IMG/VR virus record: IMGVR_UViG_3300025407_000020 | Location: 1 to 64,000 of that record | DNA: 64,000 nucleotides | Reading direction: 5' to 3' (one strand) | Source of the DNA: a virus | In this document: piece by piece, positions 1 through 64,000 of the stretch | How positions within the stretch are numbered: the first letter of the stretch is position 1 | How the letters are laid out: the number at the start of each line of letters is the position of its first letter | Program-made: the position numbers and the translations under genes | The notes under the pieces: model-generated | The model's database searches: none | What the model was told of the DNA's origin: nothing | Seen by the model: the letters and a program-made list of their open reading frames with translations, nothing else

Positions 1-3000
1 CGTATACTCTAAATCCAGGACGATTAGGAGTAATGACACCTGCAGAACCGCTAGCGGTTATATTACCTGCAACATTTACAGTCTGTACACCTGTAATGCT
101 TGATCCTGTTCCAGACATAATAATGTCACCATTAGCAGGCAATGTAAAGTTACCTGTGTTGTCAAACAAGTAATTGTAACTACCTGCAACTAATGTTACA
201 TTAGGACTTGTACCATTGATATTACCTGTGATGCTGATGTTACCACTGAAGTTATTAGCAACAACATTACCAATAACATTAACAACACCTGTACCATCTG
301 GATCAAGTGTGATGTTGCTATTACTACCTGCCGGAGATATAATATAGTTAGCACTTACATTGCCAATAATTTTCACAATACCTGTACCATCTGGGTCAAG
401 TGTGATGTTGCCGTTACTACCTGGTGTAGATACAATTTGTGTTGTGCTTGATAGTACTAAATTACCAGATACATTTGCGTTACCTGAAACAATAATAGAG
501 TTTGTCTTTAATACATCAGCGCCAATCGTATTAGCATTAGCAAAGAAGTCAACATTGGTATTGATTCTACCATACTGACTGAATGCCATGTAACTTGTAC
601 CCCAATTGATGTTACCATATTGACCGGGGAAATTTATGTTCACACCGCGTATATTAATATCACCAGGAATAGTCAGTAGACCAGTTGTATCAAATATCCA
701 ATTTTGTTCTGACCCTGCTTTATTAGCATGAATAACAACATTACTTGATGCCATCAAATCAGTATTAGTATTTGTTATAGCAAGTCTATCTTGTCCCGCT
801 TGCTTGACATAGAAGTTGCTATTAGCACTGACTGTCATATTAAGACCGCCGTCAACTTTAAAGCTGCCGTTAGTGTCTGTGCCGTTATTGCTGAATATAA
901 TACTACCATTGTCACTGGCTTGTGCTACTAATACACCTGGCAATCTTAGATTACCAGTTGGATCAAATTTCCAAGCGGGACCTGTAGAACCATATGTATA
1001 TACTGCTGTAGGTGCAATGCTACCTAATGGAGGATTTAGATTCCATTGTATTAGTGGTATATTTAATGTACCGGTGTTGATATAAAGCGGTGGGACAAAG
1101 CCTGGATTATAAATCCCATATTGACCACCTGTAAACATTATATAAGGATTAACACCCGGTGTATAACCAGCTGGGTACCAAGTTGGAGTTGCTTGACCAA
1201 AGTCTCTAGTGTAAGTAGTATTCACTGCACTAAAATCTGCACCACTGATAACTATTACTGTAGGTGGAACACCCACTGTTAATGTAGTGCCGGTGCCACT
1301 CATATCATTGATTGTTGTGCGTTGCGGTAATGTTAAGTTACCATTATAATCAAACATCCAAGTGCGTGGAGTGCCGCCAAATACAGCATTAGCTTGAATA
1401 GCAACATTACCTGAAGCCTGAACAGAGACATTAGCACCGGCATCACTACCAACAATAACAGTTTCACCGTTACCTGCAATGTGAACATCAGGTCCACTTG
1501 TTAGATATACATCTAAATATGCTCCATTATTGTTTGGATCTGGTTGAAGTTTTAAGTTACCTGTACCTAAGAATGTATTTGCTTCAATTACATTAGCACC
1601 AGTAATGTTACCTGGAGTAGTCAAGTTACCATCTGTACTAAAAGTCCACATGAAACCATTAGAGTAAATAGCAGCACCATCGGCAGGGGTGAAAGTAATA
1701 TCATTACCTGGACCAGTACCAAATGTAGCACCATTAGCATCACCGAAGAATGTAGACAGTCCTGGGCCAAAGCCAGAGATGTTTGCTATAGCTGCACCAG
1801 TAGGTAAAGTTGTATTACCCGTATCGTCAAATTGCCATATGTGACCTACGCCTGGCTGCGGTATGCCGTTAGCATATGTAGGGTCACCGTTGAATAGGTA
1901 AACATTACCACCACCGGCTATTAAGCCATCAGATTCATAAGAACCTGATATCATTACTAAGTTATCAGCGTTTACCAGTATGTTTCCACTGTTTGTACCT
2001 GTTAATACAATTTCATCATAGGTAGTGCCGTCTACATCAGTGCTGTCAAAAGCAAAGTTACCTACGTTAGCACTACTAGCCGCAGCCCATTGTCCATTTC
2101 CATAGAGTACGTGACTGCTACTACCATCTAATGCAACTGTAGCAATATTACCTAAACCAACAACGTTTGCTACAGCTACACTGTTTGCTGCCGCAGCATG
2201 TGATACTTGACCTGAAACATTTGCACCTGCTACCGAGTTAGCAACAGCAGCATAAGCAACAGTACCCGAGACATTTGAGCCTTGAATGTTGCTGAGATTT
2301 CCACCTTCACCTGATAAATGAGTAACATTCAATACGCCAGTTGTCTTGTTAAAAGTGAATCCGGTATTGCCAGCGAACGCACCTGCATCATTAAACTGTA
2401 CTTGAGTAGATACACCACCTGGAGTACCACCTCCGCCGCCACCAAACACATAACCATTAGCATAGTAATAGTGATCAGTGTAGATAGCTCCCGTTCTTAC
2501 GTTACCTGAAGCATTTAGATTTACTGAATCAACATTACCATAGATTGTAGCGTGAGACGCAACAAAGTTTGTGGCTCCTAGTAATGCATTTGCTTGATCC
2601 CAAGTTAAGTTAGTGCTGCCACCAAAGTGTCCTGCATTGTTGAACTGAATCTGACCAGTTGCACCACCTACTGTGCCGTTGCCTGATCCGCCGCCCGATA
2701 CCCAATTTAGATTTCCAGTACCATCTGTTTGTAGATACTGACCATTAGTACCACCTGAGATATGTAGCGTATTAATGCTTAGTGTACCGACGCTAGTGAT
2801 GTTTGGTTGTGCAGAGTTGACAACTGCTTGAGCAAGAGTAGCCTGAGCAGCCTGAACCATATTTGCACCACCTGCTTGACTTAAGATATAGTTACCGATG
2901 ATTTGTAGATTAGCTTTATCAGTAATAGGAGTGCCCGATACATCTACTACAGGGAAGATAGATGAATAGGATAGGTTAGATCCTATATTGTTCAAGCTCG

Positions 3001-3022
3001 TGATTTTAACGCTTTCAATCAT
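1..3022 (-). CDS. Long repetitive tail-fibre/structural protein, partial (C-terminus beyond the window)
   Basis: The frame is open from the ATG at 3022 to the left edge, about 1,007 codons, with the stop outside the window. The start is preceded by AGGAT at the usual distance and lies 14 nt after the stop of the next fibre gene. The N-terminus begins MIESVKITSLNN. The rest is low-complexity, rich in Gly, Asn, Thr, Ser and Val, with recurring NxSGNVxxN and ITSVGTLxxL units and several W-x-FD-x-x-GN-x-T-x-P modules. Such beta-structured repeats are typical of phage fibres and other adhesive virion proteins. A near-duplicate unit (NSNITLDPDGTG) recurs at about 290-430. The gene is inferred to act at the virion surface. 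Which fibre it is cannot be told. Confidence 0.85.
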   Translation of the reverse strand, partial: MIESVKITSLNNIGSNLSYSSIFPVVDVSGTPITDKANLQIIGNYILSQAGGANMVQAAQATLAQAVVNSAQPNITSVGTLSINTLHISGGTNGQYLQTDGTGNLNWVSGGGSGNGTVGGATGQIQFNNAGHFGGSTNLTWDQANALLGATNFVASHATIYGNVDSVNLNASGNVRTGAIYTDHYYYANGYVFGGGGGGTPGGVSTQVQFNDAGAFAGNTGFTFNKTTGVLNVTHLSGEGGNLSNIQGSNVSGTVAYAAVANSVAGANVSGQVSHAAAANSVAVANVVGLGNIATVALDGSSSHVLYGNGQWAAASSANVGNFAFDSTDVDGTTYDEIVLTGTNSGNILVNADNLVMISGSYESDGLIAGGGNVYLFNGDPTYANGIPQPGVGHIWQFDDTGNTTLPTGAAIANISGFGPGLSTFFGDANGATFGTGPGNDITFTPADGAAIYSNGFMWTFSTDGNLTTPGNITGANVIEANTFLGTGNLKLQPDPNNNGAYLDVYLTSGPDVHIAGNGETVIVGSDAGANVSVQASGNVAIQANAVFGGTPRTWMFDYNGNLTLPQRTTINDMSGTGTTLTVGVPPTVIVISGADFSAVNTTYTRDFGQATPTWYPAGYTPGVNPYIMFTGGQYGIYNPGFVPPLYINTGTLNIPLIQWNLNPPLGSIAPTAVYTYGSTGPAWKFDPTGNLRLPGVLVAQASDNGSIIFSNNGTDTNGSFKVDGGLNMTVSANSNFYVKQAGQDRLAITNTNTDLMASSNVVIHANKAGSEQNWIFDTTGLLTIPGDINIRGVNINFPGQYGNINWGTSYMAFSQYGRINTNVDFFANANTIGADVLKTNSIIVSGNANVSGNLVLSSTTQIVSTPGSNGNITLDPDGTGIVKIIGNVSANYIISPAGSNSNITLDPDGTGVVNVIGNVVANNFSGNISITGNINGTSPNVTLVAGSYNYLFDNTGNFTLPANGDIIMSGTGSSITGVQTVNVAGNITASGSAGVITPNRPGFRVY

Positions 3023-3035
3023 AATTTATCCTAGG

Positions 3036-5207
3036 TTACATGTTAGCAAGTGATAGAGCACCTATATAAGTAGCGCCCCCGTCTAAAGTGAAGAAGTTAT
3101 AAACATCAATTTTGTTTGCACCGGTTGAGTTTACTGGAACTGATCCGTTAGGCCATCTAATAGTATTTCCCCATGTAATAACTCTGCCACCAGTTGCGTC
3201 TTGTTTGCAGTATACCATGAAGCTATAAGCAATACCGGATGCAGGCGGATTGGCAAATACTAATGTAGTATTGGAACTTAACGTCACGTTGAAGACATTT
3301 GTAGTAGACAGGTCAAGGGTCTGTGAAGATCCACTAACAGAGAGCGCAGTCACGTATTCTTTGTAACAGCTAAATATGGGCATGTTAATATAGTTATTGC
3401 TCATTGCAATATTAGCATTGAAAGCAGCAGCGCCACCTACAGTAAGACCAGTTAGTGTACCAACTGAAGTAATACTAGTTTGTGTTGCGGTTGCAACTGT
3501 ACCAGTTAAGCTAGTTGCAACTACATTATTTGTACCGATGTTGCCTACATTAGCATTACCCGTTGCATTGAGTGTGCCTGTTATATTAGCGCCAGTGCCT
3601 GTTACTACAAGAACGTTAGCGTTTCCAGAAACACTTGATCTAATATTTCCATTAGTATCAATAGAAACGTTGGATGTGCCATTAACAATAGAAGTACCTG
3701 CACTTACTGTAATGTTGGATAGAAGACTACCGTCTCCTTGGAAGTAATTAGCTTTAACAAGATTACCTAAGTTGGCATTTCCTGCCGCAATATTGCCGGC
3801 TACAGTAAGACTTGACAATGTACCAACTGAGGTAATACTTGATTGTGCGCTAGCTGTGACTGTACCTGCTGTTGTAGCAGATGTTGCAGTTCCACTTAAT
3901 GAACCTACGAATGTAGTAGCAGTCAAAGCACCGTTCGCTAGATTTGCACTGAATGCACTGTTTGAAGCTAAGCTATAGTTAGCTCCAGCTGTAGCAGAAA
4001 TAAACGGCAGATAATATGTGCCTGTTGATTGCAATGCGGTTAATACTCTAGTAGCATTCGATGCTGCGGCAACTACACCAGTAACACTTGATGCTTGTAT
4101 AGCAGTGAGATATTGTCCTGAACCAGTGAAATAATTAGCAGTTACTAGATTGCCACCGTTGACATTGCCGCCTGATATATTGCCAGTTACTGTTAATGTT
4201 CCTAAGGTACCAACACTTGTAATATTTGGTTGTGCCGCAGTTGTTAATGTGCCGGCTAATAATGACGCACTTACTGTTCCTGAGTTTGCATAGACATTAC
4301 CAGCAGATATATTTCCACTAACTATACTATTACCTAATTGGATATTACCAAATGTAGACGTACCGGTTACATTCAATGTACCTGCTGTAGTAAGATTTCC
4401 AGCAGTAAATGTGCCAGCAACGGATGGGCTATCAGGTAATTCTACTCTTATAGTACCGGATGTGGTAACCGGGCTACTAGTAACATTAAGTGATGTACTA
4501 TAGATTCCAACACTTGTTACTGTACCCTGATATGATCCATCTAATGATACAGTGATATTTCCAGTCTGTCCAGTAAGATTGATGCCTGTACCAGAAGTGA
4601 GCTTGAGAACACCGGTGTTAGTAACAACAATGTTACCACTAGTAGTAACAGGACCACCATTGATCTGCACTCCGGGCCCAGCAGTTAATCCAACACTAGT
4701 AACAGTACCCGAAGCTGGACCACTTGAAATACTAGTAACTCTACCATATGTGTCAACCGTTACGTTTGGATTCGTATATGTGCCTGCTGTCGCCCCGCTT
4801 GTAGCAAGATCAATACCAATAGTTCCTGATGATACGATCGGTGAATTAGTGACTACTAATCTAGATGATGATACTGGAGCAAGACCAACACTAGTTACAG
4901 TGCCGCCACCTCCACCTCCACCACCAGTAGCAGAAATAGTGACTGCACCGTTTGCACTACTTATAGTGACGTTGGTGCCTGCAATGATGCTAGTAACACC
5001 GGTGTTAGTAATAGTTACTGTACCATTCGAAGCGTTATTGGCAGTAGAGATTCCGGTGCCGCCCACAAAGTTCGTATAGGGGCTTGCACAAGTGAAAAGT
5101 TGCGTAAAGTTTTCTTGTGATTTGGTGAAGGCGGTGTATAATGAGTCACTGGCTGTGGACTCATTCGGTAGCCCAATGTTAATTGTTTGTTGTCCGGAAA
5201 TGCTCAT
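3036..5207 (-). CDS. Tail-fibre-like structural protein with TSVG repeats
   Basis: This 723-residue protein starts MSISGQQTINIG. It holds a poly-Gly linker near residue 95 (eight Gly), then many GTVTSVG and SITSVGTLxxLTV repeats, and a non-repetitive C-terminal domain of about 110 residues with a WGNTIRWPNG motif. The architecture, N-terminal anchor then repetitive beta shaft then globular tip, is usual for phage fibres. A late box GATAAATACTAT lies 20 nt upstream with AAGGAC as ribosome-binding site. The repeats resemble those of the neighbouring gene downstream, so the two probably arose by duplication and recombination. Receptor binding by the C-terminal tip is inference. Confidence 0.85.
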   Translation of the reverse strand: MSISGQQTINIGLPNESTASDSLYTAFTKSQENFTQLFTCASPYTNFVGGTGISTANNASNGTVTITNTGVTSIIAGTNVTISSANGAVTISATGGGGGGGGTVTSVGLAPVSSSRLVVTNSPIVSSGTIGIDLATSGATAGTYTNPNVTVDTYGRVTSISSGPASGTVTSVGLTAGPGVQINGGPVTTSGNIVVTNTGVLKLTSGTGINLTGQTGNITVSLDGSYQGTVTSVGIYSTSLNVTSSPVTTSGTIRVELPDSPSVAGTFTAGNLTTAGTLNVTGTSTFGNIQLGNSIVSGNISAGNVYANSGTVSASLLAGTLTTAAQPNITSVGTLGTLTVTGNISGGNVNGGNLVTANYFTGSGQYLTAIQASSVTGVVAAASNATRVLTALQSTGTYYLPFISATAGANYSLASNSAFSANLANGALTATTFVGSLSGTATSATTAGTVTASAQSSITSVGTLSSLTVAGNIAAGNANLGNLVKANYFQGDGSLLSNITVSAGTSIVNGTSNVSIDTNGNIRSSVSGNANVLVVTGTGANITGTLNATGNANVGNIGTNNVVATSLTGTVATATQTSITSVGTLTGLTVGGAAAFNANIAMSNNYINMPIFSCYKEYVTALSVSGSSQTLDLSTTNVFNVTLSSNTTLVFANPPASGIAYSFMVYCKQDATGGRVITWGNTIRWPNGSVPVNSTGANKIDVYNFFTLDGGATYIGALSLANM

Positions 5208-5227
5208 CTCTAGTCCTTATTTGATAG

Positions 5228-5235
5228 TATTTATC
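5228..5235 (-). promoter_or_regulatory. Late promoter box (GATAAATA) for the 723-aa fibre gene
   Basis: GATAAATACTAT matches the T4-type late -10 consensus TATAAATACTATT except at the first base. It sits 20 nt before the start codon, leaving room for a short leader that contains AAGGAC. Confidence 0.6.
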
Positions 5236-5247
5236 AAAAAGGGCTAG

Positions 5248-5670
5248 TTACTTGGGCTCCCAAATCATGTTTTTGGATTTCCCAATTGGGTTGAACCCTT
5301 GCTTTTTGTAGAACTTGATTAGCTTGGCTTGTGATACTGCACCTTTATCCCATGGGAACAAAGTAAGTGTGATACCATCTTGTTGTGCCAAATCCTGTAA
5401 TATCTTCATTGCCTTTGAACCAGCGCCGGTACGCATTGGAGTAGCCTGAATCCATTTGACTTCTACTTTGTTCTGTTGCTTGGGAACAAGTTCAAACTGC
5501 ACGATAGACATGTCATTACCTTGTCCAAAAGTCATGATTCTGTTGTTACGACTTAATGGACTTTCAGGGAACATATCATTTACTTTCGCAACCCATTCTT
5601 TAGATTTCTCGGATGGTCCAAAGCCTCTGAGTTTGATGGGTTCTTCAATTATGAACTCTGTTGCTCTCAT
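5248..5670 (-). CDS. Small GNAT-like acetyltransferase with capsid-targeting-like N-terminus
   Basis: The ATG at 5670 overlaps the upstream TGA (ATGA), so it is preferred over an in-frame TTG twelve bases earlier. The protein has 140 residues. Its second half looks like a GNAT core: an acetyl-CoA-loop-like RTGAGSKAM followed by a helix, a beta strand and FYKKQGFNPIGKS, the usual GNAT C-terminal strand-helix. The N-terminus MRATEFIIEEP resembles the T4 capsid-targeting peptide (MKTYQEFIAEA), which the prohead protease cleaves after (I/L)xE. The gene is coupled to the kinase-like gene. Substrate unknown; injection with the DNA is inference. Confidence 0.6.
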   Translation of the reverse strand: MRATEFIIEEPIKLRGFGPSEKSKEWVAKVNDMFPESPLSRNNRIMTFGQGNDMSIVQFELVPKQQNKVEVKWIQATPMRTGAGSKAMKILQDLAQQDGITLTLFPWDKGAVSQAKLIKFYKKQGFNPIGKSKNMIWEPK

Positions 5671-6368
5671 CTTCTTCCCCAATACAAATCATGAACTGCG
5701 TGAGTATATCCTAAGTCAATAATAACCGGACGACCTTGATACTCGCCCCAGTTGGCTGCGTTTCCGAAATCAGCCGGCAACAAGTTAGACGAATTGACCA
5801 AATCTGCTACTTGATTAACATAATCTAAGAATATGTCAATGTCTTGCTCGGTGCTACCTGCCTCGATCATTTCTTTTTTGATGGTTGCTAGATCGGGTAT
5901 CCAGCTGTTTGGTTTTCTTTTTCCTAATACGTTATCGACTGCGTACAGAAAACTGGTCATTGGCCAGCGACCATTAGCGTGTAGCATCTTTGCTAACTTA
6001 GCTTGACTTACCTTATTTGCTAGCTCTGTTTGAATCCACGTGGGAGTTGGGTTCTGTTTGTCGTAGTCTACTATAGGAATAACGATGTCTAATTTACCTA
6101 AGTAGCCATCATCTAGTACTTCTAACTCAGCTTCGTTTTGAGCTAATCCTTTACGGTTCTTAGCGATTTTAAGCACTGTGTCGCGTCCATTGTCGGGAAT
6201 GACGAATGCAACTCTACTAGAACCGCCACCAAGTCTACGGGCACGTTGTAGAGCATAATCTAGGCGGCTCTTGAACGTCTTATCGTGACCAAGTGCTGCA
6301 GGATCCCAATCAGCAGGGAGAGCCATCTCATCTACAGTAGATTCAGTTAAGATTTCATTTATCTTCAT
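5667..6368 (-). CDS. Kinase-like protein with capsid-targeting-like N-terminus
   Basis: The start at 6368 gives MKINEILTESTVDE, which fits the pattern of T4 internal head proteins cleaved after (I/L)xE. An in-frame start nine codons earlier is rejected because a TATAAATA late box (6376-6383) would fall inside it. The 233-residue body has features reminiscent of a small kinase fold: a glycine-rich RRLGGGSSRVAF followed by TVLKIAKN (lysine strand), an acidic helix, and late in the protein DFGNAANW and PVIIDLGYT. Catalytic residues were not verified, so kinase-like is tentative. It is translationally coupled to the GNAT-like gene, and both could be virion effectors. Confidence 0.5.
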   Translation of the reverse strand: MKINEILTESTVDEMALPADWDPAALGHDKTFKSRLDYALQRARRLGGGSSRVAFVIPDNGRDTVLKIAKNRKGLAQNEAELEVLDDGYLGKLDIVIPIVDYDKQNPTPTWIQTELANKVSQAKLAKMLHANGRWPMTSFLYAVDNVLGKRKPNSWIPDLATIKKEMIEAGSTEQDIDIFLDYVNQVADLVNSSNLLPADFGNAANWGEYQGRPVIIDLGYTHAVHDLYWGRR

Positions 6369-6375
6369 AGTATTG

Positions 6376-6383
6376 TATTTATA
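6376..6383 (-). promoter_or_regulatory. Late promoter box TATAAATA, 7 nt from the ATG
   Basis: An exact T4 late -10 consensus. With only seven bases before the ATG of the kinase-like gene, the predicted transcript would start at or next to the start codon. Confidence 0.6.
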
Positions 6384-6828
6384 GTTTTCCCGCATTACGC
6401 AGACGGGACAGCACTGAGTTTCGGTGTCTAATTTTATGCTGTTCAGGAGTTAGGTTGAAGATTCCAGTTTTGTTCTCTTTAGCAGAGGCCCCGCCTTTTT
6501 TGCCGCCGATCTTTCCGGCTTCACTTGCATGTCCCATACCAAATCCTGCTTTACCTTCAGCATTTGCCTTTTTGGCAGCAAGAGATGCGATATGACTTCT
6601 TTCTTCTTCGGTCAATATTAGTCTTTTGGCGACCATATATGCCGCGCCGTAATCGCCCTGAGAATAATGAATATCGTAATGTTCTCTGACGGTGACTGCT
6701 TTTAAGTTGTTAGGATCGTTGTTTGCGTGATTTCCATCTATATGATGGATGTCCATACCTTTTGGAATAGGACCGAAGTGTTCTTTATAAATCTTACGAT
6801 GGTGTTTTGTACCGCAATAAATACACAT
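6379..6828 (-). CDS. HNH homing endonuclease
   Basis: This 149-residue protein starts MCIYCGTKHHRKIY and contains GMDIHHIDGNHANNDPNNL, the HNH motif (His-His, Asn, and a later HYDIHY). The C-terminal half has short GKAGFGMGHASEAGKIGGKKGG-type repeats, the NUMOD-like DNA-contact segments of free-standing phage HNH enzymes. It lies between the superoxide dismutase and kinase-like genes and overlaps the late box of the latter. The ATG at 6828 has GGAGC upstream. It is probably a selfish element that spreads by cutting related phage genomes lacking it. Confidence 0.85.
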   Translation of the reverse strand: MCIYCGTKHHRKIYKEHFGPIPKGMDIHHIDGNHANNDPNNLKAVTVREHYDIHYSQGDYGAAYMVAKRLILTEEERSHIASLAAKKANAEGKAGFGMGHASEAGKIGGKKGGASAKENKTGIFNLTPEQHKIRHRNSVLSRLRNAGKL

Positions 6829-6854
6829 AGCTGATGCTCCTCTATAGCATTAGA

Positions 6855-6897
6855 GTAGTTGGGGACGCCAATCCCGCGAACTACATCTTTATTTATG
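6855..6897 (-). promoter_or_regulatory. Late box CATAAATA plus hairpin before the HNH gene
   Basis: The late box is at 6890-6897. Right after it, 6855-6884 forms a stem (GTAGTT/AACTAC with inner GGGA/TCCC). A second small stem (ATGCT/AGCAT) closer to the gene has the GAGG ribosome-binding site in its loop. Late control with RNA structure is known for T4 homing endonucleases; here it is inferred. Confidence 0.5.
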
Positions 6898-6898
6898 C

Positions 6899-7459
6899 CT
6901 ATAACGATCGGCCCCACCTCGTATTAATCACATTCCAATTAATGATCTTCCAAAGCTCAGACAAGTATTTTTTCTTGTCACTCCCGTAATCTAGAACGAA
7001 CGAATGTTCCCACCAGTCAACGAGTAATATAATATCGTCTCTAACAGCATGGTTCTCAATCGTCTTGATCTTTCCATCATACGCTAAATAAATCCAGCCC
7101 GATCCTTGTATTTTCAATGCTTCCTCTAGGAACTGTCGCTTGAAGTCTTCGTAACTACCAAAGTGTCTGTTGATGAAGGTAAGCATCGGGCCGTTAGGTT
7201 TATTGGTGTTACGCACTTCTCGGAACTGAGTAAACCAAATATTATGCAGGAATACACCCGCGTAGTTGAACTCGCGGTCGCCTTCTTTGTCGTTGTATCG
7301 TTTTGCATAACCCTTAGCTAGCTTATCATAGTGCAACTCTAATGTGTCTTTGCCCATGACTGGAGACACCTCACGCTGTGTGAAGTTTAGGGGTATGATT
7401 TCTAAATCGCTGGGTTTAGGTTTAGATTTACCCTCAAGCATTTTAATAAATTCTAGCAT
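6899..7459 (-). CDS. sodB: Iron/manganese superoxide dismutase
   Basis: This 186-residue protein keeps the complete Fe/Mn-SOD layout. Predicted metal ligands are His43 (ELHYDK), His72 (FLHNIWF), Asp148 and His152 (DWWEHSF, family DxWEH). It also has the GSGW segment near residue 119 and the typical C-terminal WKIINWNVINTRW helix. It should convert superoxide to oxygen and hydrogen peroxide. The first residues MLEFIKMLEGK precede the usual SOD start and resemble a capsid-targeting peptide. A late box lies only 5 nt upstream, so expression is probably late and the enzyme might be packaged. Close family; metal preference not assigned. Confidence 0.9.
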   Translation of the reverse strand: MLEFIKMLEGKSKPKPSDLEIIPLNFTQREVSPVMGKDTLELHYDKLAKGYAKRYNDKEGDREFNYAGVFLHNIWFTQFREVRNTNKPNGPMLTFINRHFGSYEDFKRQFLEEALKIQGSGWIYLAYDGKIKTIENHAVRDDIILLVDWWEHSFVLDYGSDKKKYLSELWKIINWNVINTRWGRSL

Positions 7460-7464
7460 GAGAG

Positions 7465-7472
7465 TATTTATC
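7465..7472 (-). promoter_or_regulatory. Late promoter box GATAAATA, 5 nt from the SOD ATG
   Basis: GATAAATACTCTC is followed directly by the ATG of the SOD gene. There is no room for a ribosome-binding site on a transcript from this box, which predicts a leaderless late mRNA. Confidence 0.55.
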
Positions 7473-7473
7473 G

Positions 7474-7689
7474 TTACTTGCGTCTAACTATGCGTCCCTT
7501 GGACAGATCATATGGGGTAAGTTCTACGTCAACTTTATCTCCCATAAGGATACGAATCTGATGCTGCCTCATCTTACCTGCGAGGTAGCTGAATACCACT
7601 AGCCCGTTCTCAAGTTTAACTTTGAACGTTGCATTCGGTAGTACGTCTACAATTTCTCCTTCCATCTTTAATGTATCGTCTTTAGCCAT
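7474..7689 (-). CDS. infA: Translation initiation factor IF-1
   Basis: This 71-residue protein is essentially full length for bacterial IF-1 (72 in E. coli) and aligns along its whole length: [24 protein letters not shown], the SGKMR-like [30 protein letters not shown]. It is a single OB fold that binds the A site of the 30S subunit and assists IF-2 and IF-3 in start-codon selection. All main segments are present, so it is likely functional. It lies between a virion-like gene and the SOD gene with no separate promoter seen. A phage-borne IF-1 could favour phage messages or replace a limiting host factor; that role is inference. Confidence 0.95.
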
Positions 7690-7692
7690 AAA

Positions 7693-8232
7693 TCACTTCT
7701 TTAGTATGTCCCACATATTTTCTTTCTCCAAGATTTCTTTTTCTAGTCTACGGTACTCATCACCGAGAGCTTTCAATTTTTCCCACTTACCTTCAAGGTC
7801 ATTGTTTGGGCGTAGGATACCCAATCGTTCTTCAATAGCGTCAAGTCTATCATTTAGATGACCTATGCTTACGCCTTTAATCTTAACATCACCGTCAAAC
7901 TCAGCGTCACCATTAACTTTTAGAACTTGCGGCTGCGTATAAGTAGTCCAATTATTTGTTGCATTTGCGTATGGACTTGCAGTAGCAGTGTAAGTAGGGT
8001 TATTCCACAATAGACTTCCGGTGTTGCTAGTAGATAATGTTGCTCCAACTGTACCGCTTGCCGTTACTGTTCCTAAAGAACCGAGTGCATATCCGCCTGA
8101 TAGTGAAGTACTTAATGTAGTTGCGTTGCCCAAGGCACTTGAAATAGTATTGGAATAGGTCGAATCAGTTAATGTATTGGCATCCTCTTCCCATAGACTA
8201 TCTAAGTCTAGGATGCTGTCATCATCGTTCAT
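7693..8232 (-). CDS. Virion-like protein with C-terminal coiled coil
   Basis: This 179-residue protein has an acidic start (MNDDDSILDLDSLWEED), a Ser/Thr/Gly/Ala-rich middle, a short VNGDAEFDGDVKIKG beta segment, and a C-terminal heptad-like helix (HLNDRLDAIEERLGIL, then a Glu/Lys-rich helix). The same arrangement appears in structural proteins of T4-like marine phages, but the function is not known. The ATG overlaps the TGA of the AbrB-like gene (ATGA), implying translational coupling. Confidence 0.65.
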   Translation of the reverse strand: MNDDDSILDLDSLWEEDANTLTDSTYSNTISSALGNATTLSTSLSGGYALGSLGTVTASGTVGATLSTSNTGSLLWNNPTYTATASPYANATNNWTTYTQPQVLKVNGDAEFDGDVKIKGVSIGHLNDRLDAIEERLGILRPNNDLEGKWEKLKALGDEYRRLEKEILEKENMWDILKK

Positions 8233-8411
8233 TTGTCTGCTTTCTTTAGATATAACTGGCCGTTTTCATCAACGGCGATAGAGACTTCATCTCCATCTTT
8301 CCAGCCCATCTTTTTGAGAACTGGAATCGGAATAGGAATAATGAGGTCACCTGACTCAGGATCTTCCTGAGTGATAACCTCATATCTAACATTGTTGGAA
8401 CTATTGGTCAT
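8229..8411 (-). CDS. AbrB/MazE-type swapped-hairpin DNA-binding protein
   Basis: Of 60 residues, the central part reads LIIPIPIPVLKKMGWKDGD then VSIAVDENGQLYLKK, the beta-hairpin plus loop of the SpoVT/AbrB domain found in transition-state regulators and MazE antitoxins. No toxin gene adjoins it, so a regulator is more likely than half of a toxin-antitoxin pair. It overlaps the next gene by ATGA. A short stem (GGCTTG/CAAGCC) lies upstream of the start. Confidence 0.65.
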   Translation of the reverse strand: MTNSSNNVRYEVITQEDPESGDLIIPIPIPVLKKMGWKDGDEVSIAVDENGQLYLKKADK

Positions 8412-8447
8412 GTATTATTTAACGGCTTGTAATCAAGCCAAACATTT

Positions 8448-9884
8448 TTACCATGCTCTGCATGACCAATATCTTGCTTTCCAGCGTGGTCCCGGATTCT
8501 CGCAGTGGTGACGAGCGCGGAAGCTCTTGCGGTGTCCTGGGCTGTTCTTCTTGATACGCATGTTCTTGTCGCCAAAGTTAACCTTTACGACCTTGCCATT
8601 TGGCTTGCGAACATAGACCTTTGACTTTTTGACATCGCCCTGCATTGGCTTGCCAAGAGGAACTTTGCGACCTTGATATTCGGCTTCGTATACAGGATCA
8701 ATTGGACGACCCATTTCATCACGAACTTCGTCACCGGTTACTGTCAAGTGATCCATTGTAGTCTTGATTCTGTCATCAAGCTCTTGAACCTTTGCATCGT
8801 CGCCTTTTTGCTGTGCGACTTCACGGAAGTGAGCCAACTTAGCAAGCTGAGGGTCATTCTTCATCATCTGACTGGCTTCATACTTGTTGATTCCAGTGAG
8901 AGCAGCAATGAGCGCAGCACCGCCTAGAAGCATCTTTCCGAGGCCCTCATCAAGTTCAGCATCATTTTCACGCTCATCATCTGTTCCCCAGCCATCGTCC
9001 TCTGCACGGCGTCTTGCTTGCGCTCGGGCCTTATCTCTAGCTGACACTGATGGGTCAGTTGAATCATCGTCATATCTAGGATCGTTGTGATCGCTATGCG
9101 CCCAGCTTTCCCCTAATGCTAGCTTCTTAATAGCAGCAAGTTCATCAATTTTTCCAGGATGCCACATTATATCTCTCATAGCAGCGTGGTCATTGCTTAG
9201 GCTCATATCACCACTCTCGGCATCAATATGATCAACTACACGACCGATAATTTCTTCAAAGTCATCATCTGGGTGTAATCTGCCCTGACTATCAATAACT
9301 ACATCATCATACATTTCTTGGATAGCTTTACGAATTTCTTCGCCATAATTGCCAGAGATAGCATCATATATCATATCAAATGCATCTTCGCTTGCTGCCA
9401 CCTTAGCTTTAAAGGAGTCAACATCGGCTTCGCTATCCTCATGGAGATCCTTGTAGTGTCCAGCTTCTAGGTCCTTGATAACTTCTCTCACCCAGATACT
9501 AACATCGCTTGAGCCAATTTCTTCTAGGTCAGTTAAATGACCAGTTACATCTTCTACAGCAGCCATAACAGCAGCAGGACCATACTTTGATAGAAGGTCA
9601 GTATGCATACGCATAATACGACCTAAAGTAGCACCATATGCAGGAGATTCGTCGTGAGATTCGTTTAGTTCTTCGGATTCAAGTAGGACACCGTTAAAGT
9701 CAAGAAACTCCATAGCATCTTCGTCAAGATGAACGATAACGCCGTCTTCTGTGAAACCAACTACCCCGGTTTCAATTACAAAGCCCTCATTAAGTTCAAT
9801 ATCCATGCTGTCATGCAGATTGATGACATCATCACGTTCTTCACTTAGTTCTCTTACGAGTTTGTAAATATCTCTGGTATCCAT
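8448..9884 (-). CDS. Large acidic virion-associated protein with Cys-containing basic tail
   Basis: The 478 residues fall into three parts: an acidic alpha-helical N-terminal half (MDTRDIYKLVRELSEERDD...), a short hydrophobic GKMLLGGAALIAALTG near residue 320, and a basic C-terminus containing RKSFRARHHCENPGPRWK and ending YWSCRAW. The RxSFRARHxC-GPxxKARYWSC tail recurs in T4-like aquatic phages on proteins made late, function unknown. The hydrophobic stretch could be a membrane-active or core-binding segment. Upstream is GATAAATA (within the end of the nucleotidase gene) followed by GGAG before the ATG. A core or ejected protein is a guess. Confidence 0.6.
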   Translation of the reverse strand: MDTRDIYKLVRELSEERDDVINLHDSMDIELNEGFVIETGVVGFTEDGVIVHLDEDAMEFLDFNGVLLESEELNESHDESPAYGATLGRIMRMHTDLLSKYGPAAVMAAVEDVTGHLTDLEEIGSSDVSIWVREVIKDLEAGHYKDLHEDSEADVDSFKAKVAASEDAFDMIYDAISGNYGEEIRKAIQEMYDDVVIDSQGRLHPDDDFEEIIGRVVDHIDAESGDMSLSNDHAAMRDIMWHPGKIDELAAIKKLALGESWAHSDHNDPRYDDDSTDPSVSARDKARAQARRRAEDDGWGTDDERENDAELDEGLGKMLLGGAALIAALTGINKYEASQMMKNDPQLAKLAHFREVAQQKGDDAKVQELDDRIKTTMDHLTVTGDEVRDEMGRPIDPVYEAEYQGRKVPLGKPMQGDVKKSKVYVRKPNGKVVKVNFGDKNMRIKKNSPGHRKSFRARHHCENPGPRWKARYWSCRAW

Positions 9885-9904
9885 AAAATCTCCGAATCTT
9901 TGTC

Positions 9905-10450
9905 TTATTTATCTTTGCCGAAGACCTTTTGCAGAACTGCTACCACCTTATCCAGAGAATCTTCATCAGCTTGATACTTGCAAGCAACTCCATCGTGTTC
10001 ATTCCAAGCACGAGTGTTGACACCGTAATCGTCAATCAACACGTTGGGAGTGCCATCAGGTTGAACAGCATACTTGTACTTGTCATGCTCAAAGATTACG
10101 TTATCGGGCTTTACCTTGATATGCTTTTTGAGCCACTCAGTTTTGCCCTTAATGCTACCTGCCTTATCAAAGCTCAGTGGGCTACTAAGAATAGTATAAC
10201 CATCTGCATACTTCTTTACAAGTTCAAGCAGTTTGTTAGCAGTAGCAAAGGATGGAATATCACGAAACAAGTGATAAGCATCACTATCCTTGAAGAACGT
10301 TTCCCATTCTTCCTTGCTCATATCGTTGTAGTGATCAACATCATGCAAGTCGGCAGCGTGATTGTAGAGGTCAGCAAGTACTCCATCCATGTCAACATAG
10401 ACGATAGGTTTCTGTTCCTGTACATTTTCTAGGAGTTCCGTGATCTTCAT
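9905..10450 (-). CDS. HAD-family 5'(3')-nucleotidase-like phosphatase
   Basis: This 181-residue protein has HAD motif I as VYVDMDGVLADL, a motif II-like TILSSP, a Lys in the middle, and motif III as VLIDDYGVNTRAW, as in deoxyribonucleotidase-like proteins of phages. It would dephosphorylate nucleotides or a related phosphoester. The N-terminus MKITELLENVQEQ matches the capsid-targeting pattern of T4 internal proteins (cleavage after LLE). It has two signals upstream: a late box 4 nt from the ATG and a sigma-70-like promoter at 10486-10514. Confidence 0.75.
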   Translation of the reverse strand: MKITELLENVQEQKPIVYVDMDGVLADLYNHAADLHDVDHYNDMSKEEWETFFKDSDAYHLFRDIPSFATANKLLELVKKYADGYTILSSPLSFDKAGSIKGKTEWLKKHIKVKPDNVIFEHDKYKYAVQPDGTPNVLIDDYGVNTRAWNEHDGVACKYQADEDSLDKVVAVLQKVFGKDK

Positions 10451-10454
10451 CTAC

Positions 10455-10462
10455 TATTTATC
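10455..10462 (-). promoter_or_regulatory. Late promoter box GATAAATA, 4 nt from the ATG
   Basis: GATAAATAGTAG runs straight into the ATG of the HAD gene. With so short a distance the late message would start at the ATG. Confidence 0.55.
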
Positions 10463-10485
10463 CATATCTCTATCAAATACTACTT

Positions 10486-10514
10486 GTTATAGCACAATAG
10501 TATGCCTATGTCAA
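10486..10514 (-). promoter_or_regulatory. Sigma-70-type promoter (TTGACA-17-TATAAC)
   Basis: The -35 is a perfect TTGACA and the -10 is TATAAC with 17 bp between. It lies about 35 nt upstream of the HAD gene and would also transcribe the virion-effector genes further left. Confidence 0.7.
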
Positions 10515-10543
10515 GCCTTTAATGTATATCTTTGGTCATACCA

Positions 10544-10551
10544 GATAAATA
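10544..10551 (+). promoter_or_regulatory. Late promoter box GATAAATA, 5 nt from the plcP ATG
   Basis: On the plus strand, GATAAATAGCTAT precedes the ATG at 10557. It is the only promoter-like element seen for the plus-strand operon and suggests late, possibly leaderless expression. Confidence 0.5.
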
Positions 10552-10556
10552 GCTAT

Positions 10557-11342
10557 ATGACACACAAGACATACAGAACCATCTTCATCTCGGATGTCCA
10601 TTTGGGCACAAAGGATTGTAAAGCAGACTTGCTTAACAATTTCCTAAAGCACAACACCTGCGAAACTTTATACCTAGTCGGTGACATCATAGATGCTTGG
10701 AAGATTCAACAGAACAAGATGAAGTGGAAGCAATCACATACTAATGTGGTGCGAAGAATCTTGGGTCACAGTAAAAGAGATACTGATGTGATCTATGTAG
10801 CTGGCAATCATGACGAGTTTTTACGCCCAATGATGCCATATGCAGCTACGTTTGGTAGAATGAAAATCTGCAACACTGTTACTCATATTGGTGTTGATGG
10901 TAAACGATACATGGTGGTGCATGGTGACTTGTTTGATGGCATCACTCGCTTAGCTCCCTGGATCAGTTTCTTAGGAGATAAGGCATATGATTTCGTATTG
11001 AGTTTGAATAGTAGATTCAATTGGATAAGGCACCGTTTGGGCTTTGGTTATTGGTCACTGAGCAAATATCTCAAGCATCGTGTTAAAAAAGCTATGGACT
11101 TTATATTCAAGTTTGAAGGCAACATAACATCATATGCTAAGAGAAAGGGTTATGCAGGTGTAATCTGCGGACATATCCATCATGCTGAGATTAAGATGAT
11201 TGATGATATCATATACATGAATGACGGCGACTGGGTAGAAAGTTGTACTGCATTGGTAGAACACCATGACGGACGCTGGGAAATCATTACATGGCAGGAG
11301 ATGAAAAATGAAGACAAAGAACCTAGTAAAAAAGATGTATGA
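10557..11342 (+). CDS. plcP: PlcP-type phospholipase C (metallophosphoesterase)
   Basis: The ATG at 10557 is chosen because the family starts just before the first metal motif; the longer frame from 10440 runs into the HAD gene. The 261 residues carry all calcineurin-type metal motifs: ISDVHLG, GDIIDAW, GNHDEF, VHGDLFD and GHIHHAE, plus the family signature MNDGDWVESCTALVEHHDG. This subgroup (often labelled UDP-2,3-diacylglucosamine diphosphatase) includes the PlcP of Alphaproteobacteria, which removes phospholipid head groups to leave diacylglycerol during phosphate starvation. The adjacent glycosyltransferase is the usual partner, which favours PlcP over LpxH. It acts at the inner face of the cytoplasmic membrane. 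Confidence 0.85.
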   Translation: MTHKTYRTIFISDVHLGTKDCKADLLNNFLKHNTCETLYLVGDIIDAWKIQQNKMKWKQSHTNVVRRILGHSKRDTDVIYVAGNHDEFLRPMMPYAATFGRMKICNTVTHIGVDGKRYMVVHGDLFDGITRLAPWISFLGDKAYDFVLSLNSRFNWIRHRLGFGYWSLSKYLKHRVKKAMDFIFKFEGNITSYAKRKGYAGVICGHIHHAEIKMIDDIIYMNDGDWVESCTALVEHHDGRWEIITWQEMKNEDKEPSKKDV

Positions 11343-11439
11343 AGCTATAACGCTTAAGGACAAAGATGCTGAGAAGAAACTATGGTTTAAGGCATTGAAG
11401 AAGTCATTGAAGCATAAAAAGACTCATCATATCCAGTGA
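11308..11439 (+). CDS. Small basic protein between plcP and agt
   Basis: A 43-codon ORF (MKTKNLVKKMYEAITLKD... ending KHKKTHHIQ) starts inside the 3' end of plcP and stops with TGA overlapping the GTG of the next gene. It is very rich in Lys with a possible amphipathic helix. The tight overlaps suggest it is translated and couples the two enzymes. Binding to anionic lipid or simply a coupling peptide are both possible. Confidence 0.55.
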   Translation: MKTKNLVKKMYEAITLKDKDAEKKLWFKALKKSLKHKKTHHIQ

Positions 11440-12428
11440 AAACCATATTAGTAATCACTGACAACCTCAGAACACAAGTTAATGGTGTTGTCACAACTTT
11501 TAGAAATCTTGAACGAGTCGCCGTTAAGGATGATCATCGTATCGTATATATTGATCCTAATAGTTTTATACATATGTCTGCTATTGGATATCCAGAAGTA
11601 AAACTTTCCCTTCCATTTCGCATTGGTGCCAAGATTCAATCTATTAATCCTGACTACATACATATTGCTACTGAAGGTCCAATTGGAGTAGCTGCAAAGT
11701 TATGGCTAGACAAACATAAGTGGAAATACAACACTAGCTATCATACAAAGTTTCCAGAGTTTCTTAAACGATTGTATCGTATCCCTGAATCATGGACATA
11801 TGCATATTTGCGTTGGTTCCACAAACATAGCGGTAGAGTGCTTACTACTACGCAGTCAATGGTTAACGAACTTAAAGAGCATGGTTTCAATGGAGACATC
11901 ATATCTTGGACTCGTGGTGTAAACAGAGATATATTCAATCCCTACTATAGAAAAGAACAATCCGAGATAACTCTTGTATGTGTCAGTAGAATCAGTAAAG
12001 AGAAAAGCATTGAGGACTTTTGTGAACTAAATTATCCTAATGCGAAAAAGATCGTAGTTGGTGATGGCCCATATCGCAGTGAGCTTGAGAAGAAATATAC
12101 TAATGTGGAGTTTGTTGGGCTTAAGAAAGGTACCGAGCTTGCCAAATACTATGCATCTGCTGATGTATTTGTGTTTCCAAGCAAGACCGATACATTTGGT
12201 ATAGTCATCATTGAGGCAATGGCATGTGGAACACCGGTTGCAGCATATCCAGTTACTGGACCTATTGATGTAATAGAACAGAACATAACTGGATTCATGG
12301 ATGAAAATCTGTCAGTAGCAATAGATAATTGCCTAGACTTAGGACGCAATGCTGTATATCAAGAAAGTAAGAAATGGTCTTGGGAAAACTGCTGGGAAAT
12401 CTTCAAGACTAATTTAATTAATGCTTAG
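11436..12428 (+). CDS. agt: GT4 diacylglycerol glycosyltransferase (Agt-like)
   Basis: The GTG at 11436 overlaps the upstream stop (GTGA). The 330-residue GT-B enzyme shows VITDNLRTQVNGVVTTFRN at the start, IHIATEGPIGVAAKLW, YHTKFPEFLKR, then TRGVNRDIFNP, RISKEKSIEDF, VVGDGPY, and the nucleotide-sugar signature FPSKTDTFGIVIIEAMACG with the GT4 E-x7-E. These are the features of the Agt proteins encoded beside plcP in marine Alphaproteobacteria, which glycosylate diacylglycerol from UDP-sugar. Donor (glucose or glucuronate) cannot be read from sequence. It converges on and overlaps the next minus gene by 11 bp. Confidence 0.85.
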   Translation: MKTILVITDNLRTQVNGVVTTFRNLERVAVKDDHRIVYIDPNSFIHMSAIGYPEVKLSLPFRIGAKIQSINPDYIHIATEGPIGVAAKLWLDKHKWKYNTSYHTKFPEFLKRLYRIPESWTYAYLRWFHKHSGRVLTTTQSMVNELKEHGFNGDIISWTRGVNRDIFNPYYRKEQSEITLVCVSRISKEKSIEDFCELNYPNAKKIVVGDGPYRSELEKKYTNVEFVGLKKGTELAKYYASADVFVFPSKTDTFGIVIIEAMACGTPVAAYPVTGPIDVIEQNITGFMDENLSVAIDNCLDLGRNAVYQESKKWSWENCWEIFKTNLINA

Positions 12429-12675
12429 TTCTCTTTTTACGCTCAGGAACATAGTCCTTATTGGGAATAGGTGTTCTGTTAGGAACGATATGAGACATGC
12501 TAACCACATCATCGCCATACTTTAGCATAAAGTACGATGCAGTCTGTTCATCAGCAAAGTCTAGGATCAAGTGATTCTTAAAACTCATCTTTAAGCGAAT
12601 ATTGCGCTTAATGACCGAATCATTCAAAATATCCTTGAAGTTGTTGGATTCTCGTTGTAATACAATATAACTCAT
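12418..12675 (-). CDS. LRWS-family small protein with C-terminal extension
   Basis: Starts at 12675 by TAATG overlap with the upstream gene. Of 85 residues, the middle has LDFADEQTASYFMLKYG, equivalent to the C-terminal signature F-x-(D/E)-rich-x-(W/Y)-F-x-L-(R/K)-(W/Y) of the tandem family at 18-22 kb. Here a 32-residue basic tail ending ERKKRTKH follows. Function unknown. Confidence 0.6.
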   Translation of the reverse strand: MSYIVLQRESNNFKDILNDSVIKRNIRLKMSFKNHLILDFADEQTASYFMLKYGDDVVSMSHIVPNRTPIPNKDYVPERKKRTKH

Positions 12676-12881
12676 TACTTCTGCCACATAAGAAATGCTA
12701 CATAGTCTCGGTCGGATTCAAAAACGAACTCCCACCGTCCTGTGTCACTGTCTTGATCACCGACAAGATCAACAAAACGGTAATCACCTTCACAGTTTCT
12801 CTCACACCAATCAAGAACAGGCTGCAAATGCCCATATGGAATATCAATGTTAGCTTTATGTGCGGTCGGTATATTGATCAT
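12675..12881 (-). CDS. LRWS-family small protein
   Basis: This 68-residue protein contains LQPVLDWCERNCEGDYRF, matching the WC-E-x-NC segment of the paralogues at 20237 and 55759, and ends FESDRDYVAFLMWQK. It is a member of the family but has lost the exact LRWS end. It is coupled to the downstream paralogue by TAATG. Function unknown. Confidence 0.6.
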   Translation of the reverse strand: MINIPTAHKANIDIPYGHLQPVLDWCERNCEGDYRFVDLVGDQDSDTGRWEFVFESDRDYVAFLMWQK

Positions 12882-13444
12882 TGACTTTTCTTTTGAGTTT
12901 TTCCACGACTAAATCCTTCAGGAATGGCCTCACCGGATTTAAGCATCTTGTTATTTGTACCGTCTGTAACCCAAATCTGTCCAAGAGTGCGCTTGTTAAG
13001 TTCTATGGGCATCTGGGCTATTCTTGCTAAATGCCCAGATTCGGCATTGCGTTTTCCTTGAGCCTTGCCTCCCTTTATGCACGATTTAAGTCTCTCGGCC
13101 GGATCACCAAATGCACCTTTCCCGGCTGCCATAGTTGCGGCGCCGCCCTTTTTACCGGCTTCACTACAGTTAGCCATTTTCTGTATCTTTTGCATATGGC
13201 CGTTTTCTGCATTTACCTTCCCTTGAATCTTCCCTCCCGCAGAACAGTTGAGTAAAAAGGCTTCCTCTGTCTGTCCTGACAATAGATAGTAAGCCCAAAG
13301 GTCCTGTTTTTTACCGTGGTCCTCATAAAGTTTTAAATGGGCCTCGGCGTGTTCAGCAAGTGATAATTCAATGAGATTAGAAGGATCGTCAGTCCCTCCC
13401 ATATGACGAGGTATAATGTGATGTATGTGCGTTAGTTTTTTCAT
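12878..13444 (-). CDS. HNH homing endonuclease
   Basis: Start at 13444 (MKKLTHIHHIIPRHMGG), which follows AGAGG. The 188 residues have the HNH core HIHHIIPRHMGGTDDPSNLI and EHAEAHLKLYE, then NUMOD3-like repeats (SAGGKIQGKVNAENG, SEAGKKGG, KGGKAQGKRNAESG) that bind DNA, and a C-terminal IWVTDGTNNKMLKSGE segment typical of phage HNH proteins. It separates small early genes from the dCMP deaminase. Selfish element. Confidence 0.85.
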   Translation of the reverse strand: MKKLTHIHHIIPRHMGGTDDPSNLIELSLAEHAEAHLKLYEDHGKKQDLWAYYLLSGQTEEAFLLNCSAGGKIQGKVNAENGHMQKIQKMANCSEAGKKGGAATMAAGKGAFGDPAERLKSCIKGGKAQGKRNAESGHLARIAQMPIELNKRTLGQIWVTDGTNNKMLKSGEAIPEGFSRGKTQKKSQ

Positions 13445-13479
13445 AAAAGATGCCTCTGCGTGTAGCACTTTTATTTATC
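13443..13479 (-). promoter_or_regulatory. Late box inside an inverted repeat controlling the HNH start
   Basis: GATAAATA is at 13472-13479. ATAAAAGTGC (13465-13474), which begins in the box, pairs with GCA-T-CTTTTAT that reaches the start codon (13443-13453), enclosing the AGAGG ribosome-binding site. A read-through transcript could fold and hide the site, while a transcript starting after the late box lacks the 5' arm. This is the logic known for T4 I-TevI and soc. Confidence 0.5.
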
Positions 13480-13953
13480 CCTATCTTCATATTTGAGAAC
13501 ATTTACTCCTGATTTCTTTAGAAACTCTACTCCTTTTAGTGAGCGGTATTCTTCTCGGTAATATAGAGTAGAAATCCCTGCTTGGTAAATAGCCTTGGCA
13601 CAGTCCATGCACGGTGCGTGAGTACAAAACATAGTAGCGGCCGCCGAAGACTCGGTAGATTGTGCGACCTTCATTAAGGAGTTCATTTCGGAGTGCAGCA
13701 CTTCGGGCTTAGTCTTTAGCCCATACATACTGCCATTTTCATCATACCAAACAGGACCTTCCGGACCACCGTCAGTATAGTGAGTACGGGTTTCGCAGTC
13801 ATTCTCCCAACCGGAGGGCATTCCATTCCAACCATATGAGATAATGGTGTTTTCTTTTACGATGACACTTCCAACCTGCAATCGTTTTGCATAAGACATT
13901 TGGCTTATGCGGTCTGCTAAATCCATGTACAACGTTATGTATTTAGGTTTCAT
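13471..13953 (-). CDS. Deoxycytidylate (dCMP) deaminase
   Basis: Start MKPKYITLYMDLADR at 13953, two bases after the upstream stop. The 160 residues hold the zinc motifs HSEMN (His plus catalytic Glu) and APCMDCAKAI (PCxxC), and the long insertion between them as in T4-type dCMP deaminases. It converts dCMP to dUMP to feed thymidylate synthesis. Zinc ligands are present, so it should be active. Confidence 0.9.
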   Translation of the reverse strand: MKPKYITLYMDLADRISQMSYAKRLQVGSVIVKENTIISYGWNGMPSGWENDCETRTHYTDGGPEGPVWYDENGSMYGLKTKPEVLHSEMNSLMKVAQSTESSAAATMFCTHAPCMDCAKAIYQAGISTLYYREEYRSLKGVEFLKKSGVNVLKYEDRDK

Positions 13954-13954
13954 A

Positions 13955-14488
13955 TCAATCCCAGAGGTCACGCAGGTGCTTGCCGAACAGGTCAAGCCCT
14001 TCTTGGATGCGCTCATTATGCAGTGTGTGTCCTACGTGGTCATACCAATGTTCGTTTGGATTCTCGTCAACCATTTCGTGCATTTCTTCTACTATACCGG
14101 TAATAGGATGCGGAACCGTGATCGGCTTCCAACCAATCTTCATTTCACCATGATGATACTGACTATCATATTCATCATCAATTGCAATTTGTTGAAAACT
14201 CCAGATTATCTTGTCAAGAACATCTTCCCACTTTTGACAACCAGCCTCAAACACAGCATCCTTGTCTTCTTTGATGAAGTCAAAGCAATCTTGACTATGC
14301 CAATCATCGGCAATGTCTTCAACGAAATTGCTAGGAACACCGTGCTTAGTGTTTTTAAGTTGGATCAGTGCAGGAAGAATGATAAGAGCAAGGGTGTGGT
14401 CAAGGGACCAAGTATCAAAGCTATCAACTTCAATACTCACCCTTCTTTTTGCATTACCACTAGGGTGTTTCCCGAGTTTAACCTTCAT
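13955..14488 (-). CDS. Conserved phage protein of unknown function
   Basis: A 177-residue acidic protein starting MKVKLGKHPSGNAKRR. It has a WSLDHTLALIILPALIQL helix, a DWHSQDCFDF segment and ends with a helix KHLRDLWD. Proteins of this type (MKVKLGxxP... with W/H-rich segments) recur in phages, but I know no function. Its stop nearly abuts the dCMP deaminase start. Confidence 0.65.
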   Translation of the reverse strand: MKVKLGKHPSGNAKRRVSIEVDSFDTWSLDHTLALIILPALIQLKNTKHGVPSNFVEDIADDWHSQDCFDFIKEDKDAVFEAGCQKWEDVLDKIIWSFQQIAIDDEYDSQYHHGEMKIGWKPITVPHPITGIVEEMHEMVDENPNEHWYDHVGHTLHNERIQEGLDLFGKHLRDLWD

Positions 14489-14826
14489 TATGATTCAACA
14501 ATCTTTAGCTTTCCATTGATACACCAATAAATCTGGTCTGCATTTTCTTCGGGACATAGAACCAACGCAAGAGAGATTTTCTTATTCTCAATCAACTTTG
14601 CCGGAAGTTCATCAAGAGAAGGAGCCTGACACAAGAAGTTGGTAGTATCCTTCTCCCAGAGATAATAGTGTCCCTCAATCTTTTCAGCAACAGCAACCGG
14701 AATCTTTGCCTTATCCATTAGATTCTTAATACCCTGATTTGCCAGTGCATTTCTAACTGTCATCTGCCCCAGCTTAAAAGAGCAGTAGATACCGAATCCA
14801 ATAAGAAATCCTGTAAGCATATCCAT
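14488..14826 (-). CDS. Membrane-anchored protein
   Basis: Of 112 residues, the first 20 (MDMLTGFLIGFGIYCSFKLG) form a probable membrane anchor. The rest is a soluble domain with YYLWEKDTTNFLCQAPS and QIYWCINGKLKIVES. The start overlaps the next gene's region and the end overlaps the downstream ATG. Function unknown. Confidence 0.6.
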   Translation of the reverse strand: MDMLTGFLIGFGIYCSFKLGQMTVRNALANQGIKNLMDKAKIPVAVAEKIEGHYYLWEKDTTNFLCQAPSLDELPAKLIENKKISLALVLCPEENADQIYWCINGKLKIVES

Positions 14827-14834
14827 ATTTAGTA

Positions 14835-14859
14835 TCCTTAGATGTCAATAAACTTTAAT
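14835..14859 (-). repeat. 25-nt direct repeat, copy 1 (gene-end seam)
   Basis: The same 25 bases occur at 15052-15076. Each copy encodes a C-terminal KFIDI, the TAA stop and a following GGA that starts a ribosome-binding site. The two neighbouring genes thus share the same end although their bodies are unrelated. Confidence 0.8.
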
Positions 14860-15044
14860 GTAATGATGCCTTTAATTACGCCCGGAAGCGTAACCTTGAA
14901 CGGATGCATCTTACCGTTCATGTCGCAGTAACCCCTACCAAAGATCATAGAGTCATAATGCTCATCTCGTATCGGCATTTCTCCAGGACCTAGCGGATAC
15001 CGTCGCGGATGATCGTCGGCTAACTTCTCTATCCATTTGAACAT
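14838..15044 (-). CDS. Small protein with duplicated C-terminal seam
   Basis: Start MFKWIEKLADDHPRRY at 15044 behind GGAG. The 68 residues include a GRGYCDMNGKMHPF segment and end ITLKFIDI, the same end as the phosphoesterase just upstream. The shared end is identical at DNA level over 25 bases. Function unknown. Confidence 0.55.
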   Translation of the reverse strand: MFKWIEKLADDHPRRYPLGPGEMPIRDEHYDSMIFGRGYCDMNGKMHPFKVTLPGVIKGIITLKFIDI

Positions 15045-15051
15045 TATAATC

Positions 15052-15076
15052 TCCTTAGATGTCAATAAACTTTAAT
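15052..15076 (-). repeat. 25-nt direct repeat, copy 2 (gene-end seam)
   Basis: Identical to 14835-14859. It forms the end of the phosphoesterase gene and the first part of the ribosome-binding site of the next gene. Confidence 0.8.
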
Positions 15077-15894
15077 TGAAACACATTAGCCCGAGGGTCA
15101 TGTCCCTTATAGCCCCTAGGATTGCACACAATGCGTGTCTCTCCCATCATATAGTCAAATGGATCATGCATATGCCCATGAGTCCAGAGGACGATCTGAG
15201 GGCGATCTAGAATGAACTCTGACAAGTCACTGTGATAGCCACCATTCATGTAGTACTCGTTTTTGTACTTATCGTGAATGCTCAATGGAGTAGGAGCATG
15301 ATGACCAACTACAACATACTTCTTATTAGGATCACTGTCAACAGTCTTCTTAATGTACTCCAGCGTTGCTCTGTGATGGACTACAGAGTCCAATGGGCTG
15401 AATCTAGCATAACTACGCTGACTGTTACGAATGATTCTAAAGTCATTCATCATATTCTCAATCAAGTGCATAGTAGTGGGGTCGCCCTTGTTCATGTTTG
15501 TCCAAAGGGTACCGCCCACAAAAGTTACGCCATCAATCTCAATATGATCTTGATCAAGGAAGTGAATGTTACTATAGTTTGCAATCTCGTCACGCAGCCA
15601 CTGAATAGTGTCAGGATAGCGACCATGATAGAACTCATGGTTACCTGCGATGTACACCACATGATCGTACTCACTGTTCACGTGGTTAAAGAACTCACGG
15701 AACTTAACAGCAGCACCCTGATTACGTCCCGGCTTCATAGCATCAGCAGGAACAGGCTTATCAATAGGATGGTCATGGAGACTATGAGCTACGCAGATAT
15801 CACCACTTAGGATCAGTACCTTCGCACCTTCAGTGTTGGGAAGGGTAATTGTTTCAAACTCCAAATGGAGATCCGAGGCTAGTGCTATTTTCAT
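15055..15894 (-). CDS. Calcineurin-like metallophosphoesterase
   Basis: The 279-residue protein has all metal-binding motifs: SDLHLEF, SGDICV, AGNHEFYHG, VVGHHAPT and HGHMHDPFD. It ends VCNPRGYKGHDP...LKFIDI. It likely hydrolyses a phosphomono- or diester; substrate unknown. It is not closely like the PlcP-type protein. A degenerate relative lies at 31669-32367. The ATG is 6 nt after a consensus -10, predicting a leaderless early mRNA. Confidence 0.85.
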   Translation of the reverse strand: MKIALASDLHLEFETITLPNTEGAKVLILSGDICVAHSLHDHPIDKPVPADAMKPGRNQGAAVKFREFFNHVNSEYDHVVYIAGNHEFYHGRYPDTIQWLRDEIANYSNIHFLDQDHIEIDGVTFVGGTLWTNMNKGDPTTMHLIENMMNDFRIIRNSQRSYARFSPLDSVVHHRATLEYIKKTVDSDPNKKYVVVGHHAPTPLSIHDKYKNEYYMNGGYHSDLSEFILDRPQIVLWTHGHMHDPFDYMMGETRIVCNPRGYKGHDPRANVFQLKFIDI

Positions 15895-15900
15895 TATGTC

Positions 15901-15928
15901 ATTATATACTGTTATAGGTAAATGTCAA
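15901..15928 (-). promoter_or_regulatory. Sigma-70 promoter (TTGACA-16-TATAAT), 6 nt from the ATG
   Basis: Both hexamers are perfect. The -10 is followed by GACATA and the phosphoesterase ATG, so transcription should begin at the start codon. Confidence 0.75.
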
Positions 15929-16722
15929 GTGTTATAGTTAGTTTTGAAATCAAAGTTATCCATATTGATCTGCCTGAAACCATAGAACTCTATAACTTCG
16001 TATTCTTTCTCGGTTAATTCAGGGAAAGTTTCCTTGTGTCTACGTTGAAGAACTTCGTAATACTCTCGACCCCATCTGCCTGTCATAAAATGACGAGTTT
16101 TAATTTCAGGTCCATAGTACAGCCAATCCTGCTGAAATTCCTCACTAGGTAAGATAGTAATCTCACTCTTATTAGGATAACTGTTATAGCTATTTAATAA
16201 TGCATATGGGCCAGCGATATGCAAGACTTCATCGTTACTGATATTCACATCTTCTACGCCGTCTATAGTGAATAGTTTTCTGTGATCAATCGTATCAATA
16301 TTGTTTTTCACATCGTTGATATGAGTTTTCCAAAAATCATGATTGGATACTCCTGCCATTAGACAGTTGTTTACTTTTTCATTGCGCCATGGACTCCCAA
16401 TCAAACAGATTTGGTTGTTCAAATCGTCAGTGAAGTCTTTATAGCAGTACATGTCCATGTCTACATACATGCCGCCATAATAGTTTAGAATCAGTAAACG
16501 AGCAAAATCTATCTTGATAATGTGAATGGGACAAGACAAGTATGTTTGATAAAGATCAGGATACTTGGACTTTACAAAAGCATCAAGCTCCTGATCATCA
16601 TCCCATAATTTAAACTCATAATCAGTAAAATGCTCCTGCCAAGATTCATAGCACTTGTGCCACATAACGTGCCAAATGTCTTTGTTCGCAGGAGCAATTT
16701 GGTGAATGATTTTAGGTAACAT
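15925..16722 (-). CDS. GT32-type glycosyltransferase with DxD motif
   Basis: Start MLPKIIHQIAP at 16722, overlapping the upstream gene by 11 bases; the family begins with IPKxIHQ. The 265 residues contain FKLWDDDQELDAF, KIDFARLLILNYYGGMYVDMDMYC, the YGGxYxDxD core of the GT32/capsular-sugar family (Och1-like), which binds nucleotide sugar and metal. Target unknown: lipopolysaccharide, a virion protein or DNA are possible. Confidence 0.8.
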   Translation of the reverse strand: MLPKIIHQIAPANKDIWHVMWHKCYESWQEHFTDYEFKLWDDDQELDAFVKSKYPDLYQTYLSCPIHIIKIDFARLLILNYYGGMYVDMDMYCYKDFTDDLNNQICLIGSPWRNEKVNNCLMAGVSNHDFWKTHINDVKNNIDTIDHRKLFTIDGVEDVNISNDEVLHIAGPYALLNSYNSYPNKSEITILPSEEFQQDWLYYGPEIKTRHFMTGRWGREYYEVLQRRHKETFPELTEKEYEVIEFYGFRQINMDNFDFKTNYNT

Positions 16723-17212
16723 CAGCCTCAGTGTCTTCAAAATAACCTTGTTCATGTGCGTGTTGTTCGCACAGTACCCTCATCCAGCGCCTTTTTTCAG
16801 TACTACGGCGCTCACCTGGAGAACCGCATTCCTCACAGATCACAGCAGACATTGAATCTGCCATTGCCTCTAAGCCCCTGATATAATCGTCTCCACCTTG
16901 ATAGTAGAAGCGCAAGGTACCGAACTTTTCCTTGATTTGAGTAGCTATGACTTGCTCAACAAGTTCAGGAACTTTTCTTTCTTCACGCTTAATAAAACTA
17001 CGGTCCGCCCAATCATAGTCAGGGTTGTTTACTTCCTCATTCCATTGAATAGAGCGTACACGATGGTCTGCAACGTTATCAATGTGACTTTGAATGTTAG
17101 CGCACAGCCGATCAATGATATCAAACCACCCATCACCAATTGACATTTCACAACGCTGCGAAAAGATAAGAGGATACTTCTCTCTAATATGTTGATCTAG
17201 TTCTGGAGTCAT
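16712..17212 (-). CDS. Conserved zinc-finger-like phage protein
   Basis: A 166-residue protein with KEKFGTLRFYYQGGDDYI, a helix MADSMSAV, then CEECGSPGER and later RVLCEQHAHEQG. The KFGxLRFY-GGD...CExCG-PG...LCxxH pattern is widespread in phages and prophages and suggests one zinc site. Function not known. Confidence 0.7.
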   Translation of the reverse strand: MTPELDQHIREKYPLIFSQRCEMSIGDGWFDIIDRLCANIQSHIDNVADHRVRSIQWNEEVNNPDYDWADRSFIKREERKVPELVEQVIATQIKEKFGTLRFYYQGGDDYIRGLEAMADSMSAVICEECGSPGERRSTEKRRWMRVLCEQHAHEQGYFEDTEADVT

Positions 17213-17466
17213 CTTTTTAGCATCTTTATTAGTTGTTCGGGCTTGATCATTTCGTGAACGCCTTTTGCTGACAATTCAGTTAGTTCAAATTCTACTACTT
17301 CCCAATCACCAGAAAGCCTGTTATACTTGATGCTGTTAGTGAGAAAGGTACGTAGCTTGCCGAGTGTTGGAAAGGTTCTACCGTCCTTCTGCCAAGAGTG
17401 GTATGTGGGTGTCCCAGACAGGAACTTATCCTGCTTATCCTTGTGACGAATCTTGTAAATAATCAC
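17209..17466 (-). CDS. Unknown small phage protein
   Basis: An 85-residue protein beginning MIIYKIRHKDKQDKFLSG, with a SWQKDGRTFPTLGKLRTFL segment and a C-terminal KPEQLIKMLKR helix. The strand-rich start and FPTLGKL motif resemble small proteins often found in T4-like phages. It overlaps both neighbours by 4 bases. No function known. Confidence 0.6.
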   Translation of the reverse strand: MIIYKIRHKDKQDKFLSGTPTYHSWQKDGRTFPTLGKLRTFLTNSIKYNRLSGDWEVVEFELTELSAKGVHEMIKPEQLIKMLKR

Positions 17467-17858
17467 GACACGATCATCCCATTCTGACGAAGTTCGTCAA
17501 TGAATTCACGGCGATTCTTGGGGTAAACCTTAAGAACGACCTTGCTACCATAATCACCAGCGTTTTCATACGCATTCTTGGCTTCGGCCAGCCCCAAACC
17601 AGTATACTGACGAATGATCTTGATGCAATTGATCTTGTTAGTACCAGCAACCGCACCAGACAAGGTAACACGATCCTCATGCGTATTAGTAAGCATGGAA
17701 AAGAAAATCTTGCCCTTGATATTAGGGTCAAGAGTACTAGCAATAGTATCCCACAATTTCATGCCCTCATCAGAACCGTATGCGGTCGTGATAGAGCGAA
17801 GAAACGCAATACCGTCACTGATGACAGCATCCATGTGTTCAGTAGAAATATCAGTCAT
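17463..17858 (-). CDS. Ribosomal protein L7/L12-like protein
   Basis: In this 131-residue protein, residues 75-130 follow the C-terminal domain of bL12: NKINCIKIIRQYTGLGLAEAKNAYE then REFIDELRQNGMIV, where bL12 has KINVIKxVRxxTGLGLKEAKxLVE and a final helix-strand. That face of bL12 recruits translation factors. The first 65 residues (helical) differ from the bL12 stalk-dimerization domain. L12-like proteins are among the ribosomal proteins known in phages. With the IF-1 gene it suggests phage influence on translation factors. Confidence 0.7.
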   Translation of the reverse strand: MTDISTEHMDAVISDGIAFLRSITTAYGSDEGMKLWDTIASTLDPNIKGKIFFSMLTNTHEDRVTLSGAVAGTNKINCIKIIRQYTGLGLAEAKNAYENAGDYGSKVVLKVYPKNRREFIDELRQNGMIVS

Positions 17859-17861
17859 ATA

Positions 17862-18026
17862 TCACCTAATTAAAACAGAATTACCAGAAGAGGCTAAAGT
17901 TGTATGTTCGTTGTATTCTACCTTGTAGACGCTGCGGTAATCATATTTGTATTCGCCGCCTTCGTAGAATACTTTAGCATCATCCGGCATCTTGTCAAGC
18001 AGTTCTTTGAGTTCCTTAACGGTCAT
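17862..18026 (-). CDS. Small acidic protein
   Basis: A 54-residue ORF starting MTVKELKELLDKMPDDAKVF, a pattern seen in many small phage and bacterial proteins. Start overlaps the upstream stop (TAATG) and the stop lies 3 bases before the L7/L12-like start. Function unknown. Confidence 0.6.
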   Translation of the reverse strand: MTVKELKELLDKMPDDAKVFYEGGEYKYDYRSVYKVEYNEHTTLASSGNSVLIR

Positions 18027-18439
18027 TACCCCCTCCTCATACGGGCAACTTCGTGCATCTGTTCTTCGTTAATGATAGGAACAGCATTGCTCTTGTGCAT
18101 AGTTGCAATGCCCTTAATCAACGTACCAGTGTAAACCTTTTCCTTACGAGCGTAAGTAGTACCGATGCCATCACCAGACGGAACTACCGGAGTCTCGCGG
18201 CGAAGGGTAGTAGCCTTCATAGGATCCTTAGGAGCACCCTTAAGAGTGGGCTTGTACTTACCCTGACGATAAGCAATGTATTCGTCTAGCGTCTTGGGCT
18301 TGAGACCATACTTCTTCATCTGCTTATTGTAACTGTTAAGCTCCATAGCAAACTTATGATACTGACTGTCGGAAATCTTCTTCTTACGCTTGTTAGTGTT
18401 GAGCGTAGAGAATGCAGGTCCGAGCAAATGCATAGTCAT
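18026..18439 (-). CDS. Basic protein of unknown function
   Basis: A 137-residue Lys/Arg-rich protein (MTMHLLGPAFSTLNTNKRKK). It has KKYGLKPKTLDEYIAYRQGKY and a Pro/Arg-rich middle, pI clearly basic. AGGAGA lies 6 bases before the ATG at 18439, which decides the start. A consensus sigma-70 promoter lies just upstream. It might bind nucleic acid, judged only from charge. Confidence 0.6.
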   Translation of the reverse strand: MTMHLLGPAFSTLNTNKRKKKISDSQYHKFAMELNSYNKQMKKYGLKPKTLDEYIAYRQGKYKPTLKGAPKDPMKATTLRRETPVVPSGDGIGTTYARKEKVYTGTLIKGIATMHKSNAVPIINEEQMHEVARMRRG

Positions 18440-18460
18440 ATATGTCTCCTTACAATTACT

Positions 18461-18489
18461 CTTATAGCAGGTTATGAAGGTGATGTCAA
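18461..18489 (-). promoter_or_regulatory. Sigma-70 promoter (TTGACA-17-TATAAG)
   Basis: Perfect -35 and near-consensus -10, inside the stop region of the gene at 18486. It should drive the 18439 to 12418 block. Confidence 0.75.
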
Positions 18490-18692
18490 TCCTCTTTTAG
18501 TAGTTTCCAAAGATATTCTCGCTGACAATACCAGCGATCTTCGTGCCCGCCCCAGTCATGAAATCTAATTCTCCAAGCCTTCTTGAACCACAATGTTTCA
18601 CCGGAGACCTTGCACTTTCTAGGCAAGAATGACCATATTAGTTTCTTTTCTTCAAAATACCAGATTGGACCATCATCAAGCAACGGTGCCAT
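18486..18692 (-). CDS. Small Trp-rich protein at the end of the LRWS array
   Basis: Start MAPLLDDGPIWYF at 18692 (TAATG overlap). A 68-residue protein with WRIRFHDWGGHEDRWYC and REYLWKLLKED at the end. The final aromatic-rich helix is loosely like the family end, but it lacks LRWS, so membership is doubtful. Function unknown. Confidence 0.5.
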   Translation of the reverse strand: MAPLLDDGPIWYFEEKKLIWSFLPRKCKVSGETLWFKKAWRIRFHDWGGHEDRWYCQREYLWKLLKED

Positions 18693-18958
18693 TACGAATA
18701 CCTCAAAACAAGATACATCCATAGTTTGTCAGCATCTTCAAACTTGCGGAACTTCCAACGAGTACCATTCTTACCACTGATATTGCGATTAGGGTCAACA
18801 ATGTTTCTGACCTCTTCCATATCAATACTTGCAGCAGTCCAGCCCTTACAAGCGTCAATGATGTAGAGTGGCTTAGCCCATTGATCGCCCGGCGGAGCGT
18901 GTTTAGTCTGGATGAACTTGAAGTGTGTAATCTCTCTCAAAACAGTTTTCTTACTCAT
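18692..18958 (-). CDS. LRWS-family cassette (ends LRYS)
   Basis: This 88-residue protein begins MSKKTVLREITHFKF and has KNGTRWKFRKFEDADKLWMYLVLRYS at its end, given here in two parts: TRWKFRKFEDAD and KLWMYLVLRYS. It is the family pattern: hydrophilic body, a strand with W/F, an acidic turn and an amphipathic last helix. It starts by TAATG overlap. Function unknown. Confidence 0.65.
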   Translation of the reverse strand: MSKKTVLREITHFKFIQTKHAPPGDQWAKPLYIIDACKGWTAASIDMEEVRNIVDPNRNISGKNGTRWKFRKFEDADKLWMYLVLRYS

Positions 18959-19170
18959 TATAACCTCAATAAAAATACAGTGAAATCTTCTTCGGATTTA
19001 AAGGTAACAGTTATGTCTCTAACAGAATGAGTCAAGTTAGTATCAGGATAATATTCATTCCAAACACTTGCCCATGTAGTGAACCCTGATCTATTATCCC
19101 AAGCGTTGTCATATGCTTTCACATACCATTCAGGTTCTTCACCTTCACGGAAAGTTACTTGGTAGGTCAA
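18958..19170 (-). CDS. LRWS-family cassette (ends LLRL), probable TTG start
   Basis: Of 70 residues, the end is ITVTFKSEEDFTVFLLRL. Start chosen as TTG at 19170, because TTGA overlaps the upstream TGA exactly where other cassettes have ATGA, and a full AGGTGG precedes it. A GTG six bases earlier is the alternative. Function unknown. Confidence 0.55.
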   Translation of the reverse strand: MTYQVTFREGEEPEWYVKAYDNAWDNRSGFTTWASVWNEYYPDTNLTHSVRDITVTFKSEEDFTVFLLRL

Positions 19171-19421
19171 GACCACCTCAATAGAAAAAAAGCTGCATCA
19201 TATTCACTAGAAAAAGCTATGTCATGGTTCACGAAATTATCTTCATCCTCAAGAATAGCATAATGTGCTTTAACATTTTTGTCAAGCCATTCTTTCATTT
19301 CTTGGCTTAATGGATTCCTTAATCCAAACACATGGTTAGGATGGCACCATTTGTCACGCACAGGAATACGAGTCCATTTATCCATTATAACAGTCATTCT
19401 ATAAAAAGTATAATCTTTCAT
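19167..19421 (-). CDS. LRWS-family cassette
   Basis: Starts MKDYTFYRMTVIMDKW at the seam ATGA (19421). The 84 residues include PLSQEMKEWLDKNVKAHY, a helix also seen in paralogues before the last strand, and end SSEYDAAFFLLRWS. Function unknown. Confidence 0.65.
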   Translation of the reverse strand: MKDYTFYRMTVIMDKWTRIPVRDKWCHPNHVFGLRNPLSQEMKEWLDKNVKAHYAILEDEDNFVNHDIAFSSEYDAAFFLLRWS

Positions 19422-19735
19422 GACCACCTCAACGTTAAATAGACCCAAGCCTTTTCAGCATCACTATACCTTCTGAATACCCTAGAGCGAGGACCAAAGT
19501 CTTCACCACCGAACGATTCCATGATTGCTAGTGCTTCTGGCCGATCCTGCATATAATTAAAGTCAGGGCGCATCTTGATCTGAACAATCCACTTGTTCTT
19601 ACACCCACCGGTCTTGCGTTGCACCCTCTTGCGATAGAGAATAAAATATTTGTTCTCTAGTTCCCGCACTCTTGGGTCATTAATATGTTTCAAGAGACGA
19701 TCCCTCATTTCAATTCCGCTAATAGTTTTAGTCAT
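19418..19735 (-). CDS. LRWS-family cassette, long form
   Basis: The longest array member, 105 residues, starts MTKTISGIEMRDRLLKH. A basic middle (LYRKRVQRKTGGCKNKW) precedes the usual end YSDAEKAWVYLTLRWS. The start is fixed by ATGA after GGTGGGG-like AAGTGGGG. Function unknown. Confidence 0.65.
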   Translation of the reverse strand: MTKTISGIEMRDRLLKHINDPRVRELENKYFILYRKRVQRKTGGCKNKWIVQIKMRPDFNYMQDRPEALAIMESFGGEDFGPRSRVFRRYSDAEKAWVYLTLRWS

Positions 19736-20007
19736 CCCCACTTCAACTTAATCCAGGCTTCTAACTCTGGGCTGACTGCGTATGGATGAGCATATGGAAC
19801 TAGGTGCTTGGTGTTTTCTGCTCCTACCCACATATCCTCAGGCTGTTGCTTGATCCAATCAGCAATCTCGGTTACTACTGAATAGACACGCCACTCTGTA
19901 GGAGTCCACATTCCTACATATATGTAAGGTTTGATGCCGCCTCTAGCTAGGAAGTCAACCGGAGGCAAATAAGGATACAGACTGTTAACATCGTAGTTGT
20001 TTATCAT
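19732..20007 (-). CDS. LRWS-family cassette (ends LKWG)
   Basis: This 91-residue protein starts MINNYDVNSLYPYLPP at 20007 (ATGA). It ends SPELEAWIKLKWG, a divergent version of the family C-terminus. It also has TEIADWIKQQPEDMW, comparable to the pre-terminal helix of other members. Function unknown. Confidence 0.6.
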   Translation of the reverse strand: MINNYDVNSLYPYLPPVDFLARGGIKPYIYVGMWTPTEWRVYSVVTEIADWIKQQPEDMWVGAENTKHLVPYAHPYAVSPELEAWIKLKWG

Positions 20008-20240
20008 GCTTCCCTCAGAATGAACCACATAAAATCCTGCTCACTGTCAAATTCAACAAACAGGCTACTATTACGTATGCGAATCTTGCCTTCATATTTG
20101 TCATTCCAATACCAAGTCCATGGCTTAGGAACCAACCACTTGTCGTTGGTTCTCGCATCAGCCATGACAGCACTATACCGCTCCTTGAACCATTCCGGGC
20201 GATCATCAAATCCAGCAGCGAGCTTGATGGTATGTGTCAT
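20004..20240 (-). CDS. LRWS-family cassette (ends LREA)
   Basis: A 78-residue protein starting MTHTIKLAAGFDDRPEWF. It has IRIRNSSLFVEFDSEQDF then MWFILREA. Here the seam is CTGAGGGAAGCATGA: AGGGA still serves as ribosome-binding site while the last two residues change from WS to EA. Function unknown. Confidence 0.65.
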   Translation of the reverse strand: MTHTIKLAAGFDDRPEWFKERYSAVMADARTNDKWLVPKPWTWYWNDKYEGKIRIRNSSLFVEFDSEQDFMWFILREA

Positions 20241-20464
20241 GACCACCTCAACGCAAACCAAACAGCGTCTTCATCGTCTTCAAACTCAAAAAAATGCCCT
20301 GCCCAAGAAGGCCCGGGATAGAACTTAGCCTTACAGTTTTGTTCACACCAGTTCATTACTTCCAAACGATCATAATGATTAAAACAAACCTTGTGTAATA
20401 CCGGCGTAGCTAAGGTGAAACTGGCTCCACGGGACTCATATGTGCTTTCTATATAGGTAATCAT
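20237..20464 (-). CDS. LRWS-family cassette with WCEQNC motif
   Basis: Starts MITYIESTYESRGASF at the seam. The 75 residues contain RLEVMNWCEQNCKAKFY, shared with the members at 12675, 55759 and 56251, then FFEFEDDEDAVWFALRWS. It is a clear core member showing the full domain: strand, helix with WCE-NC, strand, acidic turn, final helix. Function unknown. Confidence 0.7.
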   Translation of the reverse strand: MITYIESTYESRGASFTLATPVLHKVCFNHYDRLEVMNWCEQNCKAKFYPGPSWAGHFFEFEDDEDAVWFALRWS

Positions 20465-20685
20465 GACCACCTCAAGATAAAGAACGATAGATCGCCGGGA
20501 CTGTTGAACACTACACGGATATTTCCGTTGGTCATGTGTCTAACTTTAGCAATCTTACTAAGTTCTTTATATGCAGCTTCTCCCGACGGGCTATATGCAT
20601 CAAGGAAGTTTTTCCACCATTGGGGAGGTTGATCTTCGTGATCTATACCCCACCACCGACGCTTGAATGTGAATGCAGTTTTCAT
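20461..20685 (-). CDS. LRWS-family cassette, close paralogue of 21139-21360
   Basis: The 74 residues start MKTAFTFKRRWWGIDHEDQP and end IRVVFNSPGDLSFFILRWS. The protein at 21139-21360 begins MKTAFTFKKWYWGPLHDDQP and ends almost the same, so these two are a recent duplication separated by two unrelated cassettes. Function unknown. Confidence 0.7.
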   Translation of the reverse strand: MKTAFTFKRRWWGIDHEDQPPQWWKNFLDAYSPSGEAAYKELSKIAKVRHMTNGNIRVVFNSPGDLSFFILRWS

Positions 20686-20969
20686 GAATACCTCAACAAT
20701 GCAAAAGCATACAGCCCTTGATCAACTACGATAAACTTGTCCCAATTATCAGCATCATCTGGATTTCTAATCAAACCGACTTTACCGGGCAGCCACTGTT
20801 CAAGACGTTTGGCCCATGAATACATAGGGTCCTCATAATTGGGAATAGCATCTTGCTTTCCAAACTCGTTAAAGAGATTGGATACAAACGCATGACCAGG
20901 TTCTACCCTAGGATAAAACTGAATCAGTTTAGAGTACAGTTCTCTATCTTTTGCTTCATAGTAACTCAT
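20682..20969 (-). CDS. LRWS-family cassette (ends LLRYS)
   Basis: This 95-residue protein starts MSYYEAKDRELYSKLI at the seam. It has SWAKRLEQWLPGKVGLIRN and ends KFIVVDQGLYAFALLRYS. The acidic turn is weak but the end and position fit. Function unknown. Confidence 0.6.
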   Translation of the reverse strand: MSYYEAKDRELYSKLIQFYPRVEPGHAFVSNLFNEFGKQDAIPNYEDPMYSWAKRLEQWLPGKVGLIRNPDDADNWDKFIVVDQGLYAFALLRYS

Positions 20970-21142
20970 GACCACCTCAACATAAAGAGCATAGCATCCC
21001 TTTCATCTTCAAAATACATGATACATGATGCCCCGTCAATATCAATCTCCCCGAAGTGAGGATATTTGTCCAACCATTCGTTACACTCGGTAATCTTGCT
21101 GTTAGACCAATTTCCGACAAAGCTAATATCAACTTCGGTCAT
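20966..21142 (-). CDS. LRWS-family cassette, short form
   Basis: The shortest array member, 58 residues: MTEVDISFVGNWSNSKITEC, then NEWLDKYPHFGEIDI and the end CIMYFEDERDAMLFMLRWS. It probably shows the minimal domain. Starts by ATGA after AGGTGG. Function unknown. Confidence 0.7.
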   Translation of the reverse strand: MTEVDISFVGNWSNSKITECNEWLDKYPHFGEIDIDGASCIMYFEDERDAMLFMLRWS

Positions 21143-21360
21143 GACCACCTCAAAATAAAAAACGTTAGATCACCGGGAGACTTGAACACTACACGAAGGC
21201 TACCATTTGATTTTTGTCTAACTTTAGCAACACGGCTAAGTTCAGTTATCTTGCTGACACTGATAGATTTACCCTCTGCGAAGTTGGTCCACCAATGGGG
21301 CGGCTGATCATCATGCAATGGTCCCCAATACCATTTCTTAAATGTGAATGCAGTTTTCAT
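21139..21360 (-). CDS. LRWS-family cassette, close paralogue of 20461-20685
   Basis: The 73 residues start MKTAFTFKKWYWGPLHDDQP, with HWWTNFAEGKSI and the end LRVVFKSPGDLTFFILRWS. It is the duplicate of the gene at 20461. Start is fixed by the seam, not by the in-frame GTG 21 bases earlier. Function unknown. Confidence 0.7.
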   Translation of the reverse strand: MKTAFTFKKWYWGPLHDDQPPHWWTNFAEGKSISVSKITELSRVAKVRQKSNGSLRVVFKSPGDLTFFILRWS

Positions 21361-21566
21361 GACCACCTCAACAAGAACCAAGCCATGTCACGATGGTTAA
21401 TGAAACCAATGTAGAACAACCCATCGTCCCAGATAAACATATTGTTCTGTCTACACCACTTCTTAGCTTCATTTAGTGTATCTTGAACTTCTGACCAACG
21501 TTCCTCACCGAGATTATATTTCAGTTCCAGCCTATAAGGCTTGCTATGTTCACGAACCCAACGCAT
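21357..21566 (-). CDS. LRWS-family cassette
   Basis: A 69-residue protein starting MRWVREHSKPYRLELK. It has LNEAKKWCRQNNMFIWD (helix with WC) and ends INHRDMAWFLLRWS. Start by TAATG overlap. Function unknown. Confidence 0.7.
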   Translation of the reverse strand: MRWVREHSKPYRLELKYNLGEERWSEVQDTLNEAKKWCRQNNMFIWDDGLFYIGFINHRDMAWFLLRWS

Positions 21567-21805
21567 TATGAAAACCTCAACAGAAACCAGGAATATGCTT
21601 CTTCGGTGTTAAACTCTAGTGCTTCAACAACCGGAAACTTGCCCTTGTATATAGGTTTGATAATTCTCATATCGTATGCTTCACCCAATTCTTTCCAAAA
21701 CTTTTCAGCGTTATCAAAACTAGAAGGACTCGCGTTAACAAATGCTGCTTTAGCGGACACATACATATTTCGGTGATGAGCATTGTTTATAACATCAAGT
21801 TTCAC
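21566..21805 (-). CDS. LRWS-family cassette (ends LLRFS), first of the array
   Basis: The first-transcribed member, 79 residues, starts with GTG at 21805 that overlaps the stop of the SWIM protein (GTGA). It has SFDNAEKFWKELGEAYD and ends FNTEEAYSWFLLRFS. Function unknown. Confidence 0.65.
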   Translation of the reverse strand: MKLDVINNAHHRNMYVSAKAAFVNASPSSFDNAEKFWKELGEAYDMRIIKPIYKGKFPVVEALEFNTEEAYSWFLLRFS

Positions 21806-22188
21806 GCAAATGCCTCATGAACATGCTTGCAAGTCTTGCGGAAACCATAACCGGGGCAAGTGCAAGTGGTCTTGCTACCATCACGAGTGACAATATACGA
21901 GTTACCCTTACTACCCTGAACTACCTTAGTTTCACGCTCATGTTTGACAGGAGTAAACTCAACCTTGGCAGCATTGACTTCAACGATGCGATCAAGACGA
22001 ATGCGACGGAACTTGATACCAAAGGTGTCGCTGGTGATACCAATCTCGTCATCGGCAAAGAACTTTTCGCGCATGACGGTACCGGTATATTCGTTGAACT
22101 CGGGAATCATACCTGCGGGATAACGATGGCGAACGTCATACATGACGTTGCGAACTTTGATCGTAACAGTGTCACCGATGTTAAGCAT
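21802..22188 (-). CDS. SWIM zinc-finger protein
   Basis: The 128 residues begin with a beta-rich part (MLNIGDTVTIKVRNVMYDVR, EYTGTVMRE, FGIKFRRIRLDRI) resembling a KOW/Tudor-like barrel, and end with a SWIM motif: TCTCPGYGFRKTCKHVHEAF (CxC-x8-C-x-H). SWIM fingers bind DNA or protein. It heads the operon of LRWS cassettes, directly after a strong promoter and a GAGG ribosome-binding site. Confidence 0.75.
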   Translation of the reverse strand: MLNIGDTVTIKVRNVMYDVRHRYPAGMIPEFNEYTGTVMREKFFADDEIGITSDTFGIKFRRIRLDRIVEVNAAKVEFTPVKHERETKVVQGSKGNSYIVTRDGSKTTCTCPGYGFRKTCKHVHEAFA

Positions 22189-22216
22189 AAAAACCTCGTT
22201 TCAAGCGATATAATTT

Positions 22217-22245
22217 CTTATACGCCCAAAACGAGGTAATGTCAA
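22217..22245 (-). promoter_or_regulatory. Sigma-70 promoter (TTGACA-17-TATAAG) of the SWIM/LRWS operon
   Basis: Perfect -35 and strong -10. It lies 28 nt before the SWIM gene and should drive the whole coupled array to about 18.5 kb. Confidence 0.8.
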
Positions 22246-22248
22246 GTG

Positions 22249-22485
22249 TTATTGTTGCTTAGGTGCAAACTTTTCCATACCAGTGATGCCCATACCACCG
22301 ATGATAATGAACATGATGCTGTTCAAGATGTTGTCATCAATGTGCTTTGCCATAAAGACATTGGCACTAAATGCAGTGATGAGCATGAGAGTGCAAAGGA
22401 TAGTGATAACACGCTTGTTGCTTAGTTTACCATCACCCTCTGCAATCAGTCCCTTTAACTGACTTAAAATACTATTCATATCCAT
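22249..22485 (-). CDS. Small two-helix membrane protein (holin-like)
   Basis: Start MDMNSILSQLKGLIAEGD at 22485 behind GGAG. The 78 residues have two membrane segments (ITILCTLMLITAFSANVFMA and SIMFIIIGGMGITGM) with an acidic hinge and end KFAPKQQ. Size and topology fit holin-like proteins, but the early promoter context does not demand lysis. Function open. Confidence 0.6.
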   Translation of the reverse strand: MDMNSILSQLKGLIAEGDGKLSNKRVITILCTLMLITAFSANVFMAKHIDDNILNSIMFIIIGGMGITGMEKFAPKQQ

Positions 22486-22525
22486 GGTCTTTCTCCTTTG
22501 ATACAATAGTATTTAATCGTTACCC

Positions 22526-23086
22526 CTATTTTCCAAACTCAACGGTAACGACATTGCTTTCAGTCTTGACTTCCTTAGGCTTGCGTTCACGCTTCTGCTT
22601 TTCGTTTGCAGAGTTGTACTTAGCCTTGTCACTGGTACCCCACCATTTGGTATCGGTATCCCATTCGCATTTAAACTTCTCAAGCATATACTCTCTGAGA
22701 TAGTCAGATGGCTTGTTGCCTGTGCCAGAAATTAGATGCCAAAGTTCACCTTCACCTGCTGCCCAAGGCTTTACAGTTACCTGAATATATTGATGATTCT
22801 TGTCAGCATACTCACTTACAACAAAGTAAGACCTACGCTTTTCATTGTTCTTGTCTACGAACAAGAATATAGGATGCTCACCTGTAATCTCACCATCTTT
22901 ATCAACGTATCTGCAAAGAGTATGCCCAAGATAATTCCACTTGGCAAGATTGTGTCCATGCAATATTACCTTATCAACTGGCTTCGGCTGCGGAGTTACA
23001 GTAGTCTTGCGCTTGACATGAAACGCACGATAACACATATATCCGAGAAATGCAAACGGGATGAGACACAAGACTACTGCAAACAT
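22526..23086 (-). CDS. Membrane-anchored protein of unknown function
   Basis: The 186 residues start with a membrane anchor (MFAVVLCLIPFAFLGYMCY) followed by a basic linker and a soluble domain with VILHGHNLAKWNYLGH, RRSYFVVSEYAD and a Trp-rich WWGTSDKAKY. The C-terminus is charged. It belongs to an island of small membrane proteins. No family recognised. Confidence 0.6.
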   Translation of the reverse strand: MFAVVLCLIPFAFLGYMCYRAFHVKRKTTVTPQPKPVDKVILHGHNLAKWNYLGHTLCRYVDKDGEITGEHPIFLFVDKNNEKRRSYFVVSEYADKNHQYIQVTVKPWAAGEGELWHLISGTGNKPSDYLREYMLEKFKCEWDTDTKWWGTSDKAKYNSANEKQKRERKPKEVKTESNVVTVEFGK

Positions 23087-23098
23087 ATTGATTAACCT

Positions 23099-23326
23099 TT
23101 ATTCCTGAGGAACCAACTTGAAAATCGCGTCAAGGATTTCCTGTTTGGTTTCAGTCTTGCCAGAACTATCAAGCTCGTCAAGATACTTGAGAATGTTACT
23201 GAGGGTATCATCACGCTTTTCAAGATATGTGATGTAGTTCTCTGCTTCGTCAATCACCTTGCCCACAGCGTAGACCTGGGTTTCACGAATGTTATTAAAA
23301 TCAGTCAATAGACCATCATACTTCAT
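23099..23326 (-). CDS. Small acidic helical protein
   Basis: A 75-residue protein, MKYDGLLTDFNNIRETQVYA, with a long helix (AENYITYLEKRDDTLSN) and end IFKLVPQE. GGAG lies upstream of the ATG. Function unknown. Confidence 0.55.
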   Translation of the reverse strand: MKYDGLLTDFNNIRETQVYAVGKVIDEAENYITYLEKRDDTLSNILKYLDELDSSGKTETKQEILDAIFKLVPQE

Positions 23327-23337
23327 TGTTTTTCTCC

Positions 23338-23430
23338 TTACTTCTTAAAACGCCGAATGCTGACTTTGATTAAATCATATGCGATCCAACCAAGCATGAA
23401 ACAGCCAATAATGAAAAGATCGTGCTTCAT
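23338..23430 (-). CDS. 30-residue single-helix membrane protein
   Basis: MKHDLFIIGCFMLGWIAYDL then a basic end (IRRFKK). One membrane helix with positive-inside end. The stop overlaps the GGAG of the next gene. Too small for assignment by family. Confidence 0.5.
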   Translation of the reverse strand: MKHDLFIIGCFMLGWIAYDLIKVSIRRFKK

Positions 23431-23441
23431 TGTTTTATTCC

Positions 23442-23720
23442 TTACCAATCGCCCGATGCGCCACCACCATCAAAGCTACCGCCACCGCCATCAAATCCGC
23501 TATAACTGTCACTGGATGAACCACTATCATACGAGCTAGACGAATCAAGTGCGCTGCTGATGATTTCAGCCGTGACAATAGCACCGAGAACATCGGAACC
23601 ATCGTCGCTGCTATCGCTAGAATAGTTACTAGTCGTGATACGACGATTAGTAGAAGCTGGAGTTCTCAGGGCACTCTTGTTAGTGAGAGGGCGCTTGTTG
23701 ATAGGATACTTAGGCAGCAT
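23442..23720 (-). CDS. Ser/Gly/Asp-rich protein with GGGGSFDGGGASGDW tail
   Basis: The 92-residue protein is basic at the start (MLPKYPINKRPLTNKSALR), then poly-Ser/Asp and a DVLGAIVTAEIISSAL helix, and ends GGGGSFDGGGASGDW. The tail resembles the Gly-rich C-terminus of TPM-domain (DUF477) membrane proteins, though no such domain is present. Function unknown. Confidence 0.5.
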   Translation of the reverse strand: MLPKYPINKRPLTNKSALRTPASTNRRITTSNYSSDSSDDGSDVLGAIVTAEIISSALDSSSSYDSGSSSDSYSGFDGGGGSFDGGGASGDW

Positions 23721-23847
23721 TGTTATTTTCCTTATGCTTACGATGCTTGATCATAAAGCGAACGAAGAAGATCGTAGTGAGTACGACGCCAGCAACAAAA
23801 CTGATGATGTTGTACTCTACTACAGTTCCAAGATTAGTGCAAAGCAT
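23710..23847 (-). CDS. 45-residue single-pass membrane protein
   Basis: MLCTNLGTVVEYNIISFVAG then VVLTTIFFVRFMIKHRKHK. One central membrane helix with a basic C-terminal side. It overlaps the next gene by 11 bases. Function unknown. Confidence 0.5.
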   Translation of the reverse strand: MLCTNLGTVVEYNIISFVAGVVLTTIFFVRFMIKHRKHKENNNAA

Positions 23848-23848
23848 A

Positions 23849-24046
23849 TCAATTCTCCACTTTAATTAGGTGCCCTTCCGGTACAGTGAATGCATCCCAT
23901 TCTTCGTTATGGTCATCCATTAAAAGAACAATGTAAACACTGTTTACTACCGGAAGTTTAGTGTGTATTCCAATGACTTTTGCTAGAAGCCCATTGATTG
24001 AGCTTCCTGGAATATTTACCCTAGCTAAATCACCATTTTTAAACAC
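23849..24046 (-). CDS. Small KOW/SH3-like barrel protein
   Basis: A GTG-start, 65-residue protein: MFKNGDLARVNIPGSSINGL then LAKVIGIHTKLP, VYIVLLMDDHNEEW and PEGHLIKVEN. The alternating strands starting with GDLARV suggest a small SH3-like barrel. Function unknown. Confidence 0.5.
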   Translation of the reverse strand: MFKNGDLARVNIPGSSINGLLAKVIGIHTKLPVVNSVYIVLLMDDHNEEWDAFTVPEGHLIKVEN

Positions 24047-24047
24047 C

Positions 24048-24680
24048 TTACTCGCCCTTAAGCATCTTGCGGATCTTGATAACGATCCAAACGATAGCAG
24101 TGATCACGAGGATCAGGATGACAAGATTGAGCAGACCATAAAAGATCATACCAAAGAATCCAGGACCCTGACTCTGAGGACCCTGAGCATACTGCACCTG
24201 ACCAGGGTCACCCTGAGGCATAACCTGAGCCTGAGGAGCATAGCCACCACCATTCTGAACAACTACCGGAGCCTGCTGACGATTATGATCAAACATCCAC
24301 AGCCAGAAGAACGGGCTAGAAGTGAAGCCGCCACCATAGCCGCCGCCGTATCCACCACCATAATAGTGATTCTGTACTACAGGGGCAGAACGATACCCGC
24401 CATTATATCCGCTAGTATATGCAGGACGAGAGACTACCCGAGTCTGTGCGGGCTTGTAGCTATAGCCAGAGCTAGTGTTGCTGAAACGCGCGGGAGTAGT
24501 TGCAGCAGGACGAGTATAGCTGGAAGTAGGACGATAGCTAGAGCTAGAGCTAAAGCTACGAGAGGAGCTAGAGCTAGAACTATGGAAGCCGCCTCCGCCC
24601 CCACCGCCGAAACGGCCAGCAAATGCAGGCTGAGCAACAAGAAGCGCAGCCATAAGACCAATAGTAAACTTCTTAAACAT
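24048..24680 (-). CDS. Exported Ser/Gly-rich protein with C-terminal membrane helix
   Basis: The 210 residues begin with a signal peptide (MFKKFTIGLMAALLVAQPAF, cleavage after PAFA), followed by GRFGGGGGGGFHSSSSSSS and long Ser/Gly/Tyr repeats including GGGYGGGYGGG, a FFWLWMFDHN segment, a Gln/Gly-rich stretch and a C-terminal membrane helix (LLNLVILILVITAIVWIVI) with basic end. Exported, membrane-held phage proteins of this type are unusual. Possible roles are blocking superinfection or envelope change; neither is shown. Confidence 0.6.
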   Translation of the reverse strand: MFKKFTIGLMAALLVAQPAFAGRFGGGGGGGFHSSSSSSSRSFSSSSSYRPTSSYTRPAATTPARFSNTSSGYSYKPAQTRVVSRPAYTSGYNGGYRSAPVVQNHYYGGGYGGGYGGGFTSSPFFWLWMFDHNRQQAPVVVQNGGGYAPQAQVMPQGDPGQVQYAQGPQSQGPGFFGMIFYGLLNLVILILVITAIVWIVIKIRKMLKGE

Positions 24681-24692
24681 GTTTAATTTCCT

Positions 24693-24914
24693 TTAGTTAG
24701 ACGAAGTGCTAGTGCTGTTGCCCTTAAAAAGCATACCGCACAGAATCATGACTCCCCAAGCCTGGAGCCAACCAATCTCATGCAATCCACTCACAGCAGG
24801 AACGAGGGCACCGTTCCAAAGCCACATAACCGGCAGACTCATGAGGAGACCGACAGTAACGATACCCACTACGCCGAGAACAATAGCCCCGACAATCTTA
24901 ACAATAGTTTCCAT
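24693..24914 (-). CDS. Small two-helix membrane protein
   Basis: Start METIVKIVGAIVLGVVGIV at 24914 behind AAAGGAAAG. The 73 residues have two hydrophobic segments and end GNSTSTSSN. Function unknown. Confidence 0.55.
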   Translation of the reverse strand: METIVKIVGAIVLGVVGIVTVGLLMSLPVMWLWNGALVPAVSGLHEIGWLQAWGVMILCGMLFKGNSTSTSSN

Positions 24915-24973
24915 ATTACTTTCCTTTGTGTTACTATAGTTTCGCGTAGCCCCGCCGGGAATTGTATAGTGCA

Positions 24974-25150
24974 TCATTGCACAATCTCAAAGTTGTGATT
25001 TAGCCACCGCCGATCCCCGGTCTTAACGCTTTCAATGAAAAGCTGTGCAGGCTTAGGAGTGACCATAGGTTCAATCACGCGCCACTCTTCGCCATGTTCA
25101 CGAATGCGATTCTTACCGTGATTAGTAATACCTTTGATTTTAATGATCAC
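24974..25150 (-). CDS. Small basic beta protein
   Basis: GTG start at 25150 overlapping the upstream TGA (GTGA). Of 58 residues: MIIKIKGITNHGKNRIREHG, WRVIEPMVTPKP, RRWLNHNFEIVQ. HGKNRIREHG and the strand pattern suggest a small RNA- or nucleotide-binding fold, unproven. Confidence 0.5.
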   Translation of the reverse strand: MIIKIKGITNHGKNRIREHGEEWRVIEPMVTPKPAQLFIESVKTGDRRWLNHNFEIVQ

Positions 25151-25323
25151 TTTGATACCCTGCGCGCAATCAGCACCTTGCAAGCAGTGTTTTCATCAGG
25201 CCAGAAATGCTGGCATTCACCATTCTTATTGTACTTGAGAAATTCTGCGAGAACCTTGTCAACCGTGGAATAGCGTTCCTTGACCATCTTGTTGACGATA
25301 TGCGTTGCGCGGTCAATATCCAT
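25147..25323 (-). CDS. Small helical protein
   Basis: Start MDIDRATHIVNKMVKERYST at 25323, two bases past the upstream stop. 58 residues with VLAEFLKYNKNGECQHFWPD and ending IARRVSK. Function unknown. Confidence 0.5.
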   Translation of the reverse strand: MDIDRATHIVNKMVKERYSTVDKVLAEFLKYNKNGECQHFWPDENTACKVLIARRVSK

Positions 25324-25324
25324 T

Positions 25325-25600
25325 TTACATGCTCCAATAAGATTCAGAAGACGGGTCGCAGCAGCGGGGAGTATCAGTAGCAATCTGAATTTCCTTACCA
25401 GTCATCAGATTGTGAACAGTCTTGTACTTGGGGGCGAACTCAATGCGATAGTGAGTGTCCCAATAGCCGCAACCACGGAGAGCGTTGACTTCACGCTTCA
25501 TCGCATCATCATCCTTGCGGTCAAACTCGTAGGACTTGATGAAACGTTCGCCAGTCTTGCAACGCTTGTCGAGACGATAAATCTTGAGAGTGTAGATCAT
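25325..25600 (-). CDS. Unknown protein with Cys-rich end
   Basis: A 91-residue protein: MIYTLKIYRLDKRCKTGERF, KREVNALRGCGYWDTHYR, and an end with PRCCDPSSESYWSM. It is first in its transcript behind a sigma-70 promoter and ACGGAG. Function unknown. Confidence 0.55.
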   Translation of the reverse strand: MIYTLKIYRLDKRCKTGERFIKSYEFDRKDDDAMKREVNALRGCGYWDTHYRIEFAPKYKTVHNLMTGKEIQIATDTPRCCDPSSESYWSM

Positions 25601-25632
25601 TTTCGTAACTCCGTTTTCTCAGCTTATGATTC

Positions 25633-25661
25633 ACTCTACACAAAAAGGTACCCGAAGTCAA
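25633..25661 (-). promoter_or_regulatory. Sigma-70 promoter (TTGACT-17-TAGAGT)
   Basis: One mismatch in the -35 and two in the -10, correct spacing. It precedes the 25600 gene by about 33 nt. Confidence 0.6.
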
Positions 25662-25687
25662 CCAAAAAATGACCTCAGGTACGATTT

Positions 25688-25960
25688 TTATTCTACCTCA
25701 CCGAGAGAAAGAATGCAGTAGTCACGATCAAGTGCCGCTGACGAAAACGCACAGGGCGTATCACGCGAGGTAATGTAAGTGATTTGACGAGTCAGTTCTT
25801 CACCAGTATATTCACCCTTGAACGGATCATATTCCTGCAGGATGAGAATGTCTCCAACCTTATAGTCACGATCCTTCAAGTCTCGCATATCATGCTTCTT
25901 AGCACCAGTCTTGAATGCCTGAAAGAATGCCGTCCAACTCTTTACTTTATGTGTTGCCAT
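25688..25960 (-). CDS. DUF3850/ASCH-like protein
   Basis: The 90 residues follow the DUF3850 pattern: HKVKSWTAFFQAFKTGAKKH, DLKDRDYKVGDILILQEYDP, YTGEELTRQITYI and YCILSLGEVE. This PUA-related fold probably binds RNA or modified nucleotides. It is common in phages; the exact role is unknown. Confidence 0.75.
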   Translation of the reverse strand: MATHKVKSWTAFFQAFKTGAKKHDMRDLKDRDYKVGDILILQEYDPFKGEYTGEELTRQITYITSRDTPCAFSSAALDRDYCILSLGEVE

Positions 25961-25981
25961 ATTACTTCTCCCTAATCTACA

Positions 25982-26161
25982 TTATAATACTTCTGCTAAG
26001 TGCGGATAGGCGGCAATAATTTCTTCTTTGCTAGGAAGATATACTTTAGTCTTCCGCTCCATAAACTCTTTGTTATTATACCAAATCTTAAGTTCTTGGT
26101 CTGTAAAATCAATACACCAGTAATGCTTATTATCGTTTCCTATACTAATATAAGAATGCAT
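25982..26161 (-). CDS. Small protein of unknown function
   Basis: A 59-residue protein, MHSYISIGNDNKHYWCIDFT, with KIWYNNKEFMERKTKVYLPS and an end helix EEIIAAYPHLAEVL. Start MHSYIS preferred over GTG six bases earlier. Function unknown. Confidence 0.5.
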   Translation of the reverse strand: MHSYISIGNDNKHYWCIDFTDQELKIWYNNKEFMERKTKVYLPSKEEIIAAYPHLAEVL

Positions 26162-26190
26162 TACCAACCCTTACTTTATGTGTTGTCATA

Positions 26191-26352
26191 TTACTTCTCT
26201 CTAACATTCATAGTGATGAATGAAGCAACAAATGCCATCATCGGTACAGCGATGTCGGCTCGGTCAAGTGTTCCCTTAACATAGTCAGGCATATAAAAAC
26301 CGATACCGCACACAATAGCCATAGCTAGTGCAAACAGAATACGTTCCAACAT
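26191..26352 (-). CDS. 53-residue membrane protein
   Basis: MLERILFALAMAIVCGIGFY then MPDYVKGTLDRADIAVPM and MAFVASFITMNVREK. Two hydrophobic stretches. The ATG is 2 bases upstream of nothing else coding and lies just after the next gene's stop. Function unknown. Confidence 0.5.
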   Translation of the reverse strand: MLERILFALAMAIVCGIGFYMPDYVKGTLDRADIAVPMMAFVASFITMNVREK

Positions 26353-26353
26353 C

Positions 26354-26587
26354 TTACTTCACCTTAATAAGAGACTGCGGAGTAGCACAACGCTTACCCG
26401 CTTCTGTATCAACAGGGACCATTCCCTGATTGTAACAGGCTTCTGTCAATAGACGATTCTGTTCTTCACGCTTATTTTCGGCATCAATCGTGACGACCAG
26501 AGCAAATATAAACGCTGCTACAATCAGAATCATAGCAGTGCTAAAGGTAAAAACGTTTTCGTAAACAATCTTGATAATATCTTTCAT
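26354..26587 (-). CDS. Single-pass membrane protein
   Basis: The 77 residues contain a membrane helix (FSTAMILIVAAFIFALVVTI), then a charged helix and a C-terminal part with two cysteines (TEACYNQGMVPVDTEAGKRC). GGAG precedes the ATG. Function unknown. Confidence 0.55.
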   Translation of the reverse strand: MKDIIKIVYENVFTFSTAMILIVAAFIFALVVTIDAENKREEQNRLLTEACYNQGMVPVDTEAGKRCATPQSLIKVK

Positions 26588-26598
26588 TTCATTTCTCC

Positions 26599-26766
26599 TT
26601 AAAGCTGGGAATAGTTAATCAGTGTGGCAATGCCAGTAACGACAGCAGCAATACCATTAAGAATAATTACAAATGGAAACTTGCGACAGTAATATACCAT
26701 GGATCCGATGTTTGCAATGCAAAGCGAACCACACAAAATAACAAAAAATAAATGAAGGTAATGCAT
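26599..26766 (-). CDS. 55-residue two-helix membrane protein
   Basis: MHYLHLFFVILCGSLCIANI, then VYYCRKFPF and VIILNGIAAVVTGIATLI. The start lies inside TGATATG after the previous small ORF and the stop overlaps the GGAG of the next gene. Function unknown. Confidence 0.5.
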   Translation of the reverse strand: MHYLHLFFVILCGSLCIANIGSMVYYCRKFPFVIILNGIAAVVTGIATLINYSQL

Positions 26767-26767
26767 A

Positions 26768-26839
26768 TCACTTCACCATATTGAGAATAGTACCGAGTGC
26801 GAAGCAGGCACTCCCTGCAAGATAAAGCCAGTTACTCAT
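26768..26839 (-). CDS. 23-residue hydrophobic peptide
   Basis: MSNWLYLAGSACFALGTILN followed by MVK. Tightly packed between two genes, with the stop TGA next to the following ATG. Real translation is plausible from spacing only. Confidence 0.35.
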   Translation of the reverse strand: MSNWLYLAGSACFALGTILNMVK

Positions 26840-26840
26840 A

Positions 26841-27119
26841 TTACGCTCCCTGAGCAACCTTGACCATGCTAGCAGGGACACGATAGCGACCATGCTGCGT
26901 TTCAACGACCAGGTTCTTGATCTTGACATCCATTACAGTGCCGTTATAAACCTTACCACGCTTGTCAGTGAACGTGACCTTTGCACCCTTCGTGATAGAA
27001 CGAACATTGGACTTGGTGATCTGCTGACGGCGCATCTTGATATATTCAATGAGGGTATTGAGTTCCTCGTTGTCAGCCTGGGTCAGAACGAAGTGCGAGA
27101 GAGTTTCAAACTTAGTCAT
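26841..27119 (-). CDS. KOW/Tudor-like protein
   Basis: In 92 residues: a helical start (MTKFETLSHFVLTQADNEEL), a basic IKMRRQQITKSNVR, then a barrel-like KGAKVTFTDKRGKVYNGTVM, NLVVETQHGRYRVPASM. The second half resembles small KOW/Tudor barrels in phage proteins that bind nucleic acid or protein. Preceded by a strong promoter and GGAG. Confidence 0.6.
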   Translation of the reverse strand: MTKFETLSHFVLTQADNEELNTLIEYIKMRRQQITKSNVRSITKGAKVTFTDKRGKVYNGTVMDVKIKNLVVETQHGRYRVPASMVKVAQGA

Positions 27120-27142
27120 TCAATGTCTCCTTGCTATATCTT

Positions 27143-27171
27143 CTTATATCAAAATGGGTCACCAATGTCAA
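27143..27171 (-). promoter_or_regulatory. Sigma-70 promoter (TTGACA-17-TATAAG)
   Basis: Perfect -35 and strong -10, 24 nt before the 27119 gene. It should drive the membrane-protein island. Confidence 0.75.
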
Positions 27172-27179
27172 CCAAAAAA

Positions 27180-27395
27180 TCACCTAACCAACAAATAATA
27201 TGTTAGCATCTTGTCATCGTCAACCGTCAAGTTCCAATGTTTGATAGACCATGGATTATCTTGCTCATACGTGAATCTCCAGCCTTTACCACCAATGCTA
27301 AACTTGGTGTAATGAGTTCTTGGCCCAATGTTCTTCACAAACCAAGCAATGTCAGTTTCTCCGGGCGGCCTTCCAAAGTTAATGGTTTTAGCCAT
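27180..27395 (-). CDS. LRWS-family small protein (divergent end)
   Basis: A 71-residue protein: MAKTINFGRPPGETDIAWFV, then GKGWRFTYEQDNPWS and end VDDDKMLTYYLLVR. The acidic turn plus final helix match the family, but the end is LLVR. It overlaps the toprim gene by 8 bases. Function unknown. Confidence 0.55.
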   Translation of the reverse strand: MAKTINFGRPPGETDIAWFVKNIGPRTHYTKFSIGGKGWRFTYEQDNPWSIKHWNLTVDDDKMLTYYLLVR

Positions 27396-27909
27396 ACTTT
27401 TTCAACAGTTCAGTAACAAACTCATCATCAGCTTCACCAAGGTCTTTGTCTTCTGTAAATACAGCAACATCGCCAAACTTAGCAAGCCTACGACCAGCAG
27501 CATCGTTGTCACACACTGCTACAACTTTGCGATTGAGCATACTCAACCAGTTACGCAAGTCCTTTGTAGGGTTGTTCGTCAATGCTGCTAGGGCGCTGTA
27601 TCCGCGCTCTGTCAATCGTGCAGCGTCAAAGATACCCTCTGTCAGAAAGACAACGTGAGGGGTCAAATGAAGCGATTCTAAGCCCCATACAGCGAGGGTA
27701 GGCTGCTTGCGATACGTGAAGTAGCGCGCCTCTTTGGGATGATTGTTCTTCATTTTATCAGCATCAGGACGATACTGCTGGTACCCGATGATACAACCAC
27801 TCTGATTGTAAAGGTAAAAGGTCGCCACTCGCTCATCTTCATCTATCATGGGACGATGAAGATTAAGGTCAATGTGGCGACCTTTAAGATGTTCAACAAT
27901 CGTGTTCAT
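27388..27909 (-). CDS. Toprim-domain primase-like protein
   Basis: The 173 residues hold a toprim fold in the second half: VVFLTEGIFDAARLTERGYS (acidic Glu) and VVAVCDNDAAGRRLAKFGD (DxD-type metal site). The N-terminal half has YQQYRPDADKMK and RYFTYRK, as in small primase-like phage proteins that lack the zinc finger and RNA polymerase fold. It could be a primase accessory or a nuclease. The ATG is 6 nt after a promoter -10. Confidence 0.75.
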   Translation of the reverse strand: MNTIVEHLKGRHIDLNLHRPMIDEDERVATFYLYNQSGCIIGYQQYRPDADKMKNNHPKEARYFTYRKQPTLAVWGLESLHLTPHVVFLTEGIFDAARLTERGYSALAALTNNPTKDLRNWLSMLNRKVVAVCDNDAAGRRLAKFGDVAVFTEDKDLGEADDEFVTELLKKYG

Positions 27910-27911
27910 AA

Positions 27912-27945
27912 GTTGACACTACATTATTTTATGTATAGTGTCAAC
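27912..27945 (-). promoter_or_regulatory. Palindromic sigma-70 promoter (TTGACA-17-TAGTGT)
   Basis: The 34-bp site has perfect 10-bp inverted arms, GTTGACACTA and TAGTGTCAAC, around a 14-bp AT-rich centre. Read from either strand it gives TTGACA-17-TAGTGT. On the minus strand it lies 6 nt before the toprim ATG. It may be a promoter with built-in operator, or a bidirectional one. Confidence 0.55.
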
Positions 27946-27951
27946 CAGTTT

Positions 27952-28155
27952 TTACCACTTGACTATGAAACCGTTAGTGTCAGAGAACCTAGACCTTAGA
28001 AGACTGACCTCATTGGATACAGCGTCTTCGGTCCAGTCTTCGTAACGATATGCAAACTTAAACTTACCATTGTGGTAAATGTTTACTACATAATCTAGTT
28101 CTTTACTAGATCCGGGAGACGCTTGCTTATACACAGTGCGATATGAGTTCATCAT
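27952..28155 (-). CDS. Small protein of unknown function
   Basis: Of 67 residues, MMNSYRTVYKQASPGSSKEL is followed by YVVNIYHNGKFKFAYRYED and a helix, ending NGFIVKW. GGGAGG precedes the start and AATAAATACTAC (28179-28186) is a possible late box. Function unknown. Confidence 0.55.
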   Translation of the reverse strand: MMNSYRTVYKQASPGSSKELDYVVNIYHNGKFKFAYRYEDWTEDAVSNEVSLLRSRFSDTNGFIVKW

Positions 28156-28189
28156 AAAAATCCTCCCTATTAAAGTAGTATTTATTACG

Positions 28190-28300
28190 TTACAATAAAA
28201 ATGTAAATCCTAAGATCATCGTTAACACTATGACTGTAAATCCAAGGATATAATCCCCCTTTGTGGCAGGCTTATCCCAGTAAGAGTTTTTATCAGTCAC
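28190..28300 (-). CDS. 36-residue membrane protein after clpP
   Basis: GTG start at 28300 inside the end of clp[21 protein letters not shown] then [16 protein letters not shown]. One C-terminal membrane helix. Coupled to clpP by overlap. Function unknown. Confidence 0.45.
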
Positions 28301-28880
28301 GCTTGGTAACGATCTTATCAATCAATCCATAATCAAGAGCTTCTTGGGCACTCATGAAAGTATCACGATCCATGTCACGCTCAAACTCCTCGTAAGTCTT
28401 GCCCTTGCTGTTATGCTTGACATACAGTTCGGTAAGAGTACGCTTGATATGCATGATTTCCTTGTAAGAAATCTCAATATCACTTGCCATACCACGAGCG
28501 CCACCACTGGGCTGGTGAATCATGTGTCGTGCATAAGGAAGCATAAGACGCTTGCCGGGTGCACCTGCTTGAGCAAGAAACGATCCCATTGAACATGCCT
28601 GACCCATCACGATAGTAGTAATGTCGGGCTTGATGAACTGCATGGTATCATAAATCGCCATACCAGCAGTAACACTGCCGCCCGGGCTGTTGATGTAGAG
28701 TGAAATGTCAGCATCAGGATTCTCACTCTCAAGATAAAGCAACTGTGCTACGATAAGATTAGCCATCTGGTCGTGGACTTCACCCTCAAGCAAAATGACA
28801 CGATCCTGTAACAGCCTTGATTGAATGTCCATCGCCCGTTCGCCCTTGGACGTGTTCTGAATTACCATTGGGACTAACAT
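28293..28880 (-). CDS. clpP: ClpP protease subunit
   Basis: The 195 residues cover the full ClpP protomer with a short N-terminus. The catalytic triad is Ser97 (GQACSMG), His122 (RHMIHQP) and Asp173 (RDTFMSA). The oxyanion/handle parts [11 protein letters not shown] and the Gly-rich [12 protein letters not shown] are intact. ClpP forms a double heptamer that degrades proteins unfolded by ClpX or ClpA. A ClpX and a ClpS gene lie at 32-34.5 kb, so this phage brings its own protease. No promoter of good quality was seen upstream. Confidence 0.95.
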
Positions 28881-28920
28881 AAGATAAATTACTCGCTTTC
28901 TTAAAGATTGTGTTGTAAAA

Positions 28921-28953
28921 GATAAATACTGTTACACTCAAGACAGTCTTGAG
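28921..28953 (+). promoter_or_regulatory. Late box plus palindrome before the GIY-YIG gene
   Basis: GATAAATACTG is at 28921-28928, followed by the 17-nt palindrome CTCAAGACAGTCTTGAG (28937-28953) in the 54-nt leader, with AGGA before the ATG. Late expression of the homing enzyme is inferred. Confidence 0.5.
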
Positions 28954-28981
28954 AATTGAAGTATATAACAGGAAGTTTCAA

Positions 28982-29764
28982 ATGTCAATAGTTTCGGGAG
29001 TTTATAAGATAACATTGGTGGCAGACGGTAGAATCTACATAGGTAGTTCGGCTGATATTCACGGAAGATGGGTAGAGCATACTACTCGCCAGGAGCAAGT
29101 TATAGGTAAGGCGATAGAAAAATATGGTAAGGATGCTTTTGAGTTTGAGATAATAGAAATCTGCTCCCCAACCAAAGAGATATTACAGGAAAGAGAACAA
29201 TTCTACCTTGATCAACTTCAACCGTTTCCATGGATCAACAACCAAGGGTTTAACATAGCCCCCAATGCGTATACTCCTTTAGGTATCCGGCGATCGGACG
29301 AAACTAAGAAAAAAATGAGTGAGGTGTGGCATAAAAACCGAGACGAAGCATATTACTTACAACTAAGTGAAAACATGAAAGGTGATAAAAACCCAGCAAA
29401 GAGGCCTGAGGTTCGCGCTAAAATATCAAATTCACGCAAAGGTCAGACTTGGAAACATGATACCGAGAGAATGGAAAAACACAGGGCTGCTAGGACGGGT
29501 AGAAAACGTTCAGAACAAGCAAAGGCTAATATGAGTGAGGCTCAGCGAAAAAACAATACCAGGTCTGAGGTTGCTAAAGAGAAATTCTATCTTGCCCAAA
29601 GAAAGCTCTACGAAATAATGCGCCCCGATAGCTCCGTCTTTCAAATGTATAGTCGTGAATTAAAATCGTTTTGTTCCGAAAATGGATTGTCCTACGCAAA
29701 CTTGATCACTACGGCTAAGACCAACCGACCGTATAAGGGAGGGTGGCTTGCTAAATTAGTTTAG
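28982..29764 (+). CDS. GIY-YIG homing endonuclease
   Basis: Start MSIVSGVYKITLV at 28982 after AGGAAG; an upstream in-frame start lies in the leader palindrome region and is rejected. The 260 residues have the GIY-YIG core (GVYKITLVADGRIYIGSSAD, HGRWVEHT, KYGKDAFEFEIIEI, E of REQFYLD) and NUMOD3-like basic repeats in the middle (TKKKMSEVWH, RAKISNSRKGQTWK, SEQAKANMSEAQRKN) plus a DNA-binding C-terminus. Opposite in strand to its neighbours, as expected for an inserted mobile gene. Confidence 0.9.
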   Translation: MSIVSGVYKITLVADGRIYIGSSADIHGRWVEHTTRQEQVIGKAIEKYGKDAFEFEIIEICSPTKEILQEREQFYLDQLQPFPWINNQGFNIAPNAYTPLGIRRSDETKKKMSEVWHKNRDEAYYLQLSENMKGDKNPAKRPEVRAKISNSRKGQTWKHDTERMEKHRAARTGRKRSEQAKANMSEAQRKNNTRSEVAKEKFYLAQRKLYEIMRPDSSVFQMYSRELKSFCSENGLSYANLITTAKTNRPYKGGWLAKLV

Positions 29765-29765
29765 G

Positions 29766-31322
29766 TTACCGAACTGTTCTTTTTTCTCTACCAACTGCGC
29801 CAGCACCAGTTTCGGTGCGATCAAATGCAGTGTTCTTTTGTCTACCCGAAGCAATATCTGCTGCCTTCTTAGTAAACTCTTTTTCAGTTGGTATGCGCTT
29901 TGCTCTTACGGTAGGTTCATTGGTTCCTTCATCATCCTTGGGCTTACCCTGACCTCTATCAATCTTGAATGTGAAGTTGCCCTTAATACCAGTGCTGTAA
30001 TATGTTTTGCCTGCACTCAGGTATACACCCTTGGTACTTTTCCCGGGGTATTCAGTATCAAACTCATTCAATATCCATTTACCGCTGGATTCTTTTGCCT
30101 TAGTATAAACTTGAACTAATGCTCCGTTGTTAAGAATGTCAGCAGCGGCGTTACTAAAATCAGTATTTTCATTGACCTCTGCTGCTGCCTTGTGTGCAAC
30201 CGCAGCCATCAAGTGATAATAAAGATTGACACTACTTGGATTATCTGTCTTACGACTGTGTGCTAGTTTCTCTAAGTTATCAGTTAGTCCCAGTGAGCTA
30301 ATCTTGTCCATTGGTACCGGACCAGTCTTTTTTAGATCACGTATCTGGTCTGCATCTTCTTCATCAATAATATCATACTTCACACCTAGATAGAGAGGAG
30401 CACCTGCTTGACCTTGCTTTTGAATTTCTCTCATCATTTCAATGGTGTCAGCATACTTCATCATTAGCTTCTGTCCATTTGGAGTCTGTGCCAACTCATC
30501 AATGCTATTAACTAGGTTTGATGTACTTGCAGTGGCGCCCTTACCGCCCTTTGTGCTAACTTTGATATATTTGCCTTCTTCATTAGTCATGATACTATCG
30601 CTAAGGCCAGCGGTCTTTGTATCATCAAATGAGATTAGTGTTCCTTGATAGCTACCGCCCAAGAAGATTTCAGCAGCTTCCCCTGCGTTACCAGTGTATT
30701 GACCTGTTTGTAATGCAATGGGTTGTAGTATCTCGCAGAAATAATCTCTAAACGCACTGAAACTTACACCTTCTGGTGCATCAAAAGTCATTGGAAGTGG
30801 CTCACCACTTGCAAGTTTATATGCTACTATATACAATGGGTTGTCTTCGCCCATACTTTCTGCAAGCTGCGATACAATATCTTCGGCTGATAGATCAATC
30901 TTGTTAGTGAGCAAGTCTTGCGGGGTTAATCCAGCTTGTGCTTTAGCTGCTGCCTTACCAGCAAAACGATAGTCGCCAACTTGGTTAGGGACATAGTTAT
31001 CGGTAGATTGTGGCTTGATTGATTCTAGGTATCTACCAAAATATACTTCACCATCTGGAGTAGAGAATGATGCTATTGCGAACCCGCCGGTTCTGGCAGA
31101 ACGCTTATTCATCCATTGAATGCCACCTGTTTCGGATTCAGCTTGGCGAAGAATCATATCAAGTTTTTCTGGTTCTATAGTGCCACCGGCAGCAGGATAG
31201 AAATCAATAGTGTTGAAAGTGATTTCGTCGCCATCTGGATTACGGAACACATCGCCGGGTTTACGTCCAGCAAGTCCTGTGCTTTCCGTTAATGTCTCAA
31301 GTTTGTCTAAAATATCACGCAT
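29766..31322 (-). CDS. Large late protein with capsid-targeting-like N-terminus
   Basis: Start MRDILDKLETLTESTGLAG at 31322, 4 nt behind AATAAATA; an in-frame ATG five codons earlier overlaps the box and is rejected. The 518 residues include ISLxE-type helical and beta parts, GEAAEIFLGGSYQGTLISFD, KYIKVSTKGGKGATASTS and a basic C-terminus with many Lys/Arg ending VGREKRTVR. KVSTKGGKGA-type segments occur in some nuclease-like and ADP-ribosyl-related phage proteins but no catalytic motif was confirmed. It is likely a virion or injected protein; activity unknown. Confidence 0.6.
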   Translation of the reverse strand: MRDILDKLETLTESTGLAGRKPGDVFRNPDGDEITFNTIDFYPAAGGTIEPEKLDMILRQAESETGGIQWMNKRSARTGGFAIASFSTPDGEVYFGRYLESIKPQSTDNYVPNQVGDYRFAGKAAAKAQAGLTPQDLLTNKIDLSAEDIVSQLAESMGEDNPLYIVAYKLASGEPLPMTFDAPEGVSFSAFRDYFCEILQPIALQTGQYTGNAGEAAEIFLGGSYQGTLISFDDTKTAGLSDSIMTNEEGKYIKVSTKGGKGATASTSNLVNSIDELAQTPNGQKLMMKYADTIEMMREIQKQGQAGAPLYLGVKYDIIDEEDADQIRDLKKTGPVPMDKISSLGLTDNLEKLAHSRKTDNPSSVNLYYHLMAAVAHKAAAEVNENTDFSNAAADILNNGALVQVYTKAKESSGKWILNEFDTEYPGKSTKGVYLSAGKTYYSTGIKGNFTFKIDRGQGKPKDDEGTNEPTVRAKRIPTEKEFTKKAADIASGRQKNTAFDRTETGAGAVGREKRTVR

Positions 31323-31326
31323 ATAG

Positions 31327-31334
31327 TATTTATT
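31327..31334 (-). promoter_or_regulatory. Late promoter box AATAAATACTAT, 4 nt from the ATG
   Basis: Matches the extended T4 late motif ATAAATACTAT. As with other late genes here, the ATG follows almost at once, predicting a leaderless late mRNA. Confidence 0.55.
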
Positions 31335-31353
31335 CATTAGGTATGGGTAACGT

Positions 31354-31361
31354 CATAAATA
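31354..31361 (+). promoter_or_regulatory. Late promoter box CATAAATA (plus strand)
   Basis: Lies 31 nt upstream of the Ala/Lys-rich gene with AAAGGAG in between, a normal late promoter layout. Confidence 0.5.
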
Positions 31362-31392
31362 GAAATGGAAACCCAAATAAAGGAGAATTATT

Positions 31393-31668
31393 ATGTCGTT
31401 TCTTTCAACATTGGTCAATATGATCAAGAATGTGTTTGCTCCCGCTGTCGTAAAGACTGTTAAGGAAGCAGAAGTAGAAGTAGCAGCAGTTGAAGCTAAA
31501 GTTGAAGTTGCTGAAACTAAAGTAAAGGCTGTAGTGGCAGAAGAAGCACCTAAGGTTAAGGCTGCTGCTAAGAGAGTTTCTAAGAAGGCTAAGGCTGTAG
31601 AAGAAGCTGTAGTTGCAGAAGTCAAGAAGACAAGAGCTAAGAAGCCTAACATCAAAATTGCAAAGTAA
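31393..31668 (+). CDS. Ala/Lys/Glu/Val-rich histone-H1-like protein
   Basis: The 91 residues start with a hydrophobic helix (MSFLSTLVNMIKNVFAPAVV) and continue as heptad-like repeats of VEVAAVEAKVEVAETKVKA and AKRVSKKAKAVEEAV with a basic end VKKTRAKKPNIKIAK. The composition is like bacterial histone-H1-like and phasin-like coiled proteins. It could bind DNA or membranes; unproven. Plus-strand, late-type promoter, good AAAGGAG. Confidence 0.6.
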   Translation: MSFLSTLVNMIKNVFAPAVVKTVKEAEVEVAAVEAKVEVAETKVKAVVAEEAPKVKAAAKRVSKKAKAVEEAVVAEVKKTRAKKPNIKIAK

Positions 31669-32367
31669 ATGCAAGAAATTGGTTTTGATATTCTAGGTGA
31701 TTTGAACCTGTCTTCCAATGACAGTTTTAATTGGGAAAACAAGCAAACAAGTCTCTACTGCATACTCACTGGCAACATTAGTTCTAATGTTAGAACTATC
31801 GCACAAACATTGATTCACCTTTCAAAGATATATCAAGGTGTGTTCTATGTTCCGGGTATGCTTGAATATGAAACTGCGGATAGTATCCCTGAACGTTTAC
31901 AGCAACTTATTGAGATAGCACAAGCTATCCCTAACGTATGTATGTTGCACCAGCATGTTGCTGTTATTGATGGCGTGGCTATCACGGGCATCAATGGCTG
32001 GAGCAATGTAGGAAACAATCATACAATTGAAAATATACTTGAAACTGTAGCAAGGCACGAAGATACTTACTATCTTCGCACTTCAATATCCAAGTTACAG
32101 CGTCATTTGGATGTCAAGAAGATCATTGTAGTATCAAACGCAGTACCACATGCTGATCTATATTTTAAAGAGAATCCGGGCTATATCGAGGACCAAACAC
32201 CATTATGCGATGTATTAGATGCGGATACCGAACATAAAGTATCGCATTGGTTGTTTGGCACCTACGATAAGCCAGTTGATACTTATTTAGGTAATATCAA
32301 CTATATGAACAACCCTCGGCCAGTAAATGCGCCCTACTGGCCCAAGCGTCTCACAATTTTAATTTGA
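31669..32367 (+). CDS. Degenerate metallophosphoesterase (probable pseudoenzyme)
   Basis: Directly follows the previous stop with no ribosome-binding site, so likely coupled. The 232 residues follow the order of the phosphoesterase at 15055-15894, but every metal motif is altered: SDLH is GDLN, GDI is GNI, GNHE becomes PGMLE, GHHAP becomes SNAVPH, HGHMHD becomes FGTYDKP. The flanking text (VDITGI-like VAITGINGW, MNNPRPVNAP against CNPRGY) still matches. It cannot bind the two metals as usual, so a binding or regulatory role is inferred. Confidence 0.6.
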   Translation: MQEIGFDILGDLNLSSNDSFNWENKQTSLYCILTGNISSNVRTIAQTLIHLSKIYQGVFYVPGMLEYETADSIPERLQQLIEIAQAIPNVCMLHQHVAVIDGVAITGINGWSNVGNNHTIENILETVARHEDTYYLRTSISKLQRHLDVKKIIVVSNAVPHADLYFKENPGYIEDQTPLCDVLDADTEHKVSHWLFGTYDKPVDTYLGNINYMNNPRPVNAPYWPKRLTILI

Positions 32368-32667
32368 TTCAGCTTCAACCTTAACTTGAAGCGGGTAGCC
32401 CTGGGCACGAGCATCAAGGGTAACTTCAATACCTTTCTGTTCCGCAATCTCATAGGGCAATACTGCTACGATTGCGCTTCCGTTTTCGTGAACGTCAACT
32501 GTAATCTGGGTGGCAGTGTCAGGATTGTAGTTGAAATATTCAATCAGTGAACTGACCACAAACTCCATTGAAGTATGATCGTCATTGATATAGATTACCT
32601 TGAACAACGGCGGCTCTTTGAGAGCAAGGTTTGGCCTGATCTTGGTTCCGACTTCTGCATTTGCCAT
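32359..32667 (-). CDS. clpS: ClpS adaptor protein
   Basis: The 102 residues follow ClpS: a flexible start, then PPLFKVIYINDDHTSMEFV (family LLNDDYTPMEFV), YNPDTATQITVDVHENGSA (VHxxG), and a final beta strand. Asp-Asp and the later His needed for N-degron binding are present. ClpS normally hands N-degron substrates to ClpA; no ClpA is in this window, so it may use host ClpA or redirect it. It overlaps the plus-strand phosphoesterase-like gene by 9 bases. Confidence 0.9.
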   Translation of the reverse strand: MANAEVGTKIRPNLALKEPPLFKVIYINDDHTSMEFVVSSLIEYFNYNPDTATQITVDVHENGSAIVAVLPYEIAEQKGIEVTLDARAQGYPLQVKVEAESN

Positions 32668-32686
32668 TATAAACTTCCTTTAGTAT

Positions 32687-32729
32687 GTGATTGCGGGCAC
32701 TATTACCCGCAATCACTATTTTATTTATA
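32687..32729 (-). promoter_or_regulatory. Late box TATAAATA followed by an 11-bp hairpin, before clpS
   Basis: TATAAATA at 32722-32729 is the exact late consensus. The hairpin at 32687-32716 has perfect arms GTGATTGCGGG and CCCGCAATCAC with an 8-nt loop. There is no T-run after it, so it is not a standard terminator; it would sit at the 5' end of the clpS message. Confidence 0.55.
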
Positions 32730-33200
32730 TCACTTTGTGTAAGTGATTGCAACCGTTTTGGGCTTCTGTTCCTCAGGAACTTGACGCTCCAATTCAATCT
32801 TGAGAATACCGTTCTCTGCATTTGCACCGATAACTTCAACGTGTTCGGCAAGAGTGAATGTACGAGCAAAGTCTCGGGAACTAATGCCACGATGTACATA
32901 CTCAGGCTTAGGAACAGATACAGAAGAATCAACGTCTTCTAAGTCCTGAACCTTTTCGCCCTTAATGGTAAGAATGTTCTTCTCTACTGTAATACTAATG
33001 TCACCCTCACGGAACCCCGCAACGGCAAGCTCAATGGCGAAGTGATCGTCATCATGCTTTACAATATTGTATGGGGGATAGTTGGTGTTTGCCTGCTGGG
33101 CGTTGACACGCATCAGTTCATCAAAGATACCGTCAAAGCCGATACCAAACTTGTGAATAGCAGGAATGTCTAGGGAACGAAGGGTTAGTTGATTAGTCAT
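32730..33200 (-). CDS. Hsp20/alpha-crystallin small heat-shock protein
   Basis: The 156 residues contain the alpha-crystallin domain: YNIVKHDDDHFAIELAVAGF, ISITVEKNILTIKGEK, RGISSRDFARTFTLAEHVEV, GANAENGILKIELERQVP, and the C-terminal KPKTVAI (I-x-I-like). It is a holding chaperone as IbpA. Small Hsp20 genes are common in T4-like aquatic phages. Good AAAGGAG before the ATG. Confidence 0.92.
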   Translation of the reverse strand: MTNQLTLRSLDIPAIHKFGIGFDGIFDELMRVNAQQANTNYPPYNIVKHDDDHFAIELAVAGFREGDISITVEKNILTIKGEKVQDLEDVDSSVSVPKPEYVHRGISSRDFARTFTLAEHVEVIGANAENGILKIELERQVPEEQKPKTVAITYTK

Positions 33201-33229
33201 GTTTTATCTCCTTTATATTAAGCAAGACT

Positions 33230-33294
33230 ATTGTTGTAGACCTATAAAGCATCTACAACAATACTTATATACTATATTTTCGTAAAAACGTCTA
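33230..33294 (-). promoter_or_regulatory. Weak promoter (TAGACG-17-TATATA) and leader hairpin of hsp20
   Basis: The -10 is at 33266-33271 and a 4-of-6 -35 at 33289-33294. An 11-bp perfect inverted repeat (ATTGTTGTAGA/TCTACAACAAT, 33230-33262) lies at the expected 5' end. It could stabilise the message; it lacks a U-run so is not a terminator. Confidence 0.4.
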
Positions 33295-33303
33295 GTATTT
33301 TGG

Positions 33304-34503
33304 TTAAACTAATGCTTTTGGGTTCTCAATTAGAGCAACATCAATCACTAGTTCTTTGATATCCTGTTCCTTATACTTACGAATATGGAACATATGTGGC
33401 ATCAAGATTCTTTCAATCTCAGTATGTAGACCACGAGCGCCGGTCTTTAGATCAATGCAGTTCTGTGCAATACGTCTAATAGCATCACAAGTGAATGTAA
33501 GTTCAATACCATCAATAGCGAACAGATACTTGTACTGGTCAATGAAGTTGTTCTTAACATCAGTCAACACTTCTACCAATTGATCAAGCGTAAGTTCTTG
33601 TAACGTAACCGTAGTAGTGAAACGACCAATGAATTCGGGGATCATACCAAAGCGAGTAAGATCATCGGGAGATACATCAGTAATATCCTGCTTTTCAGTC
33701 TTACTCTTTACTTCTGCTCCGAATCCAATGCTTGAACCCTGAGTACGATTCTTGATAATCTGCTCAAGTCCAACAAATGCACCACCTGCAATGAACAAGA
33801 TGTTCTTAGTGTCAACTTCAACAGTCTCGCCCTGTGGGTGTTTTCTTTTGCCAACTGGGCTTACACGACACTTGGTACCTTCAACCATCTTCAATAATGC
33901 TTGCTGTACGCCTTCGCCACTAACGTCACGGGTAATGCTAGTGCTTTCACTCTTACGAGCAATCTTGTCAATTTCGTCAATGAAAACGATACCGCGTTCT
34001 GCCTTCTTAACATCGTTGTCAGCAAGTGCAAGCAACATAGCAATCATTGACTCAGCATCTTCACCTACATAACCAGCTTCGGTGAGGTTAGTAGCATCTG
34101 CAACTACGAAGGGAACGTTAAGATACTTTGCAACTGACTTAGCAAGCAATGTCTTACCCGAACCAGTTGGCCCAATCAACAACACGTTACCTTTCTGGAT
34201 TTCTAAATCCTTAGGTGGGTTGGTAATCCTCTTATAGTGATTTGAGATAGCGACTGCAAGAATCTCTTTGGCGCTATGTTGGCCAATGACTAACTGATCC
34301 AAATGTTCTTTAATGCTATATGCATCAAAGTCACCAGTATCAATCTTTTCAATGATGTCTACAACCTTGTCATCATCCATGAGTTCGTTGCATAGTGCAA
34401 TGCAAGTACTGCAAATTGCTACATCATCTCCTACGATTAGTTTTGCAACTTCATCTTTGTGCTTCCCACAAAAGGAGCAGTCTTGTAGTTTTTTATCAGT
34501 CAT
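33304..34503 (-). CDS. clpX: ClpX ATPase
   Basis: Full-length 399-residue ClpX. The zinc-binding domain has Cys9, Cys12, Cys31 and Cys34. Walker A GPTGSGKT is at 111-118, the pore loop GYVG at 144-147, Walker B IVFIDE at 172-177, the RKH loop at 220-222, and the ClpP-docking IGF loop at 259-261. It unfolds tagged proteins and feeds ClpP. All functional loops are present, including the one that docks on ClpP, so it should be able to use the phage or host ClpP. Confidence 0.96.
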
Positions 34504-34533
34504 AGTTTTACTTATCTGAGCTTTTATATGAAC

Positions 34534-36003
34534 TTATTTTTGATTTAGAAATTCTTCAATCTGTTCTTTTTCAAGATCAGACAATAGATCAATATCATAT
34601 TCGCCGGTTTCAATCTTACTTACAAGATAACGGATATATTCTTCATCATAGATATATGAGTTAGAAAGGTCCTTGCTAACTTCAATCCACTTGTCACCGT
34701 CAAACTTGAATACACGATTAGGCAATACATCTACTCTAACGAAAACATCGCCCTTAGTAGCATATCTAGGGAAAGCTGTACCGAAACTAGTGTCACTATG
34801 ATGTCCTTCGTCAGGATTTGCAAACAACTCAGGACGCATTCCCTTTAATGCTTCCTTGCTCATTGACTTGCCCTCATAAAGAACATAACCACCTTCATTG
34901 TGATGAATTGTTACGCCTTCAGTTTCTATCTCTATTGGTTCAGGTTCTTTGACAGGTTCTGCTTCACTCGGTTCCAGTTCCCCAGCATCCTCAGTTGCAT
35001 CGGAAAGATGTGCTTGTTGTAGTTCTTCTCCCACATCTTCATCATGTCCAGCATCATCTGCTGATAGTAAAGTGGCATCATCATTAACCTCCTTGGGCTT
35101 AACTGCATTTAGTTTTGCGATAAAGTCTGCATCAACAGCAGTATCACATTGTCCACAGCATTCAGGTGTACCACACTTGTCGTGAACTTCTTCCACAGTT
35201 TCTTCCTCTTCATCCTTCTTATTCAAGTCTTCTTCAAGCCATTCATAGCTACTCTGTGCAGCTAATACAAGCGTAAGAGCAAGAGGATCAAATACAAACA
35301 CAATGAGAATGATAACCCATCGCACAGCACGTTCTAATAAATTGCTATCTGGATTATCACCATAGATCAATGCAGCAATATATTTGATAGGTCCAACTTC
35401 TGCTTCAACCTTACGTACTTGGGCACGAATAGGAGCAGCTTCATCATTCAACTTAGCAATAGCTTGCTGGTCTGCTTCAATCTCTTTCTGAAGGCGATTG
35501 CGCTCTGCTTTCTGTTGATTACGAACTGAAACAGCACGATTTGCACCCTTGTCATCAGCAGTACGACCTAATAATTGGTCAACCTGACTATCCATTTGTG
35601 TAAGTGCTTTACGGTTAGCGGCTATGTTTTCTTTAGCAGTCTGTATCTTCATATCATAGACTGCTACCTTAGCGCCAACATCACCGCTTACTAATGTTTG
35701 ATCACTGTGAGCCTTAGACAAGAAGCCAAAGATACCCATGCTTGTCAAGAATGCAAGGGCAATAACAGCAGGAACCAAATAGAGCTTTAACTTCCATCCA
35801 GCACGATCCCAATATCTATGTAGCCAAACTGTAGTTACAACCTTAGCAAACTCAAGCGATCCGCCCATGATCATAATGGGAACGACTGCTGCGGCGAAGA
35901 TAGCCATTAACCCCTGAATGGAATACCAAGCCGCAATACTGCTAAGAGTAAGTGCAACCAACAGGGTTAGTGTAGCGAAACTAAATACTTTTCGTAAGAA
36001 CAT
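34534..36003 (-). CDS. Four-helix membrane protein with coiled coil and acidic tail
   Basis: The 489 residues have three membrane segments in the first 100 residues (including AAAVVPIMIMGGSLEFAKVV), a helical coiled-coil stretch at about 115-215 (KENIAANRKALTQMDSQVDQ), a fourth segment (WVIILIVFVFDPLALTLVLA), then a long acidic cytoplasmic tail with CGTPECCGQCD. The layout resembles DUF4407-type proteins. Similar proteins occur in T4-like phages of marine bacteria; function unknown. Confidence 0.65.
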   Translation of the reverse strand: MFLRKVFSFATLTLLVALTLSSIAAWYSIQGLMAIFAAAVVPIMIMGGSLEFAKVVTTVWLHRYWDRAGWKLKLYLVPAVIALAFLTSMGIFGFLSKAHSDQTLVSGDVGAKVAVYDMKIQTAKENIAANRKALTQMDSQVDQLLGRTADDKGANRAVSVRNQQKAERNRLQKEIEADQQAIAKLNDEAAPIRAQVRKVEAEVGPIKYIAALIYGDNPDSNLLERAVRWVIILIVFVFDPLALTLVLAAQSSYEWLEEDLNKKDEEEETVEEVHDKCGTPECCGQCDTAVDADFIAKLNAVKPKEVNDDATLLSADDAGHDEDVGEELQQAHLSDATEDAGELEPSEAEPVKEPEPIEIETEGVTIHHNEGGYVLYEGKSMSKEALKGMRPELFANPDEGHHSDTSFGTAFPRYATKGDVFVRVDVLPNRVFKFDGDKWIEVSKDLSNSYIYDEEYIRYLVSKIETGEYDIDLLSDLEKEQIEEFLNQK

Positions 36004-36010
36004 CTATTAT

Positions 36011-36247
36011 TTAGTCTTCTAAACCAAATAAATGTCCATACGTAACGTTGAACTCTTCGGCCATCATAACTCCCTTGCGAGGGATTCCAGGGCCTTGTGT
36101 GATATGAAAAGTGATCCAAGGACCAGTATCACGGCGCTTTACTTGAATCACTTCAATCATATCGCCGTCTTCAAACACATACGACTTTCCAAGTAACTTT
36201 TCAGCCCATTCAGCAGTATCCTTTAGTGCATCATAATCGTCTTCCAT
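36011..36247 (-). CDS. Small beta-rich protein
   Basis: Start MEDDYDALKDTAEWAEKLLG at 36247 behind GAGGAG. 78 residues with GDMIEVIQVKRRDTGPWITF and EEFNVTYGHLFGLED. It may be a small SH3-like barrel. Function unknown. Confidence 0.55.
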   Translation of the reverse strand: MEDDYDALKDTAEWAEKLLGKSYVFEDGDMIEVIQVKRRDTGPWITFHITQGPGIPRKGVMMAEEFNVTYGHLFGLED

Positions 36248-36249
36248 GA

Positions 36250-36423
36250 TTACACTAGCTCCTCTAGAATTCCCAACAGTTCTGCTGCAAAGAGTAAGCA
36301 ACCTGCGATTTCAAACACCCCTGTCATCATCATCAATGCAAGACTTGCACCGATACGCAACATGCTCTTAGCCATGCTGACATAGAAATGCCCACGACTT
36401 GTATCTTTGGGTTGAATTTCCAT
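36250..36423 (-). CDS. 57-residue membrane protein
   Basis: MEIQPKDTSRGHFYVSMAKS then LRIGASLALMMMTGVFEIAG and CLLFAAELLGILEELV. Two hydrophobic parts. Its last codons supply GAGGAG for the next gene. Function unknown. Confidence 0.5.
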   Translation of the reverse strand: MEIQPKDTSRGHFYVSMAKSMLRIGASLALMMMTGVFEIAGCLLFAAELLGILEELV

Positions 36424-36425
36424 TA

Positions 36426-36605
36426 TTATTCTCCTTCCCCGAACAACAGTTGCTTAGCACGAATCTCAGTAAGTGCCTCATCCTTCATGGCGCAATCAAA
36501 GCAGATTTCTTCATGATTAAGACCATATGGACGAGTTTCTGCGATAATGCCGCACATTTCACAACGCTGTGGCGATTCTTCAAAGATCATTCCAAGACTA
36601 CTCAC
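36426..36605 (-). CDS. Small four-cysteine zinc-binding protein
   Basis: GTG start overlapping the upstream TGA (GTGA). The 59 residues have RCEMCGIIAETRPYG and EICFDCAMKDEAL, a CxxC...CxxC zinc ribbon. Function unknown. Confidence 0.55.
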   Translation of the reverse strand: MSSLGMIFEESPQRCEMCGIIAETRPYGLNHEEICFDCAMKDEALTEIRAKQLLFGEGE

Positions 36606-36754
36606 TTGCACACCTGCTCAATCTGATCAGGCGTCATGTGCGCTTGAATAGCAGCAATCTTACACTGTGACTTTTGAAACTCAGTATAAGTAGCTGCCGC
36701 CATACCAAGTCCAAAGATAGTTGCAACTGCAATCATATACCACTTAACTTCCAT
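36602..36754 (-). CDS. 50-residue membrane-anchored peptide
   Basis: MEVKWYMIAVATIFGLGMAA then TYTEFQKSQCKIAAIQAHM and an end with EQVCK. One N-terminal membrane helix, two cysteines outside. Start by TAATG overlap with the ligase stop. Confidence 0.5.
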   Translation of the reverse strand: MEVKWYMIAVATIFGLGMAAATYTEFQKSQCKIAAIQAHMTPDQIEQVCK

Positions 36755-38112
36755 TATACATTCTCCTTATCATCACGGAAGCGAACAAAACGCGGGAAAC
36801 GCAGACTGTAAGTACCATCCTGATTCTGCGTGATAGCATCAGCCATAATCTCAACGGTGCGACCCACGATCAAGTTGCGATCTTCCCAAAGACTGTCACG
36901 CTCTGCATCACTGAACCCACTACCAGCATTGACAGTGATTTCCTTACCATCATCAACACCATTGCAGACAAGTGCGCCCAAACGGTTCTTGTTACGACCG
37001 GTACCTTCTTCAAGACCGATAACTTCAAGATCAACAGTGATCGTAGGCTTGTACTTCATCCAGCTGGCGCTACGCTTGCAGATATAAGGACTATCGAGGT
37101 CCTTAATCATCACGCCTTCAAACCCAGCAGCAACCATGTCACTGCAATAACGCTCAAACTTGCTGCGACCTTCGTGTTCATCGAGGTTAACTTCAAGGTG
37201 CGGCAGCAGTTCTACATTAGGCATCTTGTCGATAGCAGGCTTCATAGCTTCAAGTAGCTTGATACGCTTGCTCAACTGTGCATTCCAGTGTCCACGACCA
37301 AAGTCAGCGATAGGAAGAATGTCAAATACGTGGAACACGCTATCTTCTGCTGCTACATTCTCTTTACGACGAGCCTGACGCATCAGTTCTTGGAAGCTAT
37401 TGCCAACAACTTCACCATCAAGGACGAAGCCACGAGTAATATCAGAACCAGGAATACTTACGCTATTGCGGGCAAAGATAAGCTGTAGCAGATTATCAAT
37501 AATCTGGTCTTCAATGTGCTTGAAGTTCTCAAAGACCTTGCCATTGCGACTGTAGCAAGTTGTGTGAGTGCCACTGTCAGTCACGGTAACTACTAACAGA
37601 ACACGAACACCGTCGAGCTTGGGTTCGAGTCGCTTGATGCCCTTCATTTCAGGGCGACCCTCACAGTTGCTAGCAAGCTGACACGAGAATACAGGAATCT
37701 CGTAGTTGGTTTTCTTGACAATCTTGTTGACAGTAGTAGTGCTAATACCGCAGCGCATGTCACGCCGAAGGATAGGAGCAAGGAACAGATTCCATTCATC
37801 ACTGTCAAAACGTTCCGACATTTCTGCTACCGCATCGCGGGCATCATGTCCAGTCAAGCGACGATCACTAAGTGCCTGCAACAAGTCAAAGAACTCGTCC
37901 CACGGATTCTCTGCATCAACAATACCAACTGTATCAGGAATCTGCTTGATACCAAATGTTTCATATGGGTTGTAACATGCCTTAAGCCCGCACAGAAAAC
38001 GAATAGCAATATCGCTTCCTAGATTAGCAGCAGTAAGGGCCTGGCTAAGGACATCTTCTTTGTGAAGACGACCATTATCCTCGTTCAATTGTTTGATAAA
38101 GTTTGCGCTCAT
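36754..38112 (-). CDS. ATP-dependent DNA ligase (T4 gp30-like)
   Basis: The 452 residues contain ligase motif I as EPKLDGVR with the adenylated Lys165, then FVLDGEVV (motif III region), FEGVMIKDLD (IV), and WMKYKPT (V), with an OB-fold C-terminus (RFPRFVRFRDDK). The N-terminal 140 residues are the DNA-binding helical domain. It seals nicks in replication and repair. The start lies 7 nt after a consensus-like promoter, predicting a leaderless message. Confidence 0.93.
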   Translation of the reverse strand: MSANFIKQLNEDNGRLHKEDVLSQALTAANLGSDIAIRFLCGLKACYNPYETFGIKQIPDTVGIVDAENPWDEFFDLLQALSDRRLTGHDARDAVAEMSERFDSDEWNLFLAPILRRDMRCGISTTTVNKIVKKTNYEIPVFSCQLASNCEGRPEMKGIKRLEPKLDGVRVLLVVTVTDSGTHTTCYSRNGKVFENFKHIEDQIIDNLLQLIFARNSVSIPGSDITRGFVLDGEVVGNSFQELMRQARRKENVAAEDSVFHVFDILPIADFGRGHWNAQLSKRIKLLEAMKPAIDKMPNVELLPHLEVNLDEHEGRSKFERYCSDMVAAGFEGVMIKDLDSPYICKRSASWMKYKPTITVDLEVIGLEEGTGRNKNRLGALVCNGVDDGKEITVNAGSGFSDAERDSLWEDRNLIVGRTVEIMADAITQNQDGTYSLRFPRFVRFRDDKENV

Positions 38113-38119
38113 AGTCTTC

Positions 38120-38148
38120 TATATACTATATTGTAGGGTGAATGTCAA
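38120..38148 (-). promoter_or_regulatory. Sigma-70 promoter (TTGACA-17-TATATA), 7 nt from the ligase ATG
   Basis: Perfect -35 and 4-of-6 -10 with GAAGACT before the ATG. Confidence 0.65.
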
Positions 38149-38157
38149 CAAGAAAGG

Positions 38158-38406
38158 TTACGACCACCTCAATATAAACCACATCTTGTCTTGCTCGGTA
38201 TTGAACACTACTACATCGTTGATTAGAGTACCGTTCCAATCTTTGATACGCTCTCGTGCTAAGTTATCCCAACCAGACTGAATTGTTACCGGGAGAGAGT
38301 TGACAAAGTTACTCCAAACCTCTGTGTGGCATGTCCGCTGTATACCAACACGAACATACTCTATCCTATGGATCGGAAGATAGCAGTTGTCAGAAGGGAA
38401 TATCAT
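38158..38406 (-). CDS. LRWS-family cassette outside the array
   Basis: Start MIFPSDNCYLPIHRIEYVR at 38406, overlapping the upstream gene; the exact start is uncertain. The 82 residues end VVVFNTEQDKMWFILRWS and the DNA end reads TTGAGGTGGTCGTAA, so the seam (AGGTGG) is kept though no gene of the array follows at once. It shows that cassettes move with their seam. Function unknown. Confidence 0.6.
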   Translation of the reverse strand: MIFPSDNCYLPIHRIEYVRVGIQRTCHTEVWSNFVNSLPVTIQSGWDNLARERIKDWNGTLINDVVVFNTEQDKMWFILRWS

Positions 38407-38719
38407 CCCATTCATCTTCTTCAACTTCCCTAATAGGAGCAACATACTGATCAGGCTGCGTCATTACATAGTCTGGCTTGCTAATCTCATCTTGAATCCA
38501 AGGTATAGCGTGGTTGTAGTCGCCGGGAGCATTACCGACCCATACAAGCATACCGGGAAACAGTGCCTTAGTGTACTCTACAAAGACCTGTCCATTGTGG
38601 TACCTACCATCCCAGGCGCCATTAAGTACGTAAAAGTTAATGGAACCATCTTCGTTGATGCTAGTGACATCACCCCAAAGATGAACACGACCATCTGTAT
38701 CTGCGATTGCGATTTGCAT
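38390..38719 (-). CDS. Unknown protein
   Basis: The 109 residues start MQIAIADTDGRVHLWGDVTS, with a beta-rich body (INFYVLNGAWDGRYHNGQVF, LVWVGNAPGDYNHAIPW) and acidic end EVEEDEWDDIPF. The acidic, hydrophobic tail resembles protein-binding tails of T4-type replication proteins, not shown. Function unknown. Confidence 0.55.
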   Translation of the reverse strand: MQIAIADTDGRVHLWGDVTSINEDGSINFYVLNGAWDGRYHNGQVFVEYTKALFPGMLVWVGNAPGDYNHAIPWIQDEISKPDYVMTQPDQYVAPIREVEEDEWDDIPF

Positions 38720-39105
38720 TAGTCCATACTCCTTGCTTTAAGAATGATCCAAGTCATTTCTTTTTCTTCTTCTGCGTCTAGTACCTTAACACCAGTACCA
38801 GTACGATTCTTGATATATTCAAACGAACCATCTTCGTTATGACGAATCACTTTGGTTGCACTATAGATAATAGCTAGCTTTGGCTTTCTGGAGAACTTAT
38901 ACCAAGCTACCTCTCCCACCTCTCCCCACACTGCTGTTTCCACATAATGCGGTCGCATAACATGTTCCCAGTCAGTGAAGTCATCGGATTCAAAATCCAT
39001 GATTACAGACTTGCCCACTCCGGTACCGGCAGAAATCATTTGGACTTCCATACCCGGGCGAAAACCTCGCCCAACGCTCTGAATAGCTTTGATCCAATCG
39101 GTCAT
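38719..39105 (-). CDS. P-loop fragment fused to an LRWS-like domain
   Basis: The 128 residues start MTDWIKAIQSVGRGFRPGME and continue VQMISAGTGVGKSVI, an exact Walker A in the setting of DnaB/gp41-like helicases (FRPGE-x-x-x-x-AxTGVGKS). No Walker B or other helicase motif follows. The rest is a small beta domain ending EEEKEMTWIILKARSMD, like the LRWS family end. It looks like a chimera of a helicase fragment and a cassette. ATP binding is unproven. Confidence 0.6.
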   Translation of the reverse strand: MTDWIKAIQSVGRGFRPGMEVQMISAGTGVGKSVIMDFESDDFTDWEHVMRPHYVETAVWGEVGEVAWYKFSRKPKLAIIYSATKVIRHNEDGSFEYIKNRTGTGVKVLDAEEEKEMTWIILKARSMD

Positions 39106-39106
39106 T

Positions 39107-39316
39107 TTATACAGTCTTTTCTAAAATAATTCTATCAGCCTTGTTACAAGAACCGCAGCGCCTCTCCTGCACAGTACACATGTAATAGGAGTCGTGTACC
39201 TTTGTAGGCTCACGATACTTCAACCATTTGTGAAATCCAAAACGGCACCCCCAAAAAGTCACAAACAACTCCTCTTCACGTAAAGTGCGGAATACATTTT
39301 CTTTGTCAGCGTTCAT
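39107..39316 (-). CDS. Small Cys-containing protein
   Basis: The 69 residues have TFWGCRFGFHKWLKYREPT then MCTVQERRCGSCNKADRII, a pattern for one zinc site (C...H, C, CxxC) common in small phage proteins. Function unknown. Confidence 0.6.
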   Translation of the reverse strand: MNADKENVFRTLREEELFVTFWGCRFGFHKWLKYREPTKVHDSYYMCTVQERRCGSCNKADRIILEKTV

Positions 39317-39321
39317 TACAA

Positions 39322-39990
39322 TTACAGGACCTTAACATAGTTAAGCTGGGTGCTATCCTCACGCTGATTGCGATGGGCCTTTACCTTACCCTCAATCGTG
39401 ATAGTGTCACCAACAGCAAGCGAGTTGCGGAATGCAAAAAACACCTGCTTGTTGTCAGGAGTAATCGTAGTCACAAAATGAGTACCCCACTGATCGGAGA
39501 AATTACAGCGAACGACTTCAACAGAAAGTCCAACCTTATCACCAACCTGCCCAACAAAACCTTCAGTCTCACGAAGGCGAATATTCTGTTCAGTACGAGC
39601 AATAGAACGCTCATACGAAGCAGGAAGCGAGGCAACAACAGCAATATCATAGTTGCTGTCGGTGGTTGACTTTTCAACGATAGTAAGCATGGTTGCTTCA
39701 AAGTCGCTCAAACGCTTGTTGGTAAGCAACTTGAAAGTAAGACCGCGACAATAGGTCATAACCTTTTCAGCCATTTCACGGTCACCGTCAGTGATATCAA
39801 AATCACCCTTAAGAAACTGGTGAGTCAAGGTCTTGTTAGCAACACGATTCACCTTATGGCTATATTCATGATCATCGTCATAAACAGTAACATCATCTTG
39901 CTTGAGATATTCACCGTTGATACGCTGGGCAGCACATGCAGCAGCAAAAACATCAACAGTGTTGTAGACGGGGCGAGTATAACGAGCCAT
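39322..39990 (-). CDS. Conserved phage protein with OB-fold-like C-terminus
   Basis: In the 222 residues a helical N-terminal part (MARYTRPVYNTVDVFAAACA) precedes beta strands such as VGDKVGLSVEVVRC and a final GDTITIEGKVKAHRNQRED...TQLNYVKVL that looks like an OB fold. It occurs in other T4-like phages without known role; single-strand binding is possible. Strong promoter and AAGGAG upstream. Confidence 0.65.
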   Translation of the reverse strand: MARYTRPVYNTVDVFAAACAAQRINGEYLKQDDVTVYDDDHEYSHKVNRVANKTLTHQFLKGDFDITDGDREMAEKVMTYCRGLTFKLLTNKRLSDFEATMLTIVEKSTTDSNYDIAVVASLPASYERSIARTEQNIRLRETEGFVGQVGDKVGLSVEVVRCNFSDQWGTHFVTTITPDNKQVFFAFRNSLAVGDTITIEGKVKAHRNQREDSTQLNYVKVL

Positions 39991-40015
39991 GTGACTATCT
40001 CCTTGCTATACATTC

Positions 40016-40044
40016 GTTATAGCAGTTTTGGGTAACAGTGTCAA
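40016..40044 (-). promoter_or_regulatory. Sigma-70 promoter (TTGACA-17-TATAAC)
   Basis: Perfect -35 and good -10. The spacer end and -10 share CCCAAAACTGCTATAAC with the promoter at 40699-40727, so the two are duplicates. Confidence 0.75.
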
Positions 40045-40071
40045 CCAAAAAGATACAGTTAGGTTATTTTA

Positions 40072-40482
40072 TTAGAGAAGGGATTTCAAAAAATTTTCAA
40101 GGTCTTCACGAGCGAGACGCTTAGCCATCTGTTCAGATCGCTTCTTATTAGCTGGCATTCCGGTTCCTAGATCAGCATGAGTGAATACTCCTAACAGCTT
40201 AATCGTGGTTGGGTTTTTACCGCTAAGTTCATAAATGATGCTGATGTCAGGAGTAAGATGTGCTTTTCTAGCTTTAGGCAGATACTTTGAATATGGACTA
40301 CCAGATACCCCAGCTAATGGAGTATCCTTTCCACCGAACAACGCCAGTGGATTCTGTGATTTGTAATCCATGAACTCTTTGATTTTTTGCAGAATATTTA
40401 TTGTGTCCTTTCTAGCAGACACAACTGATTCCATCCAAAGAGGACCTTCGCTAAAGACAACAGCAGGGTTAGGATTAGACAT
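40072..40482 (-). CDS. RelE/YafQ-like protein
   Basis: Start MSNPNPAVVFSEGPLW at 40482, overlapping the upstream small gene by 8 bases. The 136 residues end with a RelE-superfamily-like core: LTPDISIIYELSGKNPTTIK, LLGVFTHADLGTG and a C-terminal helix. That is the YafQ/ParE order of strands. Whether it cleaves RNA is unknown. The coupled upstream 63-residue protein could be its partner. Confidence 0.55.
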   Translation of the reverse strand: MSNPNPAVVFSEGPLWMESVVSARKDTINILQKIKEFMDYKSQNPLALFGGKDTPLAGVSGSPYSKYLPKARKAHLTPDISIIYELSGKNPTTIKLLGVFTHADLGTGMPANKKRSEQMAKRLAREDLENFLKSLL

Positions 40483-40666
40483 GTTCACCGAGTGCAGCTT
40501 CAAGACGGGCGATCATTTCATCACCTGACATCGGCGCACTAAACGGGCCGTTAACGGATTTGACAATCTTGACAAGATCAGAGGTAGCAATCCCAGTATC
40601 GTTTTCAGCATCAAGTGCTTCAAAGAGGGCCTGTTCGCTCGGCTGAGTAACTTCGGTAATCTTCAT
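40475..40666 (-). CDS. Small acidic protein with capsid-targeting-like N-terminus
   Basis: MKITEVTQPSEQALFEALDA, then GIATSDLVKIVKSVNG and SGDEMIARLEAALGEHV. The first residues match the MKI(T/N)E group of late proteins, and a late box lies 5 nt upstream. It could be an antitoxin-like partner of the RelE-like protein or an injected protein. Confidence 0.55.
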   Translation of the reverse strand: MKITEVTQPSEQALFEALDAENDTGIATSDLVKIVKSVNGPFSAPMSGDEMIARLEAALGEHV

Positions 40667-40671
40667 GACAA

Positions 40672-40679
40672 TATTTATC
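40672..40679 (-). promoter_or_regulatory. Late promoter box GATAAATA, 5 nt from the ATG
   Basis: GATAAATATTGTC then the ATG of the 63-aa gene. Same layout as the SOD and HAD genes. Confidence 0.5.
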
Positions 40680-40698
40680 TTTCGCTGTCTATAATCTT

Positions 40699-40727
40699 GT
40701 TATAGCAGTTTTGGGTAAACATGTCAA
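40699..40727 (-). promoter_or_regulatory. Sigma-70 promoter (TTGACA-17-TATAAC)
   Basis: Perfect -35. Nearly the same sequence as the promoter at 40016-40044. Gives the small acidic and RelE-like genes an early promoter in addition to the late box. Confidence 0.7.
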
Positions 40728-40733
40728 CCGTTT

Positions 40734-40859
40734 TTAGCCAAACAGCATCAAAAACACTAAAAAGGCTAGGATGGGATGACCAAACAATAAGAATGAAAAG
40801 GTCAATATAAGGACCAAACACCCAAAGTTTTCATTGGTTTCGTTATATCTATTATTCAT
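40734..40859 (-). CDS. 41-residue membrane peptide
   Basis: MNNRYNETNENFGCLVLILT then FSFLLFGHPILAFLVFLMLF. Strongly hydrophobic second half. The stop is just upstream of the promoter at 40699. Function unknown. Confidence 0.45.
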   Translation of the reverse strand: MNNRYNETNENFGCLVLILTFSFLLFGHPILAFLVFLMLFG

Positions 40860-40862
40860 AAA

Positions 40863-41126
40863 TCAAGCCTTCAACCTTTCCCACATCAGCTTCTTTTCTT
40901 TATCAATGAGCTTGTGCTTGTTACCCAGCTTGTATAGCAGAATAAAAGGACCAACCACCATAGCAGCAGTCAGCGTGATTGGCCAAGCGACACAAGCAAA
41001 GAACATAATGAATGTAATTGGCTGACTATCACTATCATCGTGAAACTCAATCTTACCTCTGCCTAGCAAATAACAATAAATGCCATAAGAGACAACTGCT
41101 ACTGCAATCCAAATATAAAAGTTCAT
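40863..41126 (-). CDS. Two-helix membrane protein
   Basis: 87 residues: MNFYIWIAVAVVSYGIYCYL, an acidic loop, a second long hydrophobic segment (FIMFFACVAWPITLTAAMVV) and a basic end KLMWERLKA. Function unknown. Confidence 0.55.
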   Translation of the reverse strand: MNFYIWIAVAVVSYGIYCYLLGRGKIEFHDDSDSQPITFIMFFACVAWPITLTAAMVVGPFILLYKLGNKHKLIDKEKKLMWERLKA

Positions 41127-41446
41127 TCGTCATTATCCTCTTCACTGGCAACAAGATTATGAATAAGATTATACTGTTCAGCAGCTTTCTTTAGTGCTGG
41201 ATATTCTTCTTCAAGAGTCTTTCGGTCAGTCTTATTAAACTTGATGCAGGGCTTGCCATCACTAGTATCAATGCCCATAGAGTATTCATAACCGCTATCT
41301 ACACGGCGAAGGATCCTGCGCAAACTAGACTGCTGCTGTGCCACAATAGCAGCAGTAATAGTGTGATTTGCGTTTTCCTCAACCTTTTCTAGGGTCTTAA
41401 GAAACTCAATTTCATCCTTAATAGCATCATAGATAGTATAGGGCAT
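41123..41446 (-). CDS. Helical protein of unknown function
   Basis: Start MPYTIYDAIKDEIEFLKTLE at 41446 (TGATG overlap). 107 residues, with HTITAAIVAQQQSSLRRIL and a C-terminal EEYPALKKAAEQYNLI. Overlaps the membrane gene by 4 bases. Function unknown. Confidence 0.5.
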   Translation of the reverse strand: MPYTIYDAIKDEIEFLKTLEKVEENANHTITAAIVAQQQSSLRRILRRVDSGYEYSMGIDTSDGKPCIKFNKTDRKTLEEEYPALKKAAEQYNLIHNLVASEEDNDE

Positions 41447-41604
41447 CACACGTTCTTCTTGCTAACATCGCCTGCATTATATGCATCCATGATCTTTTCA
41501 GACACATTCTTTTCACCGGGCTGCAACTGCTGGATCCAAACGTTTGGCTGATCATCGTACATATGAAAGGTTCCGCCGGGCAATGTGATTTCTTTATAGT
41601 TCAT
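41446..41604 (-). CDS. Small protein of unknown function
   Basis: Start MNYKEITLPGGTFHMYDDQP at 41604, just after the upstream stop; longer starts overlap that gene. 52 residues ending AYNAGDVSKKNV. Function unknown. Confidence 0.5.
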   Translation of the reverse strand: MNYKEITLPGGTFHMYDDQPNVWIQQLQPGEKNVSEKIMDAYNAGDVSKKNV

Positions 41605-41605
41605 A

Positions 41606-41797
41606 TTAGCGGCTTTCAAGGATGAAATCGCGGACACGTTCGCGGTCAACTGAATCGTAGCAGATATCTTCGTAAGTGCGTTCCAGCTTGCGAGTAGCAT
41701 CAATTACTTCTGCACGAGTAGCAGCAACGTCCTTATAGATTCCACTGTCGGCATTGTAGAAGTCAAGAACATAGTTGATAAAATCTTCGCGGTCCAT
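41606..41797 (-). CDS. Small acidic helical protein
   Basis: MDREDFINYVLDFYNADSGI, VAATRAEVIDATRKLERTYE and ERVRDFILESR, 63 residues. The pattern resembles small phage proteins of unknown role. ATG chosen over GTG twelve bases earlier. Confidence 0.5.
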   Translation of the reverse strand: MDREDFINYVLDFYNADSGIYKDVAATRAEVIDATRKLERTYEDICYDSVDRERVRDFILESR

Positions 41798-41802
41798 ATT
41801 AC

Positions 41803-41955
41803 TTACCAATCCTTCTTAGGGTGCTTGTCTTTGCGCTTGTAGCGAAGTTTGGATTCAACCTTCTTAGGACGAAAGGGAGTGTCCCCATAAAGCACATGAT
41901 GCGCTCTTGACTTGGGCTTTGACATCTGAAACTGAATCACTTCTTTCTTCATCAT
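41803..41955 (-). CDS. 50-residue basic protein
   Basis: MMKKEVIQFQMSKPKSRAHH then PFRPKKVESKLRYKRKDKH. Very basic. The ATG at 41955 lies 6 nt after a promoter -10, so its message should be leaderless. It may bind nucleic acid. Confidence 0.5.
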   Translation of the reverse strand: MMKKEVIQFQMSKPKSRAHHVLYGDTPFRPKKVESKLRYKRKDKHPKKDW

Positions 41956-41961
41956 GTTTTC

Positions 41962-41990
41962 ACTCTACTATAAAACGAATGCAATGTCAA
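41962..41990 (-). promoter_or_regulatory. Sigma-70 promoter (TTGACA-17-TAGAGT), 6 nt from the ATG
   Basis: Perfect -35. GAAAAC then the ATG of the 50-residue gene. Confidence 0.65.
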
Positions 41991-42002
41991 GCCTCAATAG
42001 CC

Positions 42003-42031
42003 AAAAAAAGTGCCTGAACTAGCCAGGCACC
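42003..42031 (-). terminator. Rho-independent terminator
   Basis: On the minus strand, stem GTGCCTG/CAGGCAC with a 7-nt loop is followed by seven T. It ends the transcript of the genes from about 44-42 kb, just upstream of the next promoter. Confidence 0.85.
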
Positions 42032-42044
42032 CTTTCATTGAAGA

Positions 42045-42311
42045 TTACTTTTTCGTTGAGTTATTTACGAAATCATACATCTTCTGTGCGGTTTCTAGGA
42101 CCTTTTCAAGTCCAGGAAACTCTGGCGCAGCTACAGTGGTTACAAGTTGTCCAGTTTCTAGCTTATGTGCGGTGAGTTCCCAACCCATAAACTTGGCCTT
42201 GTATTCCTCAAGGCATAGCTTTTCAGCAAGGCCTAAAATGTCAGAACGAATCTCGTATCCGTTCTTATTGAACTTAATTTCGGGAAGACCCGGAACCTTA
42301 TTCTCACTCAT
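42045..42311 (-). CDS. Unknown protein before the terminator
   Basis: 88 residues, MSENKVPGLPEIKFNKNGYE, RSDILGLAEKLCLEEYKAKF, and FPGLEKVLETAQKMYDFV. GGAAGT before the ATG. Proteins like this occur in T4-like phages; function unknown. Confidence 0.55.
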   Translation of the reverse strand: MSENKVPGLPEIKFNKNGYEIRSDILGLAEKLCLEEYKAKFMGWELTAHKLETGQLVTTVAAPEFPGLEKVLETAQKMYDFVNNSTKK

Positions 42312-42320
42312 ATTACTTCC

Positions 42321-42377
42321 TCAGTTTTTATTAGTAATGGAAACGAATTCCCATTCATCATTTGTATAGGGCCACAT
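42321..42377 (-). CDS. 18-residue peptide
   Basis: MWPYTNDEWEFVSITNKN. Start by TAATG overlap with the gene upstream, and its stop region supplies the ribosome-binding site of the next gene. Translation is plausible but not certain. Confidence 0.3.
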   Translation of the reverse strand: MWPYTNDEWEFVSITNKN

Positions 42378-42502
42378 TATAGTGTTAAAAGCATGTAAAA
42401 TAGCATAGCGCAGGTTGAAACAACTGCTGCCGCTCCGACACGACTGACTCTAGTGATAGCTGGAGTAGCTGGGTCAAAGACGGTTCCTGCAAACTTACTC
42501 AT
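42377..42502 (-). CDS. 41-residue peptide with hydrophobic end
   Basis: MSKFAGTVFDPATPAITRVS then RVGAAAVVSTCAMLFYMLLT. Preceded by GGAAA. One C-terminal membrane helix. Function unknown. Confidence 0.45.
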   Translation of the reverse strand: MSKFAGTVFDPATPAITRVSRVGAAAVVSTCAMLFYMLLTL

Positions 42503-42503
42503 A

Positions 42504-42776
42504 TTAATTTCCTTTCCTCTGTGTGTAAAATGACTTTGCAGTTTCCTGCATAGTCTTTAGTGTTTCAGTGTAAAATGCCTTATCTGTAATGACATTGTAC
42601 ACGTTGGTACCAGCTTCTAGGCTAGCATCAACTGCTTTTCTAGTATACTCGGTTTGAGTATCCACGAAATCGTTAAGAGATTTAGCAAGAACCTCGTGCT
42701 TAACGAGTGCATCAATTGCAATCTTCTTAGTTGACTGGATAGCGTCAATGGTAGTGTCCATAAAAGTCTTGATCAT
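42504..42776 (-). CDS. Phasin-like protein
   Basis: In 90 residues the phasin_2 pattern is visible: LVKHEVLAKSLNDFVDTQTE, YTRKAVDASLEAGTNVY, and FYTETLKTMQETAKSF. Phasins coat polyhydroxyalkanoate granules and some bind DNA or act as chaperones. A phage copy is unusual and fits a PHA-making host. Function in infection unknown. Confidence 0.6.
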   Translation of the reverse strand: MIKTFMDTTIDAIQSTKKIAIDALVKHEVLAKSLNDFVDTQTEYTRKAVDASLEAGTNVYNVITDKAFYTETLKTMQETAKSFYTQRKGN

Positions 42777-42787
42777 ATCAGCTATCC

Positions 42788-43039
42788 TTACTTGCAGCGA
42801 CCGAGAATTTCACGGTTCTCAAAATATTCTAACTTACTAAGACCACCACTATGATCTTCGTCAGCAATCTTGAAATACTTTAGATCGGTTCTGCAACCAG
42901 CGGCGACCAATTCGCCGTATGAAAGTTCACCACTGTGGTCGGTGTCAAGCTGTGCAAACATCTTGTCTTTCCAAGAAAGTGCGTAAGCTGGGTTTGAAAT
43001 AGCGATAGCCGCTAAAAGGCTTAGTGCGATAGTCTTCAT
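42788..43039 (-). CDS. Exported EF-hand protein
   Basis: The 83 residues begin with a signal peptide (MKTIALSLLAAIAISNPAYA, cleavage near 20), then two EF-hand loops: DTDHSGELSYGE (residues 32-43) and DEDHSGGLSKLE (60-71), with two cysteines for a disulfide. It should bind calcium in the periplasm. A late box and a small stem lie upstream. Confidence 0.8.
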   Translation of the reverse strand: MKTIALSLLAAIAISNPAYALSWKDKMFAQLDTDHSGELSYGELVAAGCRTDLKYFKIADEDHSGGLSKLEYFENREILGRCK

Positions 43040-43060
43040 AATTTTCTCCTGTGTGTAAGT

Positions 43061-43090
43061 GTAGTCAAAAGACTACGAACTATATTTATG
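43061..43090 (-). promoter_or_regulatory. Late box CATAAATA and stem before the EF-hand gene
   Basis: CATAAATATAG is at 43083-43090, and the stem GTAGTC/GACTAC with a TTTT loop at 43061-43076, followed by AGGAGA. Confidence 0.45.
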
Positions 43091-43115
43091 CTGCAACTGC
43101 GAACAAAAACTATAG

Positions 43116-43532
43116 TTATTTAATAGATTCTAGGTAGCTTTCAAAGTCCCCATATAAGGTCATCATCATTGCTATTCTGTGATCATATACTCTAATATAC
43201 GGTTGTTTCTTGCCTTTGTCAACTAATTTAATGCCGACATAGTAAGGGCATTTTACCTTTTTGTCAAGATTTAAAGTATACTTGGCCCAGCTAACTTGGT
43301 TGTTAGCATTCTTGGGAGGATTGAAATCAAAGTCGTAATGAGCAATGTTTGCTTTACTAAAAGCAGTCATGCCTGCATCAGTGAGTCGTAAACCAGAGCC
43401 GCTACGACCAGTAATAAACCAATCGGATATTATCTTATCGGCAGGCATATCTTTCCAAGGAAAATCAGGATCCTCCTTAGTCTCGGCAAGAATCAGTTGA
43501 ATGATTTCAGTTTTGGTCTTGGGATAGATCAT
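43116..43532 (-). CDS. Conserved phage protein
   Basis: The 138 residues include SDWFITGRSGSGLRLTDAGM then CPYYVGIKLVDKGKKQPYIR and a final VYDHRIAMMMTLYGDFESYL. GRSGxGLRLT...G...F and DxRxAMMxxLYGD are recurrent in T4-like phages. It overlaps the upstream gene by 26 bases. Function unknown. Confidence 0.65.
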   Translation of the reverse strand: MIYPKTKTEIIQLILAETKEDPDFPWKDMPADKIISDWFITGRSGSGLRLTDAGMTAFSKANIAHYDFDFNPPKNANNQVSWAKYTLNLDKKVKCPYYVGIKLVDKGKKQPYIRVYDHRIAMMMTLYGDFESYLESIK

Positions 43533-43818
43533 CGGGGTACACTGTTCTCCCGGTGTTCATAAACACAACTGTAAACTTATCAGTCTTGAACTGTGCATTC
43601 AACTTACGGCAAAGGTTACGAGCATGACCAGGATTACTGAAACTGGTCTTCTTGTACTTGGGTGCAATGTCGTTTGTTAGATGATGCGATGACTTAAGGT
43701 TAATAGGCTGATCATCATAGAACACGGCCCAGATACCTGCGGCTTCCACAATTTGATCACACTTATATGTCTTCTTGTCAACATACTCTAAGAGAATGTT
43801 GGGTTGCGTTCTGCTCAT
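43507..43818 (-). CDS. Conserved phage protein
   Basis: 103 residues, MSRTQPNILLEYVDKKTYKC, IWAVFYDDQPINLKSSHH, SFSNPGHARNLCRKLNAQF, and FTVVFMNTGRTVYP. Small alpha/beta fold of unknown role, common in T4-like aquatic phages. Confidence 0.6.
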   Translation of the reverse strand: MSRTQPNILLEYVDKKTYKCDQIVEAAGIWAVFYDDQPINLKSSHHLTNDIAPKYKKTSFSNPGHARNLCRKLNAQFKTDKFTVVFMNTGRTVYPDDLSQDQN

Positions 43819-44027
43819 TTAAATGTACCGCCTTTAATCTCGACCTGAATGACTTCCTTAGTGCCATCAGTATCTTTCTGCTTCTGTAGTTCATACAAGT
43901 CAGATAAAAGTCTGGTAATGTCATCACGCAAGCCTCTGGCGTCACTGATGGGTAATACGACATCCTTGTTTTGTTTGGAGTCCATTACTGCCATCTTGTC
44001 CAGAAATCTGTTAATATGCATAGTCAT
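43815..44027 (-). CDS. Small conserved phage protein
   Basis: 70 residues: MTMHINRFLDKMAVMDSKQN, KDVVLPISDARGLRDDITRL then LSDLYELQKQK helix. GATAAATA (44035-44042) lies 7 nt upstream. Of the coiled helper type found near replication genes. Function unknown. Confidence 0.6.
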   Translation of the reverse strand: MTMHINRFLDKMAVMDSKQNKDVVLPISDARGLRDDITRLLSDLYELQKQKDTDGTKEVIQVEIKGGTFK

Positions 44028-44485
44028 TACACTGTATTTATCTTAGCATTTGCCTCCGATTCAGTTTTATAAGGTCCCGAGTAGGGATACCGCTGAATGA
44101 AGATATATTTGGGACAGAATACTACGCCCGGAGTACCATTTTGATCAAGTACAAACCAGCCAGCAGCATGTAGACACTTGGACTTATTGCTGGTAGTAAA
44201 CAGATGAAGTCCACGCTGAACATCAAAGACCGAGTTATAGATGCGCTTGGGAGTGGGATACTCTGAATAGGGCAATTTCACTGGTGTCTTGTCAGTCTTG
44301 AGTGGTTCAAACTTGATCTTGGTCTTTTTCTTTAGTTCTTCTGTATTGTTGAACTGCAGGAAGGTGCCGTTAATCTGCACCCCATATCCCGCATTGTTAG
44401 CTTCAATGTTACCAACCTTTTTATCACCATCAGTGACGATCCAAAATTGGTTCTTAACGATTGGCTTTGCGACTAATTCAGTCAT
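44027..44485 (-). CDS. Conserved phage protein
   Basis: 152 residues of beta-rich type with KKVGNIEANNAGYGVQINGT, SNKSKCLHAAGWFVLDQNGT and VVFCPKYIFIQRYPYSGPY. Often next to the preceding genes in T4-like phages. Function unknown. Confidence 0.65.
   Translation of the reverse strand: MTELVAKPIVKNQFWIVTDGDKKVGNIEANNAGYGVQINGTFLQFNNTEELKKKTKIKFEPLKTDKTPVKLPYSEYPTPKRIYNSVFDVQRGLHLFTTSNKSKCLHAAGWFVLDQNGTPGVVFCPKYIFIQRYPYSGPYKTESEANAKINTV
44035..44042 (-). promoter_or_regulatory. Late promoter box GATAAATA, 7 nt from the ATG
   Basis: GATAAATACAGTGTA then the ATG of the 70-residue protein; lies inside the end of the upstream gene. Confidence 0.4.
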
Positions 44486-44780
44486 TGTAATCCTTTGTCA
44501 GTGCCTTAAACAGGTCTTTCTTGTGCTTTGGCAACCAGTATTTTCCAGTAGGTCCGCAGTCACCGTGCTTACGCTCAGTTTCGCAGTAGTTCATTTCGGC
44601 TTTGATATGTTCAGGACCAATTACCGGGTCAATTACGTCACGCGCCGGCTTGACGTTCTTAGTACATTTGTACATAAAACTTTCAGTACCTACCAAACCA
44701 CCTAGCGTAAAGATACGATTCGCTACGTTCATCTTGCTAAACTTGCAATCTTTACAGAGTAGAACAGGATCAATCGGCAT
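44478..44780 (-). CDS. Cys-rich zinc-binding protein
   Basis: Start MPIDPVLLCKDCKFSKMN at 44780, overlapping the exonuclease end by 11. The 100 residues have CKDC, a later CTKN, and MNYCETERKHGDCGPTGKYW, likely one or two zinc sites. Common phage protein, function unknown. Confidence 0.6.
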   Translation of the reverse strand: MPIDPVLLCKDCKFSKMNVANRIFTLGGLVGTESFMYKCTKNVKPARDVIDPVIGPEHIKAEMNYCETERKHGDCGPTGKYWLPKHKKDLFKALTKDYND

Positions 44781-45774
44781 TGAGAATTCCCTTATATGGA
44801 TTGTTGAGCCACTTTGCGTATGCTTCACCCTGATCAGAGATACGAGTGAGTTCATACTTACCACAAAACTTCATGAAATGCAGACCTACGCTAGGAGTAG
44901 CAGTAGTGCGTACATCTTGCTTAATGATACTATCAACTGCTTCCTTGATATGATCGGGCTGTGCAGTAAGATCAATCAATGTACGGTTGCGTTCATAGTC
45001 ATCACGAACACGATGTTCCTCACCGTCATGATCAGTCCAACGCTGTAGCATCATGTTGTTCCACTTGAAGCCCTGCTTCTCACGGTCTTCAAACGCCTCA
45101 CGAATGCCTACAGTATTCTTAGAACCCTTTTCACGAACACCGGGATAAGCACTGAAAATATTGTCAGTAGCATCACCGCGAATGATCTTCTTGAACAACA
45201 GATATTGGGGGTCCTCAAGAAGTTTGTGTTCGCCAGTCTTCTTGTCCTTGACAGGCTTACCACGATCATTGTAGTAACCATCCAGCTTTATAAGTTGACC
45301 AGCAACACCATTATACTGATGAACATTCTCTGCAATCAACTGCACAAAGTCAGTATCGCTTGAAATGATATAGTGTTCATCGTCAGGATGCAGTGCAATG
45401 AAACGAGCAATGAGGTCATCTGCTTCTGCATTGGGATGACGCAACACAGAACAGTTAGTCTTTTCACGCAGATAGGTAGTGAAGACTTCGTAAGTCTCCC
45501 AGAACATCTTGTTTTCTTCTACTTCTGCCTCTGTCATAGAAGCATCGTCAACCTTGCGATGAGCCTTATAGCGAGGATAAACTTCCTTACGCCAAGAGCG
45601 ACCCTCAAGCATAAAGACTACATGATCAATGCCGAACATACGCACGGTCTGATTGACGGATGACAACGTAAGGTGAATAGCCATGCCAATCTTCTCCCAC
45701 GTATCAGCATTGCGACTAGCAACGTGCCGAGCGCGGAAGAAAGTGTTAGCAGTGTCAATCAGTGCGTATTTCAT
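44770..45774 (-). CDS. T4 RNase H-like 5'-3' exonuclease (FEN family)
   Basis: The 334 residues contain ALIDTANTFFRAR, VFMLEGRSWRKEVYPRYKAHR (written here in part: RSWRKEVYPRYKAHR), EADDLIARF, ISSDTDFVQLI and RGDATDNIF, the acidic metal sites of FEN nucleases. It removes RNA primers from lagging strands. In this protein the family Asp of the second motif is Glu (MLEG), which should be checked. Strong promoter upstream. Confidence 0.88.
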   Translation of the reverse strand: MKYALIDTANTFFRARHVASRNADTWEKIGMAIHLTLSSVNQTVRMFGIDHVVFMLEGRSWRKEVYPRYKAHRKVDDASMTEAEVEENKMFWETYEVFTTYLREKTNCSVLRHPNAEADDLIARFIALHPDDEHYIISSDTDFVQLIAENVHQYNGVAGQLIKLDGYYNDRGKPVKDKKTGEHKLLEDPQYLLFKKIIRGDATDNIFSAYPGVREKGSKNTVGIREAFEDREKQGFKWNNMMLQRWTDHDGEEHRVRDDYERNRTLIDLTAQPDHIKEAVDSIIKQDVRTTATPSVGLHFMKFCGKYELTRISDQGEAYAKWLNNPYKGILNAD

Positions 45775-45802
45775 GTGGTACTTTCTCTGTTAATATACAT
45801 AC

Positions 45803-45831
45803 ACTTTACACGATATATTAGCAGTTGTCAA
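45803..45831 (-). promoter_or_regulatory. Sigma-70 promoter (TTGACA-17-TAAAGT)
   Basis: Perfect -35 and 4-of-6 -10, 29 nt before the exonuclease ATG with AGAAAG between. Confidence 0.65.
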
Positions 45832-46283
45832 GCCTTAAGTTCCAAAAAAGTGTCTAGGTTGGTTTCGATGGCATCAATGCCTACGGTTGAATGCCAAGCC
45901 GGACTAAATGGCAGATAGTCAGCCTTAAGTTTCATAACGTTGATACGAAGGTCACTGATGATTTGGTCAATCATGCCGAGCAGTGAGTTGGTGTCAATGT
46001 CACTATAAGGGCTAATCCACTCTACATCTTCTCCATGTATTTGGTGACAGTCATCAGACAGCTTCCTCTTAAGGATCTTTTCAACTTCTTCCACTTCATA
46101 GTTAGGGCTGTAGTAAACCATGCAAAATTCTTGTTCACCACCGGAAGTGTTGCTATATTTTCTAGCCCGACCTACGGGGTCATTGGTTACCCCGTAGCCC
46201 AGACGCTGCTTAAACTGCTCTCCTACTTTAAAATAATGATTAGTCAAGATGACATAAAAGAACTTTTTCTTACGACTTGCCAT
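45828..46283 (-). CDS. GIY-YIG-like (T5orf172-type) protein
   Basis: The 151 residues start MASRKKKFFYVILTNHYFKV and have RLGYGVTNDPVGRARKYSNT, VEEVEKILKRKLSD, similar to the nuclease-fold part of T5orf172/GIY-YIG proteins. The catalytic Arg and Glu are plausible (GRARKY, EVEKI) but not verified. It has no DNA-binding repeats, so it is probably not a homing enzyme. Confidence 0.5.
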   Translation of the reverse strand: MASRKKKFFYVILTNHYFKVGEQFKQRLGYGVTNDPVGRARKYSNTSGGEQEFCMVYYSPNYEVEEVEKILKRKLSDDCHQIHGEDVEWISPYSDIDTNSLLGMIDQIISDLRINVMKLKADYLPFSPAWHSTVGIDAIETNLDTFLELKA

Positions 46284-47502
46284 ACTTAGTCATTTCTTCT
46301 ACTAGGAGAGTCCTATCCTTATCAACAAACGCAAGAAGATCGCCAATCCGAGACTCTCGCATATTGTTAACGTACATCGGCAATTCATGCTTACCTCCGA
46401 AGTGCTTATACAACTTCATGAGATACACGCAGGTACCGTTATCGTCAAGTTTAACCTTATCAATAGGAAGTCCAGTCTTTGCAGCATTAAATCGCGCCTG
46501 AGTTCCAGCACTATCAGCCTTGAAACCGCTTGGAGTAGTGAAGAACTTCCAAATGATTGCCATGCAAGGATTCAGAAATCCCTCATCAAACTCCTTACTG
46601 TAAACATCATACTTCAATTCAACGAAGTAATCATAGATGAATCCATACAAGTCAACCTCAGAGGTATCAAGCTGGTGGTTAGGCCAGTAACGCTTATGAG
46701 TATTGAGAACAAACTTCCAGCGATCAGGCCTGTCGTAATGCTGCATCATTTCTGCAACACACGTAATAGCCCAGTTGAATTTCTTGGCCTTCTTATCATC
46801 GCGGCTAATAGGTTCAAAACCCTGTGCTTCGTTGATGGTTTGAATATCGGCAGCCTTTTTAGCATCCTTATTCGTGCGGTCACCGTCAACGCGATATGCG
46901 AGAACATTCATCTTGTGCTTGATATAGGGTTCGATGGGCTTGATACGACCATTGTAGATGTTAAAGCTCTTTCGGGCCTTCGAACGAGATTCATCAAGGA
47001 AGTAAAAAACAGGAACTTCAAGTTCCATAGGATCGCCTTCATAACCATCCCAAAGATTATGATATGCAAGTGCGGTCTCTAATACGATAGTGTGCTGAGC
47101 GTTAATGCTAATGTACTTTTTCTTCTTAGGGTCATACATACAATAAATCGGACTCATGAATTCTTCTTCAAATTCATTAGGGTTGGCAATAGTAGCTACC
47201 CAATCCGGGTCCATATCACGCTGGATATCATCATCAATGACGATATCTTTTACCTTTACCATAACTAGCTTTCCGCGCTTTTTGCGGTTTGGCTTCTTCC
47301 GCCGCCCGGCTTCAATGTCAGCTTTCCACTTAGCAATAGTGTTGTGCCATTTTGTGTTCTTGGGATCAAACAACTGTTCGAGCCGGTCGGCGACCGTACA
47401 GCTTTTGTATTCACCCTTTTTGCGCTTAAGAAGATGGATCGCCTTTTCTCCAGTAGGCGTCACAAATTCAAAATTATAAGGAAAGTTAGTATTCTTAGAC
47501 AT
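46270..47502 (-). CDS. ParB/DGQHR-like domain protein
   Basis: Start MSKNTNFPYNFEFVTPTGEK at 47502. In 410 residues: a basic linker GRRKKPNRKKRGKL, then a ParB-like core VKVKDIVIDDDIQRDMDPDW, SINAQHTIVLETALAYH (the DGQHR-type turn), FFLDE-type VFYFLDESRSKARKSFNIYN, and a long helical C-terminus. It is of the type seen in many phages and mobile elements, probably a DNA-binding or nuclease-related protein. Preceded by AAGGAT and a promoter. Confidence 0.65.
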   Translation of the reverse strand: MSKNTNFPYNFEFVTPTGEKAIHLLKRKKGEYKSCTVADRLEQLFDPKNTKWHNTIAKWKADIEAGRRKKPNRKKRGKLVMVKVKDIVIDDDIQRDMDPDWVATIANPNEFEEEFMSPIYCMYDPKKKKYISINAQHTIVLETALAYHNLWDGYEGDPMELEVPVFYFLDESRSKARKSFNIYNGRIKPIEPYIKHKMNVLAYRVDGDRTNKDAKKAADIQTINEAQGFEPISRDDKKAKKFNWAITCVAEMMQHYDRPDRWKFVLNTHKRYWPNHQLDTSEVDLYGFIYDYFVELKYDVYSKEFDEGFLNPCMAIIWKFFTTPSGFKADSAGTQARFNAAKTGLPIDKVKLDDNGTCVYLMKLYKHFGGKHELPMYVNNMRESRIGDLLAFVDKDRTLLVEEMTKYGKS

Positions 47503-47533
47503 AATAGTATCCTTCAACCGTTAATATATACAT

Positions 47534-47562
47534 ATAATACACAATAACGCATCAGTTGTCAA
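47534..47562 (-). promoter_or_regulatory. Sigma-70 promoter (TTGACA-17-TATTAT)
   Basis: Perfect -35, 5-of-6 -10, upstream of the ParB-like gene by 31 nt. Confidence 0.7.
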
Positions 47563-48170
47563 GAAGAAAATTGCCGATTTGCTGCACTGTCGAACCGATC
47601 CTTCAGCATTTGAAAATGCAATTTAGATAGGCTGTTGGTATCTTTGGCCAACGTCTCGTTGAAATACCAAACCTTTAAGCTGTCACTATTATAATCTTTC
47701 CAGGTAAAGTCAGATTGAATCCTACGACCTACAACAGCAGAATCCACTTTACGTTGCAGTACAGGCTTCACTAATTCATAGGGAAATTCTACGACATACA
47801 AAAACTTACCCTTAAAGAAGGCAGCACAGATAATGTCACTACCATCCTTTTTGTTCAATAGTTCGGTGCTCATATCATTGAATTTGCCACTCGAACTGAC
47901 TTTTTGATTTTCAAAAACTAGTTTAGGCTTAACTTCTTTTTGCTTTCCTGTTACAGGGCAATAACCATCCATTCCATGCTTGTTAGGATAAGAAACATAA
48001 TTTAGCATACGCAAAATCATTGCTTCTCTGAGCGTAGACGAATTGATATCTTCTAGGTAGGCTAGTAACAAGTTGCGATAGTTTGGATCCAACGCTGTCA
48101 AAACATTGTCATTACCCAAGGCATATTGGATAGCAAGGTCTATGTTTTCATTTGACAGTACGTTCTTCAT
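47559..48170 (-). CDS. Unknown conserved protein
   Basis: 203 residues: a helical start (MKNVLSNENIDLAIQYALGN), then GMDGYCPVTGKQKEVKPKLV, DIICAAFFKGKFLYVVEFPY and a C-terminal helix. The acidic and basic strands recall nuclease-like folds but no motif is decisive. Function unknown. Confidence 0.6.
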   Translation of the reverse strand: MKNVLSNENIDLAIQYALGNDNVLTALDPNYRNLLLAYLEDINSSTLREAMILRMLNYVSYPNKHGMDGYCPVTGKQKEVKPKLVFENQKVSSSGKFNDMSTELLNKKDGSDIICAAFFKGKFLYVVEFPYELVKPVLQRKVDSAVVGRRIQSDFTWKDYNSDSLKVWYFNETLAKDTNSLSKLHFQMLKDRFDSAANRQFSS

Positions 48171-48171
48171 C

Positions 48172-48582
48172 TTAGCTTACTTCGGTAAATCCATTACCCA
48201 GATCACGCTGCTGAATGATGCGGACATCATCACGCTTTTCAGGGTCAGCCTGTTCTTGCTCATACACTTCAAGTGCAATATTGCGACAGACAGTTTGGAA
48301 CCAACGATCTACAATCTGTGCATCAGTATCATCAGGACGAATCTTATAGCCCTGCTTGACAAGATTGACAACAAACTTGTCATTCCAATCAAGCTCAAAG
48401 CTGCCGTTATTGATATCGTTAGGATCCAAATCTACCTGCAAGATAGCAATATAGGGTTCACCAGCAGCAGTTGCCTTCTCCTTAGGAGTAAGCTCTTTCT
48501 TCTTGGGTGCTGCCTTCTTTACTTCTGGTTCGGGCGCTGGAGGAGGGGGTGGACTGAACCACTTCTTAATACTTTCAAACAT
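48172..48582 (-). CDS. Conserved phage protein with Pro-rich linker
   Basis: 136 residues: an amphipathic start (MFESIKKWF), PPPPPAPEPEVKKAAP, then a domain with PYIAILQVDLDPNDINNGSF, ELDWNDKFVVNLVKQGYKIR and IVDRWFQTVCRNIALEVYEQ. The FELDWN-x-F and DRWF-x-CRN text is a conserved T4-like aquatic phage family, function unknown. The N-terminal helix plus linker suggests a tethered peptide. Confidence 0.65.
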   Translation of the reverse strand: MFESIKKWFSPPPPPAPEPEVKKAAPKKKELTPKEKATAAGEPYIAILQVDLDPNDINNGSFELDWNDKFVVNLVKQGYKIRPDDTDAQIVDRWFQTVCRNIALEVYEQEQADPEKRDDVRIIQQRDLGNGFTEVS

Positions 48583-48584
48583 AA

Positions 48585-49604
48585 TTAACCTTTCTTAATA
48601 TATGTATCATATAGCATGAAGCTGGCAAGATTCTTAGCCTTACTCTCGCACATGATATCGGCCCAATCGTTGTGGGTCATTGCCCAGTCATTGACAGCAG
48701 TATTCCAGTAGTAATCACTATGTGCGCGAAGATGCTGCTTCTTATGACCGCTTTCTAGTAGAGTATCAATATGGGGTCGAGTGTTCTTACAGTGATTAGT
48801 AAGAATGTCCTCACGAGAAACACTGTAATGAATAGTAGGACGAACACCCCGCCAGCTATCAATGAAACGCTTGATACGATCATCATTGGGTTCAATGTAT
48901 TCACCAGTCTTTACCCAGTGATGATGAATGTCCAAGACCAATGGGCAAGTATCAACAAGCTCAAGACTTGCATCAATGCCCCATGTCATTTCGTCATTCT
49001 CAATAGTAATACTATTACGTGCCTCGGGACTAAGACGAGACATTACACGCTTGATACCATCAGGACCTTGACGACCTGAGATATGAACGTTGATCTTGAT
49101 ATCCTGAAAGTTACTACCATAGCCCATCCAACGAGCCATGTCAACGTGATACTCAAATTCCTCAATGCTCTTGTTGACTACTTCCTCACGATCACTAGCG
49201 AGAACCACGAACTGATCGGGATGAAAGCTGATACGAACATTGTTGTCACGAGCGGTCTTGCCGATAGGAGCAAACCAACGAGCAAGACTATCCTGAACAT
49301 CCTGACGAGTCCAGAAGTCCTTGTATTCGTCCATAGTATAGAACGATAGCATATCGCTGGTAAGACGAAGCATACGCAACTCGGGAGGTAGTGTTGCTAC
49401 CTTCTTGACGAGGGCATGAGTGTTGAGAACATTGCGTTTAGCAACCTCAATCAACTTGTCCTCGACCTTACTGCGAGTATTACGCTTTGCCCATGCATAG
49501 GTTGTACCACCAGTATTGAGTCCTTCAGTACTGACGATTTCGCCCTTGTGATTGATTTCTGCCCACTTACAGGCAAAGCCGATGCGTTTGATAGTGTTTG
49601 TCAT
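48585..49604 (-). CDS. uvsE: UV damage endonuclease (UvdE/Uve1 type)
   Basis: Start MTNTIKRIGFACKWAEINHK at 49604; a longer frame begins inside the promoter and is rejected. The 339 residues have the TIM-barrel UvdE motifs: IRIGFACK-like start, SFHPDQFVVLAS, NVHISGRQG, ITIENDEMTW, LVLDIHHHWV and HYSVSRE, carrying the metal-binding His and Glu residues. It nicks DNA 5' to UV photoproducts and other lesions without light. ATG 7 nt after a promoter -10, so a leaderless message. Confidence 0.9.
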   Translation of the reverse strand: MTNTIKRIGFACKWAEINHKGEIVSTEGLNTGGTTYAWAKRNTRSKVEDKLIEVAKRNVLNTHALVKKVATLPPELRMLRLTSDMLSFYTMDEYKDFWTRQDVQDSLARWFAPIGKTARDNNVRISFHPDQFVVLASDREEVVNKSIEEFEYHVDMARWMGYGSNFQDIKINVHISGRQGPDGIKRVMSRLSPEARNSITIENDEMTWGIDASLELVDTCPLVLDIHHHWVKTGEYIEPNDDRIKRFIDSWRGVRPTIHYSVSREDILTNHCKNTRPHIDTLLESGHKKQHLRAHSDYYWNTAVNDWAMTHNDWADIMCESKAKNLASFMLYDTYIKKG

Positions 49605-49611
49605 AGTATCC

Positions 49612-49640
49612 ACTCTATCATTATCTTGAGTCATTGTCAA
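49612..49640 (-). promoter_or_regulatory. Sigma-70 promoter (TTGACA-17-TAGAGT), 7 nt from the uvsE ATG
   Basis: Perfect -35. GGATACT then ATG. Confidence 0.65.
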
Positions 49641-49648
49641 GCACTTTC

Positions 49649-50977
49649 TCAAAAGTCAAACAATCCCATTCCAGTTACTTCTTCTACGGGTTCAAATGTA
49701 GGATCCTTAGTCAGCCAAGTTTCCTTGTCAGTGTAGATGATTCTAAACTTATGTTTATTAGACAACACAGACCTAACATCGTCAATACAGATAATGTTGC
49801 GCTTCAAACTTTTGATAAAGTCACTATATTTAACAGTGGTTTCATTACAAATCTTAGCTGTATTGTTGTTTGATTTCTTAGATTCAAACTCATTGAAACA
49901 ATGATTCCACTTATGAAACGCTGCATCCTCATGAATCTTGAAATGATTCACTGAAACATATGCAGTATACCAGTCTTTTGCCGTAGGATATCTCTCATAG
50001 ACAAACTTGATATCCTCAACCATATGCTTTTTACTGGTAGTGAAGAACTGTGTGCTGGGGAAGTTCTGCGTCCAGCGTTGATTCTCAAGCGCAAACGTAG
50101 GTAGCTGAATCATCTGTTCAAGAAATGCAATGCCATAGCTTTCTACAGTGCTAGGGTTGAATGCTACACGGCAGCTTGTGATGAAGTCTACCTTCTCTTC
50201 TCCAATGACACTGACAGCAATCTTGTAGTCAACTCCGATCTTCTTCAATCGTTCTTCAAACTTCTTAGCACCATTAGCACTTGTCATTACACGAGCAGGT
50301 AGCTTAGTCTGTTCAATCAAGTCAAGATAGAGTTCAGGATTCTTACCTTCTTCCCAACGTCCAATAAACAATACTCCCTCGCGAGGCTTGTCATATTCTT
50401 GTAACAAGCCTTTTTCGGGAAGGGGAATAGGAAGATGAACCGCATTGTCAAAATGCAATTTATTGAACGTACTTTGTGTGCCGATAGTGATGTTATCCAT
50501 CTTTAATTGTAAACGCATCATTTCGTTTACACTGTCAAGAAATGGATTCTTAGTATTTTTGAAGATTTGACTTTCTAGATGAGTGTATGCAATAGTCTGA
50601 ATATAATCTGACAATCCAAGCGTAGAGATTACCTGAATAGTTTCATAGGTATTGCACACAAATGCATCGTAAATATTCGTAGTTAATGCCTTGATCGTAG
50701 CGTCACGAAAGTTAGCCATACGCTCATAGCAGTAACTATCCTCATACATAAAGATAGCACTATGATCGGTATAGCGCATTGGATTGCTAGGGTAGATGAT
50801 ATTTGCTTTGAGTTCTTTGATAAACTCATCAGCTACACCCTGAGGACTCTTATCTGTGATAATATCTACATATATTCCATGTGTGTTCATCAAGTCACAA
50901 AAACTCTTTGTGAACTGACCGATACCACCATGTGGAATCAATGTCTGTGAACTAACTAGGAATCCGATACGTTTCAT
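49649..50977 (-). CDS. GT-B glycosyltransferase with clamp-binding-like C-terminus
   Basis: Start MKRIGFLVSSQTLIPHGGIG at 50977 by TAATG overlap with queE. The 442 residues show a GT-B type layout: the GGIGQFTKSF glycine loop, VLFIGRWEEGKNPELYLDLI between domains and VAFNPSTVESYGIAFLEQM in the donor site (E-x-x-x-G type). The very end EEVTGMGLFDF matches the sliding-clamp tail of T4-type polymerases (RB69 SLFDMFDF; here FDDLFSFG). T4 alpha-glucosyltransferase, which modifies DNA, is reported to bind the clamp, so a role in DNA glycosylation is likely. Acceptor unknown. Confidence 0.75.
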   Translation of the reverse strand: MKRIGFLVSSQTLIPHGGIGQFTKSFCDLMNTHGIYVDIITDKSPQGVADEFIKELKANIIYPSNPMRYTDHSAIFMYEDSYCYERMANFRDATIKALTTNIYDAFVCNTYETIQVISTLGLSDYIQTIAYTHLESQIFKNTKNPFLDSVNEMMRLQLKMDNITIGTQSTFNKLHFDNAVHLPIPLPEKGLLQEYDKPREGVLFIGRWEEGKNPELYLDLIEQTKLPARVMTSANGAKKFEERLKKIGVDYKIAVSVIGEEKVDFITSCRVAFNPSTVESYGIAFLEQMIQLPTFALENQRWTQNFPSTQFFTTSKKHMVEDIKFVYERYPTAKDWYTAYVSVNHFKIHEDAAFHKWNHCFNEFESKKSNNNTAKICNETTVKYSDFIKSLKRNIICIDDVRSVLSNKHKFRIIYTDKETWLTKDPTFEPVEEVTGMGLFDF

Positions 50978-51837
50978 TAAGTTGCCCATTGGTTTTTGAA
51001 AAGTGGCACCTGGAGCCTGTCCGAATAACGAAGACCATGCTTCATTGCAGCCAATGCAACATTCTTGTTGTTGAGAGCATAGACGCTTTCAACACCACCA
51101 ACTGGCATCAGATAAACATCACCCTTAAATCCTGCATCACGATAAATCTTGACAGTTTCAAGTGCTTCATTAATATCATCTTCTGTTGCAACAACAAACT
51201 TGAGATAAACGTGACCTACATTTTGATAGCTTGCAACAACCTCAGGCTTGATTGCGTCTTCACGAGACTCACCTGAACAACTCAACTTAGCACTGACGCT
51301 GAAAGTAATTTCTCGCTCAAAGCCGGGGTGCGGACGATCATCATGCCATGCCCAAGCCTCAAGATAATCAGCAACAGCAGGGGATAGCTCCTGAGTACCA
51401 TTGGTCTCAAAAGTAATCTCTTTAAGACCCTGCATCTTAGGATGACTCAGTAGTTCAGGAAAAGCACGTTGCCAACCTAGGAGTGGTTCTCCTCCTGTGA
51501 TGACGAGGTGTTCGTCTCGCCATTCCCCAAACGGAAGGAGTTCCATAATACTATTGACAATGGAATCAATATCCCTAACGGGAGAAAGATGCTTAAAGCG
51601 AGGATCCCAGGATGCATACGAGTCGCATCCCGTAGTGACGAGCGGAAGTTCGCCATATTCCTTGTAATCTTCGGGATTGATTTGTTCTCGCTCACTTGAT
51701 AGTTCTCCCTTGGGCATACCGAACCCACTGCATTTAAAATTACAACCGAACGTGCGTAAGAACACGCTCGGTACACCCATATAACGACCTTCACCCTGAA
51801 TTGAGTAAAATAGTTCACTGATCTTGATTTTTGTCAT
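50977..51837 (-). CDS. queE: 7-carboxy-7-deazaguanine synthase QueE
   Basis: The 286 residues start MTKIKISELFYSIQGEGRYM, the QueE signature SxQGEG, and have radical-SAM cysteines Cys32 and Cys36 (GCNFKC) with the third in a longer insert (TTGCDSY, Cys71), as in phage-type QueE. VITGGEPLLGWQ and EITFETNGTQEL are the SAM-binding parts. It converts 6-carboxytetrahydropterin to CDG. Followed at once by the glycosyltransferase gene. Confidence 0.9.
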   Translation of the reverse strand: MTKIKISELFYSIQGEGRYMGVPSVFLRTFGCNFKCSGFGMPKGELSSEREQINPEDYKEYGELPLVTTGCDSYASWDPRFKHLSPVRDIDSIVNSIMELLPFGEWRDEHLVITGGEPLLGWQRAFPELLSHPKMQGLKEITFETNGTQELSPAVADYLEAWAWHDDRPHPGFEREITFSVSAKLSCSGESREDAIKPEVVASYQNVGHVYLKFVVATEDDINEALETVKIYRDAGFKGDVYLMPVGGVESVYALNNKNVALAAMKHGLRYSDRLQVPLFKNQWAT

Positions 51838-52045
51838 TCTTTAATCTTTTCATTTCTATTTCATATTCATCTGGGTACAGTGCGATTTCTGCATCACACC
51901 AACCTACATGATTACAATACATGTCGCCCTTTGTTACGCACTGCGGTTTATTGCCTGAATTGATTTCATGCATCCAGTTTTTGTACAATATAAAGGACCC
52001 GGCAGCACATAGTACAGTTATAATTATAAGCTGAAATGTAAACAT
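51815..52045 (-). CDS. Small membrane protein with cysteines
   Basis: Start MFTFQLIIITVLCAAGSFIL at 52045, one membrane helix, then a CVTKGDMYCNHVGWCDAEIA segment with three Cys and one His and an acidic end. 76 residues, overlapping queE by 23 bases. Possible metal site outside or inside the membrane. Function unknown. Confidence 0.5.
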   Translation of the reverse strand: MFTFQLIIITVLCAAGSFILYKNWMHEINSGNKPQCVTKGDMYCNHVGWCDAEIALYPDEYEIEMKRLKNDKNQDQ

Positions 52046-52051
52046 TGTCAA

Positions 52052-52546
52052 CTACCTTTTCCACCATTCTTCCCAGGGGAAGACGACCCAAACTGGGTTT
52101 TCTGCCTTATTGATACTCTCACCGATATAGTTAACTTCAACTAGGCTTACGTCATTGTCAACTAATGTAGCGAAGCGAACACTTTCATTCCAAATACCGT
52201 CCCACTTAGGATCATGTTTGAATGCGCTACATGCCCAATCATTCTTGATCCAGTTGAGTGTTGCACCAGTATCATTGATATCATCAACGATTAGAATGTT
52301 CTTACCATTGTAGGCGTCTTCTGCCATCCAGCAGTTAGATTCAGATTCGCCACCGTCACGAAGACTGACCTTAAGTGTCTCCATAGGAATGTCGAGATAA
52401 TGACTAATCTTAAGTGCAGGGACTAGGCCCCCACGAGTCAGTCCAACAACATAATCAGGCACCCAATGATCCTTGATCATTTGACGCATGATATTATGAA
52501 CCAATGTGTCAATCTGTTCATCGGTGTAGTATACTTTATTTGTCAT
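52052..52546 (-). CDS. Phosphoribosyltransferase
   Basis: The 164 residues contain VVGLTRGGLVPALKISHYLD and the PRPP-binding ILIVDDINDTGATL. This is the type I fold of xanthine-guanine and related phosphoribosyltransferases (DDIxDTGxT). It may salvage a purine or a deazapurine; its place between queE and queD makes a role with 7-deazaguanine possible but unproven. Confidence 0.85.
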   Translation of the reverse strand: MTNKVYYTDEQIDTLVHNIMRQMIKDHWVPDYVVGLTRGGLVPALKISHYLDIPMETLKVSLRDGGESESNCWMAEDAYNGKNILIVDDINDTGATLNWIKNDWACSAFKHDPKWDGIWNESVRFATLVDNDVSLVEVNYIGESINKAENPVWVVFPWEEWWKR

Positions 52547-52709
52547 TATCTACTGTATCCTTGTGCATGATGGTCGGCCTCATGTTTCCGTAAAGAAGCT
52601 GCTTGCATTTAGTATCATCATATGGGTTGCGTGGACAGAAGAATCCACCTGATCCATCACTATTTTTGCCCCAGCGAAAGCAAACCTCTTCACAAGAACA
52701 TTCAATCAT
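52536..52709 (-). CDS. 57-residue cysteine-rich protein
   Basis: MIECSCEEVCFRWGKNSDGS, then FFCPRNPYDDTKCKQLLYG. Five cysteines, probable zinc or disulfide peptide. Coupled to queD by ATGA overlap and overlapping the phosphoribosyltransferase by 11. Confidence 0.5.
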   Translation of the reverse strand: MIECSCEEVCFRWGKNSDGSGGFFCPRNPYDDTKCKQLLYGNMRPTIMHKDTVDNDK

Positions 52710-53248
52710 CCCAGCAAATCCTCATGCCATTCACGATGACCTTCACGGAAAGCCATGTTGCTCTGTGTTTCACGAACTTCAACGCGATAGCACCAAAGAC
52801 GATCGGCTTCACCTGCACCCCAATGGTCTGGAATGTAAACACCGTTGATGAAGTTATAGATCATGTCGGCAAGTGCTTCACACCCAGTTGCAGGGATGAT
52901 AGTCAACTTAGCCATACCACGTTCTTGCAACAATTTGAACACATCCATATCCGGATCGTCTTCTGCTACAAGAAGGGTATGATCAAACTGATCCTCAAGA
53001 ATACCCTTAAGGTCCTTCAAGCCGCCGTAGTCTGCACACCAATTACGTGCGTCTAACGTGTCGGCACCAAAGTATACCTTGATAGTGAAACTGTAACCAT
53101 GAATCTGATTACAGTGGCTATCGGCTCGCCACTGACGATATGCACACGGGAATGCGTCATGCCACTCCTTAGTGCTGGTATACTTGTACGACATCTGCGG
53201 TCGTGTTTCTAACTTATATTTCTTAGTTGCATCATCAATAAAAGACAT
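52706..53248 (-). CDS. queD: 6-carboxytetrahydropterin synthase QueD
   Basis: 180 residues of PTPS fold. The zinc region reads ADSHCNQIHGYSFTIKV with His45 and His50 (usual HGHxY here HGYS), then CADYGGLKDLKGILEDQFDH with the catalytic-type Asp-His, and TGCEALADMI with the substrate-binding Glu. It makes 6-carboxytetrahydropterin from dihydroneopterin triphosphate. GGAG before the ATG. Confidence 0.88.
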   Translation of the reverse strand: MSFIDDATKKYKLETRPQMSYKYTSTKEWHDAFPCAYRQWRADSHCNQIHGYSFTIKVYFGADTLDARNWCADYGGLKDLKGILEDQFDHTLLVAEDDPDMDVFKLLQERGMAKLTIIPATGCEALADMIYNFINGVYIPDHWGAGEADRLWCYRVEVRETQSNMAFREGHREWHEDLLG

Positions 53249-53308
53249 TCTTTTTCTCCTTAGATGACACGCAGAATGTTTATAGTGGGGTGAGTATCAA
53301 AGACCACT

Positions 53309-53767
53309 TTAGTACGCATAGCGACGGTTAATCCAGTCTAGTGTATCTTCTACTTCACAAAAACCTTCTGCTTCATAGATTTGCTGTACATCTAGACCAT
53401 GATCAGCATAACCGTCTTCTAGCATTTCTTGATAGTAACTGCTCGGGATAGAGTAACCAAGATCACTACCGATCATCTTATAGATCATTGCGGTATACGT
53501 CTTTTTCCCAAAAGTTACGTCAATATATTCCTTGCCATAAAAGTCTGGGAAGCCCTCAAGGATATCCAGCGCCTTTTCACAATTCTCAGTGATGTCCCAA
53601 AGAACACACTGTAACGTATCGCCATAGCTTTCTTCAATATCCGCAACACCTCGGAATACGAGACGATAGTTGGGGATATCAACACGGCCAATACTAATGG
53701 CATTAGGACAGCGCGAAGCCATCTGTGCAATGTTAGTGTTCATGCCATATGACAGCATGAGGGCCAT
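53309..53767 (-). CDS. Gamma-glutamylcyclotransferase-like protein
   Basis: The 152 residues follow the AIG2/GGCT fold: MLSYGMNTNIAQMASRCPNA, NYRLVFRGVADIEESYGDTL, CVLWDITENCEKALDILEGF and a late YEAEGF. The YGxN start binds the substrate. It could cleave gamma-glutamyl or similar amine bonds. AGGAGA before the ATG. Confidence 0.8.
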   Translation of the reverse strand: MALMLSYGMNTNIAQMASRCPNAISIGRVDIPNYRLVFRGVADIEESYGDTLQCVLWDITENCEKALDILEGFPDFYGKEYIDVTFGKKTYTAMIYKMIGSDLGYSIPSSYYQEMLEDGYADHGLDVQQIYEAEGFCEVEDTLDWINRRYAY

Positions 53768-53792
53768 CTGTATTCTCCTATATTAAAGTCTT

Positions 53793-53821
53793 ACTATATA
53801 CTATTTAGGATAGTTTGTCAA
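53793..53821 (-). promoter_or_regulatory. Sigma-70 promoter (TTGACA-17-TATAGT)
   Basis: Perfect -35, 5-of-6 -10, 25 nt before the GGCT-like gene. Confidence 0.75.
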
Positions 53822-53880
53822 TCAAAAAGATAAATAAAAGTGTGTAGTTCACGGTGACAGGTGTAAGGCTAAGTGAAGCA

Positions 53881-54114
53881 TTATTTGCTCCACTGCCCCA
53901 AAAAGCGGTCCATTTCCCAACGAAACGCTGTTGTTCTTTTAATCAAACCTATTCTCCACACCCAGGCAAACTTAGCACGAATGCTTAGTAAAACCATTCC
54001 TGCTCGTGATGCTGGAACTGCTTCATAAGGAGGTTCGCAGCCAGCCCCGACATTAGCATCATCCGGCTCATTTGCGGCTCTCTTTACCCACCAATCTTTA
54101 TCGCGGTTAACCAT
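53881..54114 (-). CDS. Trp-rich small protein
   Basis: 77 residues: MVNRDKDWWVKRAANEPDDA, then a Ser/Ala-rich middle and FAWVWRIGLIKRTTAFRWEM...WSK. Start by TAATG overlap. Function unknown. About 110 bases after its end hold only a promoter and a plus-strand GATAAATA with no gene. Confidence 0.5.
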   Translation of the reverse strand: MVNRDKDWWVKRAANEPDDANVGAGCEPPYEAVPASRAGMVLLSIRAKFAWVWRIGLIKRTTAFRWEMDRFLGQWSK

Positions 54115-54332
54115 TATTTAAATCTTCCTATTGTAATTACACCGAAGCGATACATCTTGTATTCGCATCCAATCCTATTTAGTACTTGTTCGGTTAGTTT
54201 AACCATTTTTACGCTGTTGCCACAAATGACGGTGAGTGGAAAACTGTTCTGATTCATCAGAACAAAGTTCTCCACTAACGCATCAACATCTTGATGCTTA
54301 ACGCCGTGTAAGTCTAACTTACAACTTTCCAT
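54114..54332 (-). CDS. Smr-like domain protein
   Basis: Start MESCKLDLHGVKHQDVDALV at 54332, overlapping the upstream gene by 14. The LDLHG motif and a later TVICGNSVKMVKLTEQVLNR match the small MutS-related (Smr) fold, a nuclease-like domain. 72 residues is near the size of a single Smr domain. Activity unproven. Confidence 0.65.
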   Translation of the reverse strand: MESCKLDLHGVKHQDVDALVENFVLMNQNSFPLTVICGNSVKMVKLTEQVLNRIGCEYKMYRFGVITIGRFK

Positions 54333-54534
54333 ACAGTTTGTCAAGCATTTTCTTTGCAGTTGGATAGCTATCCATAGCATCAACAACTGCATCAACCTCG
54401 TCCAGACGAGCAATCATTTCCTCAGGAGTTTCATGCTTCTGATTGAAGTTATAGAATCCGACAGGAACGGTGAACGAAAAGTTCAGGTTCTTGAATAGGT
54501 CATTAAACTTCTTGTTAGGGTCCTTAGGTTCCAT
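54319..54534 (-). CDS. Small protein with clamp-peptide-like N-terminus
   Basis: 71 residues, MEPKDPNKKFNDLFKNLNFS, a Tyr/Phe middle and a helical end MLDKLYGKL. The FNDLF sequence is like the clamp-tail FDDLF of the phage polymerase, but this alone is weak. Function unknown. Confidence 0.5.
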   Translation of the reverse strand: MEPKDPNKKFNDLFKNLNFSFTVPVGFYNFNQKHETPEEMIARLDEVDAVVDAMDSYPTAKKMLDKLYGKL

Positions 54535-54535
54535 G

Positions 54536-54994
54536 TTACTTTCCTTCTGCTTGTGCTACACGTTTACGAAGAATACTTGAACTAAAGCTATGATCGCGGC
54601 TGTTAAAGATTAACTCAATATTACGATGCTCACATTCTTTGCGACCAGTAAAGTCTGTAGTTTCATACTCTACACCCAATATACGACAATCTAGGGGCAA
54701 TGTCAAGAGTAAATCTACCAAATCTTTTTCCGTTTCGTAAACCACAATCTCGTCAACAAAGCGACATGCACTAAGTTGGATTTGACGTTCAACGATTGAC
54801 TGGACAGGCTTGTTCTTTGTATCTGGGCGATCAATGGTTGGATCAGTCTGTAGCCCGGCAATCAGATAGTCACAGTGATTTTTGGCTTCGGCAAGCATGG
54901 CGATGTGTCCGGCATGAAGTAGGTCCCATGCGCTAAATGTTATCCCTATCCGCTTTCCTTGCTCTTTAAGTTCTTTAATCTTATTGAATATCAT
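54536..54994 (-). CDS. Nucleotidyltransferase (TagD/RfaE type)
   Basis: Start MIFNKIKELKEQGKRIGITF at 54994. In 152 residues, FSAWDLLHAGHIAMLAEAK has the HxGH motif and RQIQLSACRFVDEIVVYE and HSFSSSILRKRV the ends of the cytidylyltransferase fold (ISSSxxRxxV). It probably joins CTP or ATP to a sugar or polyol phosphate. Its partner is not known. Confidence 0.85.
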   Translation of the reverse strand: MIFNKIKELKEQGKRIGITFSAWDLLHAGHIAMLAEAKNHCDYLIAGLQTDPTIDRPDTKNKPVQSIVERQIQLSACRFVDEIVVYETEKDLVDLLLTLPLDCRILGVEYETTDFTGRKECEHRNIELIFNSRDHSFSSSILRKRVAQAEGK

Positions 54995-55700
54995 ATTCAA
55001 TCTCCTTTGATAAACATTCTGTTTTACCTGCCATTGCTAGTTCCGGATAATAACTAAAGTCTGCGTATTCTTTAAGAATAGCTTGTTCTTGTTGGAAACA
55101 ATCATACAGATTAGATTCTTTAGTCCAACAAATCCTGCCTCCATTGCGAGTAATAAAGTCATAATACCTAGTACGCATATTCATAGTGATTCCTACTTTA
55201 TAGAACTTAGTACCATCGGTATCATTTAGTTCTATAAAGTATAAAACTCCGGGAGTTTCTTTGAGTTCGGGTTTCTTAGCAAACACAGATTCACAATACT
55301 TTCCAGGACCACTACTCGCAGTGCATAGTTTGCACCCGGAACCGTTTTTATGAAGCTCTGGCTTCTGCCAAAACTCACCGTGATCAGGGCAAAACATCTT
55401 CATCTTCACAGATATTCTAGTAAAGGTAGATTCATCGTATGAATAATAGGAACCATGAACTTGTTCAAACAGAACTTTAATGTCATCCCACTTGCCCCCG
55501 GCCTTGTCAGCTTTACATTTCGGGCATCCGTGTTTTCCTAAATGATCAGCCGGCTTCTGCATCCAATCACCATGAATAGGACAAGTGATGCTTACCTTTT
55601 CTAGCATAGCCTTATATTCTACATTATCATAAGTATATTTGCCTTGATGTACTTCAACTGCTCTACTAACAAACTCGTCTTTGGTTAATCGCTTGCTCAT
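54981..55700 (-). CDS. GIY-YIG nuclease with two zinc-ribbon repeats
   Basis: Start MSKRLTKDEFVSRAVEVHQG at 55700 behind GAGGAG. The 239 residues have two related zinc modules (CPIHGDWMQKPADHLGKHGC and CPDHGEFWQKPELHKNGSGC, each followed by CxxC ends) for DNA binding and a C-terminal GIY-YIG core (VLYFIELNDTDGTKFYKVGI, MRTRYYDFITRNGG). This is a homing enzyme type common in T4-like phages. The start lies in a hairpin with a late box. Confidence 0.8.
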   Translation of the reverse strand: MSKRLTKDEFVSRAVEVHQGKYTYDNVEYKAMLEKVSITCPIHGDWMQKPADHLGKHGCPKCKADKAGGKWDDIKVLFEQVHGSYYSYDESTFTRISVKMKMFCPDHGEFWQKPELHKNGSGCKLCTASSGPGKYCESVFAKKPELKETPGVLYFIELNDTDGTKFYKVGITMNMRTRYYDFITRNGGRICWTKESNLYDCFQQEQAILKEYADFSYYPELAMAGKTECLSKEIEYDIQ

Positions 55701-55732
55701 CGGTGACTCCTCGTATAAAGTATTTATCACCG
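55701..55732 (-). promoter_or_regulatory. Late box inside hairpin that could hide the GAGGAG site
   Basis: Arms CGGTGA (55727-55732) and TCACCG (55701-55706) flank GATAAATA (55721-55728) and the ribosome-binding site. A read-through RNA can pair the arms next to the ATG; an RNA from the late box lacks the first arm. Confidence 0.6.
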
Positions 55733-55758
55733 CCTGCGTGTTTTATATCAAAAGTTTG

Positions 55759-55965
55759 TTAAAGCCACCTCAATGCGAACCAACTTGCATCTCCTTCGTT
55801 AGCAAAATAATATGTCATTGTACCATAAGCGGCATCCCATACCCACGGTCTTTCGGTGTCTACGCAATCCTTAAAGGGAGCTTTAGTACCGATATTCTTT
55901 TCACACCAGTCAATAATAGGAATAACATCATCTACTGCTTTGATTGTTATCTGGGCAGATATCAT
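55759..55965 (-). CDS. LRWS-family cassette outside the array (ends LRWL)
   Basis: 68 residues, MISAQITIKAVDDVIPIIDW then CEKNIGTKAPFKD and YYFANEGDASWFALRWL. The DNA end keeps TTGAGGTGG. It overlaps the upstream gene by 38 bases. Function unknown. Confidence 0.6.
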   Translation of the reverse strand: MISAQITIKAVDDVIPIIDWCEKNIGTKAPFKDCVDTERPWVWDAAYGTMTYYFANEGDASWFALRWL

Positions 55966-56254
55966 AAACCACTTCCTCTACTAAGGGTTCGCCCCCTATT
56001 CCATATGTTACTCTGTATTCTTTGCCGGCATGTTCGTAGAAATAGGTATGAGTTCTTTGATTATTGGAATCAGAGTAATGTCCCACTAATTTAAGAACAA
56101 TGAGCATTTGCTCTGCTTCTTCACCTACAAGTTCCCGCATTTCAGGACCATGTACCTGACGAATCCATTCTCGCAGTTTTTCAACAGGCCACTGCATACG
56201 TTCTTCGGTTTGTTTACGCATGGCTTCGATAATTTTAAGATATTTGTCAGTCAT
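55928..56254 (-). CDS. Unknown protein next to LRWS cassettes
   Basis: Start MTDKYLKIIEAMRKQTEERM at 56254 (ATGA overlap). 108 residues with VEKLREWIRQVHGPEMRELV and a beta end YRVTYGIGGEPLVEEVVYD. Function unknown. Confidence 0.55.
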   Translation of the reverse strand: MTDKYLKIIEAMRKQTEERMQWPVEKLREWIRQVHGPEMRELVGEEAEQMLIVLKLVGHYSDSNNQRTHTYFYEHAGKEYRVTYGIGGEPLVEEVVYDICPDNNQSSR

Positions 56255-56439
56255 CCCCATTTCCACCAAGTTAACAGAGCGTCTTCCTCGTACTCAAAGT
56301 GCAGGTCGTAGCTATCTATGTTCTTTCCGATAGACCACGTGCCCTTACAGTTTTCATTCAACCATTGCTGACTCAAATTAACCGAATTGGGATTGATCTT
56401 AATTTGAATCTTGTAGGTATGAATGATATCGTCATTCAT
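56251..56439 (-). CDS. LRWS-family cassette (ends WWKWG)
   Basis: 62 residues, MNDDIIHTYKIQIKINPNS, QQWLNENCKGTWSIGK and LHFEYEEDALLTWWKWG. Has the W-x-x-ENC element of the core members. Function unknown. Confidence 0.6.
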   Translation of the reverse strand: MNDDIIHTYKIQIKINPNSVNLSQQWLNENCKGTWSIGKNIDSYDLHFEYEEDALLTWWKWG

Positions 56440-56689
56440 ATTTAAGTTTAAACCACATTTCATCTGCTTCTGTGAGGAACTTCAAGCGATACTTGAATGT
56501 CATTGACACGGGATCGTATGCTTCTTCTAAATCATACTTTCCCGGGAAGTGCGACTGCATTTGTTCCATAGCCCATCGGTATCGGTTAGTCTCCTCTGAG
56601 CCACTAGGCTCTCTAAACCAATTAACCCAATTAACCGGACCTACTTTGTTAAGAAGTTCCTCAGGAGTCACGATAAACTTGTATTTCAC
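56432..56689 (-). CDS. LRWS-family cassette (ends KLKYE)
   Basis: 85 residues with GTG start overlapping the folE stop (GTGA): MKYKFIVTPEELLNKVGPVN, a Trp-rich middle and YRLKFLTEADEMWFKLKYE. Function unknown. Confidence 0.6.
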   Translation of the reverse strand: MKYKFIVTPEELLNKVGPVNWVNWFREPSGSEETNRYRWAMEQMQSHFPGKYDLEEAYDPVSMTFKYRLKFLTEADEMWFKLKYE

Positions 56690-57363
56690 TTGCCCATTCG
56701 TGCGATGCTAAGAAACTCTGCTCTTGCTGCAGGATCAGTCTTGAATCCACCACCGAGCTTACAAGTCACAGTTGACGAACCAGTATCTTCAACACCGCGA
56801 CTCTTAACGCAATAGTGCTGTGCATCAATCATAACTGCAACATTGTCAGTTTCAAGGATATAGCAAAGAGTGTGGAATACCTGCTCAGTTAGTCGCTCTT
56901 GAATCTGAGGACGCTTTGCAAAGTACTCAACGATACGATTGATCTTTGAGAGACCAAGAACCTTTTCGTTGGGAACATAAGCAACAGTAGCAAGACCGTC
57001 AATGATTACAAAATGATGTTCACAATTACTTTGTACATTCACGTTGCGTTCAACGACCATTTCATCATAGCCCATCTTGTTCGCAACAGTTGTACACTTG
57101 GGGAATGCTTCATAGTCAAGTCCCCAAAAGATTTCTCCTACATACATTTTAGCGACCCGCTTCGGGGTTTCCTCTAAGCTATCATCAGTTAGGTCAAGCC
57201 CGAGAGTCTCCATAATATCCTTAAACTTACGCTCAATGATTTCAATCTTATCAGTACGGCTCAGTCCATTGTCAACTGTCGGTGTTTCAACTCCCATCTT
57301 TACGAGATATTCGTGAACTTGTTGACCTAACGCCGGATCACACTTACTCTTATTAAAGCTCAT
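56686..57363 (-). CDS. folE: GTP cyclohydrolase I
   Basis: The 225 residues contain the FolE motifs: SLEETPKRVAKMYVGEIFWG, VQSNCEHHFVIIDGLATVAY with Cys and His zinc ligands, LGLSKINRIVEYFAKRPQIQ and AQHYCVKSRGVEDTGSST with the third zinc Cys. It makes dihydroneopterin triphosphate from GTP, the first step of the queuosine-type pathway. A GIY-YIG gene overlaps its start by 11 bases. Confidence 0.95.
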   Translation of the reverse strand: MSFNKSKCDPALGQQVHEYLVKMGVETPTVDNGLSRTDKIEIIERKFKDIMETLGLDLTDDSLEETPKRVAKMYVGEIFWGLDYEAFPKCTTVANKMGYDEMVVERNVNVQSNCEHHFVIIDGLATVAYVPNEKVLGLSKINRIVEYFAKRPQIQERLTEQVFHTLCYILETDNVAVMIDAQHYCVKSRGVEDTGSSTVTCKLGGGFKTDPAARAEFLSIARMGK

Positions 57364-58030
57364 TCTTATTCATCCTTCTTAAATGTTGTACTAGGTTGCC
57401 CTTATTAAACTCTCGGCGGCAACAGAGACAACAACTGTTGTGTCTCTCAAATCTTGCTCCGTTATTATTAAGTATAGCACTTTCGCTCATCTTTTGTCTA
57501 GTCTTTTGGGACTTTGGACCCTTATTAGCTTCGCTTATTATTTGTTTGGTTTCGAGCGAATGTGTTAGCCCTTGAGCAAAGGCGTTGCCTTTTATCTTTT
57601 CGGATTGGGCCTTCCTACCTTGATCATTGTCTTTGGTTTTACCTAGCCGCCGGCTGCGCTGCATATCAGAATAGTGCTTTTTAACATCTTCGGGACGATT
57701 TAATAAGGTAGTGCTTCGTTTCCGATTGGCTTCTGGACCGAGGTCCCCTCCGTAACCCCCTTTAGCAACGTTGTATCCATCTTTTCTGCTGTTGTATTTT
57801 TGAATAGTGGGTTCTTCTAACTCACTGATATAGTTCCGATCATCCGATTCTTCTAGTAGTTCAACCGCAAAACTATCCGCTCCGTATTTCTTTATCGCTC
57901 GGTGCAGGGGATATTCAGGATTTTCGGAATCTTTTACATGTTGAGACCATCGTTGCTCAATCTTCAGTTTAGTTATACCGATATATAGCTTGTTATTAAC
58001 CGAATTGGTTATTTTGTATAGTTTATACAT
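57353..58030 (-). CDS. GIY-YIG homing endonuclease
   Basis: Start MYKLYKITNSVNNKLYIGIT at 58030. The 225 residues have the GIY-YIG core (KLYIGITKLKIEQRWSQHV, KYGADSFAVELLEES, EEPTIQKYNS), NUMOD3-like repeats (NRKRSTTLLNRPEDVKKHYS) and a C-terminal zinc finger-like CCLCCRREFNKGNLVQHLRR. Inserted upstream of folE. Confidence 0.88.
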   Translation of the reverse strand: MYKLYKITNSVNNKLYIGITKLKIEQRWSQHVKDSENPEYPLHRAIKKYGADSFAVELLEESDDRNYISELEEPTIQKYNSRKDGYNVAKGGYGGDLGPEANRKRSTTLLNRPEDVKKHYSDMQRSRRLGKTKDNDQGRKAQSEKIKGNAFAQGLTHSLETKQIISEANKGPKSQKTRQKMSESAILNNNGARFERHNSCCLCCRREFNKGNLVQHLRRMNKNEL

Positions 58031-58080
58031 ATCTCTCTCCAAAGCATCTATCGTTAATGCTCAACGGAAGCATATGCTTC

Positions 58081-58114
58081 AATGTTGTTACCGCCTGTAA
58101 CAACATTATTTATC
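58081..58114 (-). promoter_or_regulatory. Late box followed by an 11-bp hairpin, before the GIY-YIG gene
   Basis: GATAAATA (58107-58114) is followed by perfect arms AATGTTGTTAC and GTAACAACATT (58081-58107) and then the palindrome GAAGCATATGCTTC. It matches the pattern of the other homing genes. Confidence 0.55.
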
Positions 58115-58128
58115 TTAGATATGTACTT

Positions 58129-58380
58129 TTATTCTTTAGTTTTGTCCTTCACCTGCCCGTTTGCTAGGATAAACTTATTGAGCAATCCGGTTGTGTTGTT
58201 GGTAAATGATACCTCAAGCGAGTCAGTCTTGGATTCTGCTAATACCAACAAACCTGCTCTTTCGCCGACAATCGGAAGCAGTTCCATCATTAATCGCATA
58301 CAGGTAAAATCATCAGCAACATCATATAGATACTTCAACATAATATGCTGAACCTGTTCATCTATCGTATTGATATGCAT
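58129..58380 (-). CDS. Small conserved helical protein
   Basis: 83 residues: MHINTIDEQVQHIMLKYLYD, DDFTCMRLMMELLPIVGERA then a beta end. Start by TGATG overlap with the glycosyltransferase. Function unknown. Confidence 0.55.
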   Translation of the reverse strand: MHINTIDEQVQHIMLKYLYDVADDFTCMRLMMELLPIVGERAGLLVLAESKTDSLEVSFTNNTTGLLNKFILANGQVKDKTKE

Positions 58381-59558
58381 CAATACTTCGCTTCACGAGT
58401 ATGTTTTCTGTAGTCAGCACTGTCGCGCAGATACTTCTGACCCTTGCCTTCAAGAATGTCACAGATACGATCAATAGTGCCATCAGTCCAATCGCTGATG
58501 TTGCCCATATTAGGATGCGGCTTCTTCAACAATACATCTAGCTTAGCAATAGCATCATCAATAGACCAAGGGATATACATACGCTCATGGTCATTTGCAA
58601 ATGTTTCGGGGAAGCTACGATACGCAGGGTATAGAACATTGCAACCGAGTGCATCAGCTTCACTTACAGTATTAGATACCCAATCTTGCAATGCACAGTT
58701 GAACACTACGCGACTGTTGTTGACAATCTCGTAATACTTGTTCTTGTCAAGATTATCATAGATGATTAACTTGCCATCTTCGACCATCTTGCGAGTGCGA
58801 GCCATGTAGCTATCGTTGTTGCTCTTTAGTTCACCGCCGCTGCAAACAACAAACTCAACATCCTTGCTAGGATAGCGTTCATGCCATACATCAATCAAGT
58901 CCATGTAGAAGTCAGGTTGCTTCTCTTGATCCCAACGGGCACTGAATACAACACGCAATCTACGTGAACTAAATGGAGTAATATAGTTGTCTACTCTTTC
59001 AGTCACTTCATCCTTACCGAATGCAAGACCTGAAATATTGTAGATAGGAACGTCCCATCCTGCAACCTTCATGTGTGCAACCATTTCTTCGTTAGTTGCG
59101 AGAACACCTGATACACTAGAGCATACCATCTGTTCATATGCTCTCATCCAGCGATCCATTCCCCACACATGAACAAAGTCATCGGGGTCAATTGTCTGTG
59201 CAAGGCAGCGCACAAAGATTTTCGGCTGCTTATCTTCGGGAAGCTGGTCAATGATATAGGGCAATGATTCAAAGCCCGGCTGGAACATATCTTCAAAGTA
59301 GATTACGTCTTCGCTCGTTACCTCACCTTGCTGCATCATCTTAACAAGGTTCATCATTTGACTCATGCCAAAGTATGAACGACCATGTGCATCAAGCACC
59401 TGACCAGTTACAATCTTTTGGCTATTATCAAGAGTCAGACCGGGGACATACACGACATCAATCCCGCGCCGATCAAAGACGCGCTTGTTCCACTCTGTAA
59501 GCTGTAGAGTGTACCTTGCGTTATAGGCTTCTAAGCCCATGTAGAATAGTTTTCTCAT
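58380..59558 (-). CDS. GT-B glycosyltransferase
   Basis: The 392 residues have LRVVFSARWDQEKQPDFYMD between the two domains and VVFNCALQDWVSNTVSEADA, LGCNVLYPAYRSFPETFAND in the donor half, of GT4-like type. No clamp-like tail (end THTREAKY-like KHTREAKY). It may act on DNA, lipid or virion sugars. It lies between FolE and DpdA in the modification block. Confidence 0.75.
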   Translation of the reverse strand: MRKLFYMGLEAYNARYTLQLTEWNKRVFDRRGIDVVYVPGLTLDNSQKIVTGQVLDAHGRSYFGMSQMMNLVKMMQQGEVTSEDVIYFEDMFQPGFESLPYIIDQLPEDKQPKIFVRCLAQTIDPDDFVHVWGMDRWMRAYEQMVCSSVSGVLATNEEMVAHMKVAGWDVPIYNISGLAFGKDEVTERVDNYITPFSSRRLRVVFSARWDQEKQPDFYMDLIDVWHERYPSKDVEFVVCSGGELKSNNDSYMARTRKMVEDGKLIIYDNLDKNKYYEIVNNSRVVFNCALQDWVSNTVSEADALGCNVLYPAYRSFPETFANDHERMYIPWSIDDAIAKLDVLLKKPHPNMGNISDWTDGTIDRICDILEGKGQKYLRDSADYRKHTREAKY

Positions 59559-59579
59559 ATGTCCCCGTTCTGTATTATA

Positions 59580-59807
59580 TTAGCCTCGGCCCTGTTCCTT
59601 GAAACGAGCCAAGTCAATTTCCCACTGATTCTTCACTGGCTTGCCAATGACAAACTTCTGGAACTGACGATAAACATAGCTTCTGCTATTGTAAAGTTCG
59701 GCTTCGTCAAAACGATAACCGTAGTCACGGCAGAAGTTGCGATACTTGTCAAGGTCTTCAAAAATCTGATTGACCCGAGCGTTAGACTTAGTGGTATTCT
59801 TTGCCAT
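59580..59807 (-). CDS. Small conserved basic protein
   Basis: 75 residues, MAKNTTKSNARVNQIFEDLD, KYRNFCRDYGYRFDEAELYN and RQFQKFVIGKPVKNQWEIDL. It is a T4-like aquatic phage family of unknown function, often near replication genes. Possibly nucleic-acid binding by charge. Confidence 0.6.
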   Translation of the reverse strand: MAKNTTKSNARVNQIFEDLDKYRNFCRDYGYRFDEAELYNSRSYVYRQFQKFVIGKPVKNQWEIDLARFKEQGRG

Positions 59808-59817
59808 TTTATTTTCC

Positions 59818-60279
59818 TTAAATGGTTAGTGATTGATAAGGTTTAGTTGTGTTGTAGTAAATTGTGGCACCGTTCTCACCATCTTCACTGACAGTGATTT
59901 CAATGTCACGGTTGGGGTAGCGACTTGCGATAAACTGATATAGATCATCACAAATCATTTCACAAGACTTATGATCAAGCTGCATCACTCCATCCTTAAA
60001 GCTATTCTCTAGCCATCGTTTGAACTGAATAAACTCAATGTCACGGTCATTGTGTGTTACCTGAATCGCCACCTTGAAATGAAAGATGTGACGATGCGGG
60101 TATCCTAGGAAACTAACGTCATATTCGTCGCCAGTTGCCAAGCTCTTGTCGGTGTCTGCACCGGGATACATGTGAATGCCTTCACGCTGAAACGTAACCC
60201 AAATCATACGCTTTGCAGCGTTATTGATTCTATTGCGAGTATCAGCCTGAGTCTGCAAGATATATGTTTCAATAGTCAT
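59818..60279 (-). CDS. PTPS/QueD-like fold protein
   Basis: In 153 residues: FLGYPHRHIFHFKVAIQVTH has a His-x-His-x3-His cluster, then DIEFIQFKRWLENSFKDGVM, MQLDHKSCEMICDDLYQFIA, and ITVSEDGENGATIYY. The order HxH, EF, LDHxS-CE, EDGENGA resembles 6-pyruvoyl-tetrahydropterin synthases. It lies just before dpdA and could modify the deazapurine precursor, or be a diverged QueD copy. Not certain. Confidence 0.5.
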   Translation of the reverse strand: MTIETYILQTQADTRNRINNAAKRMIWVTFQREGIHMYPGADTDKSLATGDEYDVSFLGYPHRHIFHFKVAIQVTHNDRDIEFIQFKRWLENSFKDGVMQLDHKSCEMICDDLYQFIASRYPNRDIEITVSEDGENGATIYYNTTKPYQSLTI

Positions 60280-60326
60280 TATGTTTTTACTTTATCACTT
60301 TGTTGTTATAAACGCAAATGTTTTGG

Positions 60327-61886
60327 TCAATCAAGAACTTCTGCCATTGCATCATCACTATCCTCAATGATTTCATCAATTTCAGGATCATCATTGACCG
60401 GTTCATCAATGCTAAACAACTGGTCAAACATAGTATGTGCGTTCATAGTTTTCTTGCCACTGAATCCTTGACCAGCCTTCATCTGCATCCAAAACTTGCT
60501 GTACTGATCAATCATTGCAAGACTCTTTTCACGATCCTTCAATGAGAAAATCTCATCAACAATGTCAGCAAAGTTAAGATGACCAAGAGGATCCATAACC
60601 ATCTTTGGTTTGATTCCCTGTTCATATCTACGATTTGCTTCTTGGACAGCAGACATATGCTGATAGACATTGTGAGCCTGAATCAATGTATAGCTAAGAG
60701 TGTCCCAGCTAGTCTTTGTTTCCTTACCATGCTGACCAAGAAAGCCCTTACCACGATAGCAAAGGTCTTTCATGACCATTAGATCGGTAACTGGACTGTC
60801 AGTGAAGACTTTGTGAATATTATCAGCTAAGACACCATCACTGAACTTGCGGGTATCAGTTGAATACTTCTTAGCTTCCGCAGTCTTTTCCATTGCATAA
60901 GTCCACTTAGTGTCATGTTCAAACGTGTTATTGTTATAAGCAAGACCCTTAGCAGCAGCAAAGAACGGGCTAGCACAGTCAAATGTAATTTGGAACTTTG
61001 GATTATGATGCTTACGAACTGCTCTTTGAATATCGGTAAAGAGAACAGCATATTCCATGATACTAGTACCAAGACAGTGAATTAGATCATGCTTGCCTTC
61101 TTCAAGAAAGCCATCGTGAATGATGCCAACCAAACGCTTTAGCATCAAGTGAATGTCAATCTTATTCTGACCACCGAACGCCCAGCCATTGAATGCACGA
61201 TCACCGTAGATGCTAGTATCGCAATACTTCTTCATTTCTTCATACCAGTCATCTGACTGCTTATGATTGCGACCCTGTAGTACGTTTAAGAACTTGCAGC
61301 GACCATCACGATTTTGGATGAAGTATTCGTTATTGATATGAGTAGCAGTAATTGCTTCTTGGATCGTGCTGATACCATGTGCAGATTTGCCAGTCTTCTT
61401 ATCCTTAATGTGATAAGTTGTTAGTGACTGTGATGGAATATCAAGACACATGCCATAGTCCATGTACTCATCCATCCAAGTAAGAACTTGTTGACGCTTC
61501 TTCATTGCGCGGGGGCAGTTGGGGTCTTTCCAATCTGCGGGCCACTGACATTTAAGAATCTGGAACCCGCCCGAGTCTCCTAGCAGAAAAGTATTCTGTC
61601 TATCTCTCTTGCGGATGATAGATTCGTTATTGTCATCCTTAGTAATATCCAGATTCGCGTGACCCGCAGAATATAGTCCCCACTTGTACGTATACAATCC
61701 TTCCTTCTCATTAAGGAAGTTTAACTTCTCAACATCACCGTTGAAGGCCGCAGGGATTCTCGCTGGGTCAAAATAGTTTTCACCTTCACGCTGCTTGCCT
61801 AAGCCGGCAATGAAGAAAGACGAGACTGCTGGCAGAAACAACGCCCAATCTGGGTTATGTGCTGCGGAGAGATTAATTTGTTCCAA
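60327..61886 (-). CDS. dpdA: DpdA-type DNA transglycosylase (TGT-like)
   Basis: The 519 residues are a TGT-fold protein: FLLGDSGGFQILKCQW at 101-116 with Asp104 of the DSGGFQ motif, MCLDIPSQSL, RCKFLNVLQGRNHKQSDDWY, FNGWAFGGQNKIDIHLMLKR, HCLGTS, and FDCASPFFAAAKGLAYNNN. It exchanges guanine in DNA for a 7-deazaguanine. The C-terminus carries HTMFDQLFSID (about 484-494), much like the clamp-binding tail of the phage polymerase (STFDDLFSFG), followed by an acidic tail. Confidence 0.85.
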   Translation of the reverse strand: MEQINLSAAHNPDWALFLPAVSSFFIAGLGKQREGENYFDPARIPAAFNGDVEKLNFLNEKEGLYTYKWGLYSAGHANLDITKDDNNESIIRKRDRQNTFLLGDSGGFQILKCQWPADWKDPNCPRAMKKRQQVLTWMDEYMDYGMCLDIPSQSLTTYHIKDKKTGKSAHGISTIQEAITATHINNEYFIQNRDGRCKFLNVLQGRNHKQSDDWYEEMKKYCDTSIYGDRAFNGWAFGGQNKIDIHLMLKRLVGIIHDGFLEEGKHDLIHCLGTSIMEYAVLFTDIQRAVRKHHNPKFQITFDCASPFFAAAKGLAYNNNTFEHDTKWTYAMEKTAEAKKYSTDTRKFSDGVLADNIHKVFTDSPVTDLMVMKDLCYRGKGFLGQHGKETKTSWDTLSYTLIQAHNVYQHMSAVQEANRRYEQGIKPKMVMDPLGHLNFADIVDEIFSLKDREKSLAMIDQYSKFWMQMKAGQGFSGKKTMNAHTMFDQLFSIDEPVNDDPEIDEIIEDSDDAMAEVLD

Positions 61887-61895
61887 TGTAGGATC

Positions 61896-62249
61896 CTATT
61901 TTACTAATGTTTGGACCATCTTTATTTTGTGGTCAAGGTTCTTTTTCTGTTCCACAAGATCAGCGATGGTAGGGTTAGACTTAGCCAGCCTTTCAAGTTC
62001 TGCTTCTTCATATTGCTTCTTGATAGCCCAAGAAAGTGCAGATTCAGCATCAGGAGTTAGACCAACACTAGCATGGCTAGTGTTAATCTGCATCCAGGTA
62101 TAACCATCATAGACTTCCATAGATTGAGTGCTGGCGTTCCATCTAATGTTTCCAGCGCCCAGTCCTGAACTGTTGTTAATATATGTGGTCGCAGGCATTC
62201 CACCGTTGACCATCATATATCTACCAGAACCGTTGATAGTCTTAAGCAT
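61896..62249 (-). CDS. Virion-like protein with coiled-coil C-terminus
   Basis: 117 residues: MLKTINGSGRYMMVNGGMPA, GLGAGNIRWNASTQSMEVYD, GYTWMQINTS, then a helical end with EEAELERLAKSNP. The GxxRWNxxxxxxEVYDGxxW motif is found in many phage structural proteins. It ends by TAATG-like overlap with the clamp gene. Confidence 0.65.
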   Translation of the reverse strand: MLKTINGSGRYMMVNGGMPATTYINNSSGLGAGNIRWNASTQSMEVYDGYTWMQINTSHASVGLTPDAESALSWAIKKQYEEAELERLAKSNPTIADLVEQKKNLDHKIKMVQTLVK

Positions 62250-62983
62250 TACTTAGCCTGTGCGGGAAGCAAATAAGTCCAAGTAGCGAAACCGCTATCA
62301 ACAACGATTTCAGCAGCGCCTGCATCAGCGAAGCGAACAGTCTTCTCACCCGGAAGATCCATGATTGCGAGAAAGACCTTGACAGGCCAGTTCCAAGGCT
62401 TGTTCAACGTACCACTTACACTCGGCTGGAAGACAAAGTTGCCTGAGTGAGTTGAGGGATCACCAAAGTAAATCTTAAGATCACCATTGTCAGTCTTAGT
62501 AGTGAAAGTGATTTCTTCGCTGTTAGCCTGAGCCTGCTTCTTAAGACGCTGAATACCATCAACAGTAGGAGTAAACTCTACGTCCCAAGTAGTACCACGA
62601 AACGAAACAGTCTTAACCTTGTCTTCAACAATGTTCTTAGCCATCAAGCGATAGTCGTTAACGAAGTCGCCCGTTGCAGTTTCAAAGTGAATAGCACTTG
62701 GAATCTGAGTTCCATCAACGTCCTTAGTAGTGACGTTGATGATAGCCTTATCATCGTACAAGTCATCAAAGCTAAGAATAGTCTTGAGCTTAGTCAAGTT
62801 AGGCATACCGAATACGCCCTTAAATTGAGAAATCGGAGCGTTAAGAACGCCAGTAACGACAACTGAGCGATCATCAGCATAAGCAGAAACCTTAGTTTCA
62901 GTATCAGTGCCATCAATCTTTACGAGGTCAACAACACCCAAACCCTGAGTGTGCTGAATTAAGTCCAATAGGTAGTCTTTCAT
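62249..62983 (-). CDS. 45: Sliding clamp (T4 gp45-like)
   Basis: Start MKDYLLDLIQHTQGLGVVDL at 62983, after AAAGGAAAAACA; the longer frame overlaps the upstream gene. The 244 residues compare to T4 gp45 (228) and fit its two-domain form: SQFKGVFGMPNLTKLKTILS, IHFETATGDFVNDYRLMAKN and KVFLAIMDLPGEKTVRFADA. It is the processivity factor for the polymerase next to it and, in T4, the activator of late transcription. Confidence 0.88.
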   Translation of the reverse strand: MKDYLLDLIQHTQGLGVVDLVKIDGTDTETKVSAYADDRSVVVTGVLNAPISQFKGVFGMPNLTKLKTILSFDDLYDDKAIINVTTKDVDGTQIPSAIHFETATGDFVNDYRLMAKNIVEDKVKTVSFRGTTWDVEFTPTVDGIQRLKKQAQANSEEITFTTKTDNGDLKIYFGDPSTHSGNFVFQPSVSGTLNKPWNWPVKVFLAIMDLPGEKTVRFADAGAAEIVVDSGFATWTYLLPAQAK

Positions 62984-62993
62984 TGTTTTTCCT

Positions 62994-63188
62994 TTATAAA
63001 CTTGCAATAATTTCGGCGCGTCGGGCCCGACGCTTCCGGTCAGCCTCAGTTTCTGCGATGCGTTCCGCCATTTCAGCCTTGCTAACGTAATAGCTACGCA
63101 TATCTAAATGACGCATAATCTCATCTAGGTCACTGCGAAGACACGCAATCTTTTCTTCGGTGTCGAACTTTTCAAAATCAATATTCAT
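62994..63188 (-). CDS. Small coiled-coil protein
   Basis: 64 residues: MNIDFEKFDTEEKIACLRSD, LDEIMRHLDMRSYYVSKAEM and a basic end ADRKRRARRAEIIASL. It lies between clamp and polymerase genes. Function unknown. Confidence 0.55.
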   Translation of the reverse strand: MNIDFEKFDTEEKIACLRSDLDEIMRHLDMRSYYVSKAEMAERIAETEADRKRRARRAEIIASL

Positions 63189-63226
63189 GTTTCATCCTTT
63201 ATGATATTTAGGTTTGTATTGTGTGT

Positions 63227-63255
63227 ATTATAGTGGAATACTTTGCAAAAGTCAA
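63227..63255 (-). promoter_or_regulatory. Sigma-70 promoter (TTGACT-17-TATAAT)
   Basis: Perfect -10 and one mismatch in the -35, 38 nt before the coiled-coil gene with AAAGGA. It should drive the clamp and dpdA. Confidence 0.75.
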
Positions 63256-63263
63256 TTAGTTGT

Positions 63264-64000
63264 TTATCCGAAACTAAACAAGTCATCAAATGTGCTATTA
63301 GTATTGGTATCGCTGCGAATGTCCCAGTCAAGAACGCCTAGCAAGTTGTCAATCTTCTCGTCAACTAGCTTGCGTTCCATGTCAAGATCATCAAAGGGAA
63401 GATCAAGGAACCATTGCGGAAGACGAAGTTCATCTGTTGGATATGCCACATTAGTAAAGCCCAGTGGATTATCCTTCAATGAGCAAACGATAACCTTCAT
63501 GCCGTCTACAATCTTTTGACTATACTGGTCACCGTTCATCTTACGTAAATAGTTGTAGTTAATAGCTGCTCTTGCATGACCAACCGCACACTTACCAGTC
63601 TTTTCAAACTTGATAGTGTGATTAGTTAGATTGTTGACACTCTTAGGAGAACCCTTAGTCCAACTATCTTGCTCACTCAGCCACTTCTTGAATTCACGAA
63701 TTTTAGCTACAACTTCCTCTCTAGTAGAACCACCTAGTACCATCTTAAGAACTTCCATTAGGAATTCTTGAACATACTTGGGAGTATCTGCTCTTTTAAG
63801 ATCAAGACCCATAGCCTTGATCTTACCCATCTTGCCGTCAATATCTTGACGCTTGCCTTCTAAGTCAAAGATGTTGATTGCATACCGCTTCTTAGTGATA
63901 AAGAGGGTGCGATCACCGATAAGTTCACGCCCAGCTTTAATCACTTCGCCGTTCTTACGAGGGCAGTGAAATGCACGTTCCATGAAAGCAGGGAAGCTAG
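63264..64000 (-). CDS. 43: DNA polymerase, gp43-type family B, C-terminal part
   Basis: The frame is open to the right edge, so the N-terminal part lies outside. About 245 residues are seen. ITKKRYAINIFDLEGKRQD is the thumb-region motif KKRYAxNVxDxEG of T4 gp43, then IKAMGLDLKRADTPKYVQEF, a GHARAAINYNYLR segment, and the C-terminal clamp-binding tail NTNSTFDDLFSFG (RB69: SLFDMFDF). It copies the phage genome with the clamp encoded next to it. Confidence 0.93.
   Translation of the reverse strand, partial: SFPAFMERAFHCPRKNGEVIKAGRELIGDRTLFITKKRYAINIFDLEGKRQDIDGKMGKIKAMGLDLKRADTPKYVQEFLMEVLKMVLGGSTREEVVAKIREFKKWLSEQDSWTKGSPKSVNNLTNHTIKFEKTGKCAVGHARAAINYNYLRKMNGDQYSQKIVDGMKVIVCSLKDNPLGFTNVAYPTDELRLPQWFLDLPFDDLDMERKLVDEKIDNLLGVLDWDIRSDTNTNSTFDDLFSFG

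Follow-up and report, generated by a model that had tools for sequence, protein, structure and literature searches.

A plcP-agt operon on a phage genome and its predicted role in remodelling host membrane lipids

The functions of PlcP and Agt in bacteria have been established experimentally (PMC4796936; PMC8528852; PMC9239053). The two genes form a plcP-agt operon in SAR11 HTCC7211, Erythrobacter NAP1, P. aeruginosa (PA3219-PA3218) and M. trichosporium OB3b. Under phosphate shortage the bacterial enzymes convert phospholipids of the membrane to glycolipids. Phages that infect starved hosts are known to commandeer the uptake of phosphate and the recycling of nucleotides. Our searches of the open-access literature turned up neither a description of a plcP-agt operon in a phage nor a paper combining plcP, auxiliary metabolic genes (AMGs) and viruses; as the searches covered open-access papers, priority is uncertain. 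The module could have escaped notice for two reasons: the gene goes under the name lpxH, and contigs with glycosyltransferases were dropped from at least one ocean-wide AMG catalogue. Specifically, lpxH is listed among viral AMGs in a Baikal virome (PMC9611531) and in a study of offshore oligotrophic water (PMC10653327), and these genes may be PlcP, while the exclusion of glycosyltransferase-bearing contigs from an ocean AMG catalogue (PMC11360552) would remove a plcP-agt operon.

Our analysis did reveal such a gene pair in a stretch of 64,000 nucleotides (the window) from a virus record in IMG/VR that is 113,555 bases long. We read it, with a probability of roughly 0.78, as the bacterial plcP-agt pathway of lipid remodelling carried by a phage, where it would serve mainly for phosphorus recovery. 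The locus comprises the following features, given with the evidence for each.

9905-10450, minus strand: 5'-deoxyribonucleotidase-like gene, the upstream neighbour of plcP (PF06941 and phrog_2643)
10544-10551, plus strand: T4-type late promoter GATAAATA, 13 nt 5' of the plcP ATG (sequence)
10557-11342, plus strand: plcP-type calcineurin-like phosphoesterase, ATG start, 261 aa (Pfam, metal site, tree, selection)
11308-11439, plus strand: 43-codon ORF that overlaps both plcP and agt and so joins them (conserved frame and length, dN/dS)
11436-12428, plus strand: agt-type GT4 glycosyltransferase, GTG start, 330 aa (Pfam, profile match, tree, structure model)

The first-pass annotation had described a complete PlcP-type gene followed by an Agt-type GT4 on the strand running against the rest, and ORF calls and Pfam agree with it: the pair lies on the plus strand and almost all remaining large ORFs lie on the minus strand. 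The coupling ORF it had proposed overlaps the end of plcP by 35 nt and the start of the GT4 gene by 4 nt (GTGA). Its frame and length are kept in three related loci (L002, L003 and L083), and a dN/dS of about 0.13-0.15 places it under constraint. For plcP and agt the synonymous sites are saturated in comparison with relatives, with pN of about 0.10 and 0.19, respectively; judging by these values both genes are under strong purifying selection, far beyond chance. An HNH/homing-endonuclease-like ORF near the operon (window 12878-13468) is locally similar, at the DNA level, to a homing endonuclease from Synechococcus phage S-SKS1.

Both genes derive from bacteria and every IMG/VR record is a prediction, which would fit a cellular contig wrongly called viral, a chimera of the assembly or passenger genes in decay. 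We give this explanation almost no weight. The record encodes a T4-type DNA polymerase, a clamp loader, a tail-fibre protein and PhoH, and the late-promoter motif NATAAATA stands no more than 60 nt upstream of 15 of its 143 gene starts (expectation 1.4). A terminase profile reached only 22 bits at best on the record, at the PhoH gene, and identified no terminase; the record is probably partial. An identical copy of the locus is present on a separate IMG/VR contig (L017/L082), which may not be an independent sample, and the order nucleotidase, plcP, agt and small ORFs recurs in other metagenomes (L004/L005) at protein identities of only 67-83%. The deoxyribonucleotidase-like gene beside plcP likewise recurs in L004 and L008, which belong to the lineage of the window. 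Thus the chimeric assembly that had been named as a danger to the annotation is ruled out by the separate copy and the recurrent flanks. Host contamination is rejected on the same grounds together with the T4-type genes and the viral PlcP clade described below; the distinct viral clade of the second protein and the presence of plcP in isolated phages also speak against it, and purifying selection and recurrence with the same flanks speak against decay. On this evidence the locus sits on a genuine phage genome, where it is conserved and under selection as an AMG would be. The close relative L008 has the same flanks and plcP without GT4 (L008:5001-5735), and comparing it with the window locus offers a natural way to study how agt was gained or lost. 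Elsewhere, at positions 67510-74574 of G000 (L310), we observed a block encoding CsgG, a FecR-domain protein, a protein with CHASE2 and guanylate-cyclase domains and a Gcw_chp outer-membrane protein. This CsgG block may be related to a curli operon that has been reported in HTVC008M and in phage Melnitz.

The window phosphoesterase matches Pfam Metallophos (PF00149) with 42 bits. Its metal motifs had been called intact, and all eight ligands (D13, H15, D43, N84, H85, H122, H206 and H208) are indeed invariant across 32 viral homologues, so that sequence and model together give the protein a calcineurin-like fold with a complete two-metal site. This fold is shared with LpxH, and the homologues in the isolate phages Mosig and S-SRM01 are annotated as UDP-2,3-diacylglucosamine hydrolase/diphosphatase. 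The structural model (pLDDT 74, moderate) also has LpxH as its nearest solved structures; we know of no solved PlcP structure, which is why LpxH comes out nearest among those solved. An LpxH-like lipid A enzyme, with the glycosyltransferase acting on lipopolysaccharide and the surface being altered, would account for these annotations and the fold, but is very unlikely in view of profile scores and phylogeny. The LpxH model TIGR01854 gave 34.7 bits against a cut-off of 190.35 and PRK05340 gave 48.6 bits against 134. Across 12 bacterial genomes, true LpxH proteins (five genomes), which come from PlcP-bearing bacteria, reached 266-351 bits with TIGR01854, whereas PlcPs scored 24-58, the lowest value being a partial match. 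PlcPs furthermore carry the motif GNHD and LpxH sequences GNRD. In a tree of 101 proteins with LpxH as outgroup (PA3219 and the SAR11 HTCC7211 protein absent, congeners of PA3219 included), a long branch with 100/100 support separates LpxH, and 33 viral PlcPs form one clade (99/97) within the bacterial PlcP radiation. Beside this clade, the Mosig protein and one other viral protein join the PlcP of Hyphomonas/Hellea; two isolate-phage proteins sit on long branches and their placement is unsure. Tree placement had been proposed as a check on this gene, and the phosphoesterase falls with bacterial PlcP. LpxH identity was accordingly rejected.

Neither is the glycosyltransferase what a lipopolysaccharide enzyme would lead us to expect, since the viral GT4 joins the plcP-linked Agt proteins, away from other GT4s. 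The window protein matches Pfam Glycos_transf_1 (83 bits) and Glyco_transf_4 (53 bits), and its structural model (pLDDT 92.7) has GT4 enzymes as nearest structures. The donor motif that was reported as intact is D252-X7-E260 (DTFGIVIIE), which matches the E/D-X7-E pattern in a form that bacterial plcP-linked GT4s usually show as well. When a profile of the viral GT4 was run against 14 bacterial genomes, the top match was the plcP-adjacent GT4 in all 14 (310-403 bits), leading the runner-up by at least 150 bits. The runner-up scored 161 bits in Azotobacter and 157 bits in P. citronellolis, where it is possibly an Agt2; in the other genomes it stayed below 66 bits. In the GT4 tree the viral proteins form one clade (98/89) beside the bacterial plcP-adjacent GT4s. 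Tree and profile thus agree with the Agt-type assignment of the first-pass annotation, and by both measures the window GT4 is, among the GT4s of a genome, specifically related to those linked to plcP.

The annotation had also suggested searching viral contigs for adjacent plcP and agt, and the pair was found in many. The plcP scan of IMG/VR gave at least 597 confirmed stretches, the best 80 of which, one copy at 100% excepted, have 75-87% identity to the window PlcP. At least 580 relatives of the GT4 were confirmed; among the best 80, plcP lies upstream in each of the 51 loci that have 3 kb of sequence on either side. The 49 dereplicated, best-scoring plcP loci, which are no random sample of viruses, carry GT4 in 25 cases, GT2 in 15 and both in none; as a counterpoint to the pairing, nine have neither and thus no recognised glycosyltransferase close by. 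The viral GT2 is unrelated to GT4 and matches the Pfam GT2 and GT21 models; its profile found no match in the bacterial plcP neighbourhoods fetched. Such a swap of unrelated glycosyltransferases behind the same plcP points to glycosylation of the PlcP product and recalls neighbourhood types described in marine bacteria (PMC4796936). Among named phage records, plcP homologues occur in 5 and GT4 matches in 18 with none common to both, so this collection holds no isolate with the pair. Some related loci differ in gene content. In four of them (L015, L038, L063 and L067) a RimK-like ATP-grasp ligase stands between the viral plcP and GT4, which suggests a further modification step in some phages. 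A bacterial plcP (L099:2157-5798) was seen by eye downstream of an apparent UDP-glucose 6-dehydrogenase and a glycosyltransferase of another type, perhaps a different route to glucuronosyl lipids, and a related plcP of Thiomicrospira (L107) follows apparent betaine-lipid genes btaA/btaB, also judged by eye, which speaks for a role in lipid remodelling.

Pho boxes tie a large part of the viral family to phosphate. A fixed 18-base consensus with at least 14 matches was passed by 33 of 120 viral plcP upstream regions, where 4.7 were expected. A second scan used half-sites TGT[CA]A, the half-site being relaxed after the first look with the same rules for all controls, and gave a period-11 repeat in 41 of 89 dereplicated viral plcP upstreams; periods 7-10 and 12-17 occurred in only 2-11 of the 89. 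The bacterial positive control yielded 40 of 103. Of 531 upstream regions taken from other viral genes, 30 carried the repeat; ten of these 30 genes read as phage pstS, so that the true background is lower still. Moreover, pstS lies close to plcP in 13 of 129 viral loci, mostly immediately upstream, and near plcP in the isolate phage Mosig. Bioinformatic Pho boxes in phage genomes have been called unreliable, and cyanophage genes are known to be regulated by PhoB of the host (PMC10976474). A Pho-box-like repeat was also seen, in four viral loci, upstream of a family of 210-240 aa proteins with the sequence MRLEDLAARLVAVEAKLATLTG (L047:4195-4839, L061:4880-5521, L251:1415-2092 and L234:4470-5183), which may likewise belong to a phosphate regulon of phages. 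The upstream region of the window plcP itself contained no Pho box, nor did any of the six dereplicated upstreams nearest to the window PlcP (window included), and pstS was looked for in the 113,555-base record and not found. The lineage therefore seems to time the operon with phage late promoters, and expression in the window's phage is, on sequence grounds, likely to be late and independent of host PhoB. As the Pho box is a frequent and not an obligatory trait, its absence here does not exclude membership in the PlcP family.

From the sequences we infer the enzyme activities and the purpose as follows. PlcP is predicted to cut phosphoalcohol head groups off host phospholipids, leaving diacylglycerol, to which Agt would add glucose or glucuronic acid, with a UDP-sugar of the host as donor. 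The resulting phosphorus-free glycolipids would keep the membrane intact, and the recovered phosphorus would feed phage DNA synthesis in phosphate-poor hosts, its main purpose in our reading. By a rough estimate, the phospholipids of a 0.5-µm cell, about 2 million, contain the phosphorus of roughly nine 113-kb genomes, a gain that could matter where the host is small. The release of phosphate for phage DNA, as put forward at first, stands in part: Pho boxes and pstS in relatives favour it, but the product is presumably a phosphoalcohol rather than free phosphate, and the window copy has no Pho box. Phosphorus recovery is the most likely purpose of the Pho-boxed members. Since the window copy has a late promoter instead, phosphate scavenging is better supported for other family members than for this one, and a late membrane effect on charge, lysis or superinfection is possible for the window's phage. 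Alternatively, the same enzymes would make a late glycolipid switch that changes membrane charge or surface and thereby blocks superinfection, protects from cationic peptides or aids lysis, with phosphorus recovery incidental. In keeping with this, the window copy has a late promoter in place of a Pho box, the response of P. aeruginosa and E. coli to polymyxin changes with glycolipids (PMC8528852), and phage adsorption is said to depend in part on lipid remodelling (PMC9804370). We hold such a switch to be unlikely, though not far-fetched, because Pho boxes and adjoining pstS in much of the viral family tie plcP to phosphate.

If phosphorus recovery is indeed the main purpose, lipid exchange would give phages access to membrane phosphorus, a further route beyond uptake and nucleotide recycling, and would affect lipid pools, the cycling of phosphorus and the sensitivity to phages. 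We somewhat favour the wider view that phage lipid remodelling is a common, overlooked module of plcP with GT4 or GT2, many copies being wired to PhoB and some placed by pstS, through which a phosphate regulon would mine the membrane; viruses may routinely rebuild host membranes. If so, glycolipids should appear in phosphate-starved cells upon infection and PhoB should bind to phage promoters, and we suggest that phage genes catalogued as lpxH be re-examined.

Compared with known systems, the locus resembles LpxH in its calcineurin-like fold, its metal site and the name given to isolate-phage homologues, and differs in clade, in GNHD instead of GNRD and in a model score far under the cut-off. 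Among isolates, a PlcP-like protein of Pelagibacter phage Mosig EXVC030M is 48% identical and encoded beside a phosphate ABC transporter gene, and that of Synechococcus phage S-SRM01 is 36% identical with an unsure place in the tree (long branch); neither has an adjacent agt. With the bacterial plcP-agt operon the viral loci share both protein families, the gene order, genes that often overlap or lie close together and, in much of the viral family, the Pho box. The window copy, however, lies on a phage genome, belongs to separate viral clades and has a phage late promoter, an extra 43-codon ORF and no Pho box. Like cyanophage pstS and other PhoB-controlled phage genes, the viral plcP genes are linked to phosphate stress and to the host PhoBR system. 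The known cyanophage genes act in uptake or nucleotide recycling, whereas plcP-agt would act on membrane lipids, and, unlike them, relatives of the window plcP carry a Pho box of the proteobacterial type with an 11-bp period.
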